A stretch of DNA of 64,000 nucleotides, taken from NCBI RefSeq assembly GCF_003351785.1, contig NZ_CP031230.1, positions 2,079,001 to 2,143,000 of the forward strand, read 5' to 3'. Both the position numbers and the translations under genes were made by a program. Source of the DNA: Sporosarcina sp. PTS2304. GTDB lineage: Bacteria > Bacillota > Bacilli > Bacillales_A > Planococcaceae. Positions 1 to 64,000 of the stretch are shown here, in pieces. The notes under the pieces were generated by a model. That model made no database searches and was not told where the DNA came from. It saw only the letters and a list, made by a program, of their open reading frames with translations. The number at the start of each line of letters is the position of its first letter. Position 1 is the first letter of the stretch.

Positions 1-1
1 A

Positions 2-202
2 GGAAAAGGACGGGCAATGAAGTCAGCAGGTGTAAAAGAAGTTTATATTAAACCTAAAAAAGGAACGTGGCTTACTCCTCCATTATCTATGGGGCATCGC
101 TATGCGTATGTCATTGCATCAGGAGACACACTAGAAGAAGCAAAAGCACTAGCGAAATCTGCTGCTCAACATATACAATTCCACCTCCAACTAAACGACT
201 GA
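2..202 (+). CDS. C-terminal end of an ATP-grasp-like protein (partial)
   Basis: The reading frame is open from base 2, so the gene starts outside the window and only the last 66 codons are seen. The tail (GHRYAYVIASGDTLEEAKA, then a helical segment) resembles the C-terminal lobe of ATP-grasp ligases of the carbamoyl-phosphate synthase or biotin carboxylase type, where a strand reading VIA-G-TL-EA precedes the last helix. No catalytic part is visible, so the family is a guess from this tail alone. Confidence 0.4.
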   Translation, partial: GKGRAMKSAGVKEVYIKPKKGTWLTPPLSMGHRYAYVIASGDTLEEAKALAKSAAQHIQFHLQLND

Positions 203-386
203 CGAGTGGAATGTATGAAGTTACGCTGACTTGGATTGTCCTGCGACTTGCTTAGACGATACGATTTCTGAAAGGAGAATCCTAACGTCTACACTACCTC
301 TACACCTACTCGTCAGAAGCATCTCATTTTCTGTACACTTCTTTAGACATTTTGCATATGTTAAGTAGACAAAGAACACGAAAGGA

Positions 387-932
387 TTGAGTATCATTAC
401 TTATTATCCCTACTTTCTGAATGCGTGCTATTATGTACCGTTTTATAGCATGAATTTTTTTCCGACACCGGTACAACTTCCACCAACACGTATGGATGAT
501 GTCTATAATACGAAGAATATCACTGATTTTGGTGCAACCCCACTTGTACTGAATATAGAAAAAGCGACAAAGCAAAACAACACCTTCCGTACGGTTCTCT
601 GGACGGGAGAAAATTTACAATTAACTTTGATGAATATTAAACCTGGAGAGGAGATTGGATTAGAACTTCATTCTGATGTAGATCAGTTTATCCGATTAGA
701 AAGCGGTCAAGGCTTAGTTCAGATGGGGGACACGAGAGAACGATTAGACTTTTTCAGAGTTGTTGAAGCAGGTGATAGTATCATCATACCTGCTGGAAAA
801 TGGCATAATCTTAAAAATATAGGTAATGAATCTATTACACTATATTCTATCTATGCACCACCTGAACATCCTTTTGGTACAGTACATGCAACAAAAGCAA
901 TTGCGGATGCTGCTGAACATTACAAGAAATAG
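387..932 (+). CDS. Cupin-domain protein
   Basis: A single conserved beta-barrel cupin domain occupies roughly residues 65-160. The metal-binding-type residues are visible as GLELHSDVDQFI near the first cupin motif and PAGKWHNLKNIG near the second. The end reads APPEHPFGTVH. The first 35 codons are tyrosine- and proline-rich and look unlike the rest. The TTG at 387 lies directly against an AAAGGA, which is poor spacing. The cupin family usually begins near the residues encoded at about 492, so the start is uncertain. Cupins of this type bind a small ligand or metal; no substrate can be read from sequence. Confidence 0.7.
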   Translation: MSIITYYPYFLNACYYVPFYSMNFFPTPVQLPPTRMDDVYNTKNITDFGATPLVLNIEKATKQNNTFRTVLWTGENLQLTLMNIKPGEEIGLELHSDVDQFIRLESGQGLVQMGDTRERLDFFRVVEAGDSIIIPAGKWHNLKNIGNESITLYSIYAPPEHPFGTVHATKAIADAAEHYKK

Positions 933-961
933 ATCTAGCTACATCTGTTCATTACCCAGGT

Positions 962-1700
962 GATATAGTCATTCATTTAAAAGCGAGGTAGGCGATTGGA
1001 TGGATTGACGCTGACTTGAGGAGTTTTGCGGCTTGCGCTTCCAGACGATACGCTTTCCGGAGGGGGCGCGGTGGACCGTCAAGCTCTGCGAGTTACACCT
1101 GTCAGTGCAAAAATGTGCTCCTTCTCGCTGCGCTTCACTCGCAAAAGCCGTCCTCCGCTACGGCTTTCCCTGAACCTCCCGGAGTCGATCGTCTTCCAGC
1201 TTCAGCCGTACTTTGTGTAGGCAAAACAGTCAAATACCTCTTTGTAGGTAGTGAAAACCAAGTAGACTTGTCTAATACAATGCGACCGCTTTTGAAGTTA
1301 GATAGCAGTGAAGTATTATCTGCTACTATGACTTCTTCGATGAACTGAGTGGAAAAAGAAATGACTCTATATGTATTCAATCAGGCAATCCAAAGCTTCA
1401 CCCACACTGTTCAGAAAGCGGAACTTACCACACTCTATTTCTGGACGAACACAAACTGACTTGCAGACACAAACTCAAGGATTCTCCCGGAAGAACCGGC
1501 GACTCCTGGAGGATCAGCGCGTCAGGCGTAATCGCCAACGCACTTCTGGCGAGTCCGCCGCGTCCCCTCAGGAAAGCGTCCGGTTTCTCTCGGGAGAATC
1601 CTCATACGTACACTCATTTTCTACACGGCAAAGGAGAAGTCACTTATCCCACTCTAAATTCTGGACGAACACCATCTGACTTACGGACACATACTTCAGA
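962..1700 (+). repeat. Dispersed structured repeat array, copy 1
   Basis: This 739-bp stretch between two convergent genes contains no convincing gene. It carries a B unit (1029-1208) whose ends CGGCTTGCGCTTCCAGACGAT and the reverse complement of ATCGTCTTCCAGCTTCAGCCG pair imperfectly. A shared spacer follows, then an A unit (1479-1601) that begins GGATTCTCCCGG and ends CGGGAGAATCC. Both units fold into long imperfect hairpins. Closely similar sequence occurs at 8605-9235 (opposite orientation) and 58621-59757 (same orientation). Open frames within it are not conserved between copies. Confidence 0.85.
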
Positions 1701-1727
1701 CAGCCTCAGCGGTATATACATATCCTG

Positions 1728-3773
1728 TTACGTGAAATCACGTGCGATCTTCTCTTCCCATTTCTTATGGAAAACTTCTTGATCCCCTTCCCACGCTTTC
1801 AATTCATTATAAAGATAGTAATTTGTTTCGTCGGCTGACATAATACTTTTGGTTTCTAAGTATGTTTGCCACTCGTCTTTGCCAACACTTAATGTCCAGT
1901 CACACTCTACACGAGCGCTTAATGGATCATTTTCTCTTATTGTATAGACGTTGCGGTTCGTGCTGCCATATTCCAGTCCATTCGTATGCAACTTGCGCTT
2001 TCCTTCATCAGAAAAGTCATCGAGCGTCCAGACTCCTGTTGCTACATCATGCTTTATTTCACGCGTCCGCCCCGCCTCACGCATAATGTCTTTTTCTAGT
2101 ACCGGGGCAGTTTCCGCCTGCGCGAAAGGCTCCAGCGTATGATCGAATTCTTTAGAATCTCTCAGTGGCAAAACTAATGACGTTTGTTCCCCTGTATCGA
2201 TCGTGAACGTCACTGCTTCAGGAAACGGCCAAATATGCGGCCAGTAGTTTGGCGATACGGCTAATTGCCAGCGATGCCCTTTTTGTAATGTATGACCGAT
2301 CACGTTCATTTTCACTGTTATATCATATGCTTTCCCAGGCTCTAGATGACTTGGCTGCTCATCACTGTCGCGGTGCGTGAGGTTCAATACCCCCCACGTC
2401 ACTCGTGTCGAAGAGCCATCCGGCGCTACGTCATTCAAACGAACGACTAAATGAGCTGACTTTTTATCGGAAGTAATGGTACAGCGGAATTCGGGCTCCC
2501 CTAAAATTGCTTGCTCTTCTTCTACAGGCACTCCATCGAAAACAACTGCCATGCCATTTTCAATCCGCTGATCTGCGGACAAATCCCCCGGTTGACCGAA
2601 TGGACAGAAAACTCCTGCATACAGCCCATGTTGCTGAACTGACGAGACAATTACTTCTTTACCTTCAGCACATTCACTTAAGTGTTTACCGTTCAAAAAT
2701 AATTGTTTTTCTTTAATGTTCTCAGGCGGCCATTGTTGTTCAGCTACCCAGTGTCCAGGGCGATACGAATAATCCGTTTGTGGCGGAACACTATCTTGCA
2801 TATAGACTCGTACCATCGGCTCGTCCATAATGCCGGTTTCTTCACCTTTTAACCAATGATCCCACCAACGAACAGCTTCTTGTAAAAATCCGATTTGCGG
2901 ACCAGGTACCGCCATTTCCGGATATTCATGCGCCCACGGACCAATTAAGCCTTTTCTAGGTCCTTTTAAACCAGTAAGTAGACGTGGAACGGCATTCGTA
3001 TAACCATCTGCCCAACCGCCAACCGCAAAGACAGGAATCGTAATATCCTCATAGTTTTCAATAACAGAACCGTGCTTCCAATAAGCATCATAGCGTTGAT
3101 GACGAACCCACTCTTCTACATAAGGTGGTGTGAGTTCCATACGCTCCAGCCAATTTTCTTTCCACGATTCCCCACGAACTTCTGGAAATTGTGGTCGTGC
3201 GTTGTACGCAAACATCGTACTCGCCCACCACAGCATATCCGAAGCAAGCATAGCTCCCCCTTTATAATGGACGTCATCTGCATACCGATCATCCGTTGAA
3301 CATAATGTAATGACCGCTTGTAATGCTGGATGCTGACGGGCCGCGATTTGCAGACCATTAAAGCCTCCCCATGATTTACCGATCATCCCGACTTTGCCCG
3401 TTGACCACGTTTGTTTCGTAATCCAATCTAATACTTCTAACGCATCATCTTGTTCTTGTTTCAAATATTCGTCATATAAAATACCGTCCGAATCTCCTGT
3501 ACCGCGAATATCCACTCGAATACTCGCATAGCCATGACCAGCAAAATAAGGGTGGCGGAGCGAATCCCGCAATGCCGTAAATTCGTTTTTACGATACGGC
3601 AAGTATTCCAGAACTGCGGGTACAGGAGCAGTTTCCGCATCTTTCGGCAACCAAATATGCGCTGCTAATTGTGTCCCATCTGATAAAGGAATCATCACGT
3701 TCGATAACTCTTTCGTGGCGTGTGGGAATGTAGTACGTATTGTGCGATTCGTTTCTCTTACGTTAAATACCAT
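1728..3773 (-). CDS. CocE/NonD-family alpha/beta hydrolase
   Basis: A 681-residue hydrolase of the X-Pro dipeptidyl-peptidase (S15)/CocE type. The nucleophile elbow GKSWGGFNG (around residue 143) follows an N-terminal hydrolase core, and the jelly-roll-like C-terminal domain typical of this family occupies the last ~250 residues. Family members cleave esters, amides or acyl-dipeptides; the substrate here is unknown. The ATG at 3773 is chosen because GGAGG lies 8 nt upstream; a TTG at 3788 overlaps that RBS. It starts 15 bp after the BCCT transporter gene and is almost certainly cotranscribed with it, so it may process a compound the transporter brings in. Confidence 0.85.
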   Translation of the reverse strand: MVFNVRETNRTIRTTFPHATKELSNVMIPLSDGTQLAAHIWLPKDAETAPVPAVLEYLPYRKNEFTALRDSLRHPYFAGHGYASIRVDIRGTGDSDGILYDEYLKQEQDDALEVLDWITKQTWSTGKVGMIGKSWGGFNGLQIAARQHPALQAVITLCSTDDRYADDVHYKGGAMLASDMLWWASTMFAYNARPQFPEVRGESWKENWLERMELTPPYVEEWVRHQRYDAYWKHGSVIENYEDITIPVFAVGGWADGYTNAVPRLLTGLKGPRKGLIGPWAHEYPEMAVPGPQIGFLQEAVRWWDHWLKGEETGIMDEPMVRVYMQDSVPPQTDYSYRPGHWVAEQQWPPENIKEKQLFLNGKHLSECAEGKEVIVSSVQQHGLYAGVFCPFGQPGDLSADQRIENGMAVVFDGVPVEEEQAILGEPEFRCTITSDKKSAHLVVRLNDVAPDGSSTRVTWGVLNLTHRDSDEQPSHLEPGKAYDITVKMNVIGHTLQKGHRWQLAVSPNYWPHIWPFPEAVTFTIDTGEQTSLVLPLRDSKEFDHTLEPFAQAETAPVLEKDIMREAGRTREIKHDVATGVWTLDDFSDEGKRKLHTNGLEYGSTNRNVYTIRENDPLSARVECDWTLSVGKDEWQTYLETKSIMSADETNYYLYNELKAWEGDQEVFHKKWEEKIARDFT

Positions 3774-3788
3774 AGTGAATGCCTCCAA

Positions 3789-5303
3789 TTATTTGTTTAA
3801 GTTCACTCTAGGAAAATCTTCTCGTAACCATCTGATTAGCGAAACAAGAAGTAAAATGTAAATAATAAATATCGGTACCGCTACAACTACTGCTGACGTT
3901 TGTATGACACGAAGTCCCCCTACTAATAGTAAAGACAGAGACAGGATCGCCAATACAGCTCCCCAAACCATTCGATGCCAGCGTGCAGGGTCTTCACCTG
4001 GTTGTAGTTCTTTTGTAGCGATTGCTGCTAGAATATATGTCGCAGAGTCCATAGAAGTAGATAAGAACACTACCCCGACAATAACGAAAAACGGCAGTAT
4101 TAAAACATCCATCGGTAAAGTACGGAGAATTTCCACTACCGCAGCTGGTCCGCCTTGCTCTGTTACGATTTTTGCTAAATCCACAATTCCTTGCAGTTGC
4201 AAATTCATCGAGTAACCGCCGAAGACCATAAAGTACACCCAGCCCCCGATGGAACCCCACAATAACATATGTGTGATCAATTCACGTATCGTCCGACCTT
4301 TGGAAATCCTAGCGACGAATAGTCCCATGAACATGGCTGTTGCAGCGAACCAAGCCCAGTAAAACACTGTCCATCCTTGCGGGAACCCACCCTGCCCAAT
4401 CGGATCCGTATGGAAACTCATGAACGTGAAATTTTGTAGCATTAATCCAAAACTATTTGAAAAATACGTAAGGATAAATGATGTAGGACCTGCAATGAAT
4501 ACAAAAGCCGCTAGTGCGACTGCTAAATATATATTAAAGTCACTTAATCTTCTAATCCCTTTTTGTAATCCTAAGTAAGCACTTGCCGAATAAACTATCG
4601 TAATAAGCGTGACAATTACAGCGTCTAATCCTATAGATGGCTCAATTGATAAAATAGAGCCGACAACTGCAGATACCATCGGAACCCCAAGACCGAGTGA
4701 CGTTCCAAGTCCCCCTACCAAACTCCAAATAACAAGCACATCAATCAGCTTTGCAACCCATCCATCTGCATGTTTACCAAGCGCTCCACTTAAAGCAGTA
4801 CTGATTTTTAACGAAGGTCTTTTTCTCACAAAATAGGAGTAGGCAATGACAACGGTAGGAAAGGCATAAAGTGACCATGCCGAAATTCCCCAATGAAATA
4901 ATCCATATGTAAGTGACCACTCAGCTGCTTCTTGTGTACCAGGCTCTATTCCAAATGGCGGTCCTGAAAAGTATGATATCGGTTCAATCATAGACCAGTA
5001 CATAATACTCGTTCCCATTCCAGCGGTAAATAGCATAGCGCCCCAACTGAAACTCGAAAACTCTGGTTTCCCTTCTCCTAACTTAATGTGCCCAAACTTA
5101 CTCCACGCAAGCCAAACTAAAAATATAAATAAACCGAACGTCAGAAACTGAAACGCCCAATCCATGCGAAACGTAATAAACGTCATGACGTTATCAAGTA
5201 CTGGCTCAGCACTTGTTCGATAGACCACGAGTAACACAGTAGCCAGTAGGATAAATCCGAGCGACGTCCAAAATACAAATGGATCTATTCTTTTCTTGTG
5301 CAT
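3789..5303 (-). CDS. BCCT-family transporter (betaine/carnitine/choline type)
   Basis: A 504-residue, roughly 12-helix membrane protein with BCCT hallmarks: MGTSIMYWSMIEP (third helix region), GLFHWGISAWSLYAF, LGLGVPMVSA, and a tryptophan-rich segment GGFPQGWTVFYWAWF. The family imports trimethylammonium compounds such as glycine betaine, choline or carnitine, usually coupled to sodium or protons. A strong AAGGAGG precedes the ATG. It leads an operon with the downstream CocE-type hydrolase. A cre-like palindrome and a second palindrome lie in the promoter region, and a TetR-family gene is divergent, so both carbon-catabolite and local repression are likely. The exact substrate cannot be assigned. 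Confidence 0.9.
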   Translation of the reverse strand: MHKKRIDPFVFWTSLGFILLATVLLVVYRTSAEPVLDNVMTFITFRMDWAFQFLTFGLFIFLVWLAWSKFGHIKLGEGKPEFSSFSWGAMLFTAGMGTSIMYWSMIEPISYFSGPPFGIEPGTQEAAEWSLTYGLFHWGISAWSLYAFPTVVIAYSYFVRKRPSLKISTALSGALGKHADGWVAKLIDVLVIWSLVGGLGTSLGLGVPMVSAVVGSILSIEPSIGLDAVIVTLITIVYSASAYLGLQKGIRRLSDFNIYLAVALAAFVFIAGPTSFILTYFSNSFGLMLQNFTFMSFHTDPIGQGGFPQGWTVFYWAWFAATAMFMGLFVARISKGRTIRELITHMLLWGSIGGWVYFMVFGGYSMNLQLQGIVDLAKIVTEQGGPAAVVEILRTLPMDVLILPFFVIVGVVFLSTSMDSATYILAAIATKELQPGEDPARWHRMVWGAVLAILSLSLLLVGGLRVIQTSAVVVAVPIFIIYILLLVSLIRWLREDFPRVNLNK

Positions 5304-5330
5304 CCTTTTTCCTCCTTAACACGCATTAAT

Positions 5331-5344
5331 TGATAGCGCTTTCA
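5331..5344 (-). promoter_or_regulatory. Probable cre (CcpA) operator
   Basis: TGATAGCGCTTTCA matches the catabolite-responsive element consensus TGWAANCGNTNWCA with one mismatch and sits in a larger palindrome, AATTGATAGCGCTTTCAATT. It lies about 28 bp upstream of the BCCT start codon, a position from which CcpA would block transcription. Confidence 0.6.
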
Positions 5345-5414
5345 ATTGATGTATTCTACTTACATATGAATAATTTACCGGAGAAGAAAAGTTGTAAATA
5401 TCTTTCCAATAAAT

Positions 5415-5430
5415 TATAATCATGATTATA
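5415..5430. promoter_or_regulatory. 16-bp perfect palindrome, candidate TetR operator
   Basis: TATAATCATGATTATA is a perfect palindrome lying between the divergent BCCT and TetR genes. TetR-family dimers bind such palindromes, and self-regulation from the shared intergenic region is the common arrangement. Assigning this site to the neighbouring regulator is inference; AT-rich palindromes can also arise by chance. Confidence 0.4.
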
Positions 5431-5542
5431 TTATGAACAGGTTTATGTTAACAAAATATATCGAGAAATACAAGTATAGTGTATACAGAAAAATACTGAT
5501 AAAATTGATGCACTGAATAAATAAAGAAGGGAGCGTTATTCA

Positions 5543-6196
5543 TTGGATAAGAAGACAATTCAGAAAAGCAGAATGTGGAAGTATTTCATAGAAGCTACAA
5601 CAGAAATTATTGAGCAAGAAGGTTCCAAAGCAGTTACTATTCGTAAAGTAGCTGATAGGGCCGGCTATAATAGCGCGACCATTTACAATTATTTTGATGA
5701 GTTTTCACATTTACTCTTTTTCGCATCCATGCGATTATTGGAAGAATATATTACTGAAGTAACGAGACGAATGAATGGAGTAGACCAAGCGTTAGAGCAA
5801 TATATCATCGCTTGGGAGTGCTTCTGTGAATACTCTTTCCAGAAGCCAGATATTTTTCACTCTGTCTTCATTCGGGACCTAGGGGAAAATCCTGATCATT
5901 TATTAGAAAAGTATTACGAGTTTTATCCATCAGATCTTGTAGACGTTCCTGAAGAAATTCAAATGAGCTTACTTGAGCAAAACGTAGTAAAACGCGGTCA
6001 CCCTCTTTTGAAAAAAGCGGTGGAGCAAGGCAGTCTAGACAGTGAAAAAATAAATTCGCTTAACGAAGTAACTATTTTGATATGGCAAGGTATGCTCACA
6101 AGCTTCTTGAACAACCGGATTGATATGACAGCAGATGAGGCCGCGAATCGGACGATCACTTACGTAAAAGAAATCGTTGAACGGACAAGGTCTTAA
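5543..6196 (+). CDS. TetR/AcrR-family transcriptional regulator
   Basis: A 217-residue protein with an N-terminal TetR helix-turn-helix at residues ~25-55 (VTIRKVADRAGYNSATIYNYF, with the usual S/A-T-IYNYF recognition end) followed by an all-helical ligand-binding domain. The TTG start at 5543 has AAGGGAG 9 nt upstream. It is divergent from the BCCT-hydrolase operon, which it probably controls; the palindrome at 5415-5430 is a candidate operator. Such repressors are usually released by a small molecule related to the target pathway; the ligand is unknown. Confidence 0.85.
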   Translation: MDKKTIQKSRMWKYFIEATTEIIEQEGSKAVTIRKVADRAGYNSATIYNYFDEFSHLLFFASMRLLEEYITEVTRRMNGVDQALEQYIIAWECFCEYSFQKPDIFHSVFIRDLGENPDHLLEKYYEFYPSDLVDVPEEIQMSLLEQNVVKRGHPLLKKAVEQGSLDSEKINSLNEVTILIWQGMLTSFLNNRIDMTADEAANRTITYVKEIVERTRS

Positions 6197-6272
6197 ATCG
6201 AAGCAGAGCCGTTATAAAAACAAGCGAGGATCTTTTCTAACTATAGAAACAGAAAAGCACAAACGCCACAAT

Positions 6273-6316
6273 ACCCTACCACATGCGGATCATTCTTCGT
6301 CTAGCAGTAGGGTTTT
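6273..6316 (+). terminator. Intrinsic terminator after the TetR gene
   Basis: ACCCTAC (6273-6279) and GTAGGGT (6307-6313) form a stem with a long loop, followed by TTTTCT on the plus strand. Confidence 0.55.
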
Positions 6317-6355
6317 CTAATTTTCATATCGCAACAGATAGGATTCTGCCAATCA

Positions 6356-7246
6356 CTAGTCCTTCAGTCGATCTAGTACCGCGATTTGCTTTCTAGAGAA
6401 GTTACCATCTAACGAATTCCACACGCTACCTTCAAGAAAACATAAAATTTTCGGATAAATAATAGTATTCGGATAGTCATCAACCGTACCACCTTCAACG
6501 GTAGGTAATTCATTAAACCATAGATGACCTTTGTCTGGAATTTCAGATGTAATGACTTGGATCTTTGCTTTTTTCAAATGTTCATAAAAAACGATGGATT
6601 GATTCGGGTTGATGATCGGATCAGTTTTTCCCCAAATCAAGTAATAGTCTGTATCGAAAATAGGATTCGCGATGGCCTCTTCTACATGAGAAATAGGAGA
6701 GGCTTTGTCAAACGCTTCCACGTTCCCTTCATATGGAATGCCTAAAAATTGTTCAAACATATTCGTTGTAGTGGCATACTTTTCCTCTCTACATTCCGCA
6801 CTCAGATCAAATATTCCGTAGACGGCGACAACTGCACATATTCTGTAGCTGAAAGGCTGGCGGGTCAATGAAAACATTGTAGCTAAGTAGGCACCGGCAG
6901 AGTCTCCTATTATTCCTATTCTCAAAGGATCCAGTCCTCTTTCATTCGCATGTAATACTATCCAATTCATCGCTTGTCCTACATCTTCTAAAGCACCCGG
7001 GTAAGTTGCAGACGCAGGTGTAGAAAGCCGGTAATTGATAGCCATCACAAAATAACCGTCCGTTGCTAATTTACTGCCTACACTTCTGTACATTTCTTTA
7101 GAGCCTGACTGGAATGCACCGCCATGTATTAGCACGACAACAGGGAGCTCCCTGTCATGTGATTGTGGATAGTATAGATCTGCTGTGACATATTCGCCTA
7201 CTGCTTCTCCGTATACGATATTCTTTTCAATTGTAATATTTCTCAT
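6356..7246 (-). CDS. Alpha/beta hydrolase (carboxylesterase-like)
   Basis: A 296-residue esterase/lipase-type hydrolase. It has the oxyanion-hole motif HGGAF (residue ~46), the nucleophile motif GDSAGA, a later acidic residue in the YYLIWGKTDPI segment, and a final PDKGHLWF providing the histidine of the triad. HGG plus GDSAG places it in the hormone-sensitive-lipase/BD-FAE group. The ATG at 7246 is preferred because GGGAAG lies about 9 nt upstream; in-frame starts at 7255 and 7276 are possible. It lies 81 bp downstream of the aminotransferase on the same strand. Substrate unknown. Confidence 0.8.
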   Translation of the reverse strand: MRNITIEKNIVYGEAVGEYVTADLYYPQSHDRELPVVVLIHGGAFQSGSKEMYRSVGSKLATDGYFVMAINYRLSTPASATYPGALEDVGQAMNWIVLHANERGLDPLRIGIIGDSAGAYLATMFSLTRQPFSYRICAVVAVYGIFDLSAECREEKYATTTNMFEQFLGIPYEGNVEAFDKASPISHVEEAIANPIFDTDYYLIWGKTDPIINPNQSIVFYEHLKKAKIQVITSEIPDKGHLWFNELPTVEGGTVDDYPNTIIYPKILCFLEGSVWNSLDGNFSRKQIAVLDRLKD

Positions 7247-7327
7247 GAAACTCATCTTCCCTTCGCATGGAATCACTATTCATTTAAAAATGCATGAAGA
7301 CATTTGTCTCCATGCACAACGATTGAA

Positions 7328-8491
7328 TTATTCAGTAGATGTATTTTTAAGAAACGCTTCTATACGGTGTAAAGCCTCTTCTAATGTCTCCATTGAATAC
7401 GCATAAGAAATTCGAATAAACCCTTCTCCATAAGAAGAAAATGCACTTCCCGGAACTACTGCCACTCTGCCTTCACGCAACAGAGCTTCACTGAAAGTAC
7501 TTGAATCCGGAAACGAAGATGGAATTTTAGGGAAAATATAAAATGCCCCTTTTGGCTTCTCTGTTTCAAGTCCTATTTCATTTAATCTTCTATAAACAAA
7601 ATCACGCCGTTTCATATATTCGATATTCATAGGCTCCGAGTCATTACGTCCATTTTTTAATGCAGCGATAGCCGCGTATTGACTAGTAATTGGCGCACAA
7701 ACGACATTGAATAAATGAACTTTTTCCATCTGCTTAGATAGAAATGCAGGAGCTAGTGTATATCCGATTCTCCAACCTGTCATAGAATGTGATTTGGACA
7801 ACCCTTGAATTAAAATCGTTTTGTCACGCATTCCTTCCATTGAAGCGATAGAGACATGCGTTCCATCAAATGTATTCTCACTATATATTTCATCAGAAAG
7901 AACAAATAAATTTTGATCTTTAAGCCACTCTGTCAAATTTCTCACTTCTTCTCCTGACAAAACAGCCCCCGTCGGATTGGAAGGATAATTAAATAAAATG
8001 GCTTTCGTTTTAGCGTTTACCGCTTTCTTCAATTGTTCAAGCGTTGGTTTAAAGCCGTTTTCTGACGTATCAATGAGTACTGGAACACCGCCACTTAACG
8101 TAATCAATGGAACGTATCCAGGATAAGCCGGCGCAAAAACAATGACTTCGTCGCCTTCTTCTAAAATTGTTCTAAACGCAATATCCAATGCTTCACTTGC
8201 TCCATTTGTAATAATGATTTCATCTTCCGCTCGGTAGTGTACATCGTATCGATCCGCAAAAAATGATTGCACTTCCTGTCGTAACGATAATAATCCTGTG
8301 TTAACCGAGTAACCGGTATGATTTGCTCGTAAGGAATCAATAGCCGCCTCTTTAATATGATCAGGAGTAGAAAAGTCTGGCTCTCCTACTGTTAAATTAA
8401 TAGCATCTGGAAAATTAACTAATTGATTATACACTTTCCTAATTCCTGAAGGTTCAATTTCTAATACTCTTGGATTTAATGTAGTGCCCAT
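7328..8491 (-). CDS. PLP-dependent aminotransferase, class I/II
   Basis: A 387-residue fold-type I aminotransferase. The PLP-binding lysine lies in GLSKSHSMTGWRIGY, the substrate-carboxylate arginine in the C-terminal GEGFIRISYA, and NYPSNPTGAV and SDEIYS are the other cofactor-contact motifs. It most resembles the aspartate/aromatic aminotransferase PatA group of Bacillales. The ATG at 8491 is chosen because GAAAGGT lies just upstream and homologous proteins begin near this point; the frame extends to 8551. Which amino acid it uses cannot be settled from sequence. Confidence 0.85.
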   Translation of the reverse strand: MGTTLNPRVLEIEPSGIRKVYNQLVNFPDAINLTVGEPDFSTPDHIKEAAIDSLRANHTGYSVNTGLLSLRQEVQSFFADRYDVHYRAEDEIIITNGASEALDIAFRTILEEGDEVIVFAPAYPGYVPLITLSGGVPVLIDTSENGFKPTLEQLKKAVNAKTKAILFNYPSNPTGAVLSGEEVRNLTEWLKDQNLFVLSDEIYSENTFDGTHVSIASMEGMRDKTILIQGLSKSHSMTGWRIGYTLAPAFLSKQMEKVHLFNVVCAPITSQYAAIAALKNGRNDSEPMNIEYMKRRDFVYRRLNEIGLETEKPKGAFYIFPKIPSSFPDSSTFSEALLREGRVAVVPGSAFSSYGEGFIRISYAYSMETLEEALHRIEAFLKNTSTE

Positions 8492-8567
8492 AGTTGTATC
8501 GACCTTTCTTGTTTGTATAATATGTGCGTTTTCAAGAAGTTTTTTATACATTGTTTCAAATTTGTTA

Positions 8568-8602
8568 CCTATCCAAAGAAAAAACAGTTCTTTGGATAGG
8601 TG
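8568..8602. repeat. Perfect 14-bp inverted repeat upstream of the aminotransferase gene
   Basis: ACCTATCCAAAGAA (8568-8581) and TTCTTTGGATAGGT (8589-8602) are perfect complements around a 7-nt spacer. There is no clear T-run on either side. It lies about 80 bp upstream of the chosen aminotransferase start and marks the boundary with the dispersed repeat array. Confidence 0.7.
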
Positions 8603-8604
8603 GT

Positions 8605-9235
8605 GCTTTTGACAAGTGTTTTTAGAGTAAGTGTACGTGACTCTTCCTGTGCAGTGCAGAAAAATTGTGTACGTGTTAGGATTCTCCCTACAGAACCGGA
8701 CGCTTTCCTGAGGGGACGCGCCGGACTCGCCAGAAGTGCGTTGGCGATTACGCCTGTCGCACTGATCCTCCAGGAGTCGCCGGTTCTTCCGGGAGAATCC
8801 TTGAGTTTGTGTCGGGAAGTCAGTTTGTGTTCGTCCAGAAATAGAGTATGGTAAGCTCTACTTCCTGAACAGTGTGGGTGAAGCTTTGGATTGCCTGATT
8901 GAATACATATAGAGTCATTGCTTTTTCCACTCAGTTCATCGAAATAGTCATAGTAGCTGATGTTGGTCTTTCACCACATACAAAGAGTGATCAAACTGTC
9001 TTACATACACAAAGTATGGCTTGCGCTTACAGACGATCGACTCCGGGAGGATCAGGGAAAGCCGTTGCGAAGGACGGCTTTTGCACTTGACAGGCGTAAC
9101 CCACAACGCACTTTTGCAGGGTCTCCGGTAATCGTCCTGTCTAGAAGCGCAAGACACAAGACACTCCAAGTCAGCCTCTCTCCATCCAGTCGCTCAACTC
9201 ACTTTTATATGAATGAATTCTACATAGTATAGTCA
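8605..9235 (-). repeat. Dispersed structured repeat array, copy 2 (inverted)
   Basis: About 630 bp without a convincing gene, similar to the reverse complement of 962-1700. It holds an A unit (8679-8800, starting GGATTCTCCC and ending GGGAGAATCC), the conserved spacer with CTGAACAGTGTGGGTGAAGC, and a B unit (about 9018-9152). The small open frames inside are not maintained in the other copies, so I treat it as non-coding repeat DNA. Confidence 0.8.
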
Positions 9236-9261
9236 CTCAACAAATGTGACAGTTTTTTCTG

Positions 9262-10545
9262 TTAGTCAATCAAGCTCGGAAGCCACGTTGACAGGAACGG
9301 AACAAATGTGATGATGAGTAAACAAATAATCATCGACAATAAAAATGGCAAAATAGCAAGAGTGATTTTCTCCACTTTAATGCCACTGACACTTGATGCA
9401 ACAAATAAGTTCGCGCCTAGTGGAGGAGTGATAAAGCCGATCGCTAAATTCGCTACCATAATGACACCAAAGTGAATCGGATCTACGCCTATTGCCATAA
9501 TAATAGGTAGTAGTATAGGTGATAGAATAACAATTGCAGAAATTGTATCAAAGAACATTCCTACTACAAGCAAAATAGCATTAATAATTAATAAGATTAC
9601 GATTGGGTTACTTGAGAAATCTGTTATAAATGTAGCAATCGCTTCCGGTACTTGTTCGAGCGTCATAATATATGACATATTAATGGATAGACTAATGACA
9701 ATCATTGTAATCGCATTGATCACTACAGTTTCGCGGAAACATTCATATAATCCACTTAACGTCAATTCTTTATGAACGAACACTCCGATAATAATGGAGT
9801 AGACAACCGCTACAACAGCGGCTTCAGTCGGAGAAAATATTCCTCCGTAAATTCCGCCTAAAATAATAACAGGAATCAATAACGCCCATTTCGCATCATA
9901 AAATGCGTATAATACATCTTTGAACGTATATGTAACCGTCGTCTCCGGTTTATATCCTCTCTTCTTGGAAATTATATACGCCACAACCATCATTCCGATG
10001 CCGAGCATAATGCCAGGAATAATACCTGCTAGGAAGAGACCACCTACAGACACTCCTGCCACTACTCCATATAATACAAATGGAATACTTGGAGGAATGA
10101 TGACACCGATTGACCCGGCAGCAGCCGTCACAGCCCCTGCAAAACCTTCCGAATAATTTTTCTCACGCATCGCTGGTATCATAAATGAACCGATCGCCGC
10201 AACTGTGGCAGGACCTGATCCAGAAATCGCCGCAAAGAACATACAGGCGACAATCGTCACCATCGCAAGTCCACCGATCATCCAACCTACGAGCATCGTA
10301 GCTAGCGTCAGCAATCGTTTGGATACGCCACCTTTCCCCATTAAAATCCCTGCCAACATAAAGAAAGGAATTGCTAATAAAGGAAATGAGTCGAGTGAAG
10401 TAAACGCTTTTTGAGCAATAATCCCAACCGGTAAATTAGTCGTAAAATATAAAGCGAGAAGCGATGAAGCACCAAGCGCAATCGCGATCGGCACACCAAT
10501 GAATAACATAATAAATATGGATCCAAATAAGACGGCAATTGTCAT
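9262..10545 (-). CDS. TRAP transporter large permease, DctM type
   Basis: A 427-residue membrane protein with about 12 hydrophobic segments. It has the DctM signatures SLDSFPLLAIPFFMLAG, the ISGSGPATVAAIG motif, and ITPPLGANLFVASS near the C-terminus. It forms the ion-driven channel of a tripartite ATP-independent periplasmic transporter. Its start overlaps the end of the small permease gene by 4 bp, as is usual for DctQ-DctM pairs. The substrate is not predictable from the permease; the linked amidohydrolase suggests an amide- or organic-acid-type compound. Confidence 0.92.
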   Translation of the reverse strand: MTIAVLFGSIFIMLFIGVPIAIALGASSLLALYFTTNLPVGIIAQKAFTSLDSFPLLAIPFFMLAGILMGKGGVSKRLLTLATMLVGWMIGGLAMVTIVACMFFAAISGSGPATVAAIGSFMIPAMREKNYSEGFAGAVTAAAGSIGVIIPPSIPFVLYGVVAGVSVGGLFLAGIIPGIMLGIGMMVVAYIISKKRGYKPETTVTYTFKDVLYAFYDAKWALLIPVIILGGIYGGIFSPTEAAVVAVVYSIIIGVFVHKELTLSGLYECFRETVVINAITMIVISLSINMSYIMTLEQVPEAIATFITDFSSNPIVILLIINAILLVVGMFFDTISAIVILSPILLPIIMAIGVDPIHFGVIMVANLAIGFITPPLGANLFVASSVSGIKVEKITLAILPFLLSMIICLLIITFVPFLSTWLPSLID

Positions 10546-11036
10546 TCAGGCGCACCTCCCTGTTTAGCGTAGGCTAATGGATCTTTCCATAACAAGCGAA
10601 CTTGCTGTAGTAGTCTATATAACATTCCGATACACCCAATTGGAATCGCCATAAAAGTGATCCACATAGGAATTTGCATCGCTGGAGTTACTTGTCCATT
10701 TGAGTAACTGCTCATGACTAGAGTAGTTCCCAAATAGGCTAGAACTAACGCTAAAAGGAACCAAATAACGATTGATATCGTTTCCATTATTTTTTGTATA
10801 AGTGGCGGGAACATCGTGACGAAAGCTTCGATGCGAAGATGTTTCTTTAAACTAATCGCATAACTCGCCCCTATCCACACTTGCCAAATATGAATATATC
10901 GTGATAATTCTTCCGTCCAACTTGGAGCGGATTCAAATACATATCTTCCTATGACTTGAATAAAAATTAAAATTACCATTAAGGCTAACGTCAGGACTAA
11001 AAATGCTTCTTCGAGTGGTAATTTTCTTTTCTTCAT
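10542..11036 (-). CDS. TRAP transporter small permease, DctQ type
   Basis: A 164-residue protein with four predicted membrane helices and the DctQ-like motif APSWTEELSRYIHIWQVWIG between helices 1 and 2. It partners the large permease and contacts the binding protein. It is translationally coupled to the following gene by a 4-bp overlap and preceded by an AAAGGAG-type RBS. Confidence 0.9.
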   Translation of the reverse strand: MKKRKLPLEEAFLVLTLALMVILIFIQVIGRYVFESAPSWTEELSRYIHIWQVWIGASYAISLKKHLRIEAFVTMFPPLIQKIMETISIVIWFLLALVLAYLGTTLVMSSYSNGQVTPAMQIPMWITFMAIPIGCIGMLYRLLQQVRLLWKDPLAYAKQGGAPE

Positions 11037-11064
11037 AAAATACTCCTTTCAATCACAAAAGACT

Positions 11065-11097
11065 AAAGTTCACATGATATGTAACCATGTGAACTTT
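11065..11097 (-). terminator. Stem-loop between binding-protein and permease genes
   Basis: AAAGTTCACATG (11065-11076) and CATGTGAACTTT (11086-11097) form a perfect 12-bp stem with a 9-nt loop, directly after the dctP-type stop codon. The T-tract on the minus strand is interrupted, so it probably terminates only partly or protects upstream mRNA, giving more binding protein than permease. Confidence 0.6.
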
Positions 11098-11102
11098 TTC
11101 AC

Positions 11103-12137
11103 TTATTCTTTATTTGCATCCAATGCTTTATCTACTAGTTCTTGACCAATTTTAGGAACATATTTGTCATAGACTGGTTTTGCTTTTTCTCTAAATACTT
11201 CTTTCTGCTCGTCAGATAGTTCGTTTACTTTTATTCCCTCTTCTTTCAGCTTATCAAAGAAGATGACCTCTTCTTCTGCTCCAAGTTCACGTCCTAATAC
11301 TTTCGCTTTTTCAGCTTCTTCTAAAACAATTGTCTGCAAATCTTCTGGCATACTGTTGAAGAAGTCGTTATTCATCACCATAATTCCAGGTGCATAGACA
11401 TGACCACTCAATGTTAAGTACTTTTGAACCTCGTAAAACTTATTAGTGTAAATCAATGAAATAGGAGCTTCCATTGCGTCATACGTGTTTTGCTGTAACG
11501 CTGTATACAGTTCTCCAAACGAGAATGGCGACGCATTTGCGCCAAACGCTTTAAATGTATCGGTATGAAGTGGGTTTTCAAGTGTACGCATCTTTAAACC
11601 TTTTAAGTCATCTGGCGTTTCAATTGGACGTTTATTGTTTGTCATATGACGGAATCCATTTTCTGCGTAAGCAATTCCTTTTAAAGAGTTTGCCTCTAGG
11701 CTGTCTAACAACGACTGTCCAAGTTCTCCATCCAACGCACTGTATGCTGCTTCTTTCGATTTAAATAAGAACGGTAAGTCAAACACCATAAATTTATCAT
11801 TGAAAGAAACGATAGGTGCCAACGCTGCAACAGTCATCTCAACATTACCAAGTTGTACTGCTTCAATTGCCTCACGGTCAGAACCGAAAAGTTTACCGTT
11901 AGAGAAAATTTCTACTTCCACTTTCCCATCCGAACGTTCTTCAATTTTTTCTTTCATAGAAACTAGTGCACGTGCACCCGAAACTTCATCTTTTACTAAG
12001 TGAGCAATTCTGATCTTGAATTTCTCACCGTCCGTACCTTCTGCATTCTGATCTGTATTAGATTCTTTTACTGCCGGTCTTCCGCATGCACTTAATGCTA
12101 AAACCAATATGAGTAGTACGCCTAGAAACTTTTTCAT
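11103..12137 (-). CDS. TRAP transporter solute-binding lipoprotein, DctP type
   Basis: A 344-residue lipoprotein: MKKFLGVLLILVLALSACG is a signal peptide with lipobox LSAC. The mature part is a DctP-family solute receptor (GKLFGSDREAIEAVQLGNVEM, LPFLFKS, and KGLKMRTLENPLH carrying the ligand-carboxylate arginine). It captures the substrate outside the cell for the DctQM permease. The ATG at 12137 has AAAGGAG at good spacing; the longer frame from 12173 would hide the signal peptide. The 32-bp gap after the amidohydrolase gene indicates one operon. Confidence 0.9.
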   Translation of the reverse strand: MKKFLGVLLILVLALSACGRPAVKESNTDQNAEGTDGEKFKIRIAHLVKDEVSGARALVSMKEKIEERSDGKVEVEIFSNGKLFGSDREAIEAVQLGNVEMTVAALAPIVSFNDKFMVFDLPFLFKSKEAAYSALDGELGQSLLDSLEANSLKGIAYAENGFRHMTNNKRPIETPDDLKGLKMRTLENPLHTDTFKAFGANASPFSFGELYTALQQNTYDAMEAPISLIYTNKFYEVQKYLTLSGHVYAPGIMVMNNDFFNSMPEDLQTIVLEEAEKAKVLGRELGAEEEVIFFDKLKEEGIKVNELSDEQKEVFREKAKPVYDKYVPKIGQELVDKALDANKE

Positions 12138-12169
12138 GTTATGTCTCCTTTGATTATGTAATTTTTTGC

Positions 12170-13771
12170 TCACTTTTCTTTTTCATATACTAACTGACCG
12201 CTCATATACGTTTGTTTCACTTGTACTTGACCGATCGTTTCTGCATTTATCGTCAAGATGTCTTGATCCAACACGATAAAATCGGCGTAATAACCTGGTG
12301 CTAATTGTCCCGTTTTGGGGATTAACGTAACTTCTTGCGCTCCTTTCGTATACAATCTAATAGCTGTTTCTACATCCACTCGCTCGGTTTGACCGGTATC
12401 TTGTCCATTGTATGCAATGCGCGTAACAGCGGATTGAATACCTACGAATGGATTTACCGGATCTGACCAAGCAGTAGCCGGGGCATCTGAAGAGAAAGCG
12501 ACAGGAATTCCTGCATCTAGCATCTTCTGAATAGGATAAGTATGTTTTGTTCTTTCCTCCCCTAAGTTTTTCAAATAACTTTCAATTTCTGCGTATAAGA
12601 AAATCGGTTGAGGAACGAAAGCGATTCCACATTCAGCCGCTTTTGATAAAGCTTGCTCAGAAGGCATGGCAGCATGTTCAATACGGATAGAAGGCCCTTC
12701 TTTCAACCATCCTTTTCTCGAATGGAACGTATTGACAATCAAATCAATCGCCCGATCACCCATTGCATGAATCACTAACTGCGTATGACTTTCCTCTGCA
12801 ACTTTCGCTCCGGCAAGCAATTCTTCTTCAGTAGTCATCTGAATTCCACTATTTTTTTCTTTCCCTACAAACGGTTCGCTTACTAAAGCGGTTTGACCGG
12901 ATACACTGCCATCAGCAAACATTTTCACTCCACCGATACAAACAGGCAATTGTCGATCGGTATTGGCTGTTGTCAGTATATTACGTTCTTTTAGATCATC
13001 CCATAAATAATACATCGCCGTTCTTTGCTTCATGCCATTCTTGCTGGCTTCTGTATACATTTCAAAATAATCTACAGGGCCTGTACGAGCCATCATTTCC
13101 GTCATACCGGTTATGCCATGCGCTAGCAAGATTGGACTCAATTCCATAAGAGCGCTTACATTATCTTCAATTCTTTCTGGCGGCATCATGTCTACTATTA
13201 AGTTTTTGGCATTTTCACGCAATACTCCTGTAGGTTCTCCAGCAGCATCTCGATCGATTTTTCCACCTTCTGGATCCGTTGTATTTTTATCAATGCCAGC
13301 GAGCTTTAAAGCCAAGCTATTGACTGCAATGACATGCGCACAAGTTCTCGTCATAATAATAGGTGACGTTGTAGAGGCTTTGTCCAAATCATAGCGAGTA
13401 GGCGACCTTTTTTCTTCTAGTTTTCCTTCATCAAACCCCCAACCTTCAATCCATTGACCGACACCTTGTTCGTTCTCTACTTTTTCTATATGCTCGATTA
13501 ACTCATCGATCGAATGAATAATGGGCGGTAATATACAAATTTGCTTATAGAACTTCGCTAAATAGAGAGGATGGACATGTGCATCTATGAAACCAGGTAA
13601 AACGCGCTGTCCCTTTAAGTCTATTCGTTCCCCTTCACTTTGTAAATCCTCTTCTTTCCCAATCCATTGTATTACTCCATCTTTAATTGACATGGTGTCA
13701 GCGTATGGCTGGTCGACAGTGGAAGTGAATATTTTACCATTGTAAAATATAGTGGATAGGCTCTCCGTCAA
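12170..13771 (-). CDS. Amidohydrolase, YtcJ-like
   Basis: A 533-residue metal-dependent hydrolase of the amidohydrolase superfamily, composite domain at both ends. Metal-binding motif GFIDAHVHP (residue ~60), a central lysine/cysteine region GGVKMFADGS, HAMGDRAID, IEHAAM and AFSSDAPA (terminal aspartate) are visible. This is the YtcJ/N-substituted formamide deformylase group (amidohydrolase family 3). It leads the operon with the three TRAP genes, so it may hydrolyse the imported compound. The start is TTG at 13771, with GAGG upstream. Substrate unknown. Confidence 0.85.
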   Translation of the reverse strand: MTESLSTIFYNGKIFTSTVDQPYADTMSIKDGVIQWIGKEEDLQSEGERIDLKGQRVLPGFIDAHVHPLYLAKFYKQICILPPIIHSIDELIEHIEKVENEQGVGQWIEGWGFDEGKLEEKRSPTRYDLDKASTTSPIIMTRTCAHVIAVNSLALKLAGIDKNTTDPEGGKIDRDAAGEPTGVLRENAKNLIVDMMPPERIEDNVSALMELSPILLAHGITGMTEMMARTGPVDYFEMYTEASKNGMKQRTAMYYLWDDLKERNILTTANTDRQLPVCIGGVKMFADGSVSGQTALVSEPFVGKEKNSGIQMTTEEELLAGAKVAEESHTQLVIHAMGDRAIDLIVNTFHSRKGWLKEGPSIRIEHAAMPSEQALSKAAECGIAFVPQPIFLYAEIESYLKNLGEERTKHTYPIQKMLDAGIPVAFSSDAPATAWSDPVNPFVGIQSAVTRIAYNGQDTGQTERVDVETAIRLYTKGAQEVTLIPKTGQLAPGYYADFIVLDQDILTINAETIGQVQVKQTYMSGQLVYEKEK

Positions 13772-13879
13772 TTAAATAACCTCATTTCTCCTTTATTGCT
13801 TTACTTTCAGAACACATTTTTCGACATCATTATGAATTATCTGATAAGTAAGAGTATACTTATATTTCACAGAAGAAAA

Positions 13880-13904
13880 CAGAGGGGAAAAATTTCACCC
13901 TCTG
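13880..13904 (-). terminator. Intrinsic terminator for the gene at 13969-14607
   Basis: CAGAGGG (13880-13886) pairs with CCCTCTG (13898-13904); on the minus strand the hairpin is followed by TTTTCTT. Confidence 0.6.
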
Positions 13905-13968
13905 CCGTAAAAATTATTTTACCCTGTAGTAATTTTTTACTGTCCTGATTTGATAATTAATCGATGCA

Positions 13969-14607
13969 TCATTCATTTTCTCTCATCTCAAAGTTTGATA
14001 AAATTTCTTCTTCTGATTTTTCCTTTGTAACGTCATCTGTAAATGCAAAGCTTATCTCTTTATAATCTTTAAACCTTTCGTAAAGACTTGGAAATCGAAT
14101 AGCTGCCAGTTGAGCATTATATTCAGTTCTATATTTTTGCTTACCGTTCATTTTTCCATTTCTAAATATATAGTTGCGATAAATTCGATTAGGGTCGCGA
14201 TTTTCATGCCTACAAATTGTATGCAGTACTGCGTCTTCCGCTTTTTTATTTTGTATTGCTGGGTTCTTTTTAGGTATATGTTGTCCAAAATACGCTAAAA
14301 ATCCATTGATCCATCCAATACCATCCTCTTGAAATTCTACACCTAAAAAGTTTCTCAATTCAGTCAAGCCTGCTGTAATTTTTTTTGAATTAGCGTAGCA
14401 ATCCAAATACTCATTCACATCATCTATTTGCATAAAGCAAAGCCTCACCAAAGCAAATTCTGCTTCTTTCCTTTTTTTGTCTGCTTCTGTCAATAGGCAG
14501 ACAGCAACAACGTATTCTCTCGCTTTATAATCAAAACGAAATACCGTTACTGCTTTTTCATTAGCAATCATATCGCTTCTTAATTCTTTCAGATTACTCA
14601 ATACCAT
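13969..14607 (-). CDS. Uncharacterised protein, possibly DUF6037-like
   Basis: A 212-residue soluble protein with no signal peptide or membrane segment. It opens NLKELRSDM, has a mixed alpha/beta first half (KAVTVFRFDYKAREYVVAV) and a polar C-terminal half including HENRDPNRIYRNYIFRNGK. The overall look recalls the DUF6037 family of Firmicutes, but I cannot confirm it. The ATG at 14607 is chosen because GGGTGAG lies 5 nt upstream. It lies in a decayed strip next to defence genes, and such unknown proteins often belong to mobile DNA. Confidence 0.6.
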   Translation of the reverse strand: MVLSNLKELRSDMIANEKAVTVFRFDYKAREYVVAVCLLTEADKKRKEAEFALVRLCFMQIDDVNEYLDCYANSKKITAGLTELRNFLGVEFQEDGIGWINGFLAYFGQHIPKKNPAIQNKKAEDAVLHTICRHENRDPNRIYRNYIFRNGKMNGKQKYRTEYNAQLAAIRFPSLYERFKDYKEISFAFTDDVTKEKSEEEILSNFEMRENE

Positions 14608-14679
14608 AATACTCACCCTTCTCACTTTGAACGATACTTTTTTATAGGATTGCAGGTTTGCAGGAAAAGGTGGATGAAT

Positions 14680-15246
14680 TTACGTAAATTCCAATCCTGA
14701 AATCGTTTTAATCAATTCACAAAAAGACTCCCATTCATCGGGGAATTTGTTACTGCCACTTCTTTTTAAGTTACGCTTTTCACGGATTATTTCAACTTCC
14801 CATTGTGTACCATCTAGCACGTTAGGTTCTTCATATCTTCTTTTCCAATTTAGAAAGTTAACTACTTTTAATCCACTGATGAACGTTGTTATACCTTTAT
14901 CTGATAATTCCTTCTCAACTGCATCACCATCTAAGCTATATTTCCAAATAAGTTTTTTATTTTGGAAATGAATCGTCACATCATAATACCCTTCGAAATA
15001 TCCCCCAACTGATGCTCGCAGTCCAATAATTTCATTATAATCTGCATCAATTGCTACATCTGCAGTCCACTTTTCACCGCATTTATTCCAATGATATTGT
15101 GGGCTGTCTTCAGATATCACGCATCCGCCTAATTTGATTTTACCTTCTTCCTGCTCCTTGAATGCATCTGCTGTCGGATAGCCGTATATTATTTTTGCTA
15201 CATCAAGTGACCCGCAAGTAATACACTTTTTATAACGAATTGTCAT
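14680..15246 (-). CDS. Uncharacterised protein with an N-terminal zinc-ribbon-like segment
   Basis: A 188-residue protein. The first 60 residues contain two cysteine pairs or near-pairs (KCITCGS and HWNKCGEKW), which suggests a small zinc ribbon. The remainder is predicted beta-rich (IHFQNKKLIWKYSLDG) with a helical end. No catalytic motif is visible and I do not recognise the family. The RBS is weak (GATGAGAC). It is in the same orientation as the gene at 13969-14607, 72 bp upstream of it. Confidence 0.6.
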   Translation of the reverse strand: MTIRYKKCITCGSLDVAKIIYGYPTADAFKEQEEGKIKLGGCVISEDSPQYHWNKCGEKWTADVAIDADYNEIIGLRASVGGYFEGYYDVTIHFQNKKLIWKYSLDGDAVEKELSDKGITTFISGLKVVNFLNWKRRYEEPNVLDGTQWEVEIIREKRNLKRSGSNKFPDEWESFCELIKTISGLEFT

Positions 15247-15291
15247 TGTCTCATCAACTCATTTCCAACTTTATAATTCTCTCTTCATAAA

Positions 15292-15933
15292 CTATGAATC
15301 ATTCATTACCTTACGAAGCGGATCTTTCATAGCACTTTCAAATTGAATCATGTAGTCCGTTAAAAATTGAATCATTTCAGTCCAATGCTCTTTATTAAAA
15401 ATACTTACATTAGTTAATGAATAGGCAATCCGACTTCCCTTACCATTTTCCAATATTTACCAATCAAGTTCTGCTTCAAATTTCGTTTCTATTTTTTCCT
15501 TATTCGAAAATAGTTTATCAAAGATAGCTTTATTTTCATCTTGAGATCCACGATTAATCCATAGTTCCATCCTTACATAACTACCTGTAGCAGTAAAGGT
15601 ATAGGCAATTCCACTGTAGCCACTACCTGTTCCTAACCAGTTATCCTTTGTTGGATTTACATTTGAAAATAAACGCGATTTTTTATTCATTTCCTGTAAA
15701 AGTTTTGTCCAGAAATCTATCCTAATAGTATACCTGGCCTGATTTTGTTCTTTTATTTTAACTTCTTCTTGTTTCTTATTCGCAACTTTTATTACATATT
15801 CCTCGGCATCTTTTATGGGGATAATTAAGTGATAGGTAGCTATTATGTTAAATAGATAAAAGAAAACGCAATAAACCATTGTTTTCAGGGTATAGGAGAA
15901 ATACCGATCACAGAACTTCCCAAACGCACTCAA
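15292..15933 (-). pseudogene. DUF4268-domain protein, broken
   Basis: The frame encodes a DUF4268-type C-terminal domain: FWTKLLQEMNKKSRLFSNV, PTKDNWLGTGSG and NKAIFDKLFSNKEKIE are typical. A TAA at 15457-15459 stops it, but translation in the same frame continues with the expected end of the domain (GKGSRIAYS ... KEHWTEMIQFL) to a TAG at 15292. So one nonsense codon splits the domain. The 5' end is also unnatural: the first ~40 residues run into sequence adjoining an IS110 remnant. DUF4268 is usually fused behind a nuclease-like domain, so this was probably a nuclease-type defence protein. Confidence 0.7.
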
Positions 15934-15956
15934 CTAGGAAAGGGGAGCTGAAAACA

Positions 15957-16297
15957 ATGGTTATACAGTCATTAAATCATATTCAGGGGAAAAACGGTAG
16001 CTATTGGAGCCGTTTGATGAGAAGTCCGGACGCCGATCGATATTGTGACGTATCATAGCTGTGGATGCAGCTAAGTATGTAAATGCAGCGATGATCTGTA
16101 CGATTTATGGAGATATCTTAGCGGATCCGTTTGAATTCGATGGATCTCAGACAGGGTTTCAAGTGCTGAAGAAAGCGATTGACGAAACAAAGGAATCCTA
16201 CCAGCTGACAGATGTGATTTTGGGAATTGAAACAACGGCTCATTATTATGAGGATTTAGTCAGGATTTCTATGGAAGAAGGCTGTACTAGAAACTAG
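15957..16297 (+). pseudogene. IS110-family transposase fragment
   Basis: Translation gives AVDAAKYVNAAMICTIYGD, then EFDGSQTGFQVL and VILGIETTAHYYEDL, which correspond to the first catalytic block of the DEDD-type IS110 transposase (D near the start, E in GIETTAHY). A stop at 16046-16048 separates it from upstream residues, and it ends prematurely after EEGC. Only about the first quarter of a transposase is left. A hairpin (GCGTGAAA...TTTCACGC, 16300-16350) follows. Confidence 0.75.
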
Positions 16298-16374
16298 CGT
16301 GAAAGTTTAAACATTCATGTTTTTTCAAGCAATCATGAATATTTCACGCACAGGCATCGTTTGTTTCAGAAGTC

Positions 16375-16494
16375 AAAAATCCCTCGAACCATTAGTCCGA
16401 GGGAACATAAAGCACATTTCAATTTTCATCCAAAATCCACAAAACCATTGCCACCAAGCTATTTTAACTCTATCAACGCCACGCACTCCACATG
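16375..16494. repeat. Left copy of the island-flanking 120-bp direct repeat (attL-like)
   Basis: These 120 bp are identical to 39658-39777. They comprise the last 36 nt of rlmCD (through the TAG), the intergenic spacer and the rlmCD terminator hairpin CCCTCG...CGAGGG. Duplication of a gene 3' end at both edges of an accessory region is the usual footprint of site-specific integration. Confidence 0.85.
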
Positions 16495-16725
16495 TGTTAT
16501 CATGAATGGTTGATACATTTACACGAAAGTCTATTTTCGCGTGAATGTGTTCGCCGCTAAAAGTGACTTTCACCAGGGAGGTATGTTAATAATTCATAAC
16601 GTTTGAAACGATGGGCAAAATCAGCTCACTAAACCAATATTATTTTATCGCGATTGACTTAACAATTTAGCACCTAAAAAAAGCCAATTTCATACCCCAT
16701 TTTAACGCTAACATCCCCCCGAAAA

Positions 16726-17246
16726 TCAATCAATTTTTAAATAAGAAAGCAATAAGTCCTCTAACCACTTGGGTACATACTCTACCTTTTGTCTTTTCAT
16801 GATTTTCCCTAAAATTTCTGCCGCAACTTCTTCCTTGAAAAACCTATCACGGACGTAGCAATCATTACTGCAAAACTTCCGCTTCTGTACCTTTTCAGAT
16901 AGATATTCCTTTCTACAGTAATCACAGTGCAGTTTATAAATTTTAGGATTATCTTTTTCAAATTTACGTTTACAATCGATTGAACAGTATTTCCTTTTTG
17001 CGCCTCTTCCTTAGTTTTGTTCTAATTTTGAACCGCAGCTTAAGCAGTATACATAGGTTATTTCTTTTATGAATTTATCGTCTTAATCTTGATTTAACAC
17101 TAAATCCGTTGCAAGACCATTAAGTACGTGCCTTTTACAATAACCCCTGACAACATCGCGAGATAAGCCCATTGCTTCTGCTATTTTTTATAGCCAACCC
17201 CTTGATACCCCAAAATCTTGATCTGCTTTCTTTGTTCATCATTCAT
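16726..17246 (-). pseudogene. Small HTH/zinc-ribbon DNA-binding protein, degenerate
   Basis: From an ATG at 17246 the frame reads MNDEQRKQIKILGYQGVGYK, then a one-base slip, then IAEAMGLSRDVVRGYCKRH, a classical helix-turn-helix. After a TAA it continues as two Cys4-type segments (VYCLSCGSKLEQN; RKYCSIDCKRKFE; CDYCRKEYLS; RKFCSNDCYVRD) to a TGA at 16726. At least one frameshift and two nonsense codons make it dead. Proteins with this make-up are common on Gram-positive mobile elements as small regulators. Confidence 0.7.
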
Positions 17247-17489
17247 TTTCACAACACTCCTTGGCAAATGGTAGCCTAGTAATCACTCGCAGCAAGCTAT
17301 TTGTCAAGGAGTTGTTTGCTAAAACAAAATATTTGAACTACCTGCCGTAATAATATTAATGGCGCTCAATCCTTATAAAATTACGCCAAATTACTAAACA
17401 AAACACCCATTGGTACCATCCTAACAATTAAGTTCAGAATCTATAAAAACAACGTTAGACTTATGTTAGTGTAAGTATCGTACTCTTTC

Positions 17490-18254
17490 CTAACCTACTT
17501 TTTGCACATTCCAATTATGCCCTACAAATATTTCACTATCTTCTATATGTAATTTCGCCTTAAAATAATGCGTAATTTCAAATTGGTCTTCACATTGAAA
17601 ACTCCACACCATTGTCAAATTTTTCAATCCAACATGTGTTTTCCCTCCATATCCAACATTAAACTCATTAGGTCTAAGCTGTTCATTATGAAATTCTATG
17701 GTTGTACTTTCGGCTGGCGGAAGTGATGTTTCTTTATTTTTTACTTTCTGTGAAGTTAGGATAATAGAATCTTTTTCGTCAAACACTTCAAACGAAATTG
17801 ACTTTATTCCAGATACAATAATACTGGAAACATTTTTTAACTCCGCTTGCAAATTCATATAACTTCCATTGCTACCTTTATTTTTAATTTCAAATTTAGG
17901 GGTGTTTTTCTTGATTTCATTCAACTGTTCTTTTTCATATCTCTGTTCTGCGATTGCCATACTCTTTTTTTGTAATTCTAAAGTTAATCTGTTTATTTCT
18001 ACCGTTTTTTGATGTGATACGTAATTTTGATATACTGTTACGATGCCTAAACTCATTGTACCTAAAAACGTCAACACTGCACCATAATAGCCAAGTAGAT
18101 TTGGTAAATCATAGCCTACCGCTAAAAAATCCCAAGGTGCTTTCAAATAATATATCCAATTAAGAAGTAAAGGGCCAATTATAGTAATTGAAAGTAAAAA
18201 AATTATTATAACTACAGTGCTCAATTTTTTATGCCTTCTCATCCACTCAAACAC
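17490..18254 (-). CDS. Uncharacterised membrane-anchored protein
   Basis: A 254-residue protein with two N-terminal membrane helices (STVVIIIFLLSITIIGPLLL, residues ~12-33, and GYYGAVLTFLGTMSLGIVTV, ~54-74), a coiled coil at ~78-115 (KTVEINRLTLELQKKSMAIA) and a soluble beta-rich domain to the end. No enzyme motif is visible. The GTG start has AGAGG about 8 nt upstream. It lies just inside the island's left edge. The layout resembles membrane-tethered sensor or effector proteins in accessory DNA, but no function can be given. Confidence 0.65.
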   Translation of the reverse strand: MFEWMRRHKKLSTVVIIIFLLSITIIGPLLLNWIYYLKAPWDFLAVGYDLPNLLGYYGAVLTFLGTMSLGIVTVYQNYVSHQKTVEINRLTLELQKKSMAIAEQRYEKEQLNEIKKNTPKFEIKNKGSNGSYMNLQAELKNVSSIIVSGIKSISFEVFDEKDSIILTSQKVKNKETSLPPAESTTIEFHNEQLRPNEFNVGYGGKTHVGLKNLTMVWSFQCEDQFEITHYFKAKLHIEDSEIFVGHNWNVQKVG

Positions 18255-18480
18255 ACTTAATACCTCTTCCCAATGTTCTTTTTTCTTCCTATTTTAACAC
18301 AACAAGATACTTTTTAGATTCATTCCCCCTTCATATCCTCAAAGCTAGATATATATGGTGAAAGTGAAATCTCGAGAGTATAAAATATTTTGTGTAAATG
18401 AAAAATTCCATGTAAAAAGGAAGACCTTTTCTTGATAGAATTAAGTCACCACAACCAATCCTAGAAAAGAGGTCTTCCCT

Positions 18481-19105
18481 ATGAATCAGTTTACAACAGA
18501 AATTATCGATGCACTAGTAAAAAAACAAGATATTACCGAGGTTTTTCGTTCGCACTTGGAAATGGCGATCAACTCGCTACTTGTGACAGAGTTAACGGAA
18601 TTTCTAGATTATGAAAAATATGACCGTATGGGCTTTAATTCAGGCAACTCACGCAATGGGTCTTATTCGCGTACGCTTCACACGGAGTACGGCGATTTAG
18701 CCATTCAAATTCCACGTGATCGCAATGGTGAGTTCAAACAACAGACCGTAGCTCCGTATAAGCGTTCGAATGATACGCTTGAAGATACGGTGATTCACCT
18801 GTTTAAAAAAGGCATTACGATGGCTGAAATTGCCCAGTTAATCGAAAAAATGTATGGCCATCACTATACGCCTCAAACGATTTCGAATATGACAAAAGCG
18901 GTTTCAGAAACAGTCGATGCATTCAACAACCGTTCGTTGCATAATCGTTACGTATGCGTGTATTTAGATGCGACGTATATTGCCATGCGTCGTGATACGG
19001 TGTCTAAAGAAGCCGTCTATATCGCTGTTGGTATTCGGGAAGACGGCTCTAAAGAGGTACTCGCTTACACGATTGCCCCAACCGAGTCTGCTTACAACTG
19101 GCAAG
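18481..19105 (+). CDS. IS256-family transposase, 5' exon
   Basis: Residues 1-208 of a DDE (mutator-like) transposase: DNA-binding helices, then IQIPRDRNGEF and the first catalytic aspartate in VYLDATYI. The exon ends after CAAG at 19105. Joining 19105 to 21721 recreates the codon GAG and the expected sequence NWQELLEELKDRGVEDVLL, giving a 398-residue protein, the normal family length. Without splicing the frame would stop after 217 residues. The ATG follows an AGAGGTCTTCCCT leader. Confidence 0.92.
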
Positions 19106-19781
19106 GTGCGACACGTTGGACTACAAGTGCATAACGCATGAAATGTCCGAACTACAAATGTAGTTATAACTGATACGATGATAGATGGAATGAAAACCGT
19201 CATGTTGAGTTGAAACATCTACCCTAATCCTCCAACATGCAATAGTATTAGGTAAAATATTGTTGTGTGAAGCTTGGTGAAGTCGGTTGAACTCAGCCTA
19301 AGTTCTTAATTTGAATATGGCTGGGGATAGACCGGGGGGCTGAAAAAGAAATCTATGGTGAGAATGTCGTATGTGAATAACGACTGACGAACTTGCGAAT
19401 GTACGGGTCAATAAGTTGACTACTCTCGAAAGAAGTAGGGTTACAAATTGTGTAACGTGGGATACCGATAAGTATGATTCTAGCCTAAGAAAATCGGGAT
19501 AATGGACGATGACATTATAATACCCACTGGCTCATAGCAAGCACCTAAGGATTTATATGATAGCTAATCGTATCGGAACGTGGTAAGCAAAGGATTCCTA
19601 TTTAAACAATTACCTTTGGGGGATTGCAAATAAGTTTCATTAGAAGCGAAATTGCTTAACCTTTGTGAAAGTGAGGGCACAGTACCTAAGAAACCGCGAT
19701 AATAAACGGTGGAGGGATAGCCCTTAGTCTTGATTAAGGTCATTAAATTTTAGTAAATGAAGTTCAAAAGGTCTGGTAAGA

Positions 19782-21614
19782 ATGTGGGAAAGACACTTCG
19801 ATGGAGGTGTTCCACAATTGAACGCAAATCAAAGATATTGGGAATACTATGGGTTGCAGGAAACCTTCGATACCTTATATACGGGTAGTAAAGAAGGGAA
19901 AACATTTAATAGGTTATACGAACTTGTCATATCAGAAAACAATATTCTTCTCGCATACAGAACCATAAAAAGTAATAAAGGCTCTAAAACAGCTGGTGTT
20001 GATACTCATACCATTGATAAATTTAAAGAAATGAACAAAAATGATTTTGTCTCTTACATCAGGGACGCACTAAAGGATTACAAGCCCAAAGCCGTTAAGA
20101 GGGTTCTCATTCCAAAACCTAATGGTGATTTACGTCCACTTGGAATACCGACTCTTACAGATCGGATTATCCAACAGATGATCAAACAAGTCATTGAACC
20201 GATTTGTGAAGCTAAGTTCTTTAAACATAGTTATGGATTTAGACCACAACGCAGTACACATCATGCTATATCAAGATGTGTCTATATCATCAACCACTCC
20301 AAAACGCATTATGCGGTGGATATTGATATTAAAGGTTTCTTTGATAATGTTAATCACTCGTTATTGATTAAACAACTTTGGAATATTGGAATCCGTGACA
20401 AAATCATACTAAGAATCATCTCGAAAATGCTGAAAGCACCAATTAAGGGCTTAGGAATACCGACCAAAGGAACACCACAAGGCGGTATCTTATCTCCCCT
20501 ATTATCGAATGTGATGTTACATGACCTCGATACTTGGGTAGCTGATCAATGGGAAGGATTCAACACTAAGCATCCGTATAAAAGTAACTCAGACCGTTTT
20601 GCAGCCCAAAAGAAAACGAGGCTAAAGATTGGCTATATGATTCGATATGCTGATGATTTTAAAATTTTAACAAACAGCTATAATTCTGCTAAGAAATGGT
20701 TTCACGCAGTGGAGCAATATCTAAAGCAGAGGTTAAAATTAGACATTTCTAAGGACAAGTCAAAAATCATCAATCTTAGGCGGAATAAATCGGAATTTCT
20801 AGGGTTTTCAATAGGAACATTTCCTAAAAGGAACAAAAGCTTGGCTTCTACTAAGTTAAACAAGAAGAAAGCTGATAGCATCAAGAAGAATGCCAGGGAG
20901 TTAATCAGAACACTTAGCAAAGAACCGAATGCTAGGAATGCTATGCGATTTAACTCGTTTGTTCTAGGTCTGCACAATTACTTTAAAATTGGTTCTCATA
21001 TTTACAATGATTTTGCGAGAATTGGTTATGATATACAAATTAGTATGAGAAATAGGTTAAAACACTCTGGGAAATTTGAGGTCCCAACGAAACCACCGCC
21101 TACTTTTAAAAAGTTTTTCAATGGCAGGTTTAAAACATGGAAAATAGCCGACGTATACCTTTATCCGATGGCTGACCTTAAAACAACAATTCCAATCAAT
21201 TTTAACCAAAAGATTACACCCTTCACAATTGAGGGAAGGGCTTTAATCTATAAAAACCTAAAGAAAAATGTTGGTACTGAAATACAGAAGTTATTAAAGA
21301 CAAATGATCCCACAAGTACCACTGAATACTTCGATAATAGGTTATCAAGATATTCAATGAAAGAAGGTCAATGTGAGGTCACACAAGCTTTTCTAACGGC
21401 TGATGAAGTACATTGCCATCATGTAACACCTAAACATCTAGGTGGTGATGATGCCTTCAACAACCTGCTAATCGTCCATAAATTTGTGCATACATTAATT
21501 CATGCTACGAAGGAAGAGACGATTAACAAATATCTTAACCTTATTAAACCAAACCTTAAACAACTCACAAGAATTAACCAATACCGTTTGAAATGTAATT
21601 TAACTAAAATTTAA
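19782..21614 (+). CDS. ltrA: Group II intron-encoded reverse transcriptase/maturase with HNH endonuclease
   Basis: A 610-residue multifunctional protein. The reverse transcriptase domain (about residues 60-330) has KPNGDLRPLGIPTLTDRIIQ, the HSYGFRPQRSTHHA block, TPQGGILSPLLSN, and the catalytic YADD in MIRYADDFKIL. It is followed by domain X (maturase, ~370-450) and a C-terminal HNH nuclease with CEVTQAFLTADEVHCHHV, GGDDAFNNLLIVHKFVH. All domains are present and unbroken, so it should help the intron splice and retrohome into double-stranded DNA. The symbol is used in the generic sense. Confidence 0.93.
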   Translation: MWERHFDGGVPQLNANQRYWEYYGLQETFDTLYTGSKEGKTFNRLYELVISENNILLAYRTIKSNKGSKTAGVDTHTIDKFKEMNKNDFVSYIRDALKDYKPKAVKRVLIPKPNGDLRPLGIPTLTDRIIQQMIKQVIEPICEAKFFKHSYGFRPQRSTHHAISRCVYIINHSKTHYAVDIDIKGFFDNVNHSLLIKQLWNIGIRDKIILRIISKMLKAPIKGLGIPTKGTPQGGILSPLLSNVMLHDLDTWVADQWEGFNTKHPYKSNSDRFAAQKKTRLKIGYMIRYADDFKILTNSYNSAKKWFHAVEQYLKQRLKLDISKDKSKIINLRRNKSEFLGFSIGTFPKRNKSLASTKLNKKKADSIKKNARELIRTLSKEPNARNAMRFNSFVLGLHNYFKIGSHIYNDFARIGYDIQISMRNRLKHSGKFEVPTKPPPTFKKFFNGRFKTWKIADVYLYPMADLKTTIPINFNQKITPFTIEGRALIYKNLKKNVGTEIQKLLKTNDPTSTTEYFDNRLSRYSMKEGQCEVTQAFLTADEVHCHHVTPKHLGGDDAFNNLLIVHKFVHTLIHATKEETINKYLNLIKPNLKQLTRINQYRLKCNLTKI

Positions 21615-21636
21615 ACTACCTTATAATTAAGATGGA

Positions 21637-21720
21637 ACGCCGTATGACGCCGAAAGGGTCACGTACGGTGTGAATCGGGGGAAAAGTTGGAGATTACTTC
21701 AAAAACTTACCTATCGATAT
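21637..21720 (+). ncRNA. Group II intron domains V and VI
   Basis: Domain V folds from CGCCGTATGACGCC, a GAAA tetraloop and the return strand GGGTCACGTACGGTG; the CGC at its base corresponds to the catalytic triad. Domain VI occupies the remaining bases up to the 3' splice site at 21720 and should hold the branch-point adenosine. Confidence 0.8.
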
Positions 21721-22292
21721 AGCTACTAGAAGAGCTGAAAGACCGTGGTGTAGAAGACGTCTTATTATTCGTATCAGACGGCTTAAAAGGCATGGCAGAC
21801 GCTGTTTTCACTGTGTTTCCAAAAGCAAAATATCAAGTCTGTTTAGTTCATGTTGGTCGCAATATTATGCATAAAGTACGCGTAGAGGATCGCAAGGAAG
21901 TCTGCGAAGATTTTAAAACGATTCACCAGGCAAAGGACGCCAAAGCAGCTGAGCTAGCACTTGGGCAGTTCTGCGAGAAATGGAGCAAATCGTACAAAAA
22001 AGTTACACAAGGCTTACTAAATAACTCGTATTTACTGACGTTTTATCAGTTTCCAAAAGCAATTTGGCGAAGCATCTACTCGACCAATTTAATTGAGTCG
22101 TTCAATAAGCAAATCAAAAAATATACAAAGCGCAAGGAACAGTTCCCAAATGAAGAATCACTAGAACGCTTTTTAGTGACGCAGTTCGAGGACTACAATC
22201 TACGTTTCGCCTCACGTTGCCACATCGGCTTCAATCAGGCACGTGCAGAGTTGGAAGAGATGTTTGAGCAGCTACATGAACCGACAACCTAA
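21721..22292 (+). CDS. IS256-family transposase, 3' exon
   Basis: Residues 209-398 of the transposase. It holds the second catalytic aspartate in LFVSDGLKGMADAV, the CLVHVGRNIMHKV block, and the glutamate region with IWRSIYSTNLIESFNKQIK. The first two bases complete a GAG codon with the last base of the 5' exon. In the unspliced transcript this exon would not be translated as part of the transposase. The stop at 22292 is followed by a 46-bp palindrome. Confidence 0.9.
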
Positions 22293-22312
22293 CCGGGACG
22301 TGCCAGCGCGAA

Positions 22313-22358
22313 ATTTGGGTGTCTAGGAAAGGGCTAGCCCTTTCCTAGACACCCAAAT
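22313..22358. terminator. Loopless 46-bp perfect palindrome after the transposase gene
   Basis: The arms 22313-22335 and 22336-22358 are perfect complements with no spacer, centred on GGGCTAGCCC. Being 20 bp beyond the transposase stop and inside the IS, it probably acts as a bidirectional terminator that shields the element from outside transcription. Confidence 0.7.
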
Positions 22359-22578
22359 CAACACTTCGAACAAATCTATTTGAATACGAAGGTGATCATC
22401 TACCTTGAGAGGTTGAAAAGTCATTTACACAAAATTATTGACAGTACCGAAATCTCCCTTGCAGAAGTCCATAGATTAGAGAAAACAACGGATTGTATAG
22501 TAGATACCAAAATGTGCTATCATGTATGCAGTAATAAAGACTGATTTACAAGAGCCAAAAGAAAGAAGGTGAAAATAT

Positions 22579-23136
22579 TTGATTAGATCTTTGTTTGAAA
22601 TGCATTGGCAATACTATGTGTCCATCGAAAGCATGTTAAGAAAAACTAATCAATATGTAACGCATTCCAATAAAAACAAAGCTGTTTATTCTGATGAGTT
22701 TGCGTCAATTATTTTGCTGTCTTGTTCGGAACTCGATTCTTTACTTAAACAGCTTTGCATCAATTATAATGTTCAAAGTAAAGGTAGTTATTTTAATATG
22801 AAGGATTACGCTCCACTTATAGAAAAATACTCCCTCAATGATTTTGGTCTATCAACTGATATACGAGTAATGAACGATAACGGCATCTTACTTTTTCCCT
22901 TTAAAGATATTGATGCAACAAAACCATATGCTAATTTAAAGTGGTGGAAGGATTATCAATCTATTAAACACGATAGAATAAAAAATGTTACAAAAGGTAA
23001 CTTATTAAACGCTATTTCTTCAGTTGCTGCTCAATTTACTATTTTATGGAGTTTAACCGAATTTATTGATGAGTCGCAGGGAAGGGAATACATAAGGAAA
23101 AACTATTGGTCAGACTATTGGATACCGGTTGTATAA
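22579..23136 (+). CDS. Uncharacterised HEPN-like protein
   Basis: A 185-residue all-helical protein. The segment SIILLSCSELDSLLKQLC and the C-terminal WWKDYQSIKHDR followed by a long helix (LLNAISSVAAQFTILWSLTEF) resemble a class of HEPN-type proteins in which an alpha-helical bundle ends in a W-x-x-Y-x-x-x-KH-x-R motif. The canonical HEPN arginine before the histidine is not present, so ribonuclease activity is doubtful. The TTG start at 22579 has AGAAGGTG upstream. It lies just outside the IS256 target duplication, beside a truncated UPF0489-like gene. Confidence 0.55.
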   Translation: MIRSLFEMHWQYYVSIESMLRKTNQYVTHSNKNKAVYSDEFASIILLSCSELDSLLKQLCINYNVQSKGSYFNMKDYAPLIEKYSLNDFGLSTDIRVMNDNGILLFPFKDIDATKPYANLKWWKDYQSIKHDRIKNVTKGNLLNAISSVAAQFTILWSLTEFIDESQGREYIRKNYWSDYWIPVV

Positions 23137-23216
23137 AACTCAACCATTTAACTGTCTTTTCGGAAGGAACAAAATAATATATATTGGCGATATTTACGGG
23201 AAGGATGACATAAGTA

Positions 23217-23436
23217 TTGAAAATGGTAAAAGACATGGAAGCATCATGGAAGATAAAATATCCAGATCGTAAAATTCACCTGATGATAGATCATAATTGG
23301 GCTTTTTCTGCATGGGAACTTGGAAGAATAAAAAAAGAAATACTACCAGGAGCAAGATTATTAAACGTCGACTTTCATGATGATTATTGTGATCCCTCTC
23401 AAGTAAGGTAAATTGTTGTAAATGTCAACACTAATA
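23217..23436 (+). pseudogene. UPF0489-like protein, truncated next to IS21
   Basis: From a TTG at 23217 (GGAAGG upstream) the frame reads KIHLMIDHNWAFSAWELGRI and LLNVDFHDDYCDP. This matches the start of UPF0489-type proteins, in which an N-terminal strand with D-HxWAF and a later HVD-H-D segment carry likely metal-binding residues. A TAA at 23409-23411 stops it, and 25 bp later the IS21 element begins. In-frame sequence after the stop (IVVNVNTN) still resembles the family, so the gene was cut by the IS and has acquired a nonsense codon. Confidence 0.55.
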
Positions 23437-23469
23437 TGTACATTTGTGCTCGTTTAACAGTGTACAAAA

Positions 23470-24234
23470 TTACTCGTTTACTGGCTCAAGGTGTTGCTTA
23501 AGACGGTATGAATCACCTGTAATCGTTACGACGCTCGCGTGATGTAAAATACGATCTAAGATAGCGTTTGCTAACTTGGGTTCCGGAAAAATTTCTTCCC
23601 AGGCCTTGAAGTTCACATTCGTTGTGAAAATTGTACTTTTCTTTTCGTAACGTGTATCAATTAACTGGAAGAAAAGCTTTGCGTCTTCTGCATCAATCGG
23701 TAAATAGCCGATTTCATCAATGATTAATAATTTATATTTTGTATAATGCTTTAAACGGCTTTCTAGTCGATTTTCAATACGTGCTCTTTTTAGATTTTGG
23801 ATTAAATCATGACACTTAATAAAATACGTGCTCGTGCGCTTTTTAGCAGCTGTAATACCGATTGCTGTGGCTAAGTGGGTCTTGCCGACACCACTTGGAC
23901 CAAGAAATACAACGTTCTCATTTGCTTGAATAAATCGTAAGCTTTGAAAATCGAGTAACTGTTGCTGATTAACACTGGGTTGAAAGTCGAAATCAAAATC
24001 TTTCATTTCCTTTAAATGTGGAAATGCAGCGACCTTCACCATCGCGTGGATCATGTTTTGTTCACGTACATCTACTTCGTAGTTCGTTAATTTAATAAGT
24101 GTGTCTATAAAAGAAAGCTCGTTCTTAATACTAAAGTCGATGACTTCATTCAAATGTAGACCCATTTGCTTTAGTTTTAAATACTTAAAGTTTTGTAGGA
24201 GCTGCTGATAATTCGTGTTCAAATGCTGAATCAT
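23470..24234 (-). CDS. istB: IS21 helper ATPase IstB
   Basis: A 254-residue DnaC/DnaA-like AAA+ ATPase. Walker A is VFLGPSGVGKTHLATAIG (residue ~109), Walker B is KLLIIDEIGYLPI, and FTTNVNFKAWEE is the sensor-1 region. IstB assembles on target DNA and stimulates the IstA transposase. It overlaps the istA stop by 4 bp, so the two are translationally coupled. Confidence 0.95.
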   Translation of the reverse strand: MIQHLNTNYQQLLQNFKYLKLKQMGLHLNEVIDFSIKNELSFIDTLIKLTNYEVDVREQNMIHAMVKVAAFPHLKEMKDFDFDFQPSVNQQQLLDFQSLRFIQANENVVFLGPSGVGKTHLATAIGITAAKKRTSTYFIKCHDLIQNLKRARIENRLESRLKHYTKYKLLIIDEIGYLPIDAEDAKLFFQLIDTRYEKKSTIFTTNVNFKAWEEIFPEPKLANAILDRILHHASVVTITGDSYRLKQHLEPVNE

Positions 24235-25517
24235 TTATACATTTCTCCAATCGCTGCTAAATTTCGTTTTGCTAAATCATTTATATCCGGATAGTTTGGC
24301 ATCGCTTTTGATATTGTTTCTCGATAATGTGCTTCCTGATAATTGAGTTTAGCATTACTTATTTTGTGTTGAGCTATCAGTTCCATGTTATAATGAATCC
24401 ATAATTGGTCATCATATACTTGCAAACTTACTTTCTTTCCCTGGTACACTGGTGGTACGGAGTACTGATTAGATTTGTAAGAAATCATGTTTGATGCATT
24501 GACTTTCACAAGTGTATGGTTGATTTTGAAGGAATCTCTTACTCGTTCAGTTGGTAGCTGGAGTAGGTGATTCTTTTCTTTTTGGAATTCGAGTAACGGA
24601 ATTTTATTTGTTCCTTGATGAATTTCACGATTAATTCGGTTACACAATCGCTCAATATAGACATGCAATTCTTCCATATTAAACTTCCCTTGGTATGCAT
24701 GGATTTCATCGAGTAACTTCATTGTTGTTTCTACTTTACCTTTTGTTTTGGGGCGACCAGCGATACATGGTCTAACCTTAAAGCCAAAATCCTTTGCGAA
24801 TTGAGCGAACTTCGCATTTACTTTTCCTTTTGAAAATTCTGTTCGTGCTTCATCCATCACCGTTTTCATATTATCTGTGACTAGCTCTTCAGGGACGCCA
24901 CCCATCTTCTCAAACGTTTCCGTAAGGAATGAAAATAATACCGCTTGCGATTTCGAGATGCTCATATAAAAGAATCGCATACGTGAATGGCTCAATACTA
25001 AGACAGCGACATTGATTTCTACTTGCTCACCATCTTTTGTTTCATATAGAATACTTTCTTTCCAATCCAGTTGTGCCTGTTTTCCAGCACGTGTTTCAAA
25101 TCGAATCCCACTATTCCCCATGCTCGGAATACGCTCATCTTTCTCAAAATACGCTTGAAATTCTGGCGTGTTCGCAATATATGTACGGAATGTTGATTGG
25201 CCACAAACTAAGCCATGATTATCTTTTAAATACTGCCATAGGTTACGACGATAATAAAATACTTGCTTCGAATCCTCTGATAATAAACTCGCGATTACTG
25301 GATAAAACTCATCAATTTTAGATGGTTTGTTGCGCTTCTTTTTGGGAACGAAGCCATTTAGATATTTGTCGATCGTACGTCGATCTACGCCCATGTCCCT
25401 TGCTAATTTACTTTTATTTATCTTCATTTTTAAATGCTCCATTATTTTTTTATATGCTGCTAAATCTGCAAGACTATTTAGTTCAAATGTTGTCTCTACG
25501 TTTAATTGAATATACAT
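24231..25517 (-). CDS. istA: IS21 transposase IstA
   Basis: A 428-residue DDE-type transposase with an N-terminal helix-turn-helix (KLARDMGVDRRTIDKYLNG, residues ~36-54). The integrase core follows with QLDWKES (first aspartate), LVTDNMKT (second aspartate) and KGKVETTMK (glutamate). It cuts and joins the element ends. GAGGTG precedes the ATG at 25517. No lesions are seen. Confidence 0.95.
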   Translation of the reverse strand: MYIQLNVETTFELNSLADLAAYKKIMEHLKMKINKSKLARDMGVDRRTIDKYLNGFVPKKKRNKPSKIDEFYPVIASLLSEDSKQVFYYRRNLWQYLKDNHGLVCGQSTFRTYIANTPEFQAYFEKDERIPSMGNSGIRFETRAGKQAQLDWKESILYETKDGEQVEINVAVLVLSHSRMRFFYMSISKSQAVLFSFLTETFEKMGGVPEELVTDNMKTVMDEARTEFSKGKVNAKFAQFAKDFGFKVRPCIAGRPKTKGKVETTMKLLDEIHAYQGKFNMEELHVYIERLCNRINREIHQGTNKIPLLEFQKEKNHLLQLPTERVRDSFKINHTLVKVNASNMISYKSNQYSVPPVYQGKKVSLQVYDDQLWIHYNMELIAQHKISNAKLNYQEAHYRETISKAMPNYPDINDLAKRNLAAIGEMYK

Positions 25518-25674
25518 TCCTAATCACCTCTAGATTAGTATGTATAACCCGAGCATTTTTGTACATGGTTATTCAAGCAGGAATGTACATATTTAAATTA
25601 GCATTTATAACATTTCCCACTTACGTAAAAAGATCCCTAATTGCTCTTATTGAAATGAGCCATTAGGGATCTTT

Positions 25675-26964
25675 TTATATTGCAACAGAGGAATCATTAT
25701 TAGGTAAAGCACCACCATTAATCACAAACGCACTCTCTATTGATTGTGCCAAATCCATTATTTGCTTGCTTGTTTTTCCAGTATAGTGATACATGAGGTA
25801 ACGAATATCTACTACAATTCCTTGAACTCGTTCATATTTATGCCCATTAGTTTTCCAATCACCAGTTGCTTCACCTATGTTTGCATAGAACTCATTCGAA
25901 CCGAATAAATTATTATTTACATTGTACGGCATTATGAAAGCATTATATACCGGTACGTCATTACCATAATTTTTCTTGTACTTATCTCCAGTATATATGT
26001 ACTCTCCATATGTAATCTGCTTGTTAATTGATGAAGATTCAGGTAAATCATTTGGGTTACCAGTAACACCAAAACGATAATATTTGGCATCAAGAACATA
26101 GATATTCCCATTGTGCAGCATTATAGTATCTGGTTCCAAGGCAGCATTTGTTTTCTTCTTACCAGTATTAAGTTTCCACTCAGTTCTTGGAAAATAATTT
26201 TTCTTTTCTTTAATTCCAAATACCCGGTCAACTAGCTTTTCCCACACATACTCAAAGCGATCAGTGCCAAAGTAAAATTGCTTTTCCTTAGTTTTCTCAT
26301 CCATATACTCAATCATAGCTATCATTGCAGAGAACAATCTTTTATCTTTATCATTATGAGTACTTGCCAGTTTATCACGCAATACTGTTAAAAACATTCT
26401 ATCGTTTCTTTCAATATTAGATTTCTCTGGCATGTCTGGTGTAAACAACCATCCTAATTTAGAAAAACTTTCATAAACACAATATTTATGAATCTTTGTT
26501 ATTAAATTGCTGTCATTAGGTGCGGAAACTCTCACAGTAAAGTTAGTATAAATAGGAGAACCATTAGACTGTATTAACGGACGCTGTCTTTTTAATGTTT
26601 GTCCCCAATGTACCTTTCCTCTATCACTCGTTCTATAAACTGCCTTTTTTTCGGTGTAATAAGATTTTAGCTCCATATAAGAATTTATTATTTCCATATA
26701 AGCGTTAATAGGAAAATCAACAAATTGAGGTGCCTCAAACTTCTGCATAGCAAGTACTTTGTCATCGCGATTTGTAAATTCAGCGAGAACTGAAATAAGA
26801 TGAAGAATATCTTGTCGCAAGTCTTGATCATTATCAGGCAATTGGTAACCAATAGGGAAGTAAACCATTGCATTATCCGTATCCGCCCTTACACCGACAA
26901 AGCGGTCACCATCCTCATTTTTATTAACATGACAACGCCTAAGTAATTCAGATTCTATTCCCAT
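25675..26964 (-). CDS. LlaJI-type restriction endonuclease subunit (McrC-like nuclease)
   Basis: A 429-residue protein whose C-terminal half carries a PD-(D/E)xK nuclease core: EPDTIMLHNGNIYVLDAKYY gives the aspartate and the D-x-K pair in classical spacing (around residues 285-305). The N-terminal half would contact the NTPase partner, as McrC does with McrB. It follows the McrB-like gene by 16 bp, as the last gene of the four-gene operon. The arrangement matches R2 of the lactococcal LlaJI system and the RE_LlaJI family. An IS21 copy sits about 85 bp beyond its stop without harming it. Confidence 0.8.
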   Translation of the reverse strand: MGIESELLRRCHVNKNEDGDRFVGVRADTDNAMVYFPIGYQLPDNDQDLRQDILHLISVLAEFTNRDDKVLAMQKFEAPQFVDFPINAYMEIINSYMELKSYYTEKKAVYRTSDRGKVHWGQTLKRQRPLIQSNGSPIYTNFTVRVSAPNDSNLITKIHKYCVYESFSKLGWLFTPDMPEKSNIERNDRMFLTVLRDKLASTHNDKDKRLFSAMIAMIEYMDEKTKEKQFYFGTDRFEYVWEKLVDRVFGIKEKKNYFPRTEWKLNTGKKKTNAALEPDTIMLHNGNIYVLDAKYYRFGVTGNPNDLPESSSINKQITYGEYIYTGDKYKKNYGNDVPVYNAFIMPYNVNNNLFGSNEFYANIGEATGDWKTNGHKYERVQGIVVDIRYLMYHYTGKTSKQIMDLAQSIESAFVINGGALPNNDSSVAI

Positions 26965-26980
26965 ATTATGTCACCGCCAT

Positions 26981-28723
26981 TTATATTTCTTCATCATTTA
27001 TTTTTTCAGAAATAAATAAGTTGAAAATCTCTTCTTTGAAGACAGCAAATCTTTCGTTACCATCCGAGGTTTTAAATTTTTTCACAATGTCTTCTAAACT
27101 GATATATCGGCTTGTCTCGAAAATATCTTCTCTAGTGAACTTAAATGCATCATCCCACAAATACTTTAAAACCTTGTCGGCAAAAAGACTATTATTTCTT
27201 TCAGCTCTTAATCTCTCTTTTTCAGGTAACTCATAGTTTTTCTCGTCAGCATTATACTGCAAATCACTTTTGCGAACAAAATAAGCACCTAAGCGTTTAT
27301 CTTCGGAAGATGTCACACGAACATTCTTTCTAAGAATAATAGTATTAATTGCCTCATTAAACTGTTTCCACGATACCTCAGTATCCAAAATTTTATGATT
27401 TGAAAACTCCAGATCGACCTTACTCATATCATTCTCTATCATACGCATATTCCATCTTCTTTGAAATGCTGTGTCAAGAGTAAACACATTCTGGTCTGAA
27501 GTATTCATCGTGCCTATGATTGACATATTTGATGGAATTCTTACTTTAAGGTTATTAACTCCGTAAACAACTCTTGCAATATCGGAATTAGAAATACCGT
27601 ACTCACTTGTTCCATTCTCATCCCTATCAAGCAATTGAAATACTTCACCGAAGATTGCAGGTGCATTTCCTCTATTAATTTCTTCAATAATAAGGAAATA
27701 CTCTACACCAGGGTTTTCATAGGAGTTTTTTAGTAAACGAGTAAAAGGGCCTTCAGTAAACTCATAACTAACAATACCTTCAGATACATTAGGCAATATT
27801 TGTCCGACAAAATCTGAATAAGTATAGTCAGGATGAAAAACAAGCCTCTCTATCCTATTTTCATCATCACAATATTCATGCTCGATTGTATAGCTTTTCC
27901 CTGCACCAGGAACTCCATAAAGTAAAATATTTGAACCGCCTGTTACTCTTTCGGTGTATTCCAATCTAGATTCACTAACCCTTAACTCTGTGATATCATC
28001 AACTACATACATATCCATATCAATATTATATATCTTTAAATTTGATAGCCTCTTTCTATACCTATCTAAAACAATTGGAGCTATCATAATTTTTCTTGCA
28101 CCGCCTACAGTGTCACCTTCTGCAAGAAACCCCCATCTTACAAGTATCATAATTGGTTTGGCATCAGTATATTTTTGTGCTGCCTCTGGAATATTTAGTC
28201 CTCCACTCTGACGAGCTTGACTAATTTCAGCAATTGTATCTGTAAAATTTCCACCTTTATCTTCTAAACTCCACAAGATATATGCAAATTCTTTGTATGT
28301 TAAATAATCCAGCTCTAATGCAGCACGAATAAATACAGATGGTGGCTCCACGTCAGAGTCACTCTCTGACACTCCGCAATTTTCCCTTCCAAACTTAACT
28401 GTTTCGAAGGAACACATCAATTCTTCTAGAATTGCGTCTTGATTATTACTTTGGACTGCCAAGTAAAATCCCTTACCGGATTCCGTTATTTTACGATGAG
28501 ATTGACGATTATTAAAATCTTTCCAAATAGTAAAACCAAAATACGATGTAATTTGTGCCTTTTTTGTATATGAAGAAGAGTATTGGGTATCACCAATCAT
28601 CGCTTTTAACTTCTGCTTATATACGTCATTCGGAAGCCAATCGTTAGCCTCATAATATATCTGCAATACAGATTCAATCTCATTTAATAGCGCACTATTT
28701 TTTGGCATCACAATCTTACCCAC
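26981..28723 (-). CDS. McrB-like AAA+ NTPase, restriction subunit (LlaJI R1 type)
   Basis: A 580-residue protein. The N-terminal ~250 residues are probably the DNA-recognition part. The AAA+ domain has Walker A LLYGVPGAGKSYTIEH (residue ~270), Walker B LIIEEINRGNAPAIFGEV, and GTMNTSDQNVFTLDTAFQRRW, the McrB-specific sensor and arginine-finger region. McrB proteins are GTP-driven translocases that activate a McrC-type nuclease. In LlaJI-like systems the pair restricts unmethylated rather than methylated DNA. The GTG start at 28723 has GGAGG 6 nt upstream; it follows the second methyltransferase gene by 11 bp. Confidence 0.85.
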   Translation of the reverse strand: MGKIVMPKNSALLNEIESVLQIYYEANDWLPNDVYKQKLKAMIGDTQYSSSYTKKAQITSYFGFTIWKDFNNRQSHRKITESGKGFYLAVQSNNQDAILEELMCSFETVKFGRENCGVSESDSDVEPPSVFIRAALELDYLTYKEFAYILWSLEDKGGNFTDTIAEISQARQSGGLNIPEAAQKYTDAKPIMILVRWGFLAEGDTVGGARKIMIAPIVLDRYRKRLSNLKIYNIDMDMYVVDDITELRVSESRLEYTERVTGGSNILLYGVPGAGKSYTIEHEYCDDENRIERLVFHPDYTYSDFVGQILPNVSEGIVSYEFTEGPFTRLLKNSYENPGVEYFLIIEEINRGNAPAIFGEVFQLLDRDENGTSEYGISNSDIARVVYGVNNLKVRIPSNMSIIGTMNTSDQNVFTLDTAFQRRWNMRMIENDMSKVDLEFSNHKILDTEVSWKQFNEAINTIILRKNVRVTSSEDKRLGAYFVRKSDLQYNADEKNYELPEKERLRAERNNSLFADKVLKYLWDDAFKFTREDIFETSRYISLEDIVKKFKTSDGNERFAVFKEEIFNLFISEKINDEEI

Positions 28724-28734
28724 AATTTTCCTCC

Positions 28735-29874
28735 TTAAAGCTGTTGTAACAAAGCTTTCATAATTTTCTCTATTAACCTTGAGGGAATCCCCTCACCGAA
28801 AGATTTTCTTATAAATGTTTCGCTTGCCCATTCTGGTATTGACCAATCGAGCGGTAACGACATAACGATCAAAAGTTCATATATAGTCAAAACTCTTGCA
28901 TCAGAGTATAAATTTTCCCCAGCAATAGATTGATACATTCTTCCAGGATGTACACATGCTAACGAAGACATAACACCATTATTTTGTATTATAGTTCGGC
29001 ACGGCATATCCCATTTTAATCTTCGGTAATGATTATGATGTGCTTTTACGGGAGTACCATCTGCTTTTTGCGGATAATATTTTTCATTATATATAGCAGA
29101 TTTCCCTGTTGGTGTGTGCATCATCCATTCCACCTGTTTCCAAGAATGTTTCGGCGGATAATGCCATTTTGATATTGCAAGTCCAGCTTGGCGTTTTATT
29201 TCGTAATCAGGAAATTTCTCCAAAGTAAACTCGAGTCCCTCTCGAAGTAAGGGATCAAGAGAAGGTAAATCGCCTATTGCTTGGCGAAGAGTAATTTCAG
29301 GCTCTTTCTCAGGAAATTCCCATTTGTAATTTAAATCTTTCCTAACCAACAGGAAAATATTTCTTTCCCTAAGCTGAGGAACACCATAATCTTTTGCCAT
29401 TACAAGAGTTTCATTATTAAAAGTATAATCATTTTCTAATTCTTTCTTGATGTAATCAGGAATCAGATAAATTTCATCACCAAATTTAATCTTAGTAGTT
29501 AATTGCTTAGGTACATTTTCAAGCAATACAAATTCTGGCTTAACCTTTTTTATAACATCTATAGCATAGTAGATAAGTTGGTTTCTCGGGTCGAATTCGA
29601 GGCGCAATCCCGCCTCGCTCATACCTTGACATGGAGGTGTTGCTATTATAAAATCCACTTTTTCCTTGATCGCTTCTTTGACAATCTTCTCTCGAACATT
29701 ATCATCAGTTATGTCCCCGCAAATCATCTCTGTTTCTTTATATACTTCTTGATAAAATCTAGCTCTTTCTTCGTCAATCTCATTTGCTATTTTAATGTCA
29801 ATGCCGAGTTCTCCCATGTAGGCTTCGGCAACCCCAATGTTAGCAAACAGAGAAAGACCATTTAATTTACCCAT
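28735..29874 (-). CDS. DNA (cytosine-5) methyltransferase, second of a pair
   Basis: A 379-residue C5-methyltransferase. Motif I is GLSLFANIGVAEAYM (SAM binding, with N-I-G instead of the usual FxGxG), motif IV is ATPPCQGMS with the catalytic cysteine, motif VI is LLENVP, motif VIII is PQLRERNIFL, and motif X is FGEGIPS. The variable region before motif IX is the target-recognition domain. The ATG at 29874 is preferred (AGGAG 9 nt upstream), with 29880 possible. Its pairing with a related methyltransferase suggests each one modifies one strand of an asymmetric site. Confidence 0.9.
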   Translation of the reverse strand: MGKLNGLSLFANIGVAEAYMGELGIDIKIANEIDEERARFYQEVYKETEMICGDITDDNVREKIVKEAIKEKVDFIIATPPCQGMSEAGLRLEFDPRNQLIYYAIDVIKKVKPEFVLLENVPKQLTTKIKFGDEIYLIPDYIKKELENDYTFNNETLVMAKDYGVPQLRERNIFLLVRKDLNYKWEFPEKEPEITLRQAIGDLPSLDPLLREGLEFTLEKFPDYEIKRQAGLAISKWHYPPKHSWKQVEWMMHTPTGKSAIYNEKYYPQKADGTPVKAHHNHYRRLKWDMPCRTIIQNNGVMSSLACVHPGRMYQSIAGENLYSDARVLTIYELLIVMSLPLDWSIPEWASETFIRKSFGEGIPSRLIEKIMKALLQQL

Positions 29875-29886
29875 TTTCATAATCTC

Positions 29887-31290
29887 CTAGTTTATATTTT
29901 CAAAAACTTTTTTAACAAAAAGAGGAGGAATACCCTCACCGATAACCCTTCTCAAAAAAGCCTCTGATGTATTTTCAGGAACTGACCAATCTTCGGGTAA
30001 ACTCATAATCGTCATAAGTTCATATAAGGTTAATGTTCTTGCATCAGAATATATATTTTCCCCAGCTTTAGTTTCGTATTCTAACCTGCCTGGGTGTACA
30101 TTATTCTGTGAAGAAATTTTCCGATTATCCATCGTGACAGTATAAGCTGCTGTGTTCCAATTCTGTCTTTTATAAGTGTTACGAAATCCTTTCACTGCAC
30201 TACCATCTTCTTTTATAGGATAATAAACTAAATTGTCGAAAGCTGTGCACCCTGTTGGTGTATGTTGCATTGCAACTACTTGTCGTTTTATATGATGTGG
30301 CGGAGTATGCCAATTTGATATTTTTTCAGCAACCTCTTTTCGCTCATAAAAGTGTGGGAACATCTCTAATAATTCGTCTTCGGATACATCTTTAACAAAA
30401 GGATCCATAGTAGGTAAATGACCGATGGCATCATACATCGTGACAATTTTACTATCTTTTTCCGGAAGTATCCATTCTTTATTTTCATTTCCTATTCGGG
30501 TCATTAGAATAATTGCTCGTTCTCTGGTCTGTGGAATAGAATAGTCTTTTGTATCGATAATATACATATTAATCTTATAATTAGCTTCCAACTCGTTTTT
30601 TAGATAATTTGAAATAAGTGTTTTTTTTCCACCTATCTCGATAGACGTACTCAAAAACAACGGGACATTTTCTAAAAAAACATATCTTGGTTTTATCTTC
30701 TTAATTACATCAACAACTGGACATATTAATTTATTTCGTTCATCGTTTTCTACTTGTCGCCCTACTGTACTCATCCCCTGGCATGGTGGTGTTGCCATGA
30801 CAATATCCACATTATTATTAAGACTCTCTTCAACAATTTCATCGAAAACTTTTTGCTGTGTAATATCTCCACAAATCATATGAGTATCAGGGTAGATGTT
30901 CGAATATAATTTTGCTCTCCTTTCAACAAGCTCATTAGCAACAACAACATCTACTCCTATCGACTCAAAATAAGCCTCTGCGACCCCTATATTAGAAAAT
31001 AAAGATAAAACCTTTCCGCCATTTTTCTGTTCTTCATTTAGCGTAGGTTCTTTTGAGGTTTTTTCAATATATTCAAAATATAGCTTTACAGCTTTTTTTA
31101 TCTGCGATCGTACAGAACAAGATAACTGTTGATAAGTTTCTTCTTGCTCTAATCTAAATTGGTAAACTTTATCGTTAAACCATGGCAACATTTTATCAGC
31201 TCTTTTTACTCGCGAGACAGTATTACTGATAGTAGCCTTCGAATAGTTTGTATGGGCAGTTAACCAATCCTTAAAAACTTCTAAATTCAT
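29887..31290 (-). CDS. DNA (cytosine-5) methyltransferase with N-terminal extension, first of a pair
   Basis: A 467-residue protein. Residues ~1-100 form a helical extension (TNYSKATISNTVSRVKRADK ... SQIKKAVKLYFEYIEK) resembling the core-binding domain of tyrosine recombinases. The methyltransferase follows: VLSLFSNIGVAEAYF (motif I, same N-I-G variant as its partner), ATPPCQGMS (motif IV, catalytic Cys), FLENVP (VI), QTRERAIIL (VIII), GEGIPP (X). The ATG at 31290 has AGAGGTGAG at ideal spacing; the frame extends to 31341 but would begin inside the promoter. It is the first gene of the R-M operon, under the promoter at 31332-31360. Confidence 0.9.
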   Translation of the reverse strand: MNLEVFKDWLTAHTNYSKATISNTVSRVKRADKMLPWFNDKVYQFRLEQEETYQQLSCSVRSQIKKAVKLYFEYIEKTSKEPTLNEEQKNGGKVLSLFSNIGVAEAYFESIGVDVVVANELVERRAKLYSNIYPDTHMICGDITQQKVFDEIVEESLNNNVDIVMATPPCQGMSTVGRQVENDERNKLICPVVDVIKKIKPRYVFLENVPLFLSTSIEIGGKKTLISNYLKNELEANYKINMYIIDTKDYSIPQTRERAIILMTRIGNENKEWILPEKDSKIVTMYDAIGHLPTMDPFVKDVSEDELLEMFPHFYERKEVAEKISNWHTPPHHIKRQVVAMQHTPTGCTAFDNLVYYPIKEDGSAVKGFRNTYKRQNWNTAAYTVTMDNRKISSQNNVHPGRLEYETKAGENIYSDARTLTLYELMTIMSLPEDWSVPENTSEAFLRRVIGEGIPPLFVKKVFENIN

Positions 31291-31331
31291 TCTCTCACCT
31301 CTTAAAAAAATAAACCTTTGGACCTTACAAG

Positions 31332-31360
31332 ATTGTAACACGTCAAAATAACGGCGTCAA
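31332..31360 (-). promoter_or_regulatory. Promoter of the LlaJI-like R-M operon
   Basis: On the minus strand, TTGACG (31360-31355) is followed after exactly 17 bp by TACAAT (31337-31332), a near-consensus sigma-A promoter. Transcription would begin near 31325, about 35 nt before the methyltransferase start codon. The -35 box overlaps a GCGTC/GACGC site in the inverted repeat at 31346-31379. Confidence 0.8.
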
Positions 31361-31379
31361 TTACTTGACGCCGTTATTT
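31346..31379. promoter_or_regulatory. Inverted repeat with two GACGC sites in the R-M promoter
   Basis: AAATAACGGCGTCAA (31346-31360) and TTGACGCCGTTATTT (31365-31379) are a perfect 15-bp inverted repeat around TTAC. The arms carry GCGTC (31354-31358) and GACGC (31367-31371), two head-to-head copies of the LlaJI recognition sequence. The arm nearer the gene contains the -35 hexamer, so binding or methylation here should affect transcription. Confidence 0.85.
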
Positions 31380-31566
31380 GATAATTCTAGTTCTCATATT
31401 TTTAACTACTTTCGATCGCTTTCTTAATCAAGATAAAGTTTTTGAATTGTGTAATAAGAATTAAAACAGTTTTATGAATTGCTTATTAGTTCACTTTTTT
31501 GCCAAACGGTTAAACTCTTTCCGCAAAACCGCACCTCGTTCTTATACTTTTTCTTCACCCACCACC

Positions 31567-31715
31567 CTATTTTAACTCCAACCAAGCCACACACTCCACA
31601 TGGAACGAGCCACTATGCTTAATGTCTAGTGCTTTTTTATGGGTGAGTACGTCTGCGGGAACATGTCGACTAACGGTGTAGGTATGTGGGAATAGGTCAA
31701 CAACTTTCTTACTTT
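31567..31715 (-). pseudogene. Remnant of an rlmCD-like 3' end (internal att-like scar)
   Basis: On the minus strand the frame reads KKVVDLFPHT, an unfamiliar stretch, then SFHVECVAWLELK and TAG at 31567. RlmCD in this window ends VQPVDMFPHSSHVECVALIELK, so both halves match the rlmCD C-terminus. The fragment is in the same orientation as rlmCD and diverged from it, and it borders the stop codon of the gene at 31728. It appears to be a leftover target end from an older integration. Confidence 0.65.
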
Positions 31716-31727
31716 GTATAAAACGTA

Positions 31728-32630
31728 TTAAAAAGGAAGATTTTCATTCTCTGTTTTATTTTCTTGAGCCCTGCTAGATATATATTTTACGTAAGCTAGT
31801 AGTTTGTCTATAAAATAAATTGCTTCATCATAACTTATTTCACTAATATTGAAGTTACCATGTCGGATATCTTTATATCTATTATGGAACATGTTCCATA
31901 ATATGATGCCATCTTTTACTATAAATGACTGACCCCATTTTTCTGGATTTTCTCTCATCAATCTATCTGCGTTGTCGATATCAATTGTTCCTGTTAAATG
32001 TGTCAATAAAGATTCCATAGCAGATAAACAATCTCGAATAGCATCTTTTCTTGCTCTTAGTTCCCCAGCTCTAACAAGTTGTTTCTGCGCCTGTCTAATG
32101 TGATCAGCAGTCTGCCTACTAATTTGTTCTGTACTGATAATTACATCAGTTATATTCGTAGCTAAACAAATGTTGGAATTCACGGTAACCCATGGTTTAT
32201 TTGAATCGCCAGTTAATTTGTAGCCAAAGTCATGATCCTCAAATATCTCGTTCAATTCATTTAAAAAAATTTCATCCATATTACTTAACTCCAAAACAGC
32301 ATCCATGAACTTATGGAAATGTATATCTTCAAATTCTTCAAATAAATTTATAAAATCTCGAGTTAAATAATCATATCCCCAATTATTTGTGTTTCTACTG
32401 TTTGTATGTAATGAAACTATGTCACACATATTCTTTAGCGTACCATCTACATTTAAACCCGGCTTTGCTTTTCGTATCGCGTACAGCCGCCTAGGTAACG
32501 TTTGTGAAATAGCCCTTAAAAGTTCTTTGGAAACAGTTGACATCAAATACTCTTCGTTTGAATAGGATTTATAATCTGGAAATAATTCTTTAAATTTTAC
32601 AATCAAAATAATCACCATTTTCTCAATCAA
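31728..32630 (-). CDS. HEPN-like/AbiJ-type protein, candidate abortive-infection effector
   Basis: A 300-residue protein. The C-terminal half is helical, with RDCLSAMESLLTHLTG and then HNRYKDIRHGN, which fits the R-x(4-6)-H motif of HEPN ribonucleases (R-YKDIR-H). The N-terminal half (SYSNEEYLMSTVSKELLRAI, YDYLTRDFINLFEE) resembles the N-terminal domains found in Abi-type proteins. It overlaps the end of the preceding gene by 8 bp. The start is uncertain: the codon at 32630 has no clear RBS, and a TTG a few codons downstream has GGTGAT upstream. Phage-triggered RNA cleavage is an inference from the motif. Confidence 0.6.
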   Translation of the reverse strand: MIEKMVIILIVKFKELFPDYKSYSNEEYLMSTVSKELLRAISQTLPRRLYAIRKAKPGLNVDGTLKNMCDIVSLHTNSRNTNNWGYDYLTRDFINLFEEFEDIHFHKFMDAVLELSNMDEIFLNELNEIFEDHDFGYKLTGDSNKPWVTVNSNICLATNITDVIISTEQISRQTADHIRQAQKQLVRAGELRARKDAIRDCLSAMESLLTHLTGTIDIDNADRLMRENPEKWGQSFIVKDGIILWNMFHNRYKDIRHGNFNISEISYDEAIYFIDKLLAYVKYISSRAQENKTENENLPF

Positions 32631-33129
32631 TTCTTATTACTTTATCAACAAACTCTTCGAATTTATCAGGATTATAATTTGGTTCATGCAGGGATAAGAA
32701 TATTATTTTTTTGCTCTTTTGACGTAAAGTAAGTTGTTTTAGCATTTCTATCTCATCTATATTTTCAGTAACACTTTGAATGGGCCAGATAATCATAAAA
32801 TCAAACTCAGACTTATCATACTTATAAGTAAGTCCTTTTGTCGTTAAGTTATTAAAGTAAATTGTCAAATTTGAAAGCCGCATAGGTTCGCCATAAACCT
32901 TGGGGACTTTTACATCATACAATTCCGCCCAATCAAAAAAGTTCTTCATTCCATCTGCCGTTGTATGTAATAAATGAATTACCCCCTTTGAATTACCCTT
33001 TCTATTAAGTGCTCTTAAAATTAATCTGTGCTTTTCCTTTTCTGCAACTCCTCTTAATAAGAGTGTTTTTTCATTTGGATTATCTATAAAACTAACAATC
33101 CGTTCATACGATTTCTTCATATCCGTCAT
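32623..33129 (-). CDS. Uncharacterised partner of the HEPN-like gene
   Basis: A 168-residue soluble alpha/beta protein. Alternating strands and helices (TLLLRGVAEKEKHRLIL, GVIHLLHTTADGMKNFFDWA, FDFMIIWPIQS, SKKIIFLSLHEP) suggest a Rossmann- or P-loop-like core, but no Walker A or catalytic signature is present. It precedes and overlaps the HEPN-like gene by 8 bp, so the two are coupled. It could be the antitoxin, sensor or regulator of that protein. I do not recognise its family. Confidence 0.6.
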   Translation of the reverse strand: MTDMKKSYERIVSFIDNPNEKTLLLRGVAEKEKHRLILRALNRKGNSKGVIHLLHTTADGMKNFFDWAELYDVKVPKVYGEPMRLSNLTIYFNNLTTKGLTYKYDKSEFDFMIIWPIQSVTENIDEIEMLKQLTLRQKSKKIIFLSLHEPNYNPDKFEEFVDKVIRID

Positions 33130-33347
33130 CCGATATCACTCCCCTTTACACTATTCTATATGGACATGAATCTTCGGTCAATTTAACATAAACAAAAGCC
33201 CATGCCATATTTGACATGAGCCCATTACAAATTTATTTTATACTTCTTTTTCAATTTCAATCGTAAGCCCCCAATCAAACAACTCATTCTCAAACCCAGT
33301 ATCTCCTTGGTACGATGATCGTATCAATTTTAGGAGGTGCTTTTCAC

Positions 33348-33536
33348 ATGTCACGCGAAAAATTAACAATTGTCCCCGTCACACTCCAACCTGTTCATAA
33401 AGATGGATTCCCCACCGCTACTACGACCACCTTTGGTAGGTGTACAATCAAAACAAGCTCCGCTGAAATTTCCTTTTATAACGGACTGGAAGAGCGCATC
33501 ATCCAAACGGTATTGAAGGAGTTGAAGCATCTATGA
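33348..33536 (+). CDS. tnpA: IS66 accessory protein TnpA
   Basis: A 62-residue protein starting at the ATG at 33348 with AGGAGGTG upstream. The pattern CTIKTSSAEISFYNGLEERIIQTVLKEL is typical of the IS66 first ORF, which ends in a short DNA-binding-like helix. The stop overlaps the tnpB start by 4 bp. Confidence 0.75.
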   Translation: MSREKLTIVPVTLQPVHKDGFPTATTTTFGRCTIKTSSAEISFYNGLEERIIQTVLKELKHL

Positions 33537-33886
33537 AGCAGGATTACACAAGTGTTGAAAACATCTACATCGTTTGTGGAAAGACTGATATGCGCAAAGG
33601 AATGGACGGGCTTGCCACGCTGATACAAGACTCATTTGAACTGGATCCCTACAGCGATTCTATTTTTCTATTCGCTGGGAGAAGTAAGGATCGGTATAAA
33701 TGCTTGTATTTTGATGGAGATGGCTTCGCCATGTTATATAAACGATTAGATAGCGGAAAATTACAATGGCCAAGAAACGAACGAGAAGTTCGGAACCTGT
33801 CTCAACAGGAGCTTCGCTGGCTATTAGAGGGATTATCTATTCAACAGCCAAAAGCTATTCGTTCTTCACCAAAAGGAATTTTTTAA
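33533..33886 (+). CDS. tnpB: IS66 accessory protein TnpB
   Basis: A 117-residue IS66 Orf2 protein with the family hallmarks IYIVCGKTDMRKGMDGL, IFLFAGRSKDRYKCLYFDGDGFAMLYKRLDSG and LSQQELRWLLEGLSI. It is required for transposition of IS66-type elements, though its mechanism is unclear. The gene is intact and full length. Confidence 0.92.
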   Translation: MKQDYTSVENIYIVCGKTDMRKGMDGLATLIQDSFELDPYSDSIFLFAGRSKDRYKCLYFDGDGFAMLYKRLDSGKLQWPRNEREVRNLSQQELRWLLEGLSIQQPKAIRSSPKGIF

Positions 33887-33959
33887 TTTTCATCTTTCCT
33901 TCTCGATTCGAACTCGCTATACTAATAAAAATGGAATCGAACGGAAAGTGGTGAATGAG

Positions 33960-35533
33960 ATGTCAAAGGCTTCTACTTCAAACAAGAAACAATTAGAGAA
34001 AGTCATTCAACTGTTAGAAGAGCAATTGGCTCATTCCAATCAGCAGAACGAAAAGCAGTCTAAACAAATCGAACTGCTCACGCAACAGGTGCAACATTTA
34101 ACCAAGATGTTATTCGGCTCTAAAACAGAGAAGTCAAAGTACTAGACACCCGGTGGTCAAGGATCGTTGTTTGACGATGATTCTTCTTTTACAGAACCTG
34201 AGCACACAGAAGAACAAAGCCAACAGACCATTTCTTATACTGTTGTTCGAAAAAAGTCGAAGAAAAAGAGAAACGATTCTTTGCGTGATGATGTGGCAGT
34301 AGAGGTGATCCATCATCATCCTGAAAATACATTATGTGAGTGTTGCCAACATCAAATGATGGAAATCGGAAGTAAAGTAGCTCGTGAAGAAGCGAAATCT
34401 ATTCCAGCCAGCATGGTGAAAGTGCAACATGTAGAGCATACATATGAGTGCAAGGAATGTAAACGTGACGTATCCCGCCCTACGCAAATGAAACGAGGAA
34501 AAACCCCCTATTCGGCAATCCAACGGAGTCTTGCGGGTCCAAGTGTACTCGCTAAAGTGATATATGATAAATTCGTGCAATATCTACCCCTCTACCGTCA
34601 GGTAAAGGAATGGGTTCGTCATGGCTTGAAGACGAATGATAAGAATCTATCGAATTGGGTCATTCGTGTGGCAGAAGATTGGCTGTCACCAGTTTATAAT
34701 CGATTGAAAGAATGGATGATGATAAAAAACGTTCTACATGTCGATGAAACATATGCTCAGATTATCCTTCGTTCCGATGGAAAGTCAGGTCAAGCCAACA
34801 CCTATAATTGGGTGTACCGTACGGTGCCGAGTCAGGGATCGATCATCACACTGTTTCAAAGTTCGTTATCTCGTAGTCGATCCGAGTTAGAAAGTTTTAC
34901 TCAAGATTATAAGGGAACCATTGTGTGTGATGGATATTCTGCTTATAAAAACCTGTCAGGCGTAACATTTGCCAACTGCTGGGCGCATGTTCGACGTTAT
35001 TGGTTGAAAGCGGATAGCAAAAATGGCCGAATTGGCGTAGACTTTTGCGATCAACTATACCGGTTGGAGCGGAAGTTTAAACACTTCTCCCCGAGTAAAC
35101 GACGGAAAATGCGGAGAAAATACTCAAAGCCGATTGTCGATGAATTCTTTCAGTGGATAGATGCATCGCCCTTCTTTGGTAAAAGTGCCATCGCGACAGC
35201 AGCCGAGTATACACTGAAAAAAGCGGATGGTTTACGAGCATTCCTGTCTGACGGCCGAATCGAAATCGACAACAATCCTGCTGAAAATGCCATCCGTCCT
35301 AATGTGATCGGTCGAAAAACTGGATGCATTCCGTTAGCGAAGCCGGTGCAAGGGCAAACGCTATTTGTTTAAGTCTCGCAGAGACGGCAAAGAGTAATGG
35401 TATCGACTTCTATGAATATCTAAAGAAATTGCTTACAGATCTGCCAAATCTGGATATCCATCAACATCCTGAAATTTTAGATCAGTATTTACCTTGGTCA
35501 AAGAAAATCCAATCCACGTGTAGCACACCATAA
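33960..35533 (+). pseudogene. tnpC: IS66 transposase TnpC, disrupted by a stop and a frameshift
   Basis: The N-terminal coiled coil and leucine-rich segment (VIQLLEEQLAHSNQQ) run to a TAG at 34143-34145. The same frame resumes at once with TPGGQGSLFDD, so a CAG-to-TAG change is likely. The zinc-finger-like CECCQHQM and CKECKRD region, the DDE core (VLHVDETYAQI, VCDGYSAYKN, IDNNPAENAIRP) follow. Near 35315 a single A appears to be missing from a run of A, shifting the frame; the other frame continues WMHSVSEAGARANAICLSLAETA to 35533. The element cannot make its own transposase. Confidence 0.9.
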
Positions 35534-35536
35534 AAT

Positions 35537-35579
35537 AAGCCGCCTATTCGATTTGAAAAATCGTCATAGACGGCTATTT
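35537..35579. terminator. Hairpin at the IS66 right end
   Basis: AAGCCGCCTATTCGATTT pairs with AAATCG..ATAGACGGCT across a short loop, followed by ATTTG. It lies just beyond the IS66 transposase and could terminate transcription in either direction. Confidence 0.5.
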
Positions 35580-35719
35580 GTCATGCGCGCCTAAACAGGT
35601 GCGTTTTTTATAATTCGGACTTACAATTATGGCGTTTCCCCTTTCTCTCCTTGAGCGAAGGCAAACAAAAAGGCCCACCACCTATTAAGTGATGAGCCGG
35701 GCTTCTTCGATTAATTTGA

Positions 35720-37747
35720 TTATAGATTTAATTCATTAAATGCTCTATCTTGGATTATAATTCCTTTGCAACCTTCTTCAATCTTCTTAAATATTAACTC
35801 TCGAGTATCAGTCTCTTTAATTGTTATTCCTACAATCACTTGAGTTTTAGCCGCCAAATTTATTAAGCAATCTAAGAAAGCTTCCATATCCCCTACTACT
35901 ATACTGTGCTGGCCAGGTTCGTCGAAAATTAGAATACCTGGATGATTTCCGTTCAATTCATTAGAAGTCTGTACTAGTGCTATTGTAAATGCCCAAATCC
36001 TTCTAATATGATCACTCGCTGATGAATCAAATTTCAAATCAAAGTTCTCTATTGTAGGCATATAAGTATCTTTCGATATCATTACTTTATTAATATCTGA
36101 AGAGCTTCTATAGCCGAATACTTTCAGGTTTGAAACAAAGTTATCTCTTAACGCATTAATTTTTCTTTCGTCCAAACTAGTAAATTTGTTTTTCGGCAAT
36201 TGATTTAAATCAGCAAGATATTGTTTCCATTCATCTGATAACTGCTTAAATTCCGCTTGGGTCTCCTGTATATCTTTTTTTACTTTTTCTAATTCTTCTA
36301 TTGCTATATCTAACTCTACTTTCTTATAGATAGTACTTTCTGAAACAGAACCATCAATGGCAAAAATATCATTTCTAGTAACCCTTGATAGTTGGTACAA
36401 TTTTGATACTGTATTTTCTAAAATACTTATTTTATCATCAGTATTTTTTATATTTGTTTTTTTCTGTTCTATTGCAAACTCAAATAGTTTTTCCTGAGAC
36501 TTTAAATGTTTAATGTTATCCTCGACACTCATTACATCTGCTATATTTTGACTCACTAGCAATGTATCAGATATTGGTTGATTGCAAGTCGGACAAATAT
36601 CTTTAAATGAATTAAAGCCCTCTTTTGATCCCAAGTTCCGTAGTTTTTTAGCATCCTGGTTGTTAATAACGTCTGTTTGAATTAACTTTAAACTATTTGA
36701 TAATCTATCCAAGCTTACTCTTTCACTATTTGCGCTTATTTTTAATTGTTTAATTTTTTCTTCATATTCTATAATACCTTCTTCTATTTTTCTTAGTTCC
36801 TTTTTTAATTCATGGAAATTATCAACATCTTTAGGCTTAAAATTAATTAGGTCTTGGAGCTCATTTCTTTTTAACTCAATATATTCATCAAGTTCTAAAT
36901 CCCTTTCATCATCTTGATAAATAACCTTAACGGAGTGATTAGGATCTTCTAAAATCTCAACGTTCCCATTTACCCCCTTAAGCACTAAGTCCATATTCCC
37001 CAAGCTTTTAACTGTTTCCTGAAAAATTTGCTTCCACTTTTCAACAATACTATTTTCCTTTATACTTAACCTGTGCCTTAGCTTTTCATTTTTTAGAGTA
37101 TCCATATCTAATAGGTATTCAATTACTCGTTTCTTGGGTTCCCGAATTCCAAAATGCGGCATACCGGAAAAGAGATCAGCCCAACCTCTCTTTTGTTCTA
37201 TTAACATACTAGAAAAAATTAGTTGCAAGTACAACTTTCTTTCCTTATCATCTGTACTTGGAACACTGGGTAAATTTAATCCTAAAAATGATTCCAAAAA
37301 TGTAAAGAAACCTTTATTACTTGTAGCTGAATTTTGCGAGTGGACATACATATCTTCACTTTTAATTTCTTTATCATGGATTCGATCCATCTTTGAATAA
37401 AAGACAGTCATTAAATTAGAATTCCTATTTTTCATTTTAGCTGCCCTTAAAATAGTAATATCCTTGCTACCATTAGATATCTCAAGAAATACTTTTGATT
37501 CTAAAACATTCATCTCTTCTTCGCATTCAACCTTGGTTTTAAAAGCTGAACTCAATACATTATGTCCCTTTCCACCGATGATTTCTTCTAAACCTAAACC
37601 ATAATATATACTTGAAATGATTGAGCTTTTTCCAGAAGTGTTCTGTTCACTACAAATAATATTCATTTTTTGATCAAATGTATCATCAAATCCAATTATA
37701 TTATTCTCCGTAATTATTTCAACTCTTACTCTCCCTATACGTATCAA
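35720..37747 (-). CDS. Rad50/SMC-like ABC ATPase with zinc hook (DUF3732/ABC-3C type)
   Basis: A 675-residue ABC ATPase with split head and central coiled coil. Walker A lies in ICSEQNTSGKSSIISS (residue ~40). The coiled coil (about 230-520) is broken by a Rad50-style CxxC hook, DICPTCNQPISD. The C-terminal head has the Walker B ILIFDEPGQHSIV. This resembles the ATPase of ABC-three-component (ABC-3C) conflict systems, annotated as DUF3732. It is the last gene of a four-gene operon, 5 bp after its neighbour. It probably senses or remodels foreign DNA and gates the nuclease-like partner. Confidence 0.8.
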   Translation of the reverse strand: MIRIGRVRVEIITENNIIGFDDTFDQKMNIICSEQNTSGKSSIISSIYYGLGLEEIIGGKGHNVLSSAFKTKVECEEEMNVLESKVFLEISNGSKDITILRAAKMKNRNSNLMTVFYSKMDRIHDKEIKSEDMYVHSQNSATSNKGFFTFLESFLGLNLPSVPSTDDKERKLYLQLIFSSMLIEQKRGWADLFSGMPHFGIREPKKRVIEYLLDMDTLKNEKLRHRLSIKENSIVEKWKQIFQETVKSLGNMDLVLKGVNGNVEILEDPNHSVKVIYQDDERDLELDEYIELKRNELQDLINFKPKDVDNFHELKKELRKIEEGIIEYEEKIKQLKISANSERVSLDRLSNSLKLIQTDVINNQDAKKLRNLGSKEGFNSFKDICPTCNQPISDTLLVSQNIADVMSVEDNIKHLKSQEKLFEFAIEQKKTNIKNTDDKISILENTVSKLYQLSRVTRNDIFAIDGSVSESTIYKKVELDIAIEELEKVKKDIQETQAEFKQLSDEWKQYLADLNQLPKNKFTSLDERKINALRDNFVSNLKVFGYRSSSDINKVMISKDTYMPTIENFDLKFDSSASDHIRRIWAFTIALVQTSNELNGNHPGILIFDEPGQHSIVVGDMEAFLDCLINLAAKTQVIVGITIKETDTRELIFKKIEEGCKGIIIQDRAFNELNL

Positions 37748-37752
37748 CTATT

Positions 37753-38226
37753 TCACCCCAATAATGTACTTTTTAACTTATCTATCAAATTTTCAGTAAG
37801 CTTATTTGACAATTTGTTTAAAAATTCCTTTTCTTTCACTAATAGACTTTCATCACACATAATTTTTCCGAGAAAACTTTTTCCTGAAACTGTTAGCCGA
37901 AACAATCCATTCCCTTGTTGAAACATTATTTTGTCAGCTAACATGAAATCAACCGTTTTATTGATTGTGGGATCATACCTCAATACTAAGTATTGATTAC
38001 TTTCTCCATTTACATATTTCAACAGGGTATCCTTTTCCTTTTCAGAATACATTGATACTATAATTAGATGTAGTTTTGATAGTGAACAGCCACTTCTACC
38101 ACATGACAACCCAAAAATTAAACAAGTAAGTGCTATTTTATAGCTCAACCTGTAATGATAGGGTACTGCATCAGGCTTCGAGTCGAAAACGATATAATCT
38201 GTTAAGATGAAATCTTCATTACCCAT
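37753..38226 (-). CDS. Candidate ABC-3C middle component
   Basis: A 157-residue protein. The first half is helical with a hydrophobic stretch (YKIALTCLIFGLSCGRSGCSLSK). The second resembles a winged helix (MLADKIMFQQGNGLFRLTVSGKSFLGKIM). In ABC-3C systems a small winged-helix middle component links the ATPase to the effector, and its size and position here fit. It overlaps the upstream effector gene by 8 bp and is followed 5 bp later by the ATPase gene. The family call rests on context more than on motifs. Confidence 0.6.
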   Translation of the reverse strand: MGNEDFILTDYIVFDSKPDAVPYHYRLSYKIALTCLIFGLSCGRSGCSLSKLHLIIVSMYSEKEKDTLLKYVNGESNQYLVLRYDPTINKTVDFMLADKIMFQQGNGLFRLTVSGKSFLGKIMCDESLLVKEKEFLNKLSNKLTENLIDKLKSTLLG

Positions 38227-39190
38227 TTTTTATTTCTCCTTTAAATTCCATTGAACAATCAGCAAGCCATCCTGCAATCAAATCCATTTTTAGATTCATT
38301 ATGGAGGCACTATTTATATGTTTAAATTCTGCTCTAAGTTTCTCTTCAAAATCATTGGATATTTCATTGAACAGTTCGGCATTCATTGATCTATCTCTAT
38401 TCAACAGTGTTCTAGATGCAACATGCCTTTTATATTGACTTGCTAAATCCAAAATGTCTTTTCTGATATCAGGAAAACCTTCCCCTAACCGTTCCATAAT
38501 TTCAATTCCTGAAATATATGCTGACATATACATATCTAATAATAAATTCAAATTATCATTATCAGTTTTAAAATCTGGGTTTATCGCTATAAGTTTTCTT
38601 TTAACATTTTCCACCTTTTCGTTTGGACACTTGGACCAATCAGCAGATGCATCTTGCAAAATTGCAAAACTTAGTTTTGTATCTATTAAATTACTTCTTA
38701 AGATTCTTGTAAATTCAATTCTAAAATCCTCTGCTGTTTTAATTATTATTACAAAATCATCGGAAATATAATCATAGAATTCTGGCTTACCTTCCCTAGC
38801 CTTTCTTACAAGTTCAGTTTTTTTTGTGATATGCTGAATAATTCTCTTATCTTTATATTCTGGAATAACAAAATGCCATTCCTTAATGGGAGGGAGTCCT
38901 AAACTCTTTAACACTATAGCATTTTTTTCATCTATAAATTTTGCTATATCATCGGTAACCTTAGTTCGTTGATGTGTATATAAATCATCATTCGAATAAT
39001 TCATATCTTCTGGGCAATAACATTGAATTACGACTCCAGAACGTGTAAATCCTTCAATACCCCCATCACCCTTGTGTTTCGCTGGAACCTCTTGGAAGTG
39101 CTCATTTTGATGCCTCATTTTATAACAAGATATACATAAAGTTTCCCAGCTATCCCCATCCAATGAAGAATCTAAAAAATCAAGAATCAT
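38219..39190 (-). CDS. Nuclease-like effector of the ABC-3C-type operon
   Basis: A 323-residue protein. The N-terminal ~100 residues look like a restriction-endonuclease fold: GDGGIEGFTRSGVVIQCYCPE has the strand-turn-strand layout of PD-(D/E)xK enzymes, with D/E residues before and Q-C-Y in place of the usual (D/E)-x-K. The rest is helical, ending in a C-terminal domain that would contact the middle component. The unusual QCY leaves catalysis open. It overlaps the small upstream gene by 4 bp and the middle component by 8 bp, so all four genes are coupled. Confidence 0.6.
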   Translation of the reverse strand: MILDFLDSSLDGDSWETLCISCYKMRHQNEHFQEVPAKHKGDGGIEGFTRSGVVIQCYCPEDMNYSNDDLYTHQRTKVTDDIAKFIDEKNAIVLKSLGLPPIKEWHFVIPEYKDKRIIQHITKKTELVRKAREGKPEFYDYISDDFVIIIKTAEDFRIEFTRILRSNLIDTKLSFAILQDASADWSKCPNEKVENVKRKLIAINPDFKTDNDNLNLLLDMYMSAYISGIEIMERLGEGFPDIRKDILDLASQYKRHVASRTLLNRDRSMNAELFNEISNDFEEKLRAEFKHINSASIMNLKMDLIAGWLADCSMEFKGEIKNG

Positions 39191-39396
39191 TTGTTTCTCT
39201 CCCCGGCCATATCTTTTATAGAAATAAACTTTTCTCCTGTTGGTTCTGTTTCAATAAAATTAATATCAACTACGAATTCTTTAATTGAATTTACGTATCT
39301 AACAATTGCTAGATTTAAGAGACTTCTATGTTTAACAACCATTATTTCTTTATCTAGAAAGTAATAAGGTTTAGCATCCGATATCTTATCTACCAT
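39187..39396 (-). CDS. Small protein leading the ABC-3C-type operon
   Basis: A 69-residue protein with a likely beta-rich fold (YYFLDKEIMVVKHRSLLNLAIVRYV, then FVVDINFIETEP). It starts at an ATG with AGAGGGGATC upstream, the best RBS of the operon, and overlaps the nuclease-like gene by 4 bp. I do not recognise the family. Its place suggests a regulator, antitoxin or accessory subunit. Confidence 0.55.
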   Translation of the reverse strand: MVDKISDAKPYYFLDKEIMVVKHRSLLNLAIVRYVNSIKEFVVDINFIETEPTGEKFISIKDMAGERNK

Positions 39397-39657
39397 AATG
39401 ATCCCCTCTGCAATGATTAAATTTTAATTACCCATTCTTTTAATAAAATTCATTTACAAGAGGGCTCTTTTATATCTAGGAATAACTATAGCCTCATCTT
39501 ACCATATTTAAATTACCCCTCTTAAGAAAAACCTCACCAAGCAGCTGGATTAAAATACAATTCGCTAGCCCAGTGGGTTTCTTTTACTTCAGTATTCACT
39601 TTTTTCGTTTACTGTAGTGATTCCGAATTCCGCGTAAAAGTAGACCCCCGAGGGTCA

Positions 39658-39777
39658 AAAAATCCCTCGAACCATTAGTCCGAGGGAACATAAAGCACAT
39701 TTCAATTTTCATCCAAAATCCACAAAACCATTGCCACCAAGCTATTTTAACTCTATCAACGCCACGCACTCCACATG
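39658..39777. repeat. Right copy of the island-flanking 120-bp direct repeat (attR-like, within rlmCD)
   Basis: Identical over 120 bp to 16375-16494. This copy contains the real 3' end of rlmCD (39742-39777), its terminator and adjacent spacer. The two copies diverge right after CCACATG on the gene side, where only this one continues into rlmCD. Confidence 0.88.
39664..39686 (-). terminator. rlmCD terminator
   Basis: CCCTCGaaccattagtCCGAGGG forms the hairpin; on the minus strand it is followed by ATTTTTT. The same hairpin is duplicated at 16381-16403. Confidence 0.75.
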
Positions 39778-41106
39778 ACTACTATGCGGAAACATATCCA
39801 CCGGTTGCACTTCCTTCGTCCGGTACCCGCCATCCTCCAACACCCGCAAATCCCGTGCGAGTGTCCCTGGATTACAAGAAACATAAACGACTTTCTCTGG
39901 CTTGTATTTCAAAATCGTCTCTAGCAACTTCTCGTCGCAGCCTTTGCGCGGCGGATCGACGACTAATACATCAAACCGTTTACCGGTTGCGTACCACTTC
40001 GGGATAACTTCTTCTGCTGGGCCTGCTTCAAAATGCGCATTTGTAATGCCGTTTAACTGTGCATTGCGTTTCGCGTCTTCAATTGCTTGCGGAACGATTT
40101 CTACGCCGTATACTTCTTTAGCTTGCTTGGCCAAAAACAGTGAGATTGTGCCGATTCCGCAGTAGGCGTCGATCACTGTTTCATTTCCTGTAAGGTTTGC
40201 GTAATCGAGTGCCTGCTTATACAGCACTTCTGTTTGAACGGGATTGATTTGATAAAAAGAGCGGGCAGAAATTTCGAATTCTGTGTCGCCAATTCGGTCA
40301 ATGATGACGTCTGAGCCATGTAACGTTACTGTTTCGTTGCCCATAATGACATTTGTGTTGGCTGTGTTAATATTTTGCATAATGGACGTGACGTTCGGAA
40401 CTTGTTGCAAAATCAAGTCTACTACTGCCTGTTTTTGTGGAAACTTTTTATGGCGTGTGACGAGTACGACCATGACTTGATCCGTTTGACGGGCTTTTCT
40501 TATAATGACATGGCGAAGCATTCCTTTATGCGTTTTTTCATCGTACGTTTCAATACCTAGTTGCTGCAGCTTATATTTTAGCAGTGTCATCACTTCATCT
40601 GCTTCTGTCGTTTGGTTTAAGCAAACGTCTGTGTCTACAATTTGGTGTGTACGTGTTTTATAAAATCCGGTAATGACGCGATCATTTACGGTGTCAAATG
40701 GGATTTGGGATTTATTGCGGTAGCGCCACGGATCGTCCATTCCTTTTACTTCATGGACAGGAACGTGCGGCAATTTTGCGATGCGATCGATCACATTGCG
40801 TACGGATTTTCTTTTTTGAAGCAGTTGCGCTTCGTATGATAAATGTTGCATTTGACAGCCGCCACATGTCGGAAATACGTGGCAAGGGGGTGTCACGCGT
40901 GCATTGGATGGTTCTACGATATCTATCAATTTAGCAAAGCCATAGTTTTTCAATGTTTTCTGCACATGGACATGAACAGTTTCTCCTGGTAATGTGCCGG
41001 GGATGAACAAAGGGTAGCCATCGACTTTCGCAACGCCCGCGCCGTCATGTGTTACATCTTCTATACAAACTTGTAATTTGTCATTTTTATTTACTGCAAA
41101 ACTCAT
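39742..41106 (-). CDS. rlmCD: 23S rRNA (uracil-5-)-methyltransferase RlmCD
   Basis: A 454-residue enzyme. It has an N-terminal TRAM domain (residues ~5-65), an iron-sulphur-type cysteine cluster (CHVFPTCGGCQMQHL), a SAM-binding domain (VIDAYCGIGTISLFLA), and VVDPPRKGCDEKLL and YVSCNPGTLARDL, the latter carrying the catalytic cysteine. The family forms m5U in 23S rRNA using SAM. It corresponds to YefA of B. subtilis. Its 3' end is duplicated at the far side of the accessory island, so it is the integration site; the gene itself is intact. Confidence 0.93.
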   Translation of the reverse strand: MSFAVNKNDKLQVCIEDVTHDGAGVAKVDGYPLFIPGTLPGETVHVHVQKTLKNYGFAKLIDIVEPSNARVTPPCHVFPTCGGCQMQHLSYEAQLLQKRKSVRNVIDRIAKLPHVPVHEVKGMDDPWRYRNKSQIPFDTVNDRVITGFYKTRTHQIVDTDVCLNQTTEADEVMTLLKYKLQQLGIETYDEKTHKGMLRHVIIRKARQTDQVMVVLVTRHKKFPQKQAVVDLILQQVPNVTSIMQNINTANTNVIMGNETVTLHGSDVIIDRIGDTEFEISARSFYQINPVQTEVLYKQALDYANLTGNETVIDAYCGIGTISLFLAKQAKEVYGVEIVPQAIEDAKRNAQLNGITNAHFEAGPAEEVIPKWYATGKRFDVLVVDPPRKGCDEKLLETILKYKPEKVVYVSCNPGTLARDLRVLEDGGYRTKEVQPVDMFPHSSHVECVALIELK

Positions 41107-41162
41107 AGTTATTCCTCCATCTTCATCTAACAGATATACCTAGTGTACCATGCTAGGCAAAG

Positions 41163-41194
41163 AAAAAAACAGACGTATCAAACGTCTGTTTTTT
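41163..41194. terminator. Terminator of the cyd operon
   Basis: AAACAGACGT and ACGTCTGTTT form a stem with runs of A and T on both sides, so it can work in both directions. The cydS-like stop codon (41178-41180) lies in its loop. Confidence 0.75.
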
Positions 41195-41312
41195 CACTTT
41201 TTTCTCGTACGTTTTTCGTCACTACATCGTCATTCAATACGACAAAGAATGAAAGAACAATCCCAGCAATGATGACGAGAAATGGTGCATAAAATATTAG
41301 AAATTCCTGCAT
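41178..41312 (-). CDS. cydS: CydS-like small subunit of cytochrome bd oxidase
   Basis: A 44-residue single-pass membrane protein, MQEFLIFYAPFLVIIAGIVL followed by SFFVVLNDDVV. It resembles CydS of the Geobacillus bd oxidase, which also begins MQ-FLI-YAP and inserts one helix that stabilises subunit I. GAGGAGG precedes the ATG by 8 nt. It follows cydB by 12 bp as the last gene of the operon. The acidic and basic tail is longer than in CydS of Geobacillus. The similarity is from memory of the family, so a direct alignment should be made. Confidence 0.8.
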   Translation of the reverse strand: MQEFLIFYAPFLVIIAGIVLSFFVVLNDDVVTKNVREKSEKTDV

Positions 41313-41324
41313 AATGAATCCTCC

Positions 41325-42350
41325 TCACGCATGATGATCTTCTTTCCCTTTGACGTAGTCTTTATTGAACAAGAACATCCGCAACAATAAATACAACGAC
41401 GGGATGAGCAACAGTAGACCGAATACGAAAGCGACAACTAGTGCGATCGCCATCGCGGGATTCGTGAAGCTATCGTAGATCGTTAAGTACGGATACAGTA
41501 AATACGGATAATGGGAAGCTCCGTAGCCGAAGAAAGCAAACACGAATTGACCTGCCAGCAAGCCAAAAGCGAGCCCGTATTGTCGGCGTTTCCAAATAAG
41601 AAATACTGTCCCTAAAAACAACACGAATGACAATAAAAACAGTGGCCAGAAACGCTGAATATTTTCATAGTGAAGCGGATTATGTCTACGTAACTCTACA
41701 ATAATCCCAGCCGCTGTAATGATCGTTGGCAACGCCCAAATGAGCGCGTACTTTCTCAATAGATCAGTTGCTTCTACATCTCCTGCTTTATTTGCGTACC
41801 ATGTAAGAAATGCCGCTGAAATATATAGTGTAGCAGCAAGACTGAGGACAACGATCGCCCATGTCAACGGACTTGTGAACAACTTCCAATAATCTAACAC
41901 TGGCTGTCCGTCGATCAGCTCTACGAATCCACCTTCTGATATGGTCAGGACGATAGACAGCGACGCCGGTAGTAAAAGTCCCGCTATTCCATAAGCAAAT
42001 GAATAGCCTTTATGTCCTCGTGCACCGTACGTTTCAAATGCATAATACGAGCCACGGATCGCCAGCAAAATAATCCCGAAACTCACCGGTACGAGCAATG
42101 TCGTTCCATAATAAAATGCTGTTTTCGGGAAGAACCCGATCATCCCGACGAAGAAGAAGACGAGAAAGACATTCGTTACTTCCCATACAGGAGATAAGTA
42201 CCGCTGAATGACATTCGTTAGCACACGTTCTTTCCCTCTCCACACACTATAGGCATTAAAGAATCCTGCACCAAAATCGATCGCACCGACTAAAATATAG
42301 CCAAATAGAAATACCCATAATACAGTGATTCCGAGAATTTCAATTGTCAT
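41325..42350 (-). CDS. cydB: Cytochrome bd ubiquinol/menaquinol oxidase subunit II
   Basis: A 341-residue membrane protein with about 8-9 helices. It opens ILGITVLWVFLFGYILVGAIDFGAG, the conserved CydB N-terminus, and contains FETYGARGHKGYSFAYG and a characteristic central GGFVELIDGQP-type loop. Together with CydA it forms the bd-type oxidase that reduces oxygen without pumping protons. It overlaps the end of cydA by 4 bp, showing translational coupling. Confidence 0.92.
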   Translation of the reverse strand: MTIEILGITVLWVFLFGYILVGAIDFGAGFFNAYSVWRGKERVLTNVIQRYLSPVWEVTNVFLVFFFVGMIGFFPKTAFYYGTTLLVPVSFGIILLAIRGSYYAFETYGARGHKGYSFAYGIAGLLLPASLSIVLTISEGGFVELIDGQPVLDYWKLFTSPLTWAIVVLSLAATLYISAAFLTWYANKAGDVEATDLLRKYALIWALPTIITAAGIIVELRRHNPLHYENIQRFWPLFLLSFVLFLGTVFLIWKRRQYGLAFGLLAGQFVFAFFGYGASHYPYLLYPYLTIYDSFTNPAMAIALVVAFVFGLLLLIPSLYLLLRMFLFNKDYVKGKEDHHA

Positions 42351-43684
42351 CGGATATCACCGCCTTTCTCTTGTGCTCGATCAGCAATTTCACGTTCCAC
42401 TGGATTGCGTATAAACATTCGACGCAAGACGACGACACTTCCTATGCCAAGCACGATATAGAGCAATGCGAAGAGTACGAGCATCGTGTCTACGTGGCCA
42501 CTAGTCGTCGCTCCTTCAGAGGTCCGCATAATATTACGTAAAATCCACGGCTGTCTCCCAACTTCCGCAAGCCACCAACCTGCTTCAAGCGACACAAAGA
42601 CGAGTGGTCCTGACAACACAATGAGCCAGCGGAACAAGCGTGACTCGACGAACTTCCATTTCCGCCACATACCAAACAAGAACAATGCGGATAGTCCGAG
42701 TAATAACATACCGATCGTCACCATAATATCAAATAAATAATGGATATAAAGTGGCGGTATATCTTCTTCTGGGAATTGGTCTAATCCGATCACTTCTGCA
42801 GTCGGTGAATTATGCGCCAAAATGGACAATGCATACGGAATTTTGATCGCATATTTTACTTCACCGTCTTTCAACACTCCATATAACATGAGCGGTGCAT
42901 TTTCTTCTGTTTCAAAATGCCATTCCGCAGCTGCCAATTTTTCAGGCTGGTATTCTGCTAAGTACTTTCCAGACAAGTCACCTACGAGCGCGGCACTTAT
43001 GCTGAAGATTAATCCTACTTTCATCGTAAGAAGTAATGCTTTTTTATGATATACATGATCGGATCCGCGCAACAAACGGAATGCGGCAATCGCAGCTAGT
43101 AAAAAGGCTGTTGTCATATAAGCCGTTCCTAGCACGTGAGCTACTTTAGTCGGCATTGCTGGATTAAACATAGCGACTAACGGATTGACATTGATCAATT
43201 CATTGTTCACTAAATTAAAGCCTTGAGGCGCATTCATGAACGCATTGACAATCGTGATGAAAACGGCTGAAAATGACGCACCAATAGCCACTGGAATGAG
43301 TAGTAGAAAATGCTTTTTCTGATTTTCAAATCGATCCCACGTATATAAGTAAATCCCTAAAAATATCGCTTCAAAGAAAAACGCAAATGTCTCCATAAAT
43401 AACGGCAACGCGATGACATTTCCTGCGAGTTCCATAAAGTTCGGCCACAACAAAGATAACTGCAGTCCGATGGCGGTACCGGTCACGACTCCGACAGCTA
43501 CTGTAATGACAAATCCTCTCGCCCACCGTCGCGCAAGTAAAATATAGTGCTCATCATTCTTCTTAATACCGACCCACTGCGCAAGCATGATCATCAGCGG
43601 AACACCAACGCCGATTGTCGCATAAATAATATGAAATGATAGCGTTAGTTCTGTTAATACTCTTGAATAAAATACCGAATCCAA
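42347..43684 (-). CDS. cydA: Cytochrome bd oxidase subunit I
   Basis: A 445-residue, roughly 9-helix protein carrying the haem groups and quinol site. Key segments: the N-terminal TELTLSFHIIYATIGVGVPL (haem-ligand histidine in FH), the GTAIGLQLSLLWPNFM region, the FMETFAFFFEAIFLGIYLYTWDRF helix, the short Q-loop region around SPTAEVIGLDQFPEEDIPP, and VGRQPWI near the C-terminus. The TTG at 43684 is the start, with GGAGGTG 6 nt upstream; a frame extension to 43699 would run over that RBS. Confidence 0.92.
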   Translation of the reverse strand: MDSVFYSRVLTELTLSFHIIYATIGVGVPLMIMLAQWVGIKKNDEHYILLARRWARGFVITVAVGVVTGTAIGLQLSLLWPNFMELAGNVIALPLFMETFAFFFEAIFLGIYLYTWDRFENQKKHFLLLIPVAIGASFSAVFITIVNAFMNAPQGFNLVNNELINVNPLVAMFNPAMPTKVAHVLGTAYMTTAFLLAAIAAFRLLRGSDHVYHKKALLLTMKVGLIFSISAALVGDLSGKYLAEYQPEKLAAAEWHFETEENAPLMLYGVLKDGEVKYAIKIPYALSILAHNSPTAEVIGLDQFPEEDIPPLYIHYLFDIMVTIGMLLLGLSALFLFGMWRKWKFVESRLFRWLIVLSGPLVFVSLEAGWWLAEVGRQPWILRNIMRTSEGATTSGHVDTMLVLFALLYIVLGIGSVVVLRRMFIRNPVEREIADRAQEKGGDIR

Positions 43685-43700
43685 CGAAAACACCTCCAAT

Positions 43701-43793
43701 TTATGAAAATAATCTTCCTATAATAGAAAGCAACATAATTCCTGCTACACCAAAAGCTAGCCACATAAGCTTCCTTTCCTGCTTTTTATACAT
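43701..43793 (-). CDS. 30-residue membrane protein just upstream of cydA
   Basis: A short ORF, MYKKQERKLMWLAFGVAGIM then LLSIIGRLFS, with a basic N-terminus and one membrane helix. It is preceded by GAGG about 12 nt upstream of its ATG and ends 16 bp before the cydA start. It is too small for most annotation pipelines. Its place at the head of the cyd operon suggests a role with the bd oxidase, but I do not recognise it. Confidence 0.55.
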   Translation of the reverse strand: MYKKQERKLMWLAFGVAGIMLLSIIGRLFS

Positions 43794-43990
43794 AGAGCAT
43801 CACTTCCTCGAACAGACTTTCTTTACTATTTCCCGTTAATTCATTTACTATAACCTATTTGTTGAAGTTTAGACGAATATTTTGGTTTACAGTTCACAAA
43901 ATTGTTGTATAATGAAAAGTTAAAATGTTTAACTTGTCAACAGAAGGGATATACAGTATAATGGGTTAAATACAGAGAGGTGAAATACAA

Positions 43991-44422
43991 ATGAAAAGGA
44001 TCAAAAGAAAAGTAATCGCATACATTACAAAAGGTGATGGTAGACATCGGAAATTGCTTGTCTACGAGCAAAAAGATCAGCCTGAAGCAGGTCTGCAAGT
44101 TCCAGGTGGTACCATTGAGCGAAATGAGTTATTACTGGATGCACTCTATCGTGAGATCGAAGAAGAGTCCGGTATCCTTAGAGACGAATTAGTATTAGAA
44201 GGTAAAGTGAAATCATCTAAATTCTTTCCAGAAGATAAAAACGTTATTTATGAACGTACCATTTTCCATTTTTCTTATATCGGTGCAGAGAAAAACGAAT
44301 GGGAGTATATCGTAGAAGGTGAAGGGAAAGACGCAGGTCAATTATTCAGCTATCGTTGGATGCCGTTGCATGATGTTCCAAAACTAGCTGCTAAACAAGG
44401 AGAGGCAATTGAATACATCTGA
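43991..44422 (+). CDS. NUDIX hydrolase
   Basis: A 143-residue protein with a full Nudix box, GGTIERNELLLDALYREIEE then ESGI, which binds magnesium and the diphosphate of its substrate. It cleaves nucleoside-diphosphate-linked compounds; the particular substrate is not evident. The ATG follows GAGAGGTG at 43976-43983. It stands alone and is convergent with dgkB, with a shared terminator. Confidence 0.88.
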   Translation: MKRIKRKVIAYITKGDGRHRKLLVYEQKDQPEAGLQVPGGTIERNELLLDALYREIEEESGILRDELVLEGKVKSSKFFPEDKNVIYERTIFHFSYIGAEKNEWEYIVEGEGKDAGQLFSYRWMPLHDVPKLAAKQGEAIEYI

Positions 44423-44472
44423 TATCGACCTGATGCTATGTACTGTACATAGTCCACTACAAAAAACGCAAT

Positions 44473-44517
44473 AAAGACTATTCCAATGAACGATAAACGT
44501 TGATCGGAATAGTCTTT
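44473..44517. terminator. Bidirectional terminator between the NUDIX gene and dgkB
   Basis: AAAGACTATTCC (44473-44484) pairs with GGAATAGTCTTT (44506-44517); A-rich sequence precedes it and TTTTGTTTT follows. Confidence 0.8.
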
Positions 44518-44529
44518 TGTTTTGCCTAA

Positions 44530-45441
44530 TTATACTTGGTCTTGTAGACGTAACTTTTGTTTCGGAACGAACATCTCGACGTGGCGATACAAGTTTTGGA
44601 AAGTTGCTGGCAACACACCACCGTACTCCCCGTCCAGATTTAGCAATACTTCATCTTTTGACGTCACTACTATTTTTTCCGCCTTGGCAGACACGACTAG
44701 AGGATCATCTAAATGCTCTCCCCTTGAAGCTAGTGTCACTACCCGAATGAACTCCGCTATATTACATTTTTTCAATATAAGCAACGTAAAGTATCCATCG
44801 TTAATACTCGAGTCAGGTGCCAACTTTTCAAACCCGCCTACTGAATTGGTCAAACCGATTAGAAACATCATCGCTTCTTCATCGAATACATTTCCATCAT
44901 ACTCTATACGCAAATGACTGGAATGAATAGAAGGCAACATTTCAATCCCTTTTAAGTAATAGGCTAGTTGTCCAATCACTGTTTTCAATCGGCTAGGCAC
45001 TTCATACGTTAACTCCGTCATTCGTCCGCCACCCGCAATATTAATAAAGTACCGGTCGTTCATCATCCCTACGTCTACTGGAGTTGTTTCTCCTTTGCAG
45101 ATGATGTCAACAGCTTCATTAATCTCTCGCGGTATACGGAGGGCTCGGGCGAAATCATTCGTCGTTCCTATAGGAATCAATCCAATTTTCGGACGTTTTT
45201 CAAAATGCCCAACACCTTCTACTACTTCATTGAGTGTCCCGTCTCCACCAGCTGCAATGACAATGTCAAATCCTCTTTCAACGGCATGCTTCGCTGCAAC
45301 AGTCGCGTCACCCTCACATGTCGTAGCGTGCGCAGATGTTTCATAGCCTGCGTTTTCAAGCTTTTCGAGGACTTCTGCCAAATGCTTGCGAAAAACTTCT
45401 CTTCCAGCTGTTGGATTATAAATGATACGTGCACGTTTCAT
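44530..45441 (-). CDS. dgkB: Diacylglycerol kinase DgkB
   Basis: A 303-residue soluble lipid kinase. It has RIIYNPTAGRE (nucleotide-binding start), the catalytic GGDGTLNEVVEG (residue ~68), IPIGTTNDFARAL and a conserved tail. It phosphorylates diacylglycerol to phosphatidate, recycling the diacylglycerol released in lipoteichoic acid synthesis. The ATG at 45441 has AGGGGAAAG upstream; longer frames add 12 unlikely residues. It corresponds to YerQ of B. subtilis and follows gatB, as there. Confidence 0.9.
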   Translation of the reverse strand: MKRARIIYNPTAGREVFRKHLAEVLEKLENAGYETSAHATTCEGDATVAAKHAVERGFDIVIAAGGDGTLNEVVEGVGHFEKRPKIGLIPIGTTNDFARALRIPREINEAVDIICKGETTPVDVGMMNDRYFINIAGGGRMTELTYEVPSRLKTVIGQLAYYLKGIEMLPSIHSSHLRIEYDGNVFDEEAMMFLIGLTNSVGGFEKLAPDSSINDGYFTLLILKKCNIAEFIRVVTLASRGEHLDDPLVVSAKAEKIVVTSKDEVLLNLDGEYGGVLPATFQNLYRHVEMFVPKQKLRLQDQV

Positions 45442-45577
45442 ACACTTTCCCCTCGATCCTTTCATGTCTGAATCCACTGATCAAACGATGTCCTACCTAG
45501 TATGGAAATTTCTTATGTTATTCATTCAGCGGTTGTATAACCGGTAACTACGTTGCGCGACATTATTGATTATAATC

Positions 45578-45620
45578 AAAAAACGCCCAGGATTGGACTG
45601 TCCTGTCTCCCCTGAAACGT
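45578..45620 (-). terminator. Terminator downstream of gatB
   Basis: On the minus strand a hairpin CAGGACagtccaaTCCTG lies within an outer CGTTTC-type stem and is followed by GCGTTTTTTG. It sits between gatB and dgkB. Confidence 0.5.
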
Positions 45621-45639
45621 TTTTCGATCAAACTATTTA

Positions 45640-47070
45640 TTATCGCTTTTGAATTTCTTCCATTAATAATTTATTAACAAGCGGTGGGTTAGCTTGTCCT
45701 TTTGTCGCTTTCATCACTTGTCCGACTAAGAAGCCAACCGCGCGTTCTTTACCGTTCTTAAAGTCTTCAATCGACTGTTCATTGTTATCTAGGATTTCCG
45801 TAATAATTGTACGCAATGTACCTTCATCCGAAATTTGAACTAGACCTTTTTCTTTGACGATATCTGCAGGGTTTCCACCTTTTTTCACAAGTTCGACGAA
45901 TACTTTCTTCGCGATTTTAGAAGAAATCGTACCATCTGTGATGAGCTTAACTAACTGCGCCAAACTTTCAGCTGTCAATGGCGTATCATGCAATTCTTTG
46001 GATTCTGCATTTAAATAGGCAGAGACGTCGCCCATTAACCAGTTAGAAGCTAATTTAGGTTCAGCTCCAGCTTTAACTGTCGCATCGAAGAAATCAGACA
46101 TTTCTTTCGTCAATGTTAATACATGTGCGTCATACTCTGGCAGACCCATTTCGGATACGTAACGCGCTTTACGTGCATCTGGCAATTCTGGAATTTCTGC
46201 GCGTACGCGATCCATCCACTCTTGGTCGATATGCACTTCTGGTAGATCCGGATCATTGATGAAACGGTAATCATTTGCACTACCTTTAATACGCATCAAT
46301 ACCGTTTCTCCAGTCGCTTCATCGTAACGACGTGTTTCTTGTTGAATCGTTCCACCCGAAAGCAAGATTTTCTCTTGACGTGCCACTTCGTTTTCAATTC
46401 CACGACGGATAAAGTTAAAAGAGTTTAAGTTTTTCAATTCTGTCTTTGTGCCGAATTGTTCTTGACCGAAAGGACGCAATGAAATATTCGCATCACAACG
46501 TAGAGAACCTTCTTCCATGCGGACATCAGATACGCCCGTATATTGGATGATTGCTTTCAATTTTTCCAAGAACGCGTAGGCCTCTTCAGGAGAACGTACA
46601 TCTGCTTCTGTAACAATTTCAATTAACGGTGTCCCTTGACGGTTTAAGTCTACTAATGAATAGCCGTTATCGGAGTGAGTTAACTTTCCAGCATCTTCTT
46701 CTAAATGTACGCGTTCAATACGAATTTTCTTTTTCTTACCATCTACTTCAATCTCAATCCAACCATTCGAACCTACAGGACGCTTATCCTGTGAGATTTG
46801 GTATGCCTTTGGATTGTCCGGATAAAAGTAATGTTTACGGTCGAAGTTCATAACAGGTGCTACATCACAGTTTAACGCCATGGATGCCTTCATACCGAAC
46901 TCGATTGCTTTTTTATTTAGCGTAGGTAAGACACCTGGATAAGCGATGTCTGTTACGTGAATATTTTTGTTTGGCTCGGCACCGAAATGAGCCGGTGCAG
47001 GAGACATGATTTTTGTATCTGTTTTAAGTTCTACGTGGATTTCAAGACCAACAATAGTTTCGAAGTTCAT
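45640..47070 (-). CDS. gatB: Aspartyl/glutamyl-tRNA amidotransferase subunit B
   Basis: A 476-residue GatB. It begins [15 protein letters not shown], the conserved N-terminus, contains [15 protein letters not shown] and [21 protein letters not shown], and ends with the helical YqeY-like tail domain ([14 protein letters not shown] ... [12 protein letters not shown]). It phosphorylates misacylated Glu-tRNA(Gln) or Asp-tRNA(Asn) and guides it to the amidase. It follows gatA after 2 bp. Confidence 0.97.
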
Positions 47071-47072
47071 GA

Positions 47073-48536
47073 TTAGTTCCCCTCCTGAATCGATGGAGTG
47101 CGTTTATGGAAATCAGTAGCTTGCTCATACGCATGAGCTACTTTATATAGCGTTTCTTCATCAAAATGTTTACCCATGATTTGCATGCCCACTGGTAGTT
47201 CATTGACGAAACCACATGGCACAGAAAGCGCAGGACGCCCAGTTAAGTTTGCTGGCACTGCTAATACGTCATTCGCGTAATGAACGAGTTGGTCGCCACC
47301 TGTTTCACCTAACTTAAATGCTGTAGTTGCAGCAGTTGGTCCAATGACTACATCGTATGTTTCAAATACTTCATTGAAGTCTTGTGCGATTAATGTACGG
47401 ACTTTTTGTGCACGTACGTAAAGATCTTCGTGATGATCTGCACTCATTGCATACGTTCCAAAAATCAAGCGCTTCTTCACTTCTTCACCAAAGCCTTCTT
47501 GACGTGTACGGAAATACGCCTGCTCCAAGTTTTCTGCATTCTCTGTATGATAGCCGTAACGCAACCCGTCAAAGCGAGAGTAGTTCGACTGTGCTTCTGA
47601 TGAAGATAGTACGTAATACGTTGAAGGTGCGTATTGAATATGTGGTAATTCCACTTCTTCACATACAGCGCCCAGTGATTCCAATACACGTATTGCTTCT
47701 TTAACTGTTGCCGCTACATCCGCATCTACACCTTCGCCCAAATAAGAAGATGGAACCGCTACTTTCAATCCTTTAATATCTCCAGTTAACGCTTTTGTGA
47801 AATCTGGTACGGACTTAGCAGACGATGAACTGTCATTTTCATCTTCTCCAGAAATTACGCTCAATAATAATGCGTTGTCTTCTACTGTACGTGATAATGT
47901 ACCAATTTGGTCGAGTGAAGAAGCAAATGCCGTTAAACCAAAACGTGATACACGACCGTATGTAGGCTTCATCCCGACAACTCCACAAAAAGCAGCCGGC
48001 TGTCGAACCGATCCACCTGTATCTGAACCTAATGACAATGGAACTTCACCTGCCGCAACCGCTGCTGCAGATCCACCTGAAGAGCCGCCTGGCACATAGT
48101 CTGTATTCCATGGATTTAACGTGTTACCGAAATAAGACGTTTCAGTAGTTGAGCCCATCGCGAACTCATCCATATTTAATTTACCTACGTTCACTGCTCC
48201 AGCAGCTTCTAATTTATTCATCACTGTTGCATTATATACGGGCACGAAATTCTCAAGCATTTTACTCGCACATGTCGTTGTCATATCCAGTGTGACGATA
48301 TTATCTTTAATACCGATTGGCACGCCGAATAAACGACCGCGCGCGTCTGTTTCCACTTGATCCAACTGCTCTGCACGTGCTTTCGCTTCATCTGTCGCTA
48401 CATGAATGAATGCATTGATTTTCTCATCTATTTGTTCAATTGTTTGTAACGTTTGTTCCGTTACTTCCTTTACCGTTACTTCACCCTTTTGTAACAGGGC
48501 TTGAAGTTCTGTGGCTGTTTTACTAGTTAACGTCAT
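47073..48536 (-). CDS. gatA: Glutamyl-tRNA(Gln) amidotransferase subunit A
   Basis: A 487-residue amidase-signature enzyme: [15 protein letters not shown], the glycine/serine-rich [16 protein letters not shown] and [18 protein letters not shown] holding the Ser-cisSer-Lys triad. It releases ammonia from glutamine for the amidation. The ATG at 48536 has AGGAGG upstream; the frame reaches to 48578 but without an RBS. gatC lies 53 bp upstream. Confidence 0.97.
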
Positions 48537-48589
48537 CACTTTTCCTCCTACTATCATTGTGCTCTGAATATTTTTCAAGCAGCAAAATC

Positions 48590-48877
48590 TTATAGAATAT
48601 CGGGTACTTTAATAGAGCCGTCTTCTTGATCTTCTGCACTGGCTAGCATGATTTCGCGGTCCAAAATGTCTTTTGGCTGATCTTCACGCAACACGTTGAT
48701 CATAGCAATAGGATGTGTCATCGGTTCTACATTTGTAACATCTACTTCTTTTAAATCACTGACGCTTTCAATCAAATCTGCAATTTTCGCAGAGAAAGTT
48801 TCTTTGTCTTCTTCGGAAACGCCAATACGGATAAAGTCCGCAAAATATTTGACGTCATCTTTTGAAAATGTTGTCAT
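48590..48877 (-). CDS. gatC: Aspartyl/glutamyl-tRNA amidotransferase subunit C
   Basis: A 95-residue GatC with the usual helical start ([20 protein letters not shown]) and the loop [20 protein letters not shown] that wraps between GatA and GatB. It stabilises the complex. The ATG at 48877 has GAGGAGG upstream. It is the first gene of the gatCAB operon. Confidence 0.95.
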
Positions 48878-48966
48878 ACATCGTTCCTCCTCATTTTGCA
48901 ATCGTACAATTCATCATACCACCTATTTAGACCATTGGAAAGTTCGTAATGCCTATAACTGCCATG

Positions 48967-54375
<5,409 letters not shown>

Positions 54376-54420
54376 ATGTGTACCGCCTTTTTAGGAACAT
54401 TCGTTCTAATTGTATACTAT

Positions 54421-55119
54421 TTACACAGACAAAGGAACTGATTTCACAGCAGCTACAGTAGCAAGAGCTGCTTTCATATCTTCATAGACAATATTCCCGA
54501 CAATTACAGTATCCGCAATAGTAGCCATTTCTATAGCCTGCTCTTTTGTACGGATACCACCACCATAAAATAACCGGGTATTGTGCAATAGTTCTTTAGC
54601 AGTTTGTACCATTTTAGGATCACCATACTGTCCACTGTATTCTAAATAAAATATAGGAAGAGAAAAAAGATGTTCCGCCATGCGCGCATACGCTTGTACA
54701 TCTTCTTCATCCGGAACTTGCTTTACACCGGTTAATTTAGCCGCCTTGCATTCGGGATTTACAATGCAGTATCCTTCTGTAATAATTTCATCAAAGTTCA
54801 TCATATGACCGTATTCACGCAGTGCTTCATGGTGCAGACCATTTACCCATTTTGCATCTGATGTATTGAGTACTGTCGGAATGAAGTAATAGTCATAACC
54901 AGGTGTCACAGATTCCACTGTAGATACTTCTAATGCTAGAGGTACTGAATATCGGCGAAAACGCGCCAGTAAATCAAGTACATTTTCTATCGTCACCCCA
55001 TCGGAACCACCGACGATCACTCCGTCTGTGCCTGATTCAGCAATACGCTCTACCTCTTCATCAGATAACTCTTTCGCTGGATCAATTTTAAATGCATGCC
55101 GCCATGTTTTATAGTCCAT
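54421..55119 (-). CDS. pcrB: Heptaprenylglyceryl phosphate synthase PcrB
   Basis: A 232-residue TIM-barrel prenyltransferase. The residues KIDPAK at the start, [47 protein letters not shown] and [13 protein letters not shown] line the phosphate- and glycerol-1-phosphate-binding pocket. It makes heptaprenylglyceryl phosphate in Bacillales. The ATG at 55119 has GAAGGTG upstream; the frame extends to 55176 without a better start. Confidence 0.95.
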
Positions 55120-55179
55120 TCTTATGCGCACCTTCTTTTTATTATAGTTTATCATTATCATACTGCATAACAACACAAA

Positions 55180-55208
55180 AACCGGTAGGGATGACTACCC
55201 GGCCGGTT
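55180..55208 (-). terminator. Terminator between yerC and pcrB
   Basis: On the minus strand ACCGGcc-GGGTAG-tcat-CCCTACCGGT forms a strong hairpin followed by TTTTTG, ending the yerC transcript and separating it from pcrB-pcrA-ligA. Confidence 0.75.
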
Positions 55209-55216
55209 GGGGTTAT

Positions 55217-55534
55217 TTATTTCTTCGGTTGGTGTTTATCAAGTTCAGGATAGAGCCGATCCAACATTAGGTTGTAACCGCCTGAACCGTAGTCTACACA
55301 GCGACGAACACGAGAAATAGTAGCTGTACTTGCACCTGTTTCTTGCTGGATATTGTCATATGTCTTTTTCAGACGTAGTTTATGCGCGACGTCTAACCGC
55401 TGTGCAAGTGATTGAACTTCACTCATTGTGCATACATCGTCAAAAAACTGGTAACATTCTTCTAAATCCTGTAGTTCTAAAATAGCTTTGAATAATTGAT
55501 CTATTTGTTCACCGCGTATTTTATCTATTTGCAT
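55217..55534 (-). CDS. yerC: TrpR-like protein YerC/YecD
   Basis: A 105-residue all-helical protein of the TrpR superfamily. The helix-turn-helix reads TYDNIQQETGASTATISRVRRCVDYG. In Bacillales it lies between the YerB lipoprotein gene and pcrB, as it does here. It is thought to be a small DNA-binding regulator of unknown target. Confidence 0.92.
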   Translation of the reverse strand: MQIDKIRGEQIDQLFKAILELQDLEECYQFFDDVCTMSEVQSLAQRLDVAHKLRLKKTYDNIQQETGASTATISRVRRCVDYGSGGYNLMLDRLYPELDKHQPKK

Positions 55535-55558
55535 ATTCTCGCCCTCTCTTTGTCGATT

Positions 55559-56560
55559 TTACGGAATATACGTGACAGTGGAAGAAAGGCTAGGAACGAT
55601 ATGAATCCAAGTTTGCCCGACAGTTAACGATACTGGCAAGTCTTGCTCGACTGGGAGTAAAAATCCATCTCTATTTTCCCATTCAATTTCCCTCGTAATG
55701 CCTTCATGGAATAGTATAGCTTTACCGCCAGACTGAAGATCAATCGCTAATCTTCCCTGTTGATCAATTATTTGATGATTCATCTCCATCACTAGTACAT
55801 TCGATAACTCCACTCGTCGTTCATTCAACTTATCTACTGTATCTATACTATTAACGGAGCGATAATATCGATTCATTTCTTCATCGTACCGGTACGTACT
55901 GACAAACTTCGGATCGGAACTATATGCTACCGTCACGGTTGAAGCTATATCTCCTATTTTATCACTTTCTTCGGGTTTTAGGAAAGAAAAGGGCGGTGTC
56001 TTAATAATCTTTTTGACGGCATTCGTCTTTTCAAATGCTTCTTCTATATGCTGCTTAGAAATATATGAATTATGTGGTGCTTTACGATCGGATGAACGTT
56101 CAAACAAACTTCCATCATATTGCATGCCATTGACATGATCTACTACTCGATCATCTAATAACTTTTTGGCATCTGGACTGTATCCATGTGCTATAAAAAA
56201 AGCATCCATTCCTTCTGCAAAATGAACAAAATAATCACGTGCGCTGCGAACTGGTCCAATCTGATCGGGCATCTCACTTTGGAATACAGCCGCGAACCGC
56301 GTAACATTCCCTTCTGCCAGAAATTCGTACACTTGGTCTGCTTCAGCGAGACCAGACTGCGGTCTTGCTAACGGATGATTGTTCATCGTTACAACGACCG
56401 GACGATTGTCCAGCACTTCAGTTACTTGCTCCCCTGTAAATGGTGCCAGCAAATTTTGCGATGGTGTTTCTTCAGTTTGCTCTTTGGAGCGAGAACAACC
56501 ACTTATACATAACAGTCCAATACATGCGGTTAAAAGCAATTTTCGTTTATTCCATTTCAA
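55559..56560 (-). CDS. yerB: DUF3048 lipoprotein YerB
   Basis: A 333-residue lipoprotein with signal peptide LLLTACIGLLCISGC and two DUF3048 domains (VTMNNHPLARPQSGLAEADQ ... EMPDQIGPVRSARDYFV; ALSSTVTYIP-type end). It is anchored outside the membrane; function unknown. The TTG start at 56560 has AGGAACTG upstream. Gene order with yerC and the deaminase gene matches B. subtilis. Confidence 0.92.
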   Translation of the reverse strand: MKWNKRKLLLTACIGLLCISGCSRSKEQTEETPSQNLLAPFTGEQVTEVLDNRPVVVTMNNHPLARPQSGLAEADQVYEFLAEGNVTRFAAVFQSEMPDQIGPVRSARDYFVHFAEGMDAFFIAHGYSPDAKKLLDDRVVDHVNGMQYDGSLFERSSDRKAPHNSYISKQHIEEAFEKTNAVKKIIKTPPFSFLKPEESDKIGDIASTVTVAYSSDPKFVSTYRYDEEMNRYYRSVNSIDTVDKLNERRVELSNVLVMEMNHQIIDQQGRLAIDLQSGGKAILFHEGITREIEWENRDGFLLPVEQDLPVSLTVGQTWIHIVPSLSSTVTYIP

Positions 56561-56568
56561 AACAGTTC

Positions 56569-58284
56569 CTACCTTTCTGTGTTAGGAAGTAAACATTCAT
56601 TTTTCAGGACTTGAAACAAACCTACTGGCGTAATACGAACATGCGGTAAATGAACAGATTGTAAAAACAACAATGTGAAAACCATATCTCCGTGACGATA
56701 TCCACGTTGTTTCAGTGCTCGCTTCATCGTTAACTCTTGCTTCATGATCATTTCCATTGGCTGATCTGATAAACCGCCACCGATAGCTAAAGGTAATGTT
56801 TCAACAATCTTTCCATTCTCAGCAATGACCATACCACCGCCGATTCTCTTTACTTCATCGAAGGCTCTTTTCATCTCTTGCCAATCCTGTCCAATTAATA
56901 ATACATCTCCAGTGTTTGAATAGGAAGATGCAAATCCTTGCAACTCATCAGCAAACCCTTTTAATACGGTGTTCACTCGCCACTTTCCTTGTCTATCAAG
57001 TAATACTAAGAAACATTCATCGCTCGCAGTAATTACAGGATGCGTCAAATCGATTGTCGTTTCATACGTTTTTGTAATGACGTCATTGACCATTTGAATG
57101 CCTAAGGTTGAAGGAAATGTAAAATCTTCGTCCTTCAGTTCAAATGGCAATTTTAACGGCGGAATCTTCGACCAGTCTACGGTTTCAAATTTCTGTACCG
57201 GCTGTCCTTCTTTTACTACCCAGCGACCTTTTGATAACACATCTGTCGGTACCGGATTTCGTTCATCTTCCAAAAAGTTCAATGTCGCAAAACGTCCCGT
57301 CGCAATCACACTATGCGAGTCAGTCATGTCATAGTACCTCGCTACGTTATAAGAAGCCATTTGATAGGCGTCGATAGGTTTTACTCCCGCGTCTAGGGCG
57401 ATTTGTATGCATTGATCAATAACTCCCGCCTGATAGAAGGATGGACTTGAGCCGTCCGTTGTCATCATGAGATGATCGAACACATCCCACTCTTTCTTCA
57501 CTATCCCCGCCAGTAACGTCGGTAAATCAGGACGAATGGAAGAATGGCGTAGTGTCACAGCATATCCTTGTTGTAAACGAATTCCTACTTCGTCAACAGT
57601 CATCGCCTCGTGGTCGCCATCTACTCCAAGCAACTTCATTCTTGCTAATGTCCGTTCAGAAGCACCGGGAAAATGCCCTTCAATCTTCTTATTCAGTCTC
57701 TTAGATTCACTGAGACTGCTCATCATGTTTTGATCGCCTCTTAAAAGTCTTGGCCAACCTGTTAACTCCCCTGTCAATAAAACATCAGGTCGTTTGATCC
57801 ACTCCAAAACATCGTCAGGATTGAAGAGCTGTTGTTCATTTTTTAACACAGTTTGTGAATCAACACGAGCCCACCAGTAAAAGCTAAATGGTAGTTCATT
57901 CAACTGATCAATAAAGGCAAAAGCGGTTTTCTGATGTAATTTTGCAAATAAAAATAAATTATCTGCTATGAATGTAGTCGTCCCACGGCGTGCCGCATAT
58001 TCAGCAAACGTTTCGGAGTTGTACAGTTGAAATGGATGCACATGTGGCTCGATATAACCCGGCACGATTTTTTTCCCTGAAGCATCTATTCGCTCCGTTC
58101 CTTCAAGCTGTACAGGTAGTCGTTCCCCGACATACACGATACGATCTCCATGAATCCATATATTTCCTTGCATCCATTGTTTAAATACGGAGTGCAAGTA
58201 AGTAGCATTTTCAATCACCATATCAGGTGCTTGTTGCCCATTAATAATAGCTAATTGATTCTGAATTTCTGCTGCATTCCACAT
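56569..58284 (-). CDS. Adenine deaminase-like amidohydrolase (YerA type)
   Basis: A 571-residue metallohydrolase. The metal-binding motif is VPGYIEPHVHPFQ (residue ~80), with EGHFPGA and a central MTTDGSSPSFY carrying the aspartate. The C-terminal half is the adenine deaminase C-terminal domain (GGGMVIAENGKIVETLPLAIGGGLSD). Adenine deaminase converts adenine to hypoxanthine; YerA-type paralogues lack proven activity. The ATG at 58284 is preferred, with GTG at 58293 possible. It lies beside purine biosynthesis genes, which suits purine salvage. Confidence 0.8.
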   Translation of the reverse strand: MWNAAEIQNQLAIINGQQAPDMVIENATYLHSVFKQWMQGNIWIHGDRIVYVGERLPVQLEGTERIDASGKKIVPGYIEPHVHPFQLYNSETFAEYAARRGTTTFIADNLFLFAKLHQKTAFAFIDQLNELPFSFYWWARVDSQTVLKNEQQLFNPDDVLEWIKRPDVLLTGELTGWPRLLRGDQNMMSSLSESKRLNKKIEGHFPGASERTLARMKLLGVDGDHEAMTVDEVGIRLQQGYAVTLRHSSIRPDLPTLLAGIVKKEWDVFDHLMMTTDGSSPSFYQAGVIDQCIQIALDAGVKPIDAYQMASYNVARYYDMTDSHSVIATGRFATLNFLEDERNPVPTDVLSKGRWVVKEGQPVQKFETVDWSKIPPLKLPFELKDEDFTFPSTLGIQMVNDVITKTYETTIDLTHPVITASDECFLVLLDRQGKWRVNTVLKGFADELQGFASSYSNTGDVLLIGQDWQEMKRAFDEVKRIGGGMVIAENGKIVETLPLAIGGGLSDQPMEMIMKQELTMKRALKQRGYRHGDMVFTLLFLQSVHLPHVRITPVGLFQVLKNECLLPNTER

Positions 58285-58391
58285 GCCAGTCACCGTCCTA
58301 ATAAAATAATTGATTATTCCTCTATGCTGTTTATATCCATGCTTTATATTAAGATAGCAATTGGTTAGTCATTAGGCAAGTTACATTCGTT

Positions 58392-58589
58392 TTCTCCACA
58401 ATTAGTTTAATAGGTAATTATAATATAAACAAATTATTCACATTACTAACAACTTACTAACAATTTATTCACTTGTAACTCACAGAATTTGATTTCGCTT
58501 TGTGGATATCTGTCTTTGTACATAAATTATCCACAGAACTCATTTATTTGAGTAGTAATAGTAATTTTGCTTATGTTGTTTGTGGATTA
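58392..58589. promoter_or_regulatory. Cluster of DnaA-box-like 9-mers
   Basis: Within 200 AT-rich bp upstream of the deaminase gene lie TTCTCCACA (58392-58400), TTATTCACA (58434-58442), TTATTCACT (58465-58473), TGTGGATAT (58501-58509, inverted), a perfect TTATCCACA (58527-58535) and TGTGGATTA (58581-58589, inverted). All but TTATTCACT (two mismatches) are within one mismatch of the DnaA box. No origin genes are nearby, so this is a possible DnaA-titrating or regulatory cluster. Confidence 0.55.
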
Positions 58590-58620
58590 ACCGTATGATG
58601 TATAATTCATTTAATTAAAA

Positions 58621-59757
58621 GCGAGTGACTTTGGCTAGTGATATACGATGACGAGTGGATGAAGTGAGGCGGACTTGAAGATTCTTGCGGCTTGCGCTGG
58701 AGGGCGTTACGCTTTCCGGAGGGGGCGCGGTGGACCTCGCAAAAGTGCATTGCGAGTTACACCTGTCAAATGCAAAGATGTGCTCCTTCTCGCTGCGCCT
58801 CACTCGCAAAAGCCGTCCTTCGCAACGGCTTTCCCTGAACCTCTCGGAGTCGATCGTCTGTAAGCTCCAAGCCGTACTTTTTGTGTGCAAGACAGGTTGG
58901 TCACTCTTTGTATGTAGTGAAGACTACGTGGGCTGGTCAGGTACTTTATGTTCGTTTATTAGATACAGAAAGGCTGACTTGAAAAGTCATGCGGCTTGCG
59001 CTTCCAGACGATACGCTTTCCGGAGGGGACCCGGTGGACCCCGCAAAAGTGCGTTGCGAGTTACACCTGTCGTCCTGATCCTCCCGGAGTCGATCGTCTT
59101 CCAGCTTCAGCCGTACTTAGTGTAGGCAAGACAGTTCAATAGTTCTCTGTATATGGTGAAAGACCAACTAAATAGACTTGTCTGATATTATGCGACAGCT
59201 TTTGAAGTTAGATAGCGGTGAAGTATTATCAGCTGCTATAACTGTTTCGAATAAACGAATGAAAAAAGAAATGACCCTATATGCATTCACTCAGGCAATC
59301 CAAAGCATCACCCACACTGTTCAGGAAGCGGAACATACCATACTTAATTTCTGGACGAACACAAACTGACTTACGGACACAACCTCAAGGATTCTCCCGG
59401 AAGAACCGGCGACTCTGGGAGGATCAGCGTGACAGGCGTAATCGCCAATGCACTTCTGGCGAGTCCGCCGCGCGCCCTCCAGAAAGCGTCCGGTTTCTCT
59501 CGGGAGAATCCTAGCACGTACACTCATTTTCTACGCTAAAATAGAAGAATCACTTACCCTACTCTAATTTCTGGCCGAACTCCAACTGACTTCCCGACAA
59601 AAATTCAAGGATTCTCCCGGAAGAACCGGCGACTCTGGGAGGATCAGCGTGACAGGCGTAATCGCCAATGCACTTCTGGCGAGTCCGCCGCGTGCCCTCA
59701 GGAAAGCGTCCGGTTTCTCTCGGGAGAATCCTAGCACGTACCCTATTTTTCCGCACC
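58621..59757 (+). repeat. Dispersed structured repeat array, copy 3 (longest)
   Basis: A 1.1-kb gene-free stretch with two B units (58688-58874 and 58992-59113), a common spacer, and two A units (59389-59511 and 59609-59731). The second B unit lacks a ~70-nt internal loop present in the first. The A units here are nearly identical to each other and to 1479-1601. The small open frames in it are not conserved between copies. Confidence 0.85.
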
Positions 59758-59766
59758 AGCAAAAAA

Positions 59767-59805
59767 TTAAAATCCCCCTGCTCATACTAAACAGGAGGAT
59801 TTTAA
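59767..59805 (-). terminator. pur operon terminator
   Basis: On the minus strand AAAATCCTCCTG pairs with CAGGGGGATTTT, followed by AATTTTTTG, just after the purD stop. It ends the purine operon. Confidence 0.75.
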
Positions 59806-59822
59806 ATAGATGTTATAAATAA

Positions 59823-61082
59823 TTAAGAAAATGTTCTCCAGCCAATATCATTGCGATGGAAGAAACCATTCCACTCTTCTGTTGCCAGACCGTCATACAC
59901 TTTTTTCTGTGCTTCTTTTAAATTACTGGCTTTCGCCGCAACGAGAAGTACACGACCACCATTGCCTACAAAGTTGCCATTTTCCATTCGTGTTCCGGCA
60001 TGGAAAACATCCAATCCAATAGCAGTTAATCCATCAAGATTCGGCAAATTTTTACCATTGGTAATTTCGCCAGGATATCCTTCCGATGCGATGACGACGC
60101 CTAACATTGCGTCATCATGCCACTGTAGGTCGAATGATTCTCCAGCCATCAACGCTTCCATAAATTTACCGAAATCAGACGCCATACGCGGTAAAACTAC
60201 TTGTGTTTCGGGATCACCAAAACGCGCATTGAATTCAATCACTTTCGGGCCCTCTTTCGTTAAAATTAAACCCGCGTATAAAATACCTGTAAACGGAATA
60301 CCTTCTTCCGCCATTGCTTTGACCGTTGGAACAACTACTCGATCGTAAGCTTCCTGAACGATTTCATCTGAAATTTGCGGCACCGGAGAGTAAGCACCCA
60401 TCCCGCCCGTGTTTGGACCACGGTCTCCGTCATATGCTCTTTTATGATCTTGCGCAATCACCATAGGGTAAATTTGTCCATCATGCACAAATGACATATA
60501 CGAAAATTCTTCTCCATCTAAAAACTCTTCGACTACGACACGTGAGGAAGATTCTCCAAATTTCTGGTTGCCGATCATGTCGTCTACCGCATCTAACGCT
60601 TCTTGAAGTTCCATCGCAACAATTACACCTTTACCTGCTGCAAGTCCATCTGCTTTTATTACGATCGGTGCTCCTTGTTCACGTATGAATGCCTTTGCTT
60701 CTTCAGCATCCGTAAACGTCCCATAGGAAGCTGTAGGAATATTATATTTATCCATAATTTCTTTTGCGAATGATTTACTGCCTTCGATTCGGGCTGCAGC
60801 TTTCGTTGGTCCGAATACAGTTAGACCTTTATCCAGGAAGAAGTCTGCAATTCCTTCCGCTAAAGGTTGCTCTGGACCGACAAATGTCAAGGTGACTTCA
60901 TTCTCTATAGCGAATTTCGCCAATGCTTCAAAATCTGTAGCGTCAATTGGTAAACATGTAGCATCTTGCTTCATTCCGTCATTACCTGGTGCAACAAAAA
61001 CATTTGTTACAGAAGGCGATTCGTTAAACTGTTTAGCAATTGCATGTTCACGACCACCACTACCAATTACAAGAACTTTCAT
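59823..61082 (-). CDS. purD: Phosphoribosylamine-glycine ligase
   Basis: A 419-residue ATP-grasp enzyme: KVLVIGSGGREHAIA at the start, GPTKAAARIEGSKSFAKEIM, PIVIKADGLAAGKGVIVA (ATP-binding lysine), DHKRAYDGDRGPNTGGMGAY, and FNARFGDPETQVVLPR (metal-binding). It makes glycinamide ribonucleotide in step two of purine biosynthesis. It is the last gene of the operon, 21 bp after purH. Confidence 0.97.
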   Translation of the reverse strand: MKVLVIGSGGREHAIAKQFNESPSVTNVFVAPGNDGMKQDATCLPIDATDFEALAKFAIENEVTLTFVGPEQPLAEGIADFFLDKGLTVFGPTKAAARIEGSKSFAKEIMDKYNIPTASYGTFTDAEEAKAFIREQGAPIVIKADGLAAGKGVIVAMELQEALDAVDDMIGNQKFGESSSRVVVEEFLDGEEFSYMSFVHDGQIYPMVIAQDHKRAYDGDRGPNTGGMGAYSPVPQISDEIVQEAYDRVVVPTVKAMAEEGIPFTGILYAGLILTKEGPKVIEFNARFGDPETQVVLPRMASDFGKFMEALMAGESFDLQWHDDAMLGVVIASEGYPGEITNGKNLPNLDGLTAIGLDVFHAGTRMENGNFVGNGGRVLLVAAKASNLKEAQKKVYDGLATEEWNGFFHRNDIGWRTFS

Positions 61083-61103
61083 TTTCTGTGTACCCCCTGC
61101 ATC

Positions 61104-62639
61104 TTAGTGTTTGAAATGACGTACGCCAGTGAAGACCATCGTAATTCCATAGTCATTCGCTTTTTTAATAGAGTCTGCATCTTTCACAGAACCACCCGGT
61201 TGAATAATAGCTGTAATACCTGCTTTTGCGGCTGCTTCCACTGTATCGTCCATTGGGAAGAATGCATCCGATGCAAGTGCGGCACCCTTTGCACGCTCTC
61301 CTGCTTGAGTTAACGCAATGTTCGCAGCGCCTACACGATTCATTTGACCCGCACCGACTCCAATAGTCATATGCTCATCCGTAACGACGATCGCATTAGA
61401 CTTCACATGTTTCACAACAGCCCAACCTAGCTTCATCGCATTCCATTCTGCTTCTGTTGGTTCGCGGTCTGTTGCTACTGTAATTTCTGCATCTGCAAAG
61501 CCATATGCATCTGGTTGTTGCATCAGCAATCCACCTTCGACTGACACTGTATTCCACTGATCTTTTTTCTTCTGTTCAAACGAAATCGTTAGTAGACGGA
61601 TATTCTTCTTCTTTGTTAATGTTTCGATTGCTTCTGCTGTAAATGAAGGGGCAATGACGATCTCAAGGAAAATGTCTGCTAGCTTTGTAGCTGTCTTTTG
61701 GTCGACTTCTTTGTTCAACGCGATAATTCCGCCAAAAATAGACGTTGAATCTGCTTCGTATGCTTTTTGGAACGCTTCTGCAATTGTCTGACCTGTGCCT
61801 ACACCACAAGGATTCATGTGCTTCACTGCAACTGCAGCAGGCTCAGTAAATTCTTTAACGATTTGAATCGCCGCATTAGCATCTTGAATATTATTGTATG
61901 AAAGTTCTTTTCCATGAAGTTGCTCTGCATAAGCGATTGAGAAATCAGACCCCATCGGACGACTGTAAAACGCTGCTTGTTGATGTGGGTTTTCTCCGTA
62001 ACGCAAAGGTTGCTTCAACTCGTATGTATACGTTACTTGTTCAGGGAATTGCTCATCTGTAAGATCAGTCAAATAGCCAGCGATCAACGCATCATAAGCT
62101 GCTGTATGACGGAACACTTTAGCTGCAAGACGACGGCGTGTTTCGAGTGTTGTTTTACTATCCGCTTTTAGTTCCTTTAAAACAGTTTCATAGTCTGCTG
62201 CATCTACAATTACGGTAACGTACGCATGATTTTTTGCAGAAGCACGTAACATGGCAGGTCCACCGATATCGATATTCTCAATTGCATCTTCAGTTGTGAC
62301 GTCAGGCTTTGAGATTGTTTCTTTAAATGGATACAAGTTTACACACACTACATCAATTGGTTGTATGCCATGCTCTTTCATTTGCGCTTGGTGCCCTGCA
62401 TCGTCCTGCTTTGCTAATAATCCACCGTGGATCATCGGGTTTAATGTTTTTACGCGGCCTTCCATAATTTCAGGGAAACCTGTTATTTCATCGACTGCCG
62501 TAACAGCTACTCCATTGTCTTGTAAATGCTTCATTGTGCCGCCTGTAGACAATAATTCATAACCTAGTTGTTCGAGTTCTTTTGCAAATTCCAATACGCC
62601 GCTTTTATCTGATACACTTAGCAATGCACGCTTCTTCAA
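61104..62639 (-). CDS. purH: Bifunctional AICAR transformylase/IMP cyclohydrolase
   Basis: A 511-residue enzyme. The N-terminal MGS-like cyclohydrolase domain (residues 1-190) includes [26 protein letters not shown] and [18 protein letters not shown]-type residues. The C-terminal transformylase has [24 protein letters not shown] and [11 protein letters not shown]. It carries out the last two steps to IMP. A hairpin terminator lies just upstream of its RBS GGAGG. Confidence 0.97.
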
Positions 62640-62658
62640 GAAAATTCCTCCAATTTAT

Positions 62659-62685
62659 AAAAAAAGCCTGTTATGACAACAGGCT
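62659..62685 (-). terminator. Hairpin with T-run between purN and purH
   Basis: On the minus strand AGCCTGTTgtcatAACAGGCT (62685-62665) is followed by TTTTTT, immediately before the purH RBS. It has the shape of a true intrinsic terminator inside the operon, so some transcripts may end after purN. Confidence 0.7.
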
Positions 62686-62687
62686 AA

Positions 62688-63260
62688 TCATTTTTTCAAT
62701 ACATCTTGTAAAGTCCTTACATATAAACCATGTTCTACTTCATGAATTGCCGTAGCTGTCTTCTCTACATCCCCGTCAATTACATCTACCGCTTGCTGTG
62801 CGAGAATGGGACCCGTATCCATTCCTTCGTCCACTAGATGTACCGTCACACCCGTCACTTTCACACCTGCAGCAACGGCTTGACCGATTGCATCTTTACC
62901 CGGAAATGAAGGCAACAGTGATGGATGAATATTAATAATCTTTTCAGGGTAGGCCTGCAGTAGATCCGGACCGATTAAGCGCATATAACCCGCTAATAGT
63001 AACCATTCTACTTGTGCTTCCTGCAATGCTTTTAATACAGCTTGTTCGTACGCCGACTTCGTATCGAATTCACGCGGACGAAACGCTGCAACCGGTATTC
63101 CGGCTTGCTGTGCCCGTTCAGTTACATATGCATCCGGTTGATCCGTTACGAGCAAGGCAATTTCAGCTGACAAATCTCCCGCTCGGCATGCTGCTTCCAA
63201 TGCTGCAAAATTACTGCCGCTTCCAGACGCAAAAACAGCCATTCTTACTTTTTTCGCCAT
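62688..63260 (-). CDS. purN: Phosphoribosylglycinamide formyltransferase
   Basis: A 190-residue GART enzyme: AVFASGSGSNFAALE at the start, LLLAGYMRLIGPDLL, the formyl-binding IINIHPSLLPSFPG with catalytic N-x-H, and VHLVDEGMDTGPILAQ with the catalytic aspartate. It transfers a formyl group from 10-formyltetrahydrofolate to GAR. Its start overlaps the purM stop by one base (TAATG). Confidence 0.97.
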   Translation of the reverse strand: MAKKVRMAVFASGSGSNFAALEAACRAGDLSAEIALLVTDQPDAYVTERAQQAGIPVAAFRPREFDTKSAYEQAVLKALQEAQVEWLLLAGYMRLIGPDLLQAYPEKIINIHPSLLPSFPGKDAIGQAVAAGVKVTGVTVHLVDEGMDTGPILAQQAVDVIDGDVEKTATAIHEVEHGLYVRTLQDVLKK

Positions 63261-64000
63261 TACACTAACGTACCGTCATGTTCGCCGTTAAACTTGACGC
63301 CTTCTTCGTTTGTTACACGTCCAATGATATATGCTTTCTCGCTATGCGCTTCTGCAATAGCGATAGCTTTTGCTGCTTCAGCTTCTGGTAGCGCAATGAC
63401 GAAGCCTATCCCCATGTTAAAGACACTATACAGATCGCGGTCAGTTAATTCGCCTTTTTCCTTTAACATTTGGAAGACAGGCAAAATCGGCCATGCCCCT
63501 AAGTCTATTTCGACTCCAAACCCTTCAGAAAACATACGCGGTAAATTTTCAAAGAATCCGCCGCCCGTAATATGTCCCATCGAATGCACGTCTAGTTGCT
63601 GATGCATTTCCAATACGGGCTTCGCATAGATTTTCGTCGGTGTAAGTAAAGCTTCTCCTACTGTGCCTAATTGTTCATAACCTTCAATTGTACTGTCAAT
63701 ATGTGCGCCAAGTTGTTCAAAGACGATATGACGCACAAGTGAATAACCATTCGAATGAATACCGCTTGATGCGATTCCTACAAGAACATCGCCTTCTGTT
63801 ACGTTCTCGCCAGTAACTAATTTGCTTTTCTCGCATGCACCTACCGCAAATCCTGCCAAGTCGTATTCATCTTCTTCATAGAGACCAGGCATTTCTGCTG
63901 TTTCTCCACCAATCAAAGCAGCTCCCGATTGTACACAACCGTCCGCTACTCCTTTAACAATTGCCTCTACTTTTTCAGGAACTGCTTTTCCTAGTGCGAC
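63260..64000 (-). CDS. purM: Phosphoribosylformylglycinamidine cyclo-ligase (partial)
   Basis: The C-terminal ~246 residues of AIR synthetase; the gene continues past the window. The frame is open to 64000 and reads VPEKVEAIVKGVADGC, ALIGGETAEMPGLY, then DLAGFAVGACEK, GIASSGIHSNGYSLVR, HITGGGFFENLPRM and FNMGIGFV, all conserved in PurM. It closes the imidazole ring in purine biosynthesis. It is translationally coupled to purN. Confidence 0.96.
   Translation of the reverse strand, partial: VALGKAVPEKVEAIVKGVADGCVQSGAALIGGETAEMPGLYEEDEYDLAGFAVGACEKSKLVTGENVTEGDVLVGIASSGIHSNGYSLVRHIVFEQLGAHIDSTIEGYEQLGTVGEALLTPTKIYAKPVLEMHQQLDVHSMGHITGGGFFENLPRMFSEGFGVEIDLGAWPILPVFQMLKEKGELTDRDLYSVFNMGIGFVIALPEAEAAKAIAIAEAHSEKAYIIGRVTNEEGVKFNGEHDGTLV

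Follow-up and report, generated by a model that had tools for sequence, protein, structure and literature searches.

Does a tight operon of two C5-cytosine methyltransferases, a McrB-like NTPase and a PD-(D/E)xK nuclease on a Sporosarcina chromosome encode a working relative of the lactococcal restriction–modification system LlaJI, and if so, which site would it read and how would it be controlled? The question was raised by a first-pass annotation of a 64,000-nucleotide stretch of Sporosarcina sp. PTS2304 (referred to below as the window), in which the operon lies at 2.10–2.11 Mb of the 3.5-Mb single contig of this Bacillota chromosome. The answer considered highly probable here is an intact, horizontally acquired LlaJI-type system, in which the two methyltransferases (M1 and M2) protect the host, the two restriction subunits (R1 and R2) cut unmodified DNA and M1 represses its own operon. 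In addition to the gene organization that was recognized at the outset, the analysis brings to light an operator, a type IIS-like recognition domain and a modular make-up.

The four open reading frames are all intact and lie in one direction on the minus strand between positions 25675 and 31290, in the order M1-M2-R1-R2, exactly as the first-pass annotation had placed them (Table 1). They are separated by gaps of 6, 11 and 16 nt, each is preceded by a plausible ribosome-binding site, and PADLOC places all four proteins in models for type II restriction enzymes or methyltransferases. R2 matches the RE_LlaJI family (PF09563) with 130.7 bits, for a cut-off of 23.6, and displays the active-site motif PD...DxK as P278-D279 ... 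D292-A-K294; a control search with PF09563 also matched Bacillus subtilis, which gives a hint, though no more, of kinship with BsuMI. The AAA domain of R1 is of the McrB type (AAA_5, 3e-11), with a Walker A motif GVPGAGKS at residue 270 and an MNTSD motif at 406. A longer version of M1, starting at a GTG at 31341, is conceivable but disfavoured: the -10 box of the promoter would fall inside the gene, and the relatives start at the ATG.

Table 1. Positions of the operon, its control elements and neighbouring features in the window
Feature	Position	Strand	Description
M1, C5-cytosine methyltransferase	29887-31290	-	467 aa; PF00145 1.4e-48
M1 N-terminal extension	31033-31290	-	~86 aa; in LlaJI M1 too, lacking in M2
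M2, C5-cytosine methyltransferase	28735-29880	-	381 aa; without N-terminal extension; PF00145 3.7e-44
R1, McrB-like AAA+ subunit	26981-28723	-	580 aa; GTG start behind strong AAGGAGG
R1 recognition domain	28019-28723		aa 1-235
R1 motor			aa ~258-580
R2, PD-(D/E)xK nuclease subunit	25675-26964	-	429 aa; PF09563 RE_LlaJI 1e-37
Terminator-like inverted repeat	25626-25677		directly 3' of R2; 21-nt arms, 95% complementary; T/A-rich flanks
Operon promoter	31332-31360	-	-35 TTGACG (31355-31360), 17 nt, -10 TACAAT (31332-31337)
Operator, perfect 15-bp inverted repeat	31346-31379		AAATAACGGCGTCAA-GTAA-TTGACGCCGTTATTT; upstream of M1
Operator conserved core	31353-31372		GGCGTCAA-N4-TTGACGCC; GACGC on both strands
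Two-gene unit directly upstream of the operon	31728-32630; 32623-33129	-	300 aa; 168 aa
Lamassu-like pair	35720-37747; 38219-39190	-	LmuB 5e-98, LmuA 7e-30 (PADLOC)
Mutator-family transposase, apparently split	18481-19134; 21792-22292	+
Reverse-transcriptase gene within it	19782-21614		probably a group II intron
DUF6037 protein	13969-14625	-	left edge of the AT-rich region

Alignment with the proteins of LlaJI itself, encoded on plasmid pNP40, gave identities of 65% (M1), 75% (M2), 52% (R1) and 55% (R2), nearly over the full length and in the same gene order. This full-length similarity of all four proteins rules out a chance likeness and, judging from the sequences, the operon is a true relative of LlaJI and a LlaJI-type restriction–modification system. 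The earlier suggestion of LlaJI likeness is thus borne out, R1 being nearer to its LlaJI counterpart than to McrB and the methyltransferases aligning as the LlaJI pair, not as solitary enzymes. With 48% identity to each other, M1 and M2 form a related pair, as had been supposed, and the unusual N-I-G version of motif I ascribed to both is found in FSNIG and FANIG. Among relatives, motif I reads NIG or NVG in the close ones and NVG or NCG in the remoter ones, and the usual G-x-G is seen (FAGVGG, FSGCGG) in unrelated C5 enzymes encoded beside R genes of a similar kind. The remark that such systems have been little studied outside lactococci is a fair one, the examples being an R1 N-terminal domain from Helicobacter pylori, which has reportedly been crystallised, and a system of Clostridium cellulovorans. 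The latter, with four genes in LlaJI organization, was deleted in 2025 (PMC11779793). LlaJI restricts unmethylated DNA in vivo, requires both R1 and R2 to do so, and its R1 binds its own site; cleavage and NTPase activity have never been shown in vitro for LlaJI itself (PMC1459862), and the Sporosarcina operon offers a relative, intact and of a different Bacillota lineage, in which they can be studied.

The R1 recognition domain belongs to no Pfam family and has no sequence relative in the PDB. Since an AlphaFold model of full-length R1 with three sequences reached a pLDDT of only 42, the N-terminal domain was modelled alone with AlphaFold2 and twelve homologues (pLDDT 88, pTM 0.86). The model shows two winged-helix units, mostly helical and with two short two-stranded wings (DSSP). 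In fold comparisons with VIA-align it matches Nt.BspD6I (Z 13.0, over 206 residues with an rmsd of 3.4), BpuJI (Z 11.3) and FokI (Z 10.6), which occupy the top 11 rows of matches, the next protein having a Z of 7.8. The domain is accordingly predicted to have a tandem winged-helix fold of the sort by which type IIS enzymes recognize their sites; BspD6I, BpuJI and FokI are enzymes of this type, with the asymmetric 5-bp sites GAGTC, CCCGT and GGATG. A B3 domain was assigned to the H. pylori relative in an earlier paper (PMC7680126), and a 2025 review has the LlaJI site read by such a domain (PMC12707154). The seven-stranded beta barrel of the B3 fold, as in H. pylori LlaJI.R1, is not seen in the predicted front of the Sporosarcina R1; the lack of B3 structures among the fold matches proves nothing alone. 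With 42% identity between the two domains, the model argues against B3 reading in LlaJI proper as well and would, to the extent that a predicted structure allows, correct the B3 view.

Comparison of relatives revealed a system assembled from parts. M1, M2 and the R1 N-terminus co-occur, the R1 front being invariably accompanied by the M1-M2 pair on sequences of sufficient length, and the R1 motor and R2 form another co-travelling unit, with the break inside R1. In an Oscillospiraceae genome (L007, MAG DAOUQJ010000001), M1 is 71%, M2 81% and the R1 front 66% identical to the Sporosarcina proteins and the operator core described below is present, whereas identity is only 35% in the motor and 23% in R2, indicating a different motor–nuclease module. 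The corresponding values for LlaJI R1 are 42% in the front and 65% in the motor. A viral contig shows the opposite arrangement (L067, IMG/VR 2846856033), with 70–71% identity in the R1 motor and 71% in R2 but an unrelated methyltransferase (28%) and an unrelated R1 N-terminus. On the motor and R2 trees, systems with a GACGC-type front do not cluster but are dispersed (8 and 10 changes; in each tree, well-supported branches force at least six), in a sample that is a small, not phylogenetically independent family with metagenomic viral contigs. The Sporosarcina R2 is sister to that of L067 (support 99/99) and the LlaJI R2 to that of a Lactiplantibacillus plasmid (100/99). Two pairs of contigs preserve the exchange at the DNA level, as a module swap caught in the act. 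Between L070 and L074, a 6.9-kb stretch that begins mid-R1 and runs past the end of R2 is 82% identical, with nothing in common upstream; for L071 and L073, the shared stretch is 4.1 kb (87% identical) and ends in a break of the same sort. M1 by itself was a poor query, retrieving only one relative among genome contigs and no viral contig; more was gained from alignments and from the DNA pattern of the operator.

It is probable, on these grounds, that LlaJI-type systems consist of three exchangeable parts recombined at a fixed joint inside R1, in which a type IIS reader is mounted on a McrB motor. The regulator would be the M1 extension with its palindromic operator, or else a protein of the ribbon-helix-helix or HTH kind; specificity would reside in M1, M2 and the type IIS-like tandem winged-helix front of R1; and the rest of R1 would form the motor–nuclease part with R2. 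Recombination of this kind would allow the motor to be re-aimed by a swap of the front, and would account for the use of a single ring motor with many recognition sites, reader and cutter being exchanged at one joint. The frequent linkage of McrB-type motors to methyltransferases has been reported at census level (PMC11090510); no description of module boundaries inside R1 was found in the literature. In two contigs (L040, 1438-7654; L052, from 8335), the M1-M2 pair is accompanied by a PLD/SNF2-like helicase of ~1034 aa in place of R1-R2, which appears to serve the same two methyltransferases as an alternative effector; L040 additionally encodes a type IIG-like protein.

The control region of the operon contains a perfect inverted repeat, each arm of which includes the LlaJI target GACGC, in opposite orientations. 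All 16 bases of its core are identical in six systems, namely Sporosarcina, LlaJI and four others; when the six promoters are aligned, nothing is invariant but these 16 bases, part of the -10 region and a single A elsewhere, and the surrounding intergenic DNA is variable. The length of the arms differs (24 bp in LlaJI, 10 bp in the Oscillospiraceae relative, 8 bp in L046). A scan of 2.9 million viral contigs for the core, blind to genes, matched 28 contigs, three of which encode an M1 relative with the extension ~70–80 nt downstream; the other 25 lack an M1 relative and are taken as chance matches. A separate protein-profile search retrieved the same three contigs and three closely similar ones, in which the extension has diverged (28%) and only the -35 half of the palindrome is kept. 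The operator is present in all six systems with a clear M1 extension and absent from the five without it (L050, L051, L052, L040 and L074). In four of these five, a ribbon-helix-helix or HTH protein, recognized by eye and not by profile search, is either part of M1 or the product of an upstream gene: a ribbon-helix-helix-like domain is fused to M1 in L050 (5995-7305) and forms a separate gene in L051 (5718-6002), and small HTH-like genes lie upstream in L052 and L074. Inspection by eye revealed no small regulator gene upstream in L040. The promoters of L050 and L051 each contain three TTGGCGT-like direct repeats, apparently a second type of operator that likewise holds most of the target site. 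The M1 extension itself has no convincing known domain in Pfam, the best match being Phage_int_SAM_5 (E 0.15). Its assignment as the core-binding (SAM-like) domain of a tyrosine recombinase is unsupported, hhalign against XerC/XerD-like proteins of the host giving a probability of 2%.

From these elements, the following mechanism may be proposed. An operon brought to the chromosome by horizontal transfer would protect its host through M1 and M2, each methylating one strand of an asymmetric site, for which GACGC/GCGTC is the likeliest candidate. R1 would find unmethylated sites with its tandem winged-helix domain of the type IIS kind and, as a McrB-like ring motor, recruit R2, which would cut. 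The operon would be self-limiting: the target site occurs twice, in opposing directions, within the palindrome over the -35 box. M1 would bind this palindrome, once methylated, through its N-terminal extension and shut transcription down. GACGC is considered the most likely site in view of methyltransferases 65–75% identical to those of LlaJI, a recognition domain 42% identical and the presence of GACGC in the conserved operator; with only 42% identity in that domain, a specificity shifted from that of LlaJI is possible. GACGC is not depleted within the 64-kb window (61 sites for 67 expected). That the same architecture methylates another asymmetric site altogether, the operator GACGC reflecting only a binding preference of the M1 extension, would agree with the modest identity of the R1 front and with the many recognition domains employed by McrB-type systems, but is judged unlikely given the closeness of the methyltransferases, the occurrence of GACGC on both strands of the operator core in six of six systems and the constant association of the R1 front with the M1-M2 pair.

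As to control, M1.LlaJI represses its own genes, as cited in two papers (PMC3978073, PMC3695355), and control via promoter sites has been described (PMC11779793), so that the mechanism can be transferred by homology; with the core conserved in six systems and the operons found by the blind scan, autoregulation of the LlaJI style very likely applies to the Sporosarcina operon. It is very improbable that the inverted repeat is a mere terminator of the upstream genes: the window copy, with its 15-bp arms and A/T-rich outer ends, would suit this role, but only GGCGTCAA-N4-TTGACGCC is conserved, the arms of L046 are too short and lack a T tract, and the right arm holds the -35 box in all six copies, with a -10 box 17–18 nt further on. 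The preferred reading as an operator implies that relatives of LlaJI as distant as that of an Oscillospiraceae genome have retained its methylation-sensing promoter switch, so that the target site may be readable from the promoter in systems with an M1 extension. A type IV system cutting methylated DNA, with the methyltransferases as accessories, is scarcely credible: the R1 motor and R2 do belong to the McrBC superfamily, but R1 matches R1.LlaJI across 570 residues (570 bits) and McrB only in the motor (residues 241–431 and 79 bits for E. coli McrB; 4e-21 for McrB structures), its predicted N-terminal fold is a sequence-reading one of the type IIS kind with no known methyl-reading domain, LlaJI restricts unmodified DNA (PMC1459862), and a methyl-dependent nuclease sharing an operon with two cognate methyltransferases would be self-destructive.

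The LlaJI-type system is absent from the 100 relatives searched, mostly of the same genus or family; a member of the genus (L003, G030) has, in its stead, an McrB-type system that is only remotely similar, as is the C5 methyltransferase that goes with it. The region around the operon is AT-rich (30–37% GC apart from the IS66 copy, with most flanks at about 40–45%) and is flanked on either side by IS21- and IS66-like elements. In three same-genus relatives, collinearity begins at an rRNA/tRNA uracil methyltransferase gene at 39.7 kb, which therefore marks one edge of the variable region; the gene of a DUF6037 protein stands at the left edge of the AT-rich region. A Lamassu-like pair beyond the IS66-like genes, ~4 kb from the operon, makes up a small defence island with it. 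The two-gene unit directly upstream of the operon possibly contains further defence genes: its 300-aa protein has a weak HEPN/PDC-S32 match and is 57% identical to a Planococcus plasmid protein, and its 168-aa protein has no match. Further away, a Mutator-family transposase gene is apparently split by a reverse-transcriptase gene, probably as part of a group II intron.

Among known systems, LlaJI of pNP40 (NC_010901) is the nearest in gene order, in four alignable proteins, in the operator core with its -35 overlap and in the M1 extension. It differs in being plasmid-borne in Lactococcus, the Sporosarcina system being chromosomal and from another Bacillota lineage, in its R1 recognition domain (only 42% identical) and in operator arms of 24 instead of 15 bp; moreover, the Sporosarcina motor and R2 are nearer to systems of other specificity. 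The type IV system McrBC shares the AAA+ motor and the PD-(D/E)xK nuclease partner, but has no methyltransferases and reads methylated DNA with an unrelated N-terminal domain. The recognition domains of Nt.BspD6I, BpuJI and FokI are collinear with the predicted fold of R1 residues 1–232 at only ~10–13% identity, and are joined to a nuclease domain, whereas that of R1 is joined to a ring motor. Finally, methyltransferases of the SsoII/Ecl18kI type resemble M1 in having a regulatory N-terminal extension on a C5 methyltransferase and an operator at its promoter. However, the SsoII operator is unlike its methylation site and the extension is HTH-like, while the Sporosarcina operator contains the target site and the M1 extension has no recognized domain.

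Follow-up and report, generated by a model that had tools for sequence, protein, structure and literature searches.

On the minus strand of the window – the whole 64-kb stretch of DNA analysed here – lie four consecutive genes: M1 (29887..31290; 467 aa; PF00145, 1.4e-48) and M2 (28735..29880; 381 aa; PF00145), both C5 cytosine methyltransferases; R1 (26981..28723; 580 aa; AAA_5, PADLOC REase_II), an McrB-like AAA subunit with an N-terminal specificity half; and R2 (25675..26964; 429 aa; PF09563, 1e-37), an RE_LlaJI nuclease subunit. A single operon in which a pair of C5 methyltransferase genes precedes those for an McrB-like AAA subunit and the RE_LlaJI nuclease is the gene layout of the LlaJI family, and the promoter, with two recognition sites over its −35 box and an M1 that carries an N-terminal regulator domain, follows the family layout too. 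Judged by its sequence, the operon is a LlaJI-type restriction–modification (R-M) system. LlaJI recognises GACGC/GCGTC (PMC1459862), and the conserved methyltransferases, together with the operator described below, point to the same target for the window enzymes, in agreement with the original prediction, which had picked out GACGC as the LlaJI site. Translation of M1 starts at the ATG at 31290, after AGAGGTGAGAGA; a longer GTG frame, reaching 31341, would open at the promoter and is unlikely to mark the true start.

The LlaJI system of Lactococcus lactis plasmid pNP40 shares with the window the four genes and their order, the RE_LlaJI nuclease, the N-terminal M1 domain and a promoter of the form GGCGTCAA-N4-TTGACGCC with an embedded −35 box. 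It differs in that the window operon is chromosomal and belongs to a different Bacillota lineage, with 65% (M1), 75% (M2), 52% (R1) and 55% (R2) identity between the counterparts, and with R1 42% identical in its specificity half and 61% in its motor half; the operator arms measure 15 nt in the window and 24 nt in pNP40. As a separate observation, the specificity part of such systems (M1, M2 and the N-terminal half of R1) and the motor–nuclease part (the C-terminal half of R1, and R2) appear to have been exchanged independently: the loci concerned are L001, L068, L069, L071 and L067, several of them with 64–66% identity in the N-terminal half of R1, ~35% in its C-terminal half and 21–23% in R2, and L067 has the opposite pattern to the loci with a conserved R1 N-terminal half. 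Upstream of the R-M promoter are two minus-strand ORFs of 300 and 168 aa (31728–33129), of which the 300-aa one matches the PADLOC candidate PDC-S32 (5e-9), and transposase-like ORFs (33533–35372) separate the R-M region from a three-gene Lamassu-like operon (35720–39190; PADLOC LmuB, LmuC, LmuA), which makes this a defence island.

The operon is preceded by a minus-strand promoter, TTGACG–17 nt–TACAAT (−10 box at 31332..31337), that has 10 of 12 consensus matches and a TG before the −10, much as the original prediction of a near-perfect sigma-A promoter had it. Its −35 box (31360–31355) is embedded in a perfect inverted repeat (31346..31379) whose 15-nt arms, 31346–31360 and 31365–31379, are 100% complementary and flank a 4-nt centre, so that the minus strand reads AAATAACGGCGTCAA-GTAA-TTGACGCCGTTATTT. 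Each arm contains GACGC, at 31354–31358 on the minus strand and 31367–31371 on the plus strand, in line with the original prediction. The −35 hexamer makes up the first six bases of the proximal half-site, TTGACGCC (31353..31360, minus strand); the distal half-site (31365..31372) reads GGCGTCAA on the minus strand and thus TTGACGCC on the plus strand. The predicted transcription start lies downstream of the repeat, and the promoter spacer, also downstream of the operator, holds a third TTGACG (31342–31347, minus strand), without the following C, that was not seen in the other operons.

The length of the repeat alone is not decisive, because seven perfect inverted repeats whose arms reach 15 nt or more were counted in the window (~0.001 expected at random), among which the operator repeat was the one inspected; the significance of the operator comes instead from its conservation across operons. 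GACGC itself is neither enriched nor depleted in the 64-kb window (61 found, 67 expected), and target avoidance was rejected on this count.

That conservation is strict. Nine divergent operons have an M1 with the canonical N-terminal domain – the window, L001, L034, L035 and L086 (Bacillota genomes, by protein search), L002 (pNP40), and the viral contigs L018, L019 and L031, which came first from a search with the operator pattern and were recovered again by protein search – and in all nine GGCGTCAA-N4-TTGACGCC is invariant, with the −35 TTGACG embedded in it and a −10 box of at least 5/6 matches after 17–18 nt. Pairwise identity averages 1.00 over the half-sites, compared with 0.36–0.37 over the flanks. 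The comparison of orthologous promoters that had been proposed as a check therefore came out as anticipated – the GACGC pair kept in 9/9 operons, the −35 always embedded, the flanks ~36% identical – and the repeat is missing from none of these domain-bearing relatives. What needs amending is the conserved unit: GACGC is retained, but the half-site is 8 bp long (TTGACGCC), compared with the 5-bp target, and tracks both the methyltransferase and the regulator domain. The distal half-site, moreover, retains GCGTCAA though only the proximal one acts as a −35 box, which argues for symmetrical protein binding. Three of the nine operators have longer perfect arms – 15 nt in the window (31346–31379), 24 nt in L002 (~5890–5945) and 16 nt in L034 (~1385–1425) – of a different sequence in each, and these perhaps arose by template-switch repair of an imperfect palindrome.

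In the host genome the exact operator occurs once, and no other copy with fewer than two mismatches was found there; the operator is thus private to the R-M operon, and the idea of a wider regulon was rejected. Among 28 viral contigs with the exact operator pattern, three have it directly upstream of M1, and chance could account for the remaining 25, the collection being large.

The N-terminal domain of M1 (~aa 1–82, 31045..31290 on the minus strand) comprises ~80 residues and is predicted to form a helical bundle, with a mean pLDDT of 84.6 and values above 90 in most of the core. The structures that resemble it most belong to tyrosine recombinases – XerA, IntI, the Brujita integrase and the lambda integrase core-binding domain – at Foldseek TM scores up to 0.65 (about 0.64 by query length) and probabilities up to 0.97, with E-values of about 1 that are not significant. 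A second model, of the homologue in L114 (pLDDT 92.7), has a single match with TM above 0.5, the Xer structure 4a8e (TM 0.61). On these models, a core-binding-like fold of the tyrosine-recombinase kind is likely but not proven; the likeness to XerA, IntI and phage integrases is no more than suggestive, and M1 carries no recombinase catalytic domain. No model in Pfam, NCBIfam or PADLOC covers the domain, a PDB sequence search with it returned nothing convincing, and no HTH family matched M1 or this part of it, which places the operon outside the HTH-fused and Xre-type C-protein class. A literature search that took in few subscription journals returned no paper linking R-M control to core-binding domains or tyrosine recombinases.

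LlaJI-type operons whose M1 has no such domain provide a natural comparison. Their M1 methyltransferase domains are still 58–63% identical, and the GACGC pair is absent from their promoters; the operator is present in 9/9 operons with the domain and 0/4 without it (p about 0.0014, hand calculation), leaving out L077, whose contig begins at the regulator gene and has no upstream DNA. Other regulators are found here: a ribbon–helix–helix domain fused to M1 in place of the core-binding-like one in L050 (2900–3165; PF01402 above cut-off), a separate ribbon–helix–helix-like gene in L051 (2765–3002), and separate Xre-type genes in L052 (2707–2955) and L077 (1–198); in L070 no regulator was seen. In L050 and L051, 8-bp direct repeats resembling TTGGCGTT adjoin the −35 box; L083, which also matched this pattern, proved unrelated. 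Three further operons with a divergent N-terminal domain (L047–L049) have one half-site only, within the −35. The original claim that sequence alone predicts the specificity thus holds for the domain-bearing sub-type and fails beyond it, because operons with other regulators lack the pair despite their related methyltransferase domains.

The domain is not confined to LlaJI-type systems. All significant matches in a search of 72,556 plasmids lie in cytosine methyltransferases, of either LlaJI or HindV type, the latter on small enterobacterial plasmids and with the domain at the C-terminus. Against the HindV-type domains the LlaJI-domain profile gave 1e-12 and 2e-13, compared with 0.06 for the best shuffled decoy. 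HindV-type enzymes group with BsaHI, whose recognition sequence is GRCGYC and whose methylated base is the central C (PMC2413257), and their promoters in L088, L089 and L090 have the form GACGTC[A/T]A-N4-TTGACGTC with TTGACG-17-TATCAT or TAGTAT. Searching viral contigs with this operator pattern alone gave 15 matches, two of them beside domain-bearing systems. The domain also occurs as a separate gene: in the HindV-type system of L114 it has 91 aa and overlaps the methyltransferase stop, and in L111 it has 100 aa and runs into the beginning of the gene for a cytosine methyltransferase of a third kind, adjoining a restriction enzyme recognised by PADLOC, with a weak −10 (CATTCT) in the promoter. 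Finally, protein search yielded L124, a HindV-type enzyme with a C-terminal domain and the promoter GGCGTCAA-TAA-TTGACGTC, TTGACG-17-TATACT, whose 3-bp operator centre is the sole departure from the 4-bp spacing. Among HindV-type enzymes without the domain, L091 alone offers a clean negative promoter, as the start matched in L092 is downstream of the true one and L093 appears to carry a frameshift.

In TTGACGYC, the form common to the 28 half-sites of 14 systems, variation is limited to position 2 (T 26, A 2) and position 7 (C or T). The base at position 7 is C in 18/18 LlaJI-type half-sites and T in 11/12 others, L124 included; counted by locus and for the proximal half-site only, this becomes 9 C versus 6 T (p = 0.0002), a p-value that shared ancestry within each type weakens, although the flanks are saturated. 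The position follows the target of the enzyme, since GACGC requires C and GRCGYC permits C or T. Read from these alignments, the half-site looks like an overlap between the site of a portable repressor domain and the target of the methyltransferase, as an operator coupled to methylation would require.

How the window operator would work can be proposed largely by analogy with published work on LlaJI. One report describes the LlaJI operon as controlled through recognition sites in its own promoter (PMC11779793), a LlaJI promoter probe used elsewhere contains two LlaJI sites (PMC1459862), and M1.LlaJI is listed in another paper (PMC3978073) among the methyltransferases that repress their own gene. 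That LlaJI is regulated at sites in its own promoter, which the original prediction also mentions, and that M1 is the repressor are both already published, and the window operator is a further case. We regard it as highly probable that the repeat is the autorepression operator of this LlaJI-type operon, with M1 binding, repression and coupling to methylation all carried over from LlaJI. M1, probably dimeric, would use its core-binding-like N-terminal domain to bind the two head-to-head TTGACGCC half-sites on either side of the 4-bp centre, and would in doing so cover the −35 box and lower transcription of M1-M2-R1-R2. The predicted M1/M2 target, GACGC/GCGTC, lies within each half-site, so the CpG that closes the −35 hexamer would be expected to become methylated once enough methyltransferase is present. 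Output of the operon could in this way be tied to methylation status, strong on unmodified DNA after entry and throttled when modification is complete. The suggestion that an N-terminal extension of M1 helps binding gains support, at the sequence level, from the co-occurrence of domain and operator and from the reuse of the domain elsewhere.

The simplest account would have M1 repress at the −35 box, with the effect adjusted by methylation of the CpG that this hexamer contains. Methylation alone might be the switch, altering RNA polymerase binding at the −35 CpG while M1 acts only as an enzyme and its N-terminal domain is no repressor, and the overlap of GACGC with the −35 in all nine operons is what this would predict; it is improbable, however, given that LlaJI-type operons without the domain also lack the GACGC pair, that conservation is just as full across the 8 bp of the distal half-site, which lies outside the −35, and that M1.LlaJI is listed as a repressor (PMC3978073). 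Somewhat less improbable, though still unlikely, is a pure repressor operator, in which TTGACGYC is simply the site read by the domain and nothing in the regulation depends on the overlap with the methylation target. The same domain does use TTGACG.C half-sites with both GACGC-type and GRCGYC-type enzymes, but the invariable C at position 7 in the LlaJI-type half-sites, where T prevails elsewhere, looks as if the target were selected as well, and LlaJI has been described as regulated via its recognition sites (PMC11779793). A role for the palindrome as a transcription terminator, or as an RNA hairpin unrelated to M1 regulation, can scarcely be credited: the repeat is perfect and hairpin-forming, and long arms (15, 16 and 24 nt) of differing sequence recur in 3/9 operons, but the terminator scan did not report one here, orthologues have arms of mostly 8–11 nt and no T runs, and the repeat sits upstream of the predicted transcription start. 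The lack of a T run and the variable arm length in orthologues led us to reject the terminator reading.

The repression proposed for M1 has relatives. In SsoII/Ecl18kI, EcoRII, MspI and ScrFI, too, a methyltransferase with an N-terminal regulatory part represses its own gene (PMC3978073, PMC3695355). M.SsoII differs in having an HTH domain, in place of the core-binding-like one predicted for M1, and in regulating through a site other than the one it methylates, whereas the window operator contains the predicted methylation target. HindV/BsaHI-type systems (GRCGYC) of enterobacterial plasmids resemble the window in their homologous regulator domain, operator arrangement and embedded −35, but have the domain at the C-terminus or as a separate gene, the half-site TTGACGTC, and an unrelated nuclease, HindVP, in divergent orientation.

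Taken beyond the window, we consider it probable that the N-terminal domain of M1 represents a family of R-M controllers, core-binding-like in fold and so far missed by annotation, which moves between unrelated cytosine-methyltransferase systems as an N- or C-terminal fusion or a separate gene and acts at a TTGACGYC repeat over the −35 with the target inside the half-site, so that each enzyme would modify its own operator. In a literature search that took in few subscription journals, no paper was found to describe such a portable, unannotated controller domain, with an operator of its own, alongside methyltransferases of three kinds.

In a restriction operon methylation has to precede cutting, and how this order is timed is known for only a few regulator types. 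The window operon adds a well-conserved further example of LlaJI-type control, and the compact domain–operator module behind it, found with at least three methyltransferase families, makes it possible to predict, from the sequence of systems that lack annotation, both the operator and the probable methylation target. Its fused, split and different-target-base versions are natural pairs for probing how methylation and repression are coupled.
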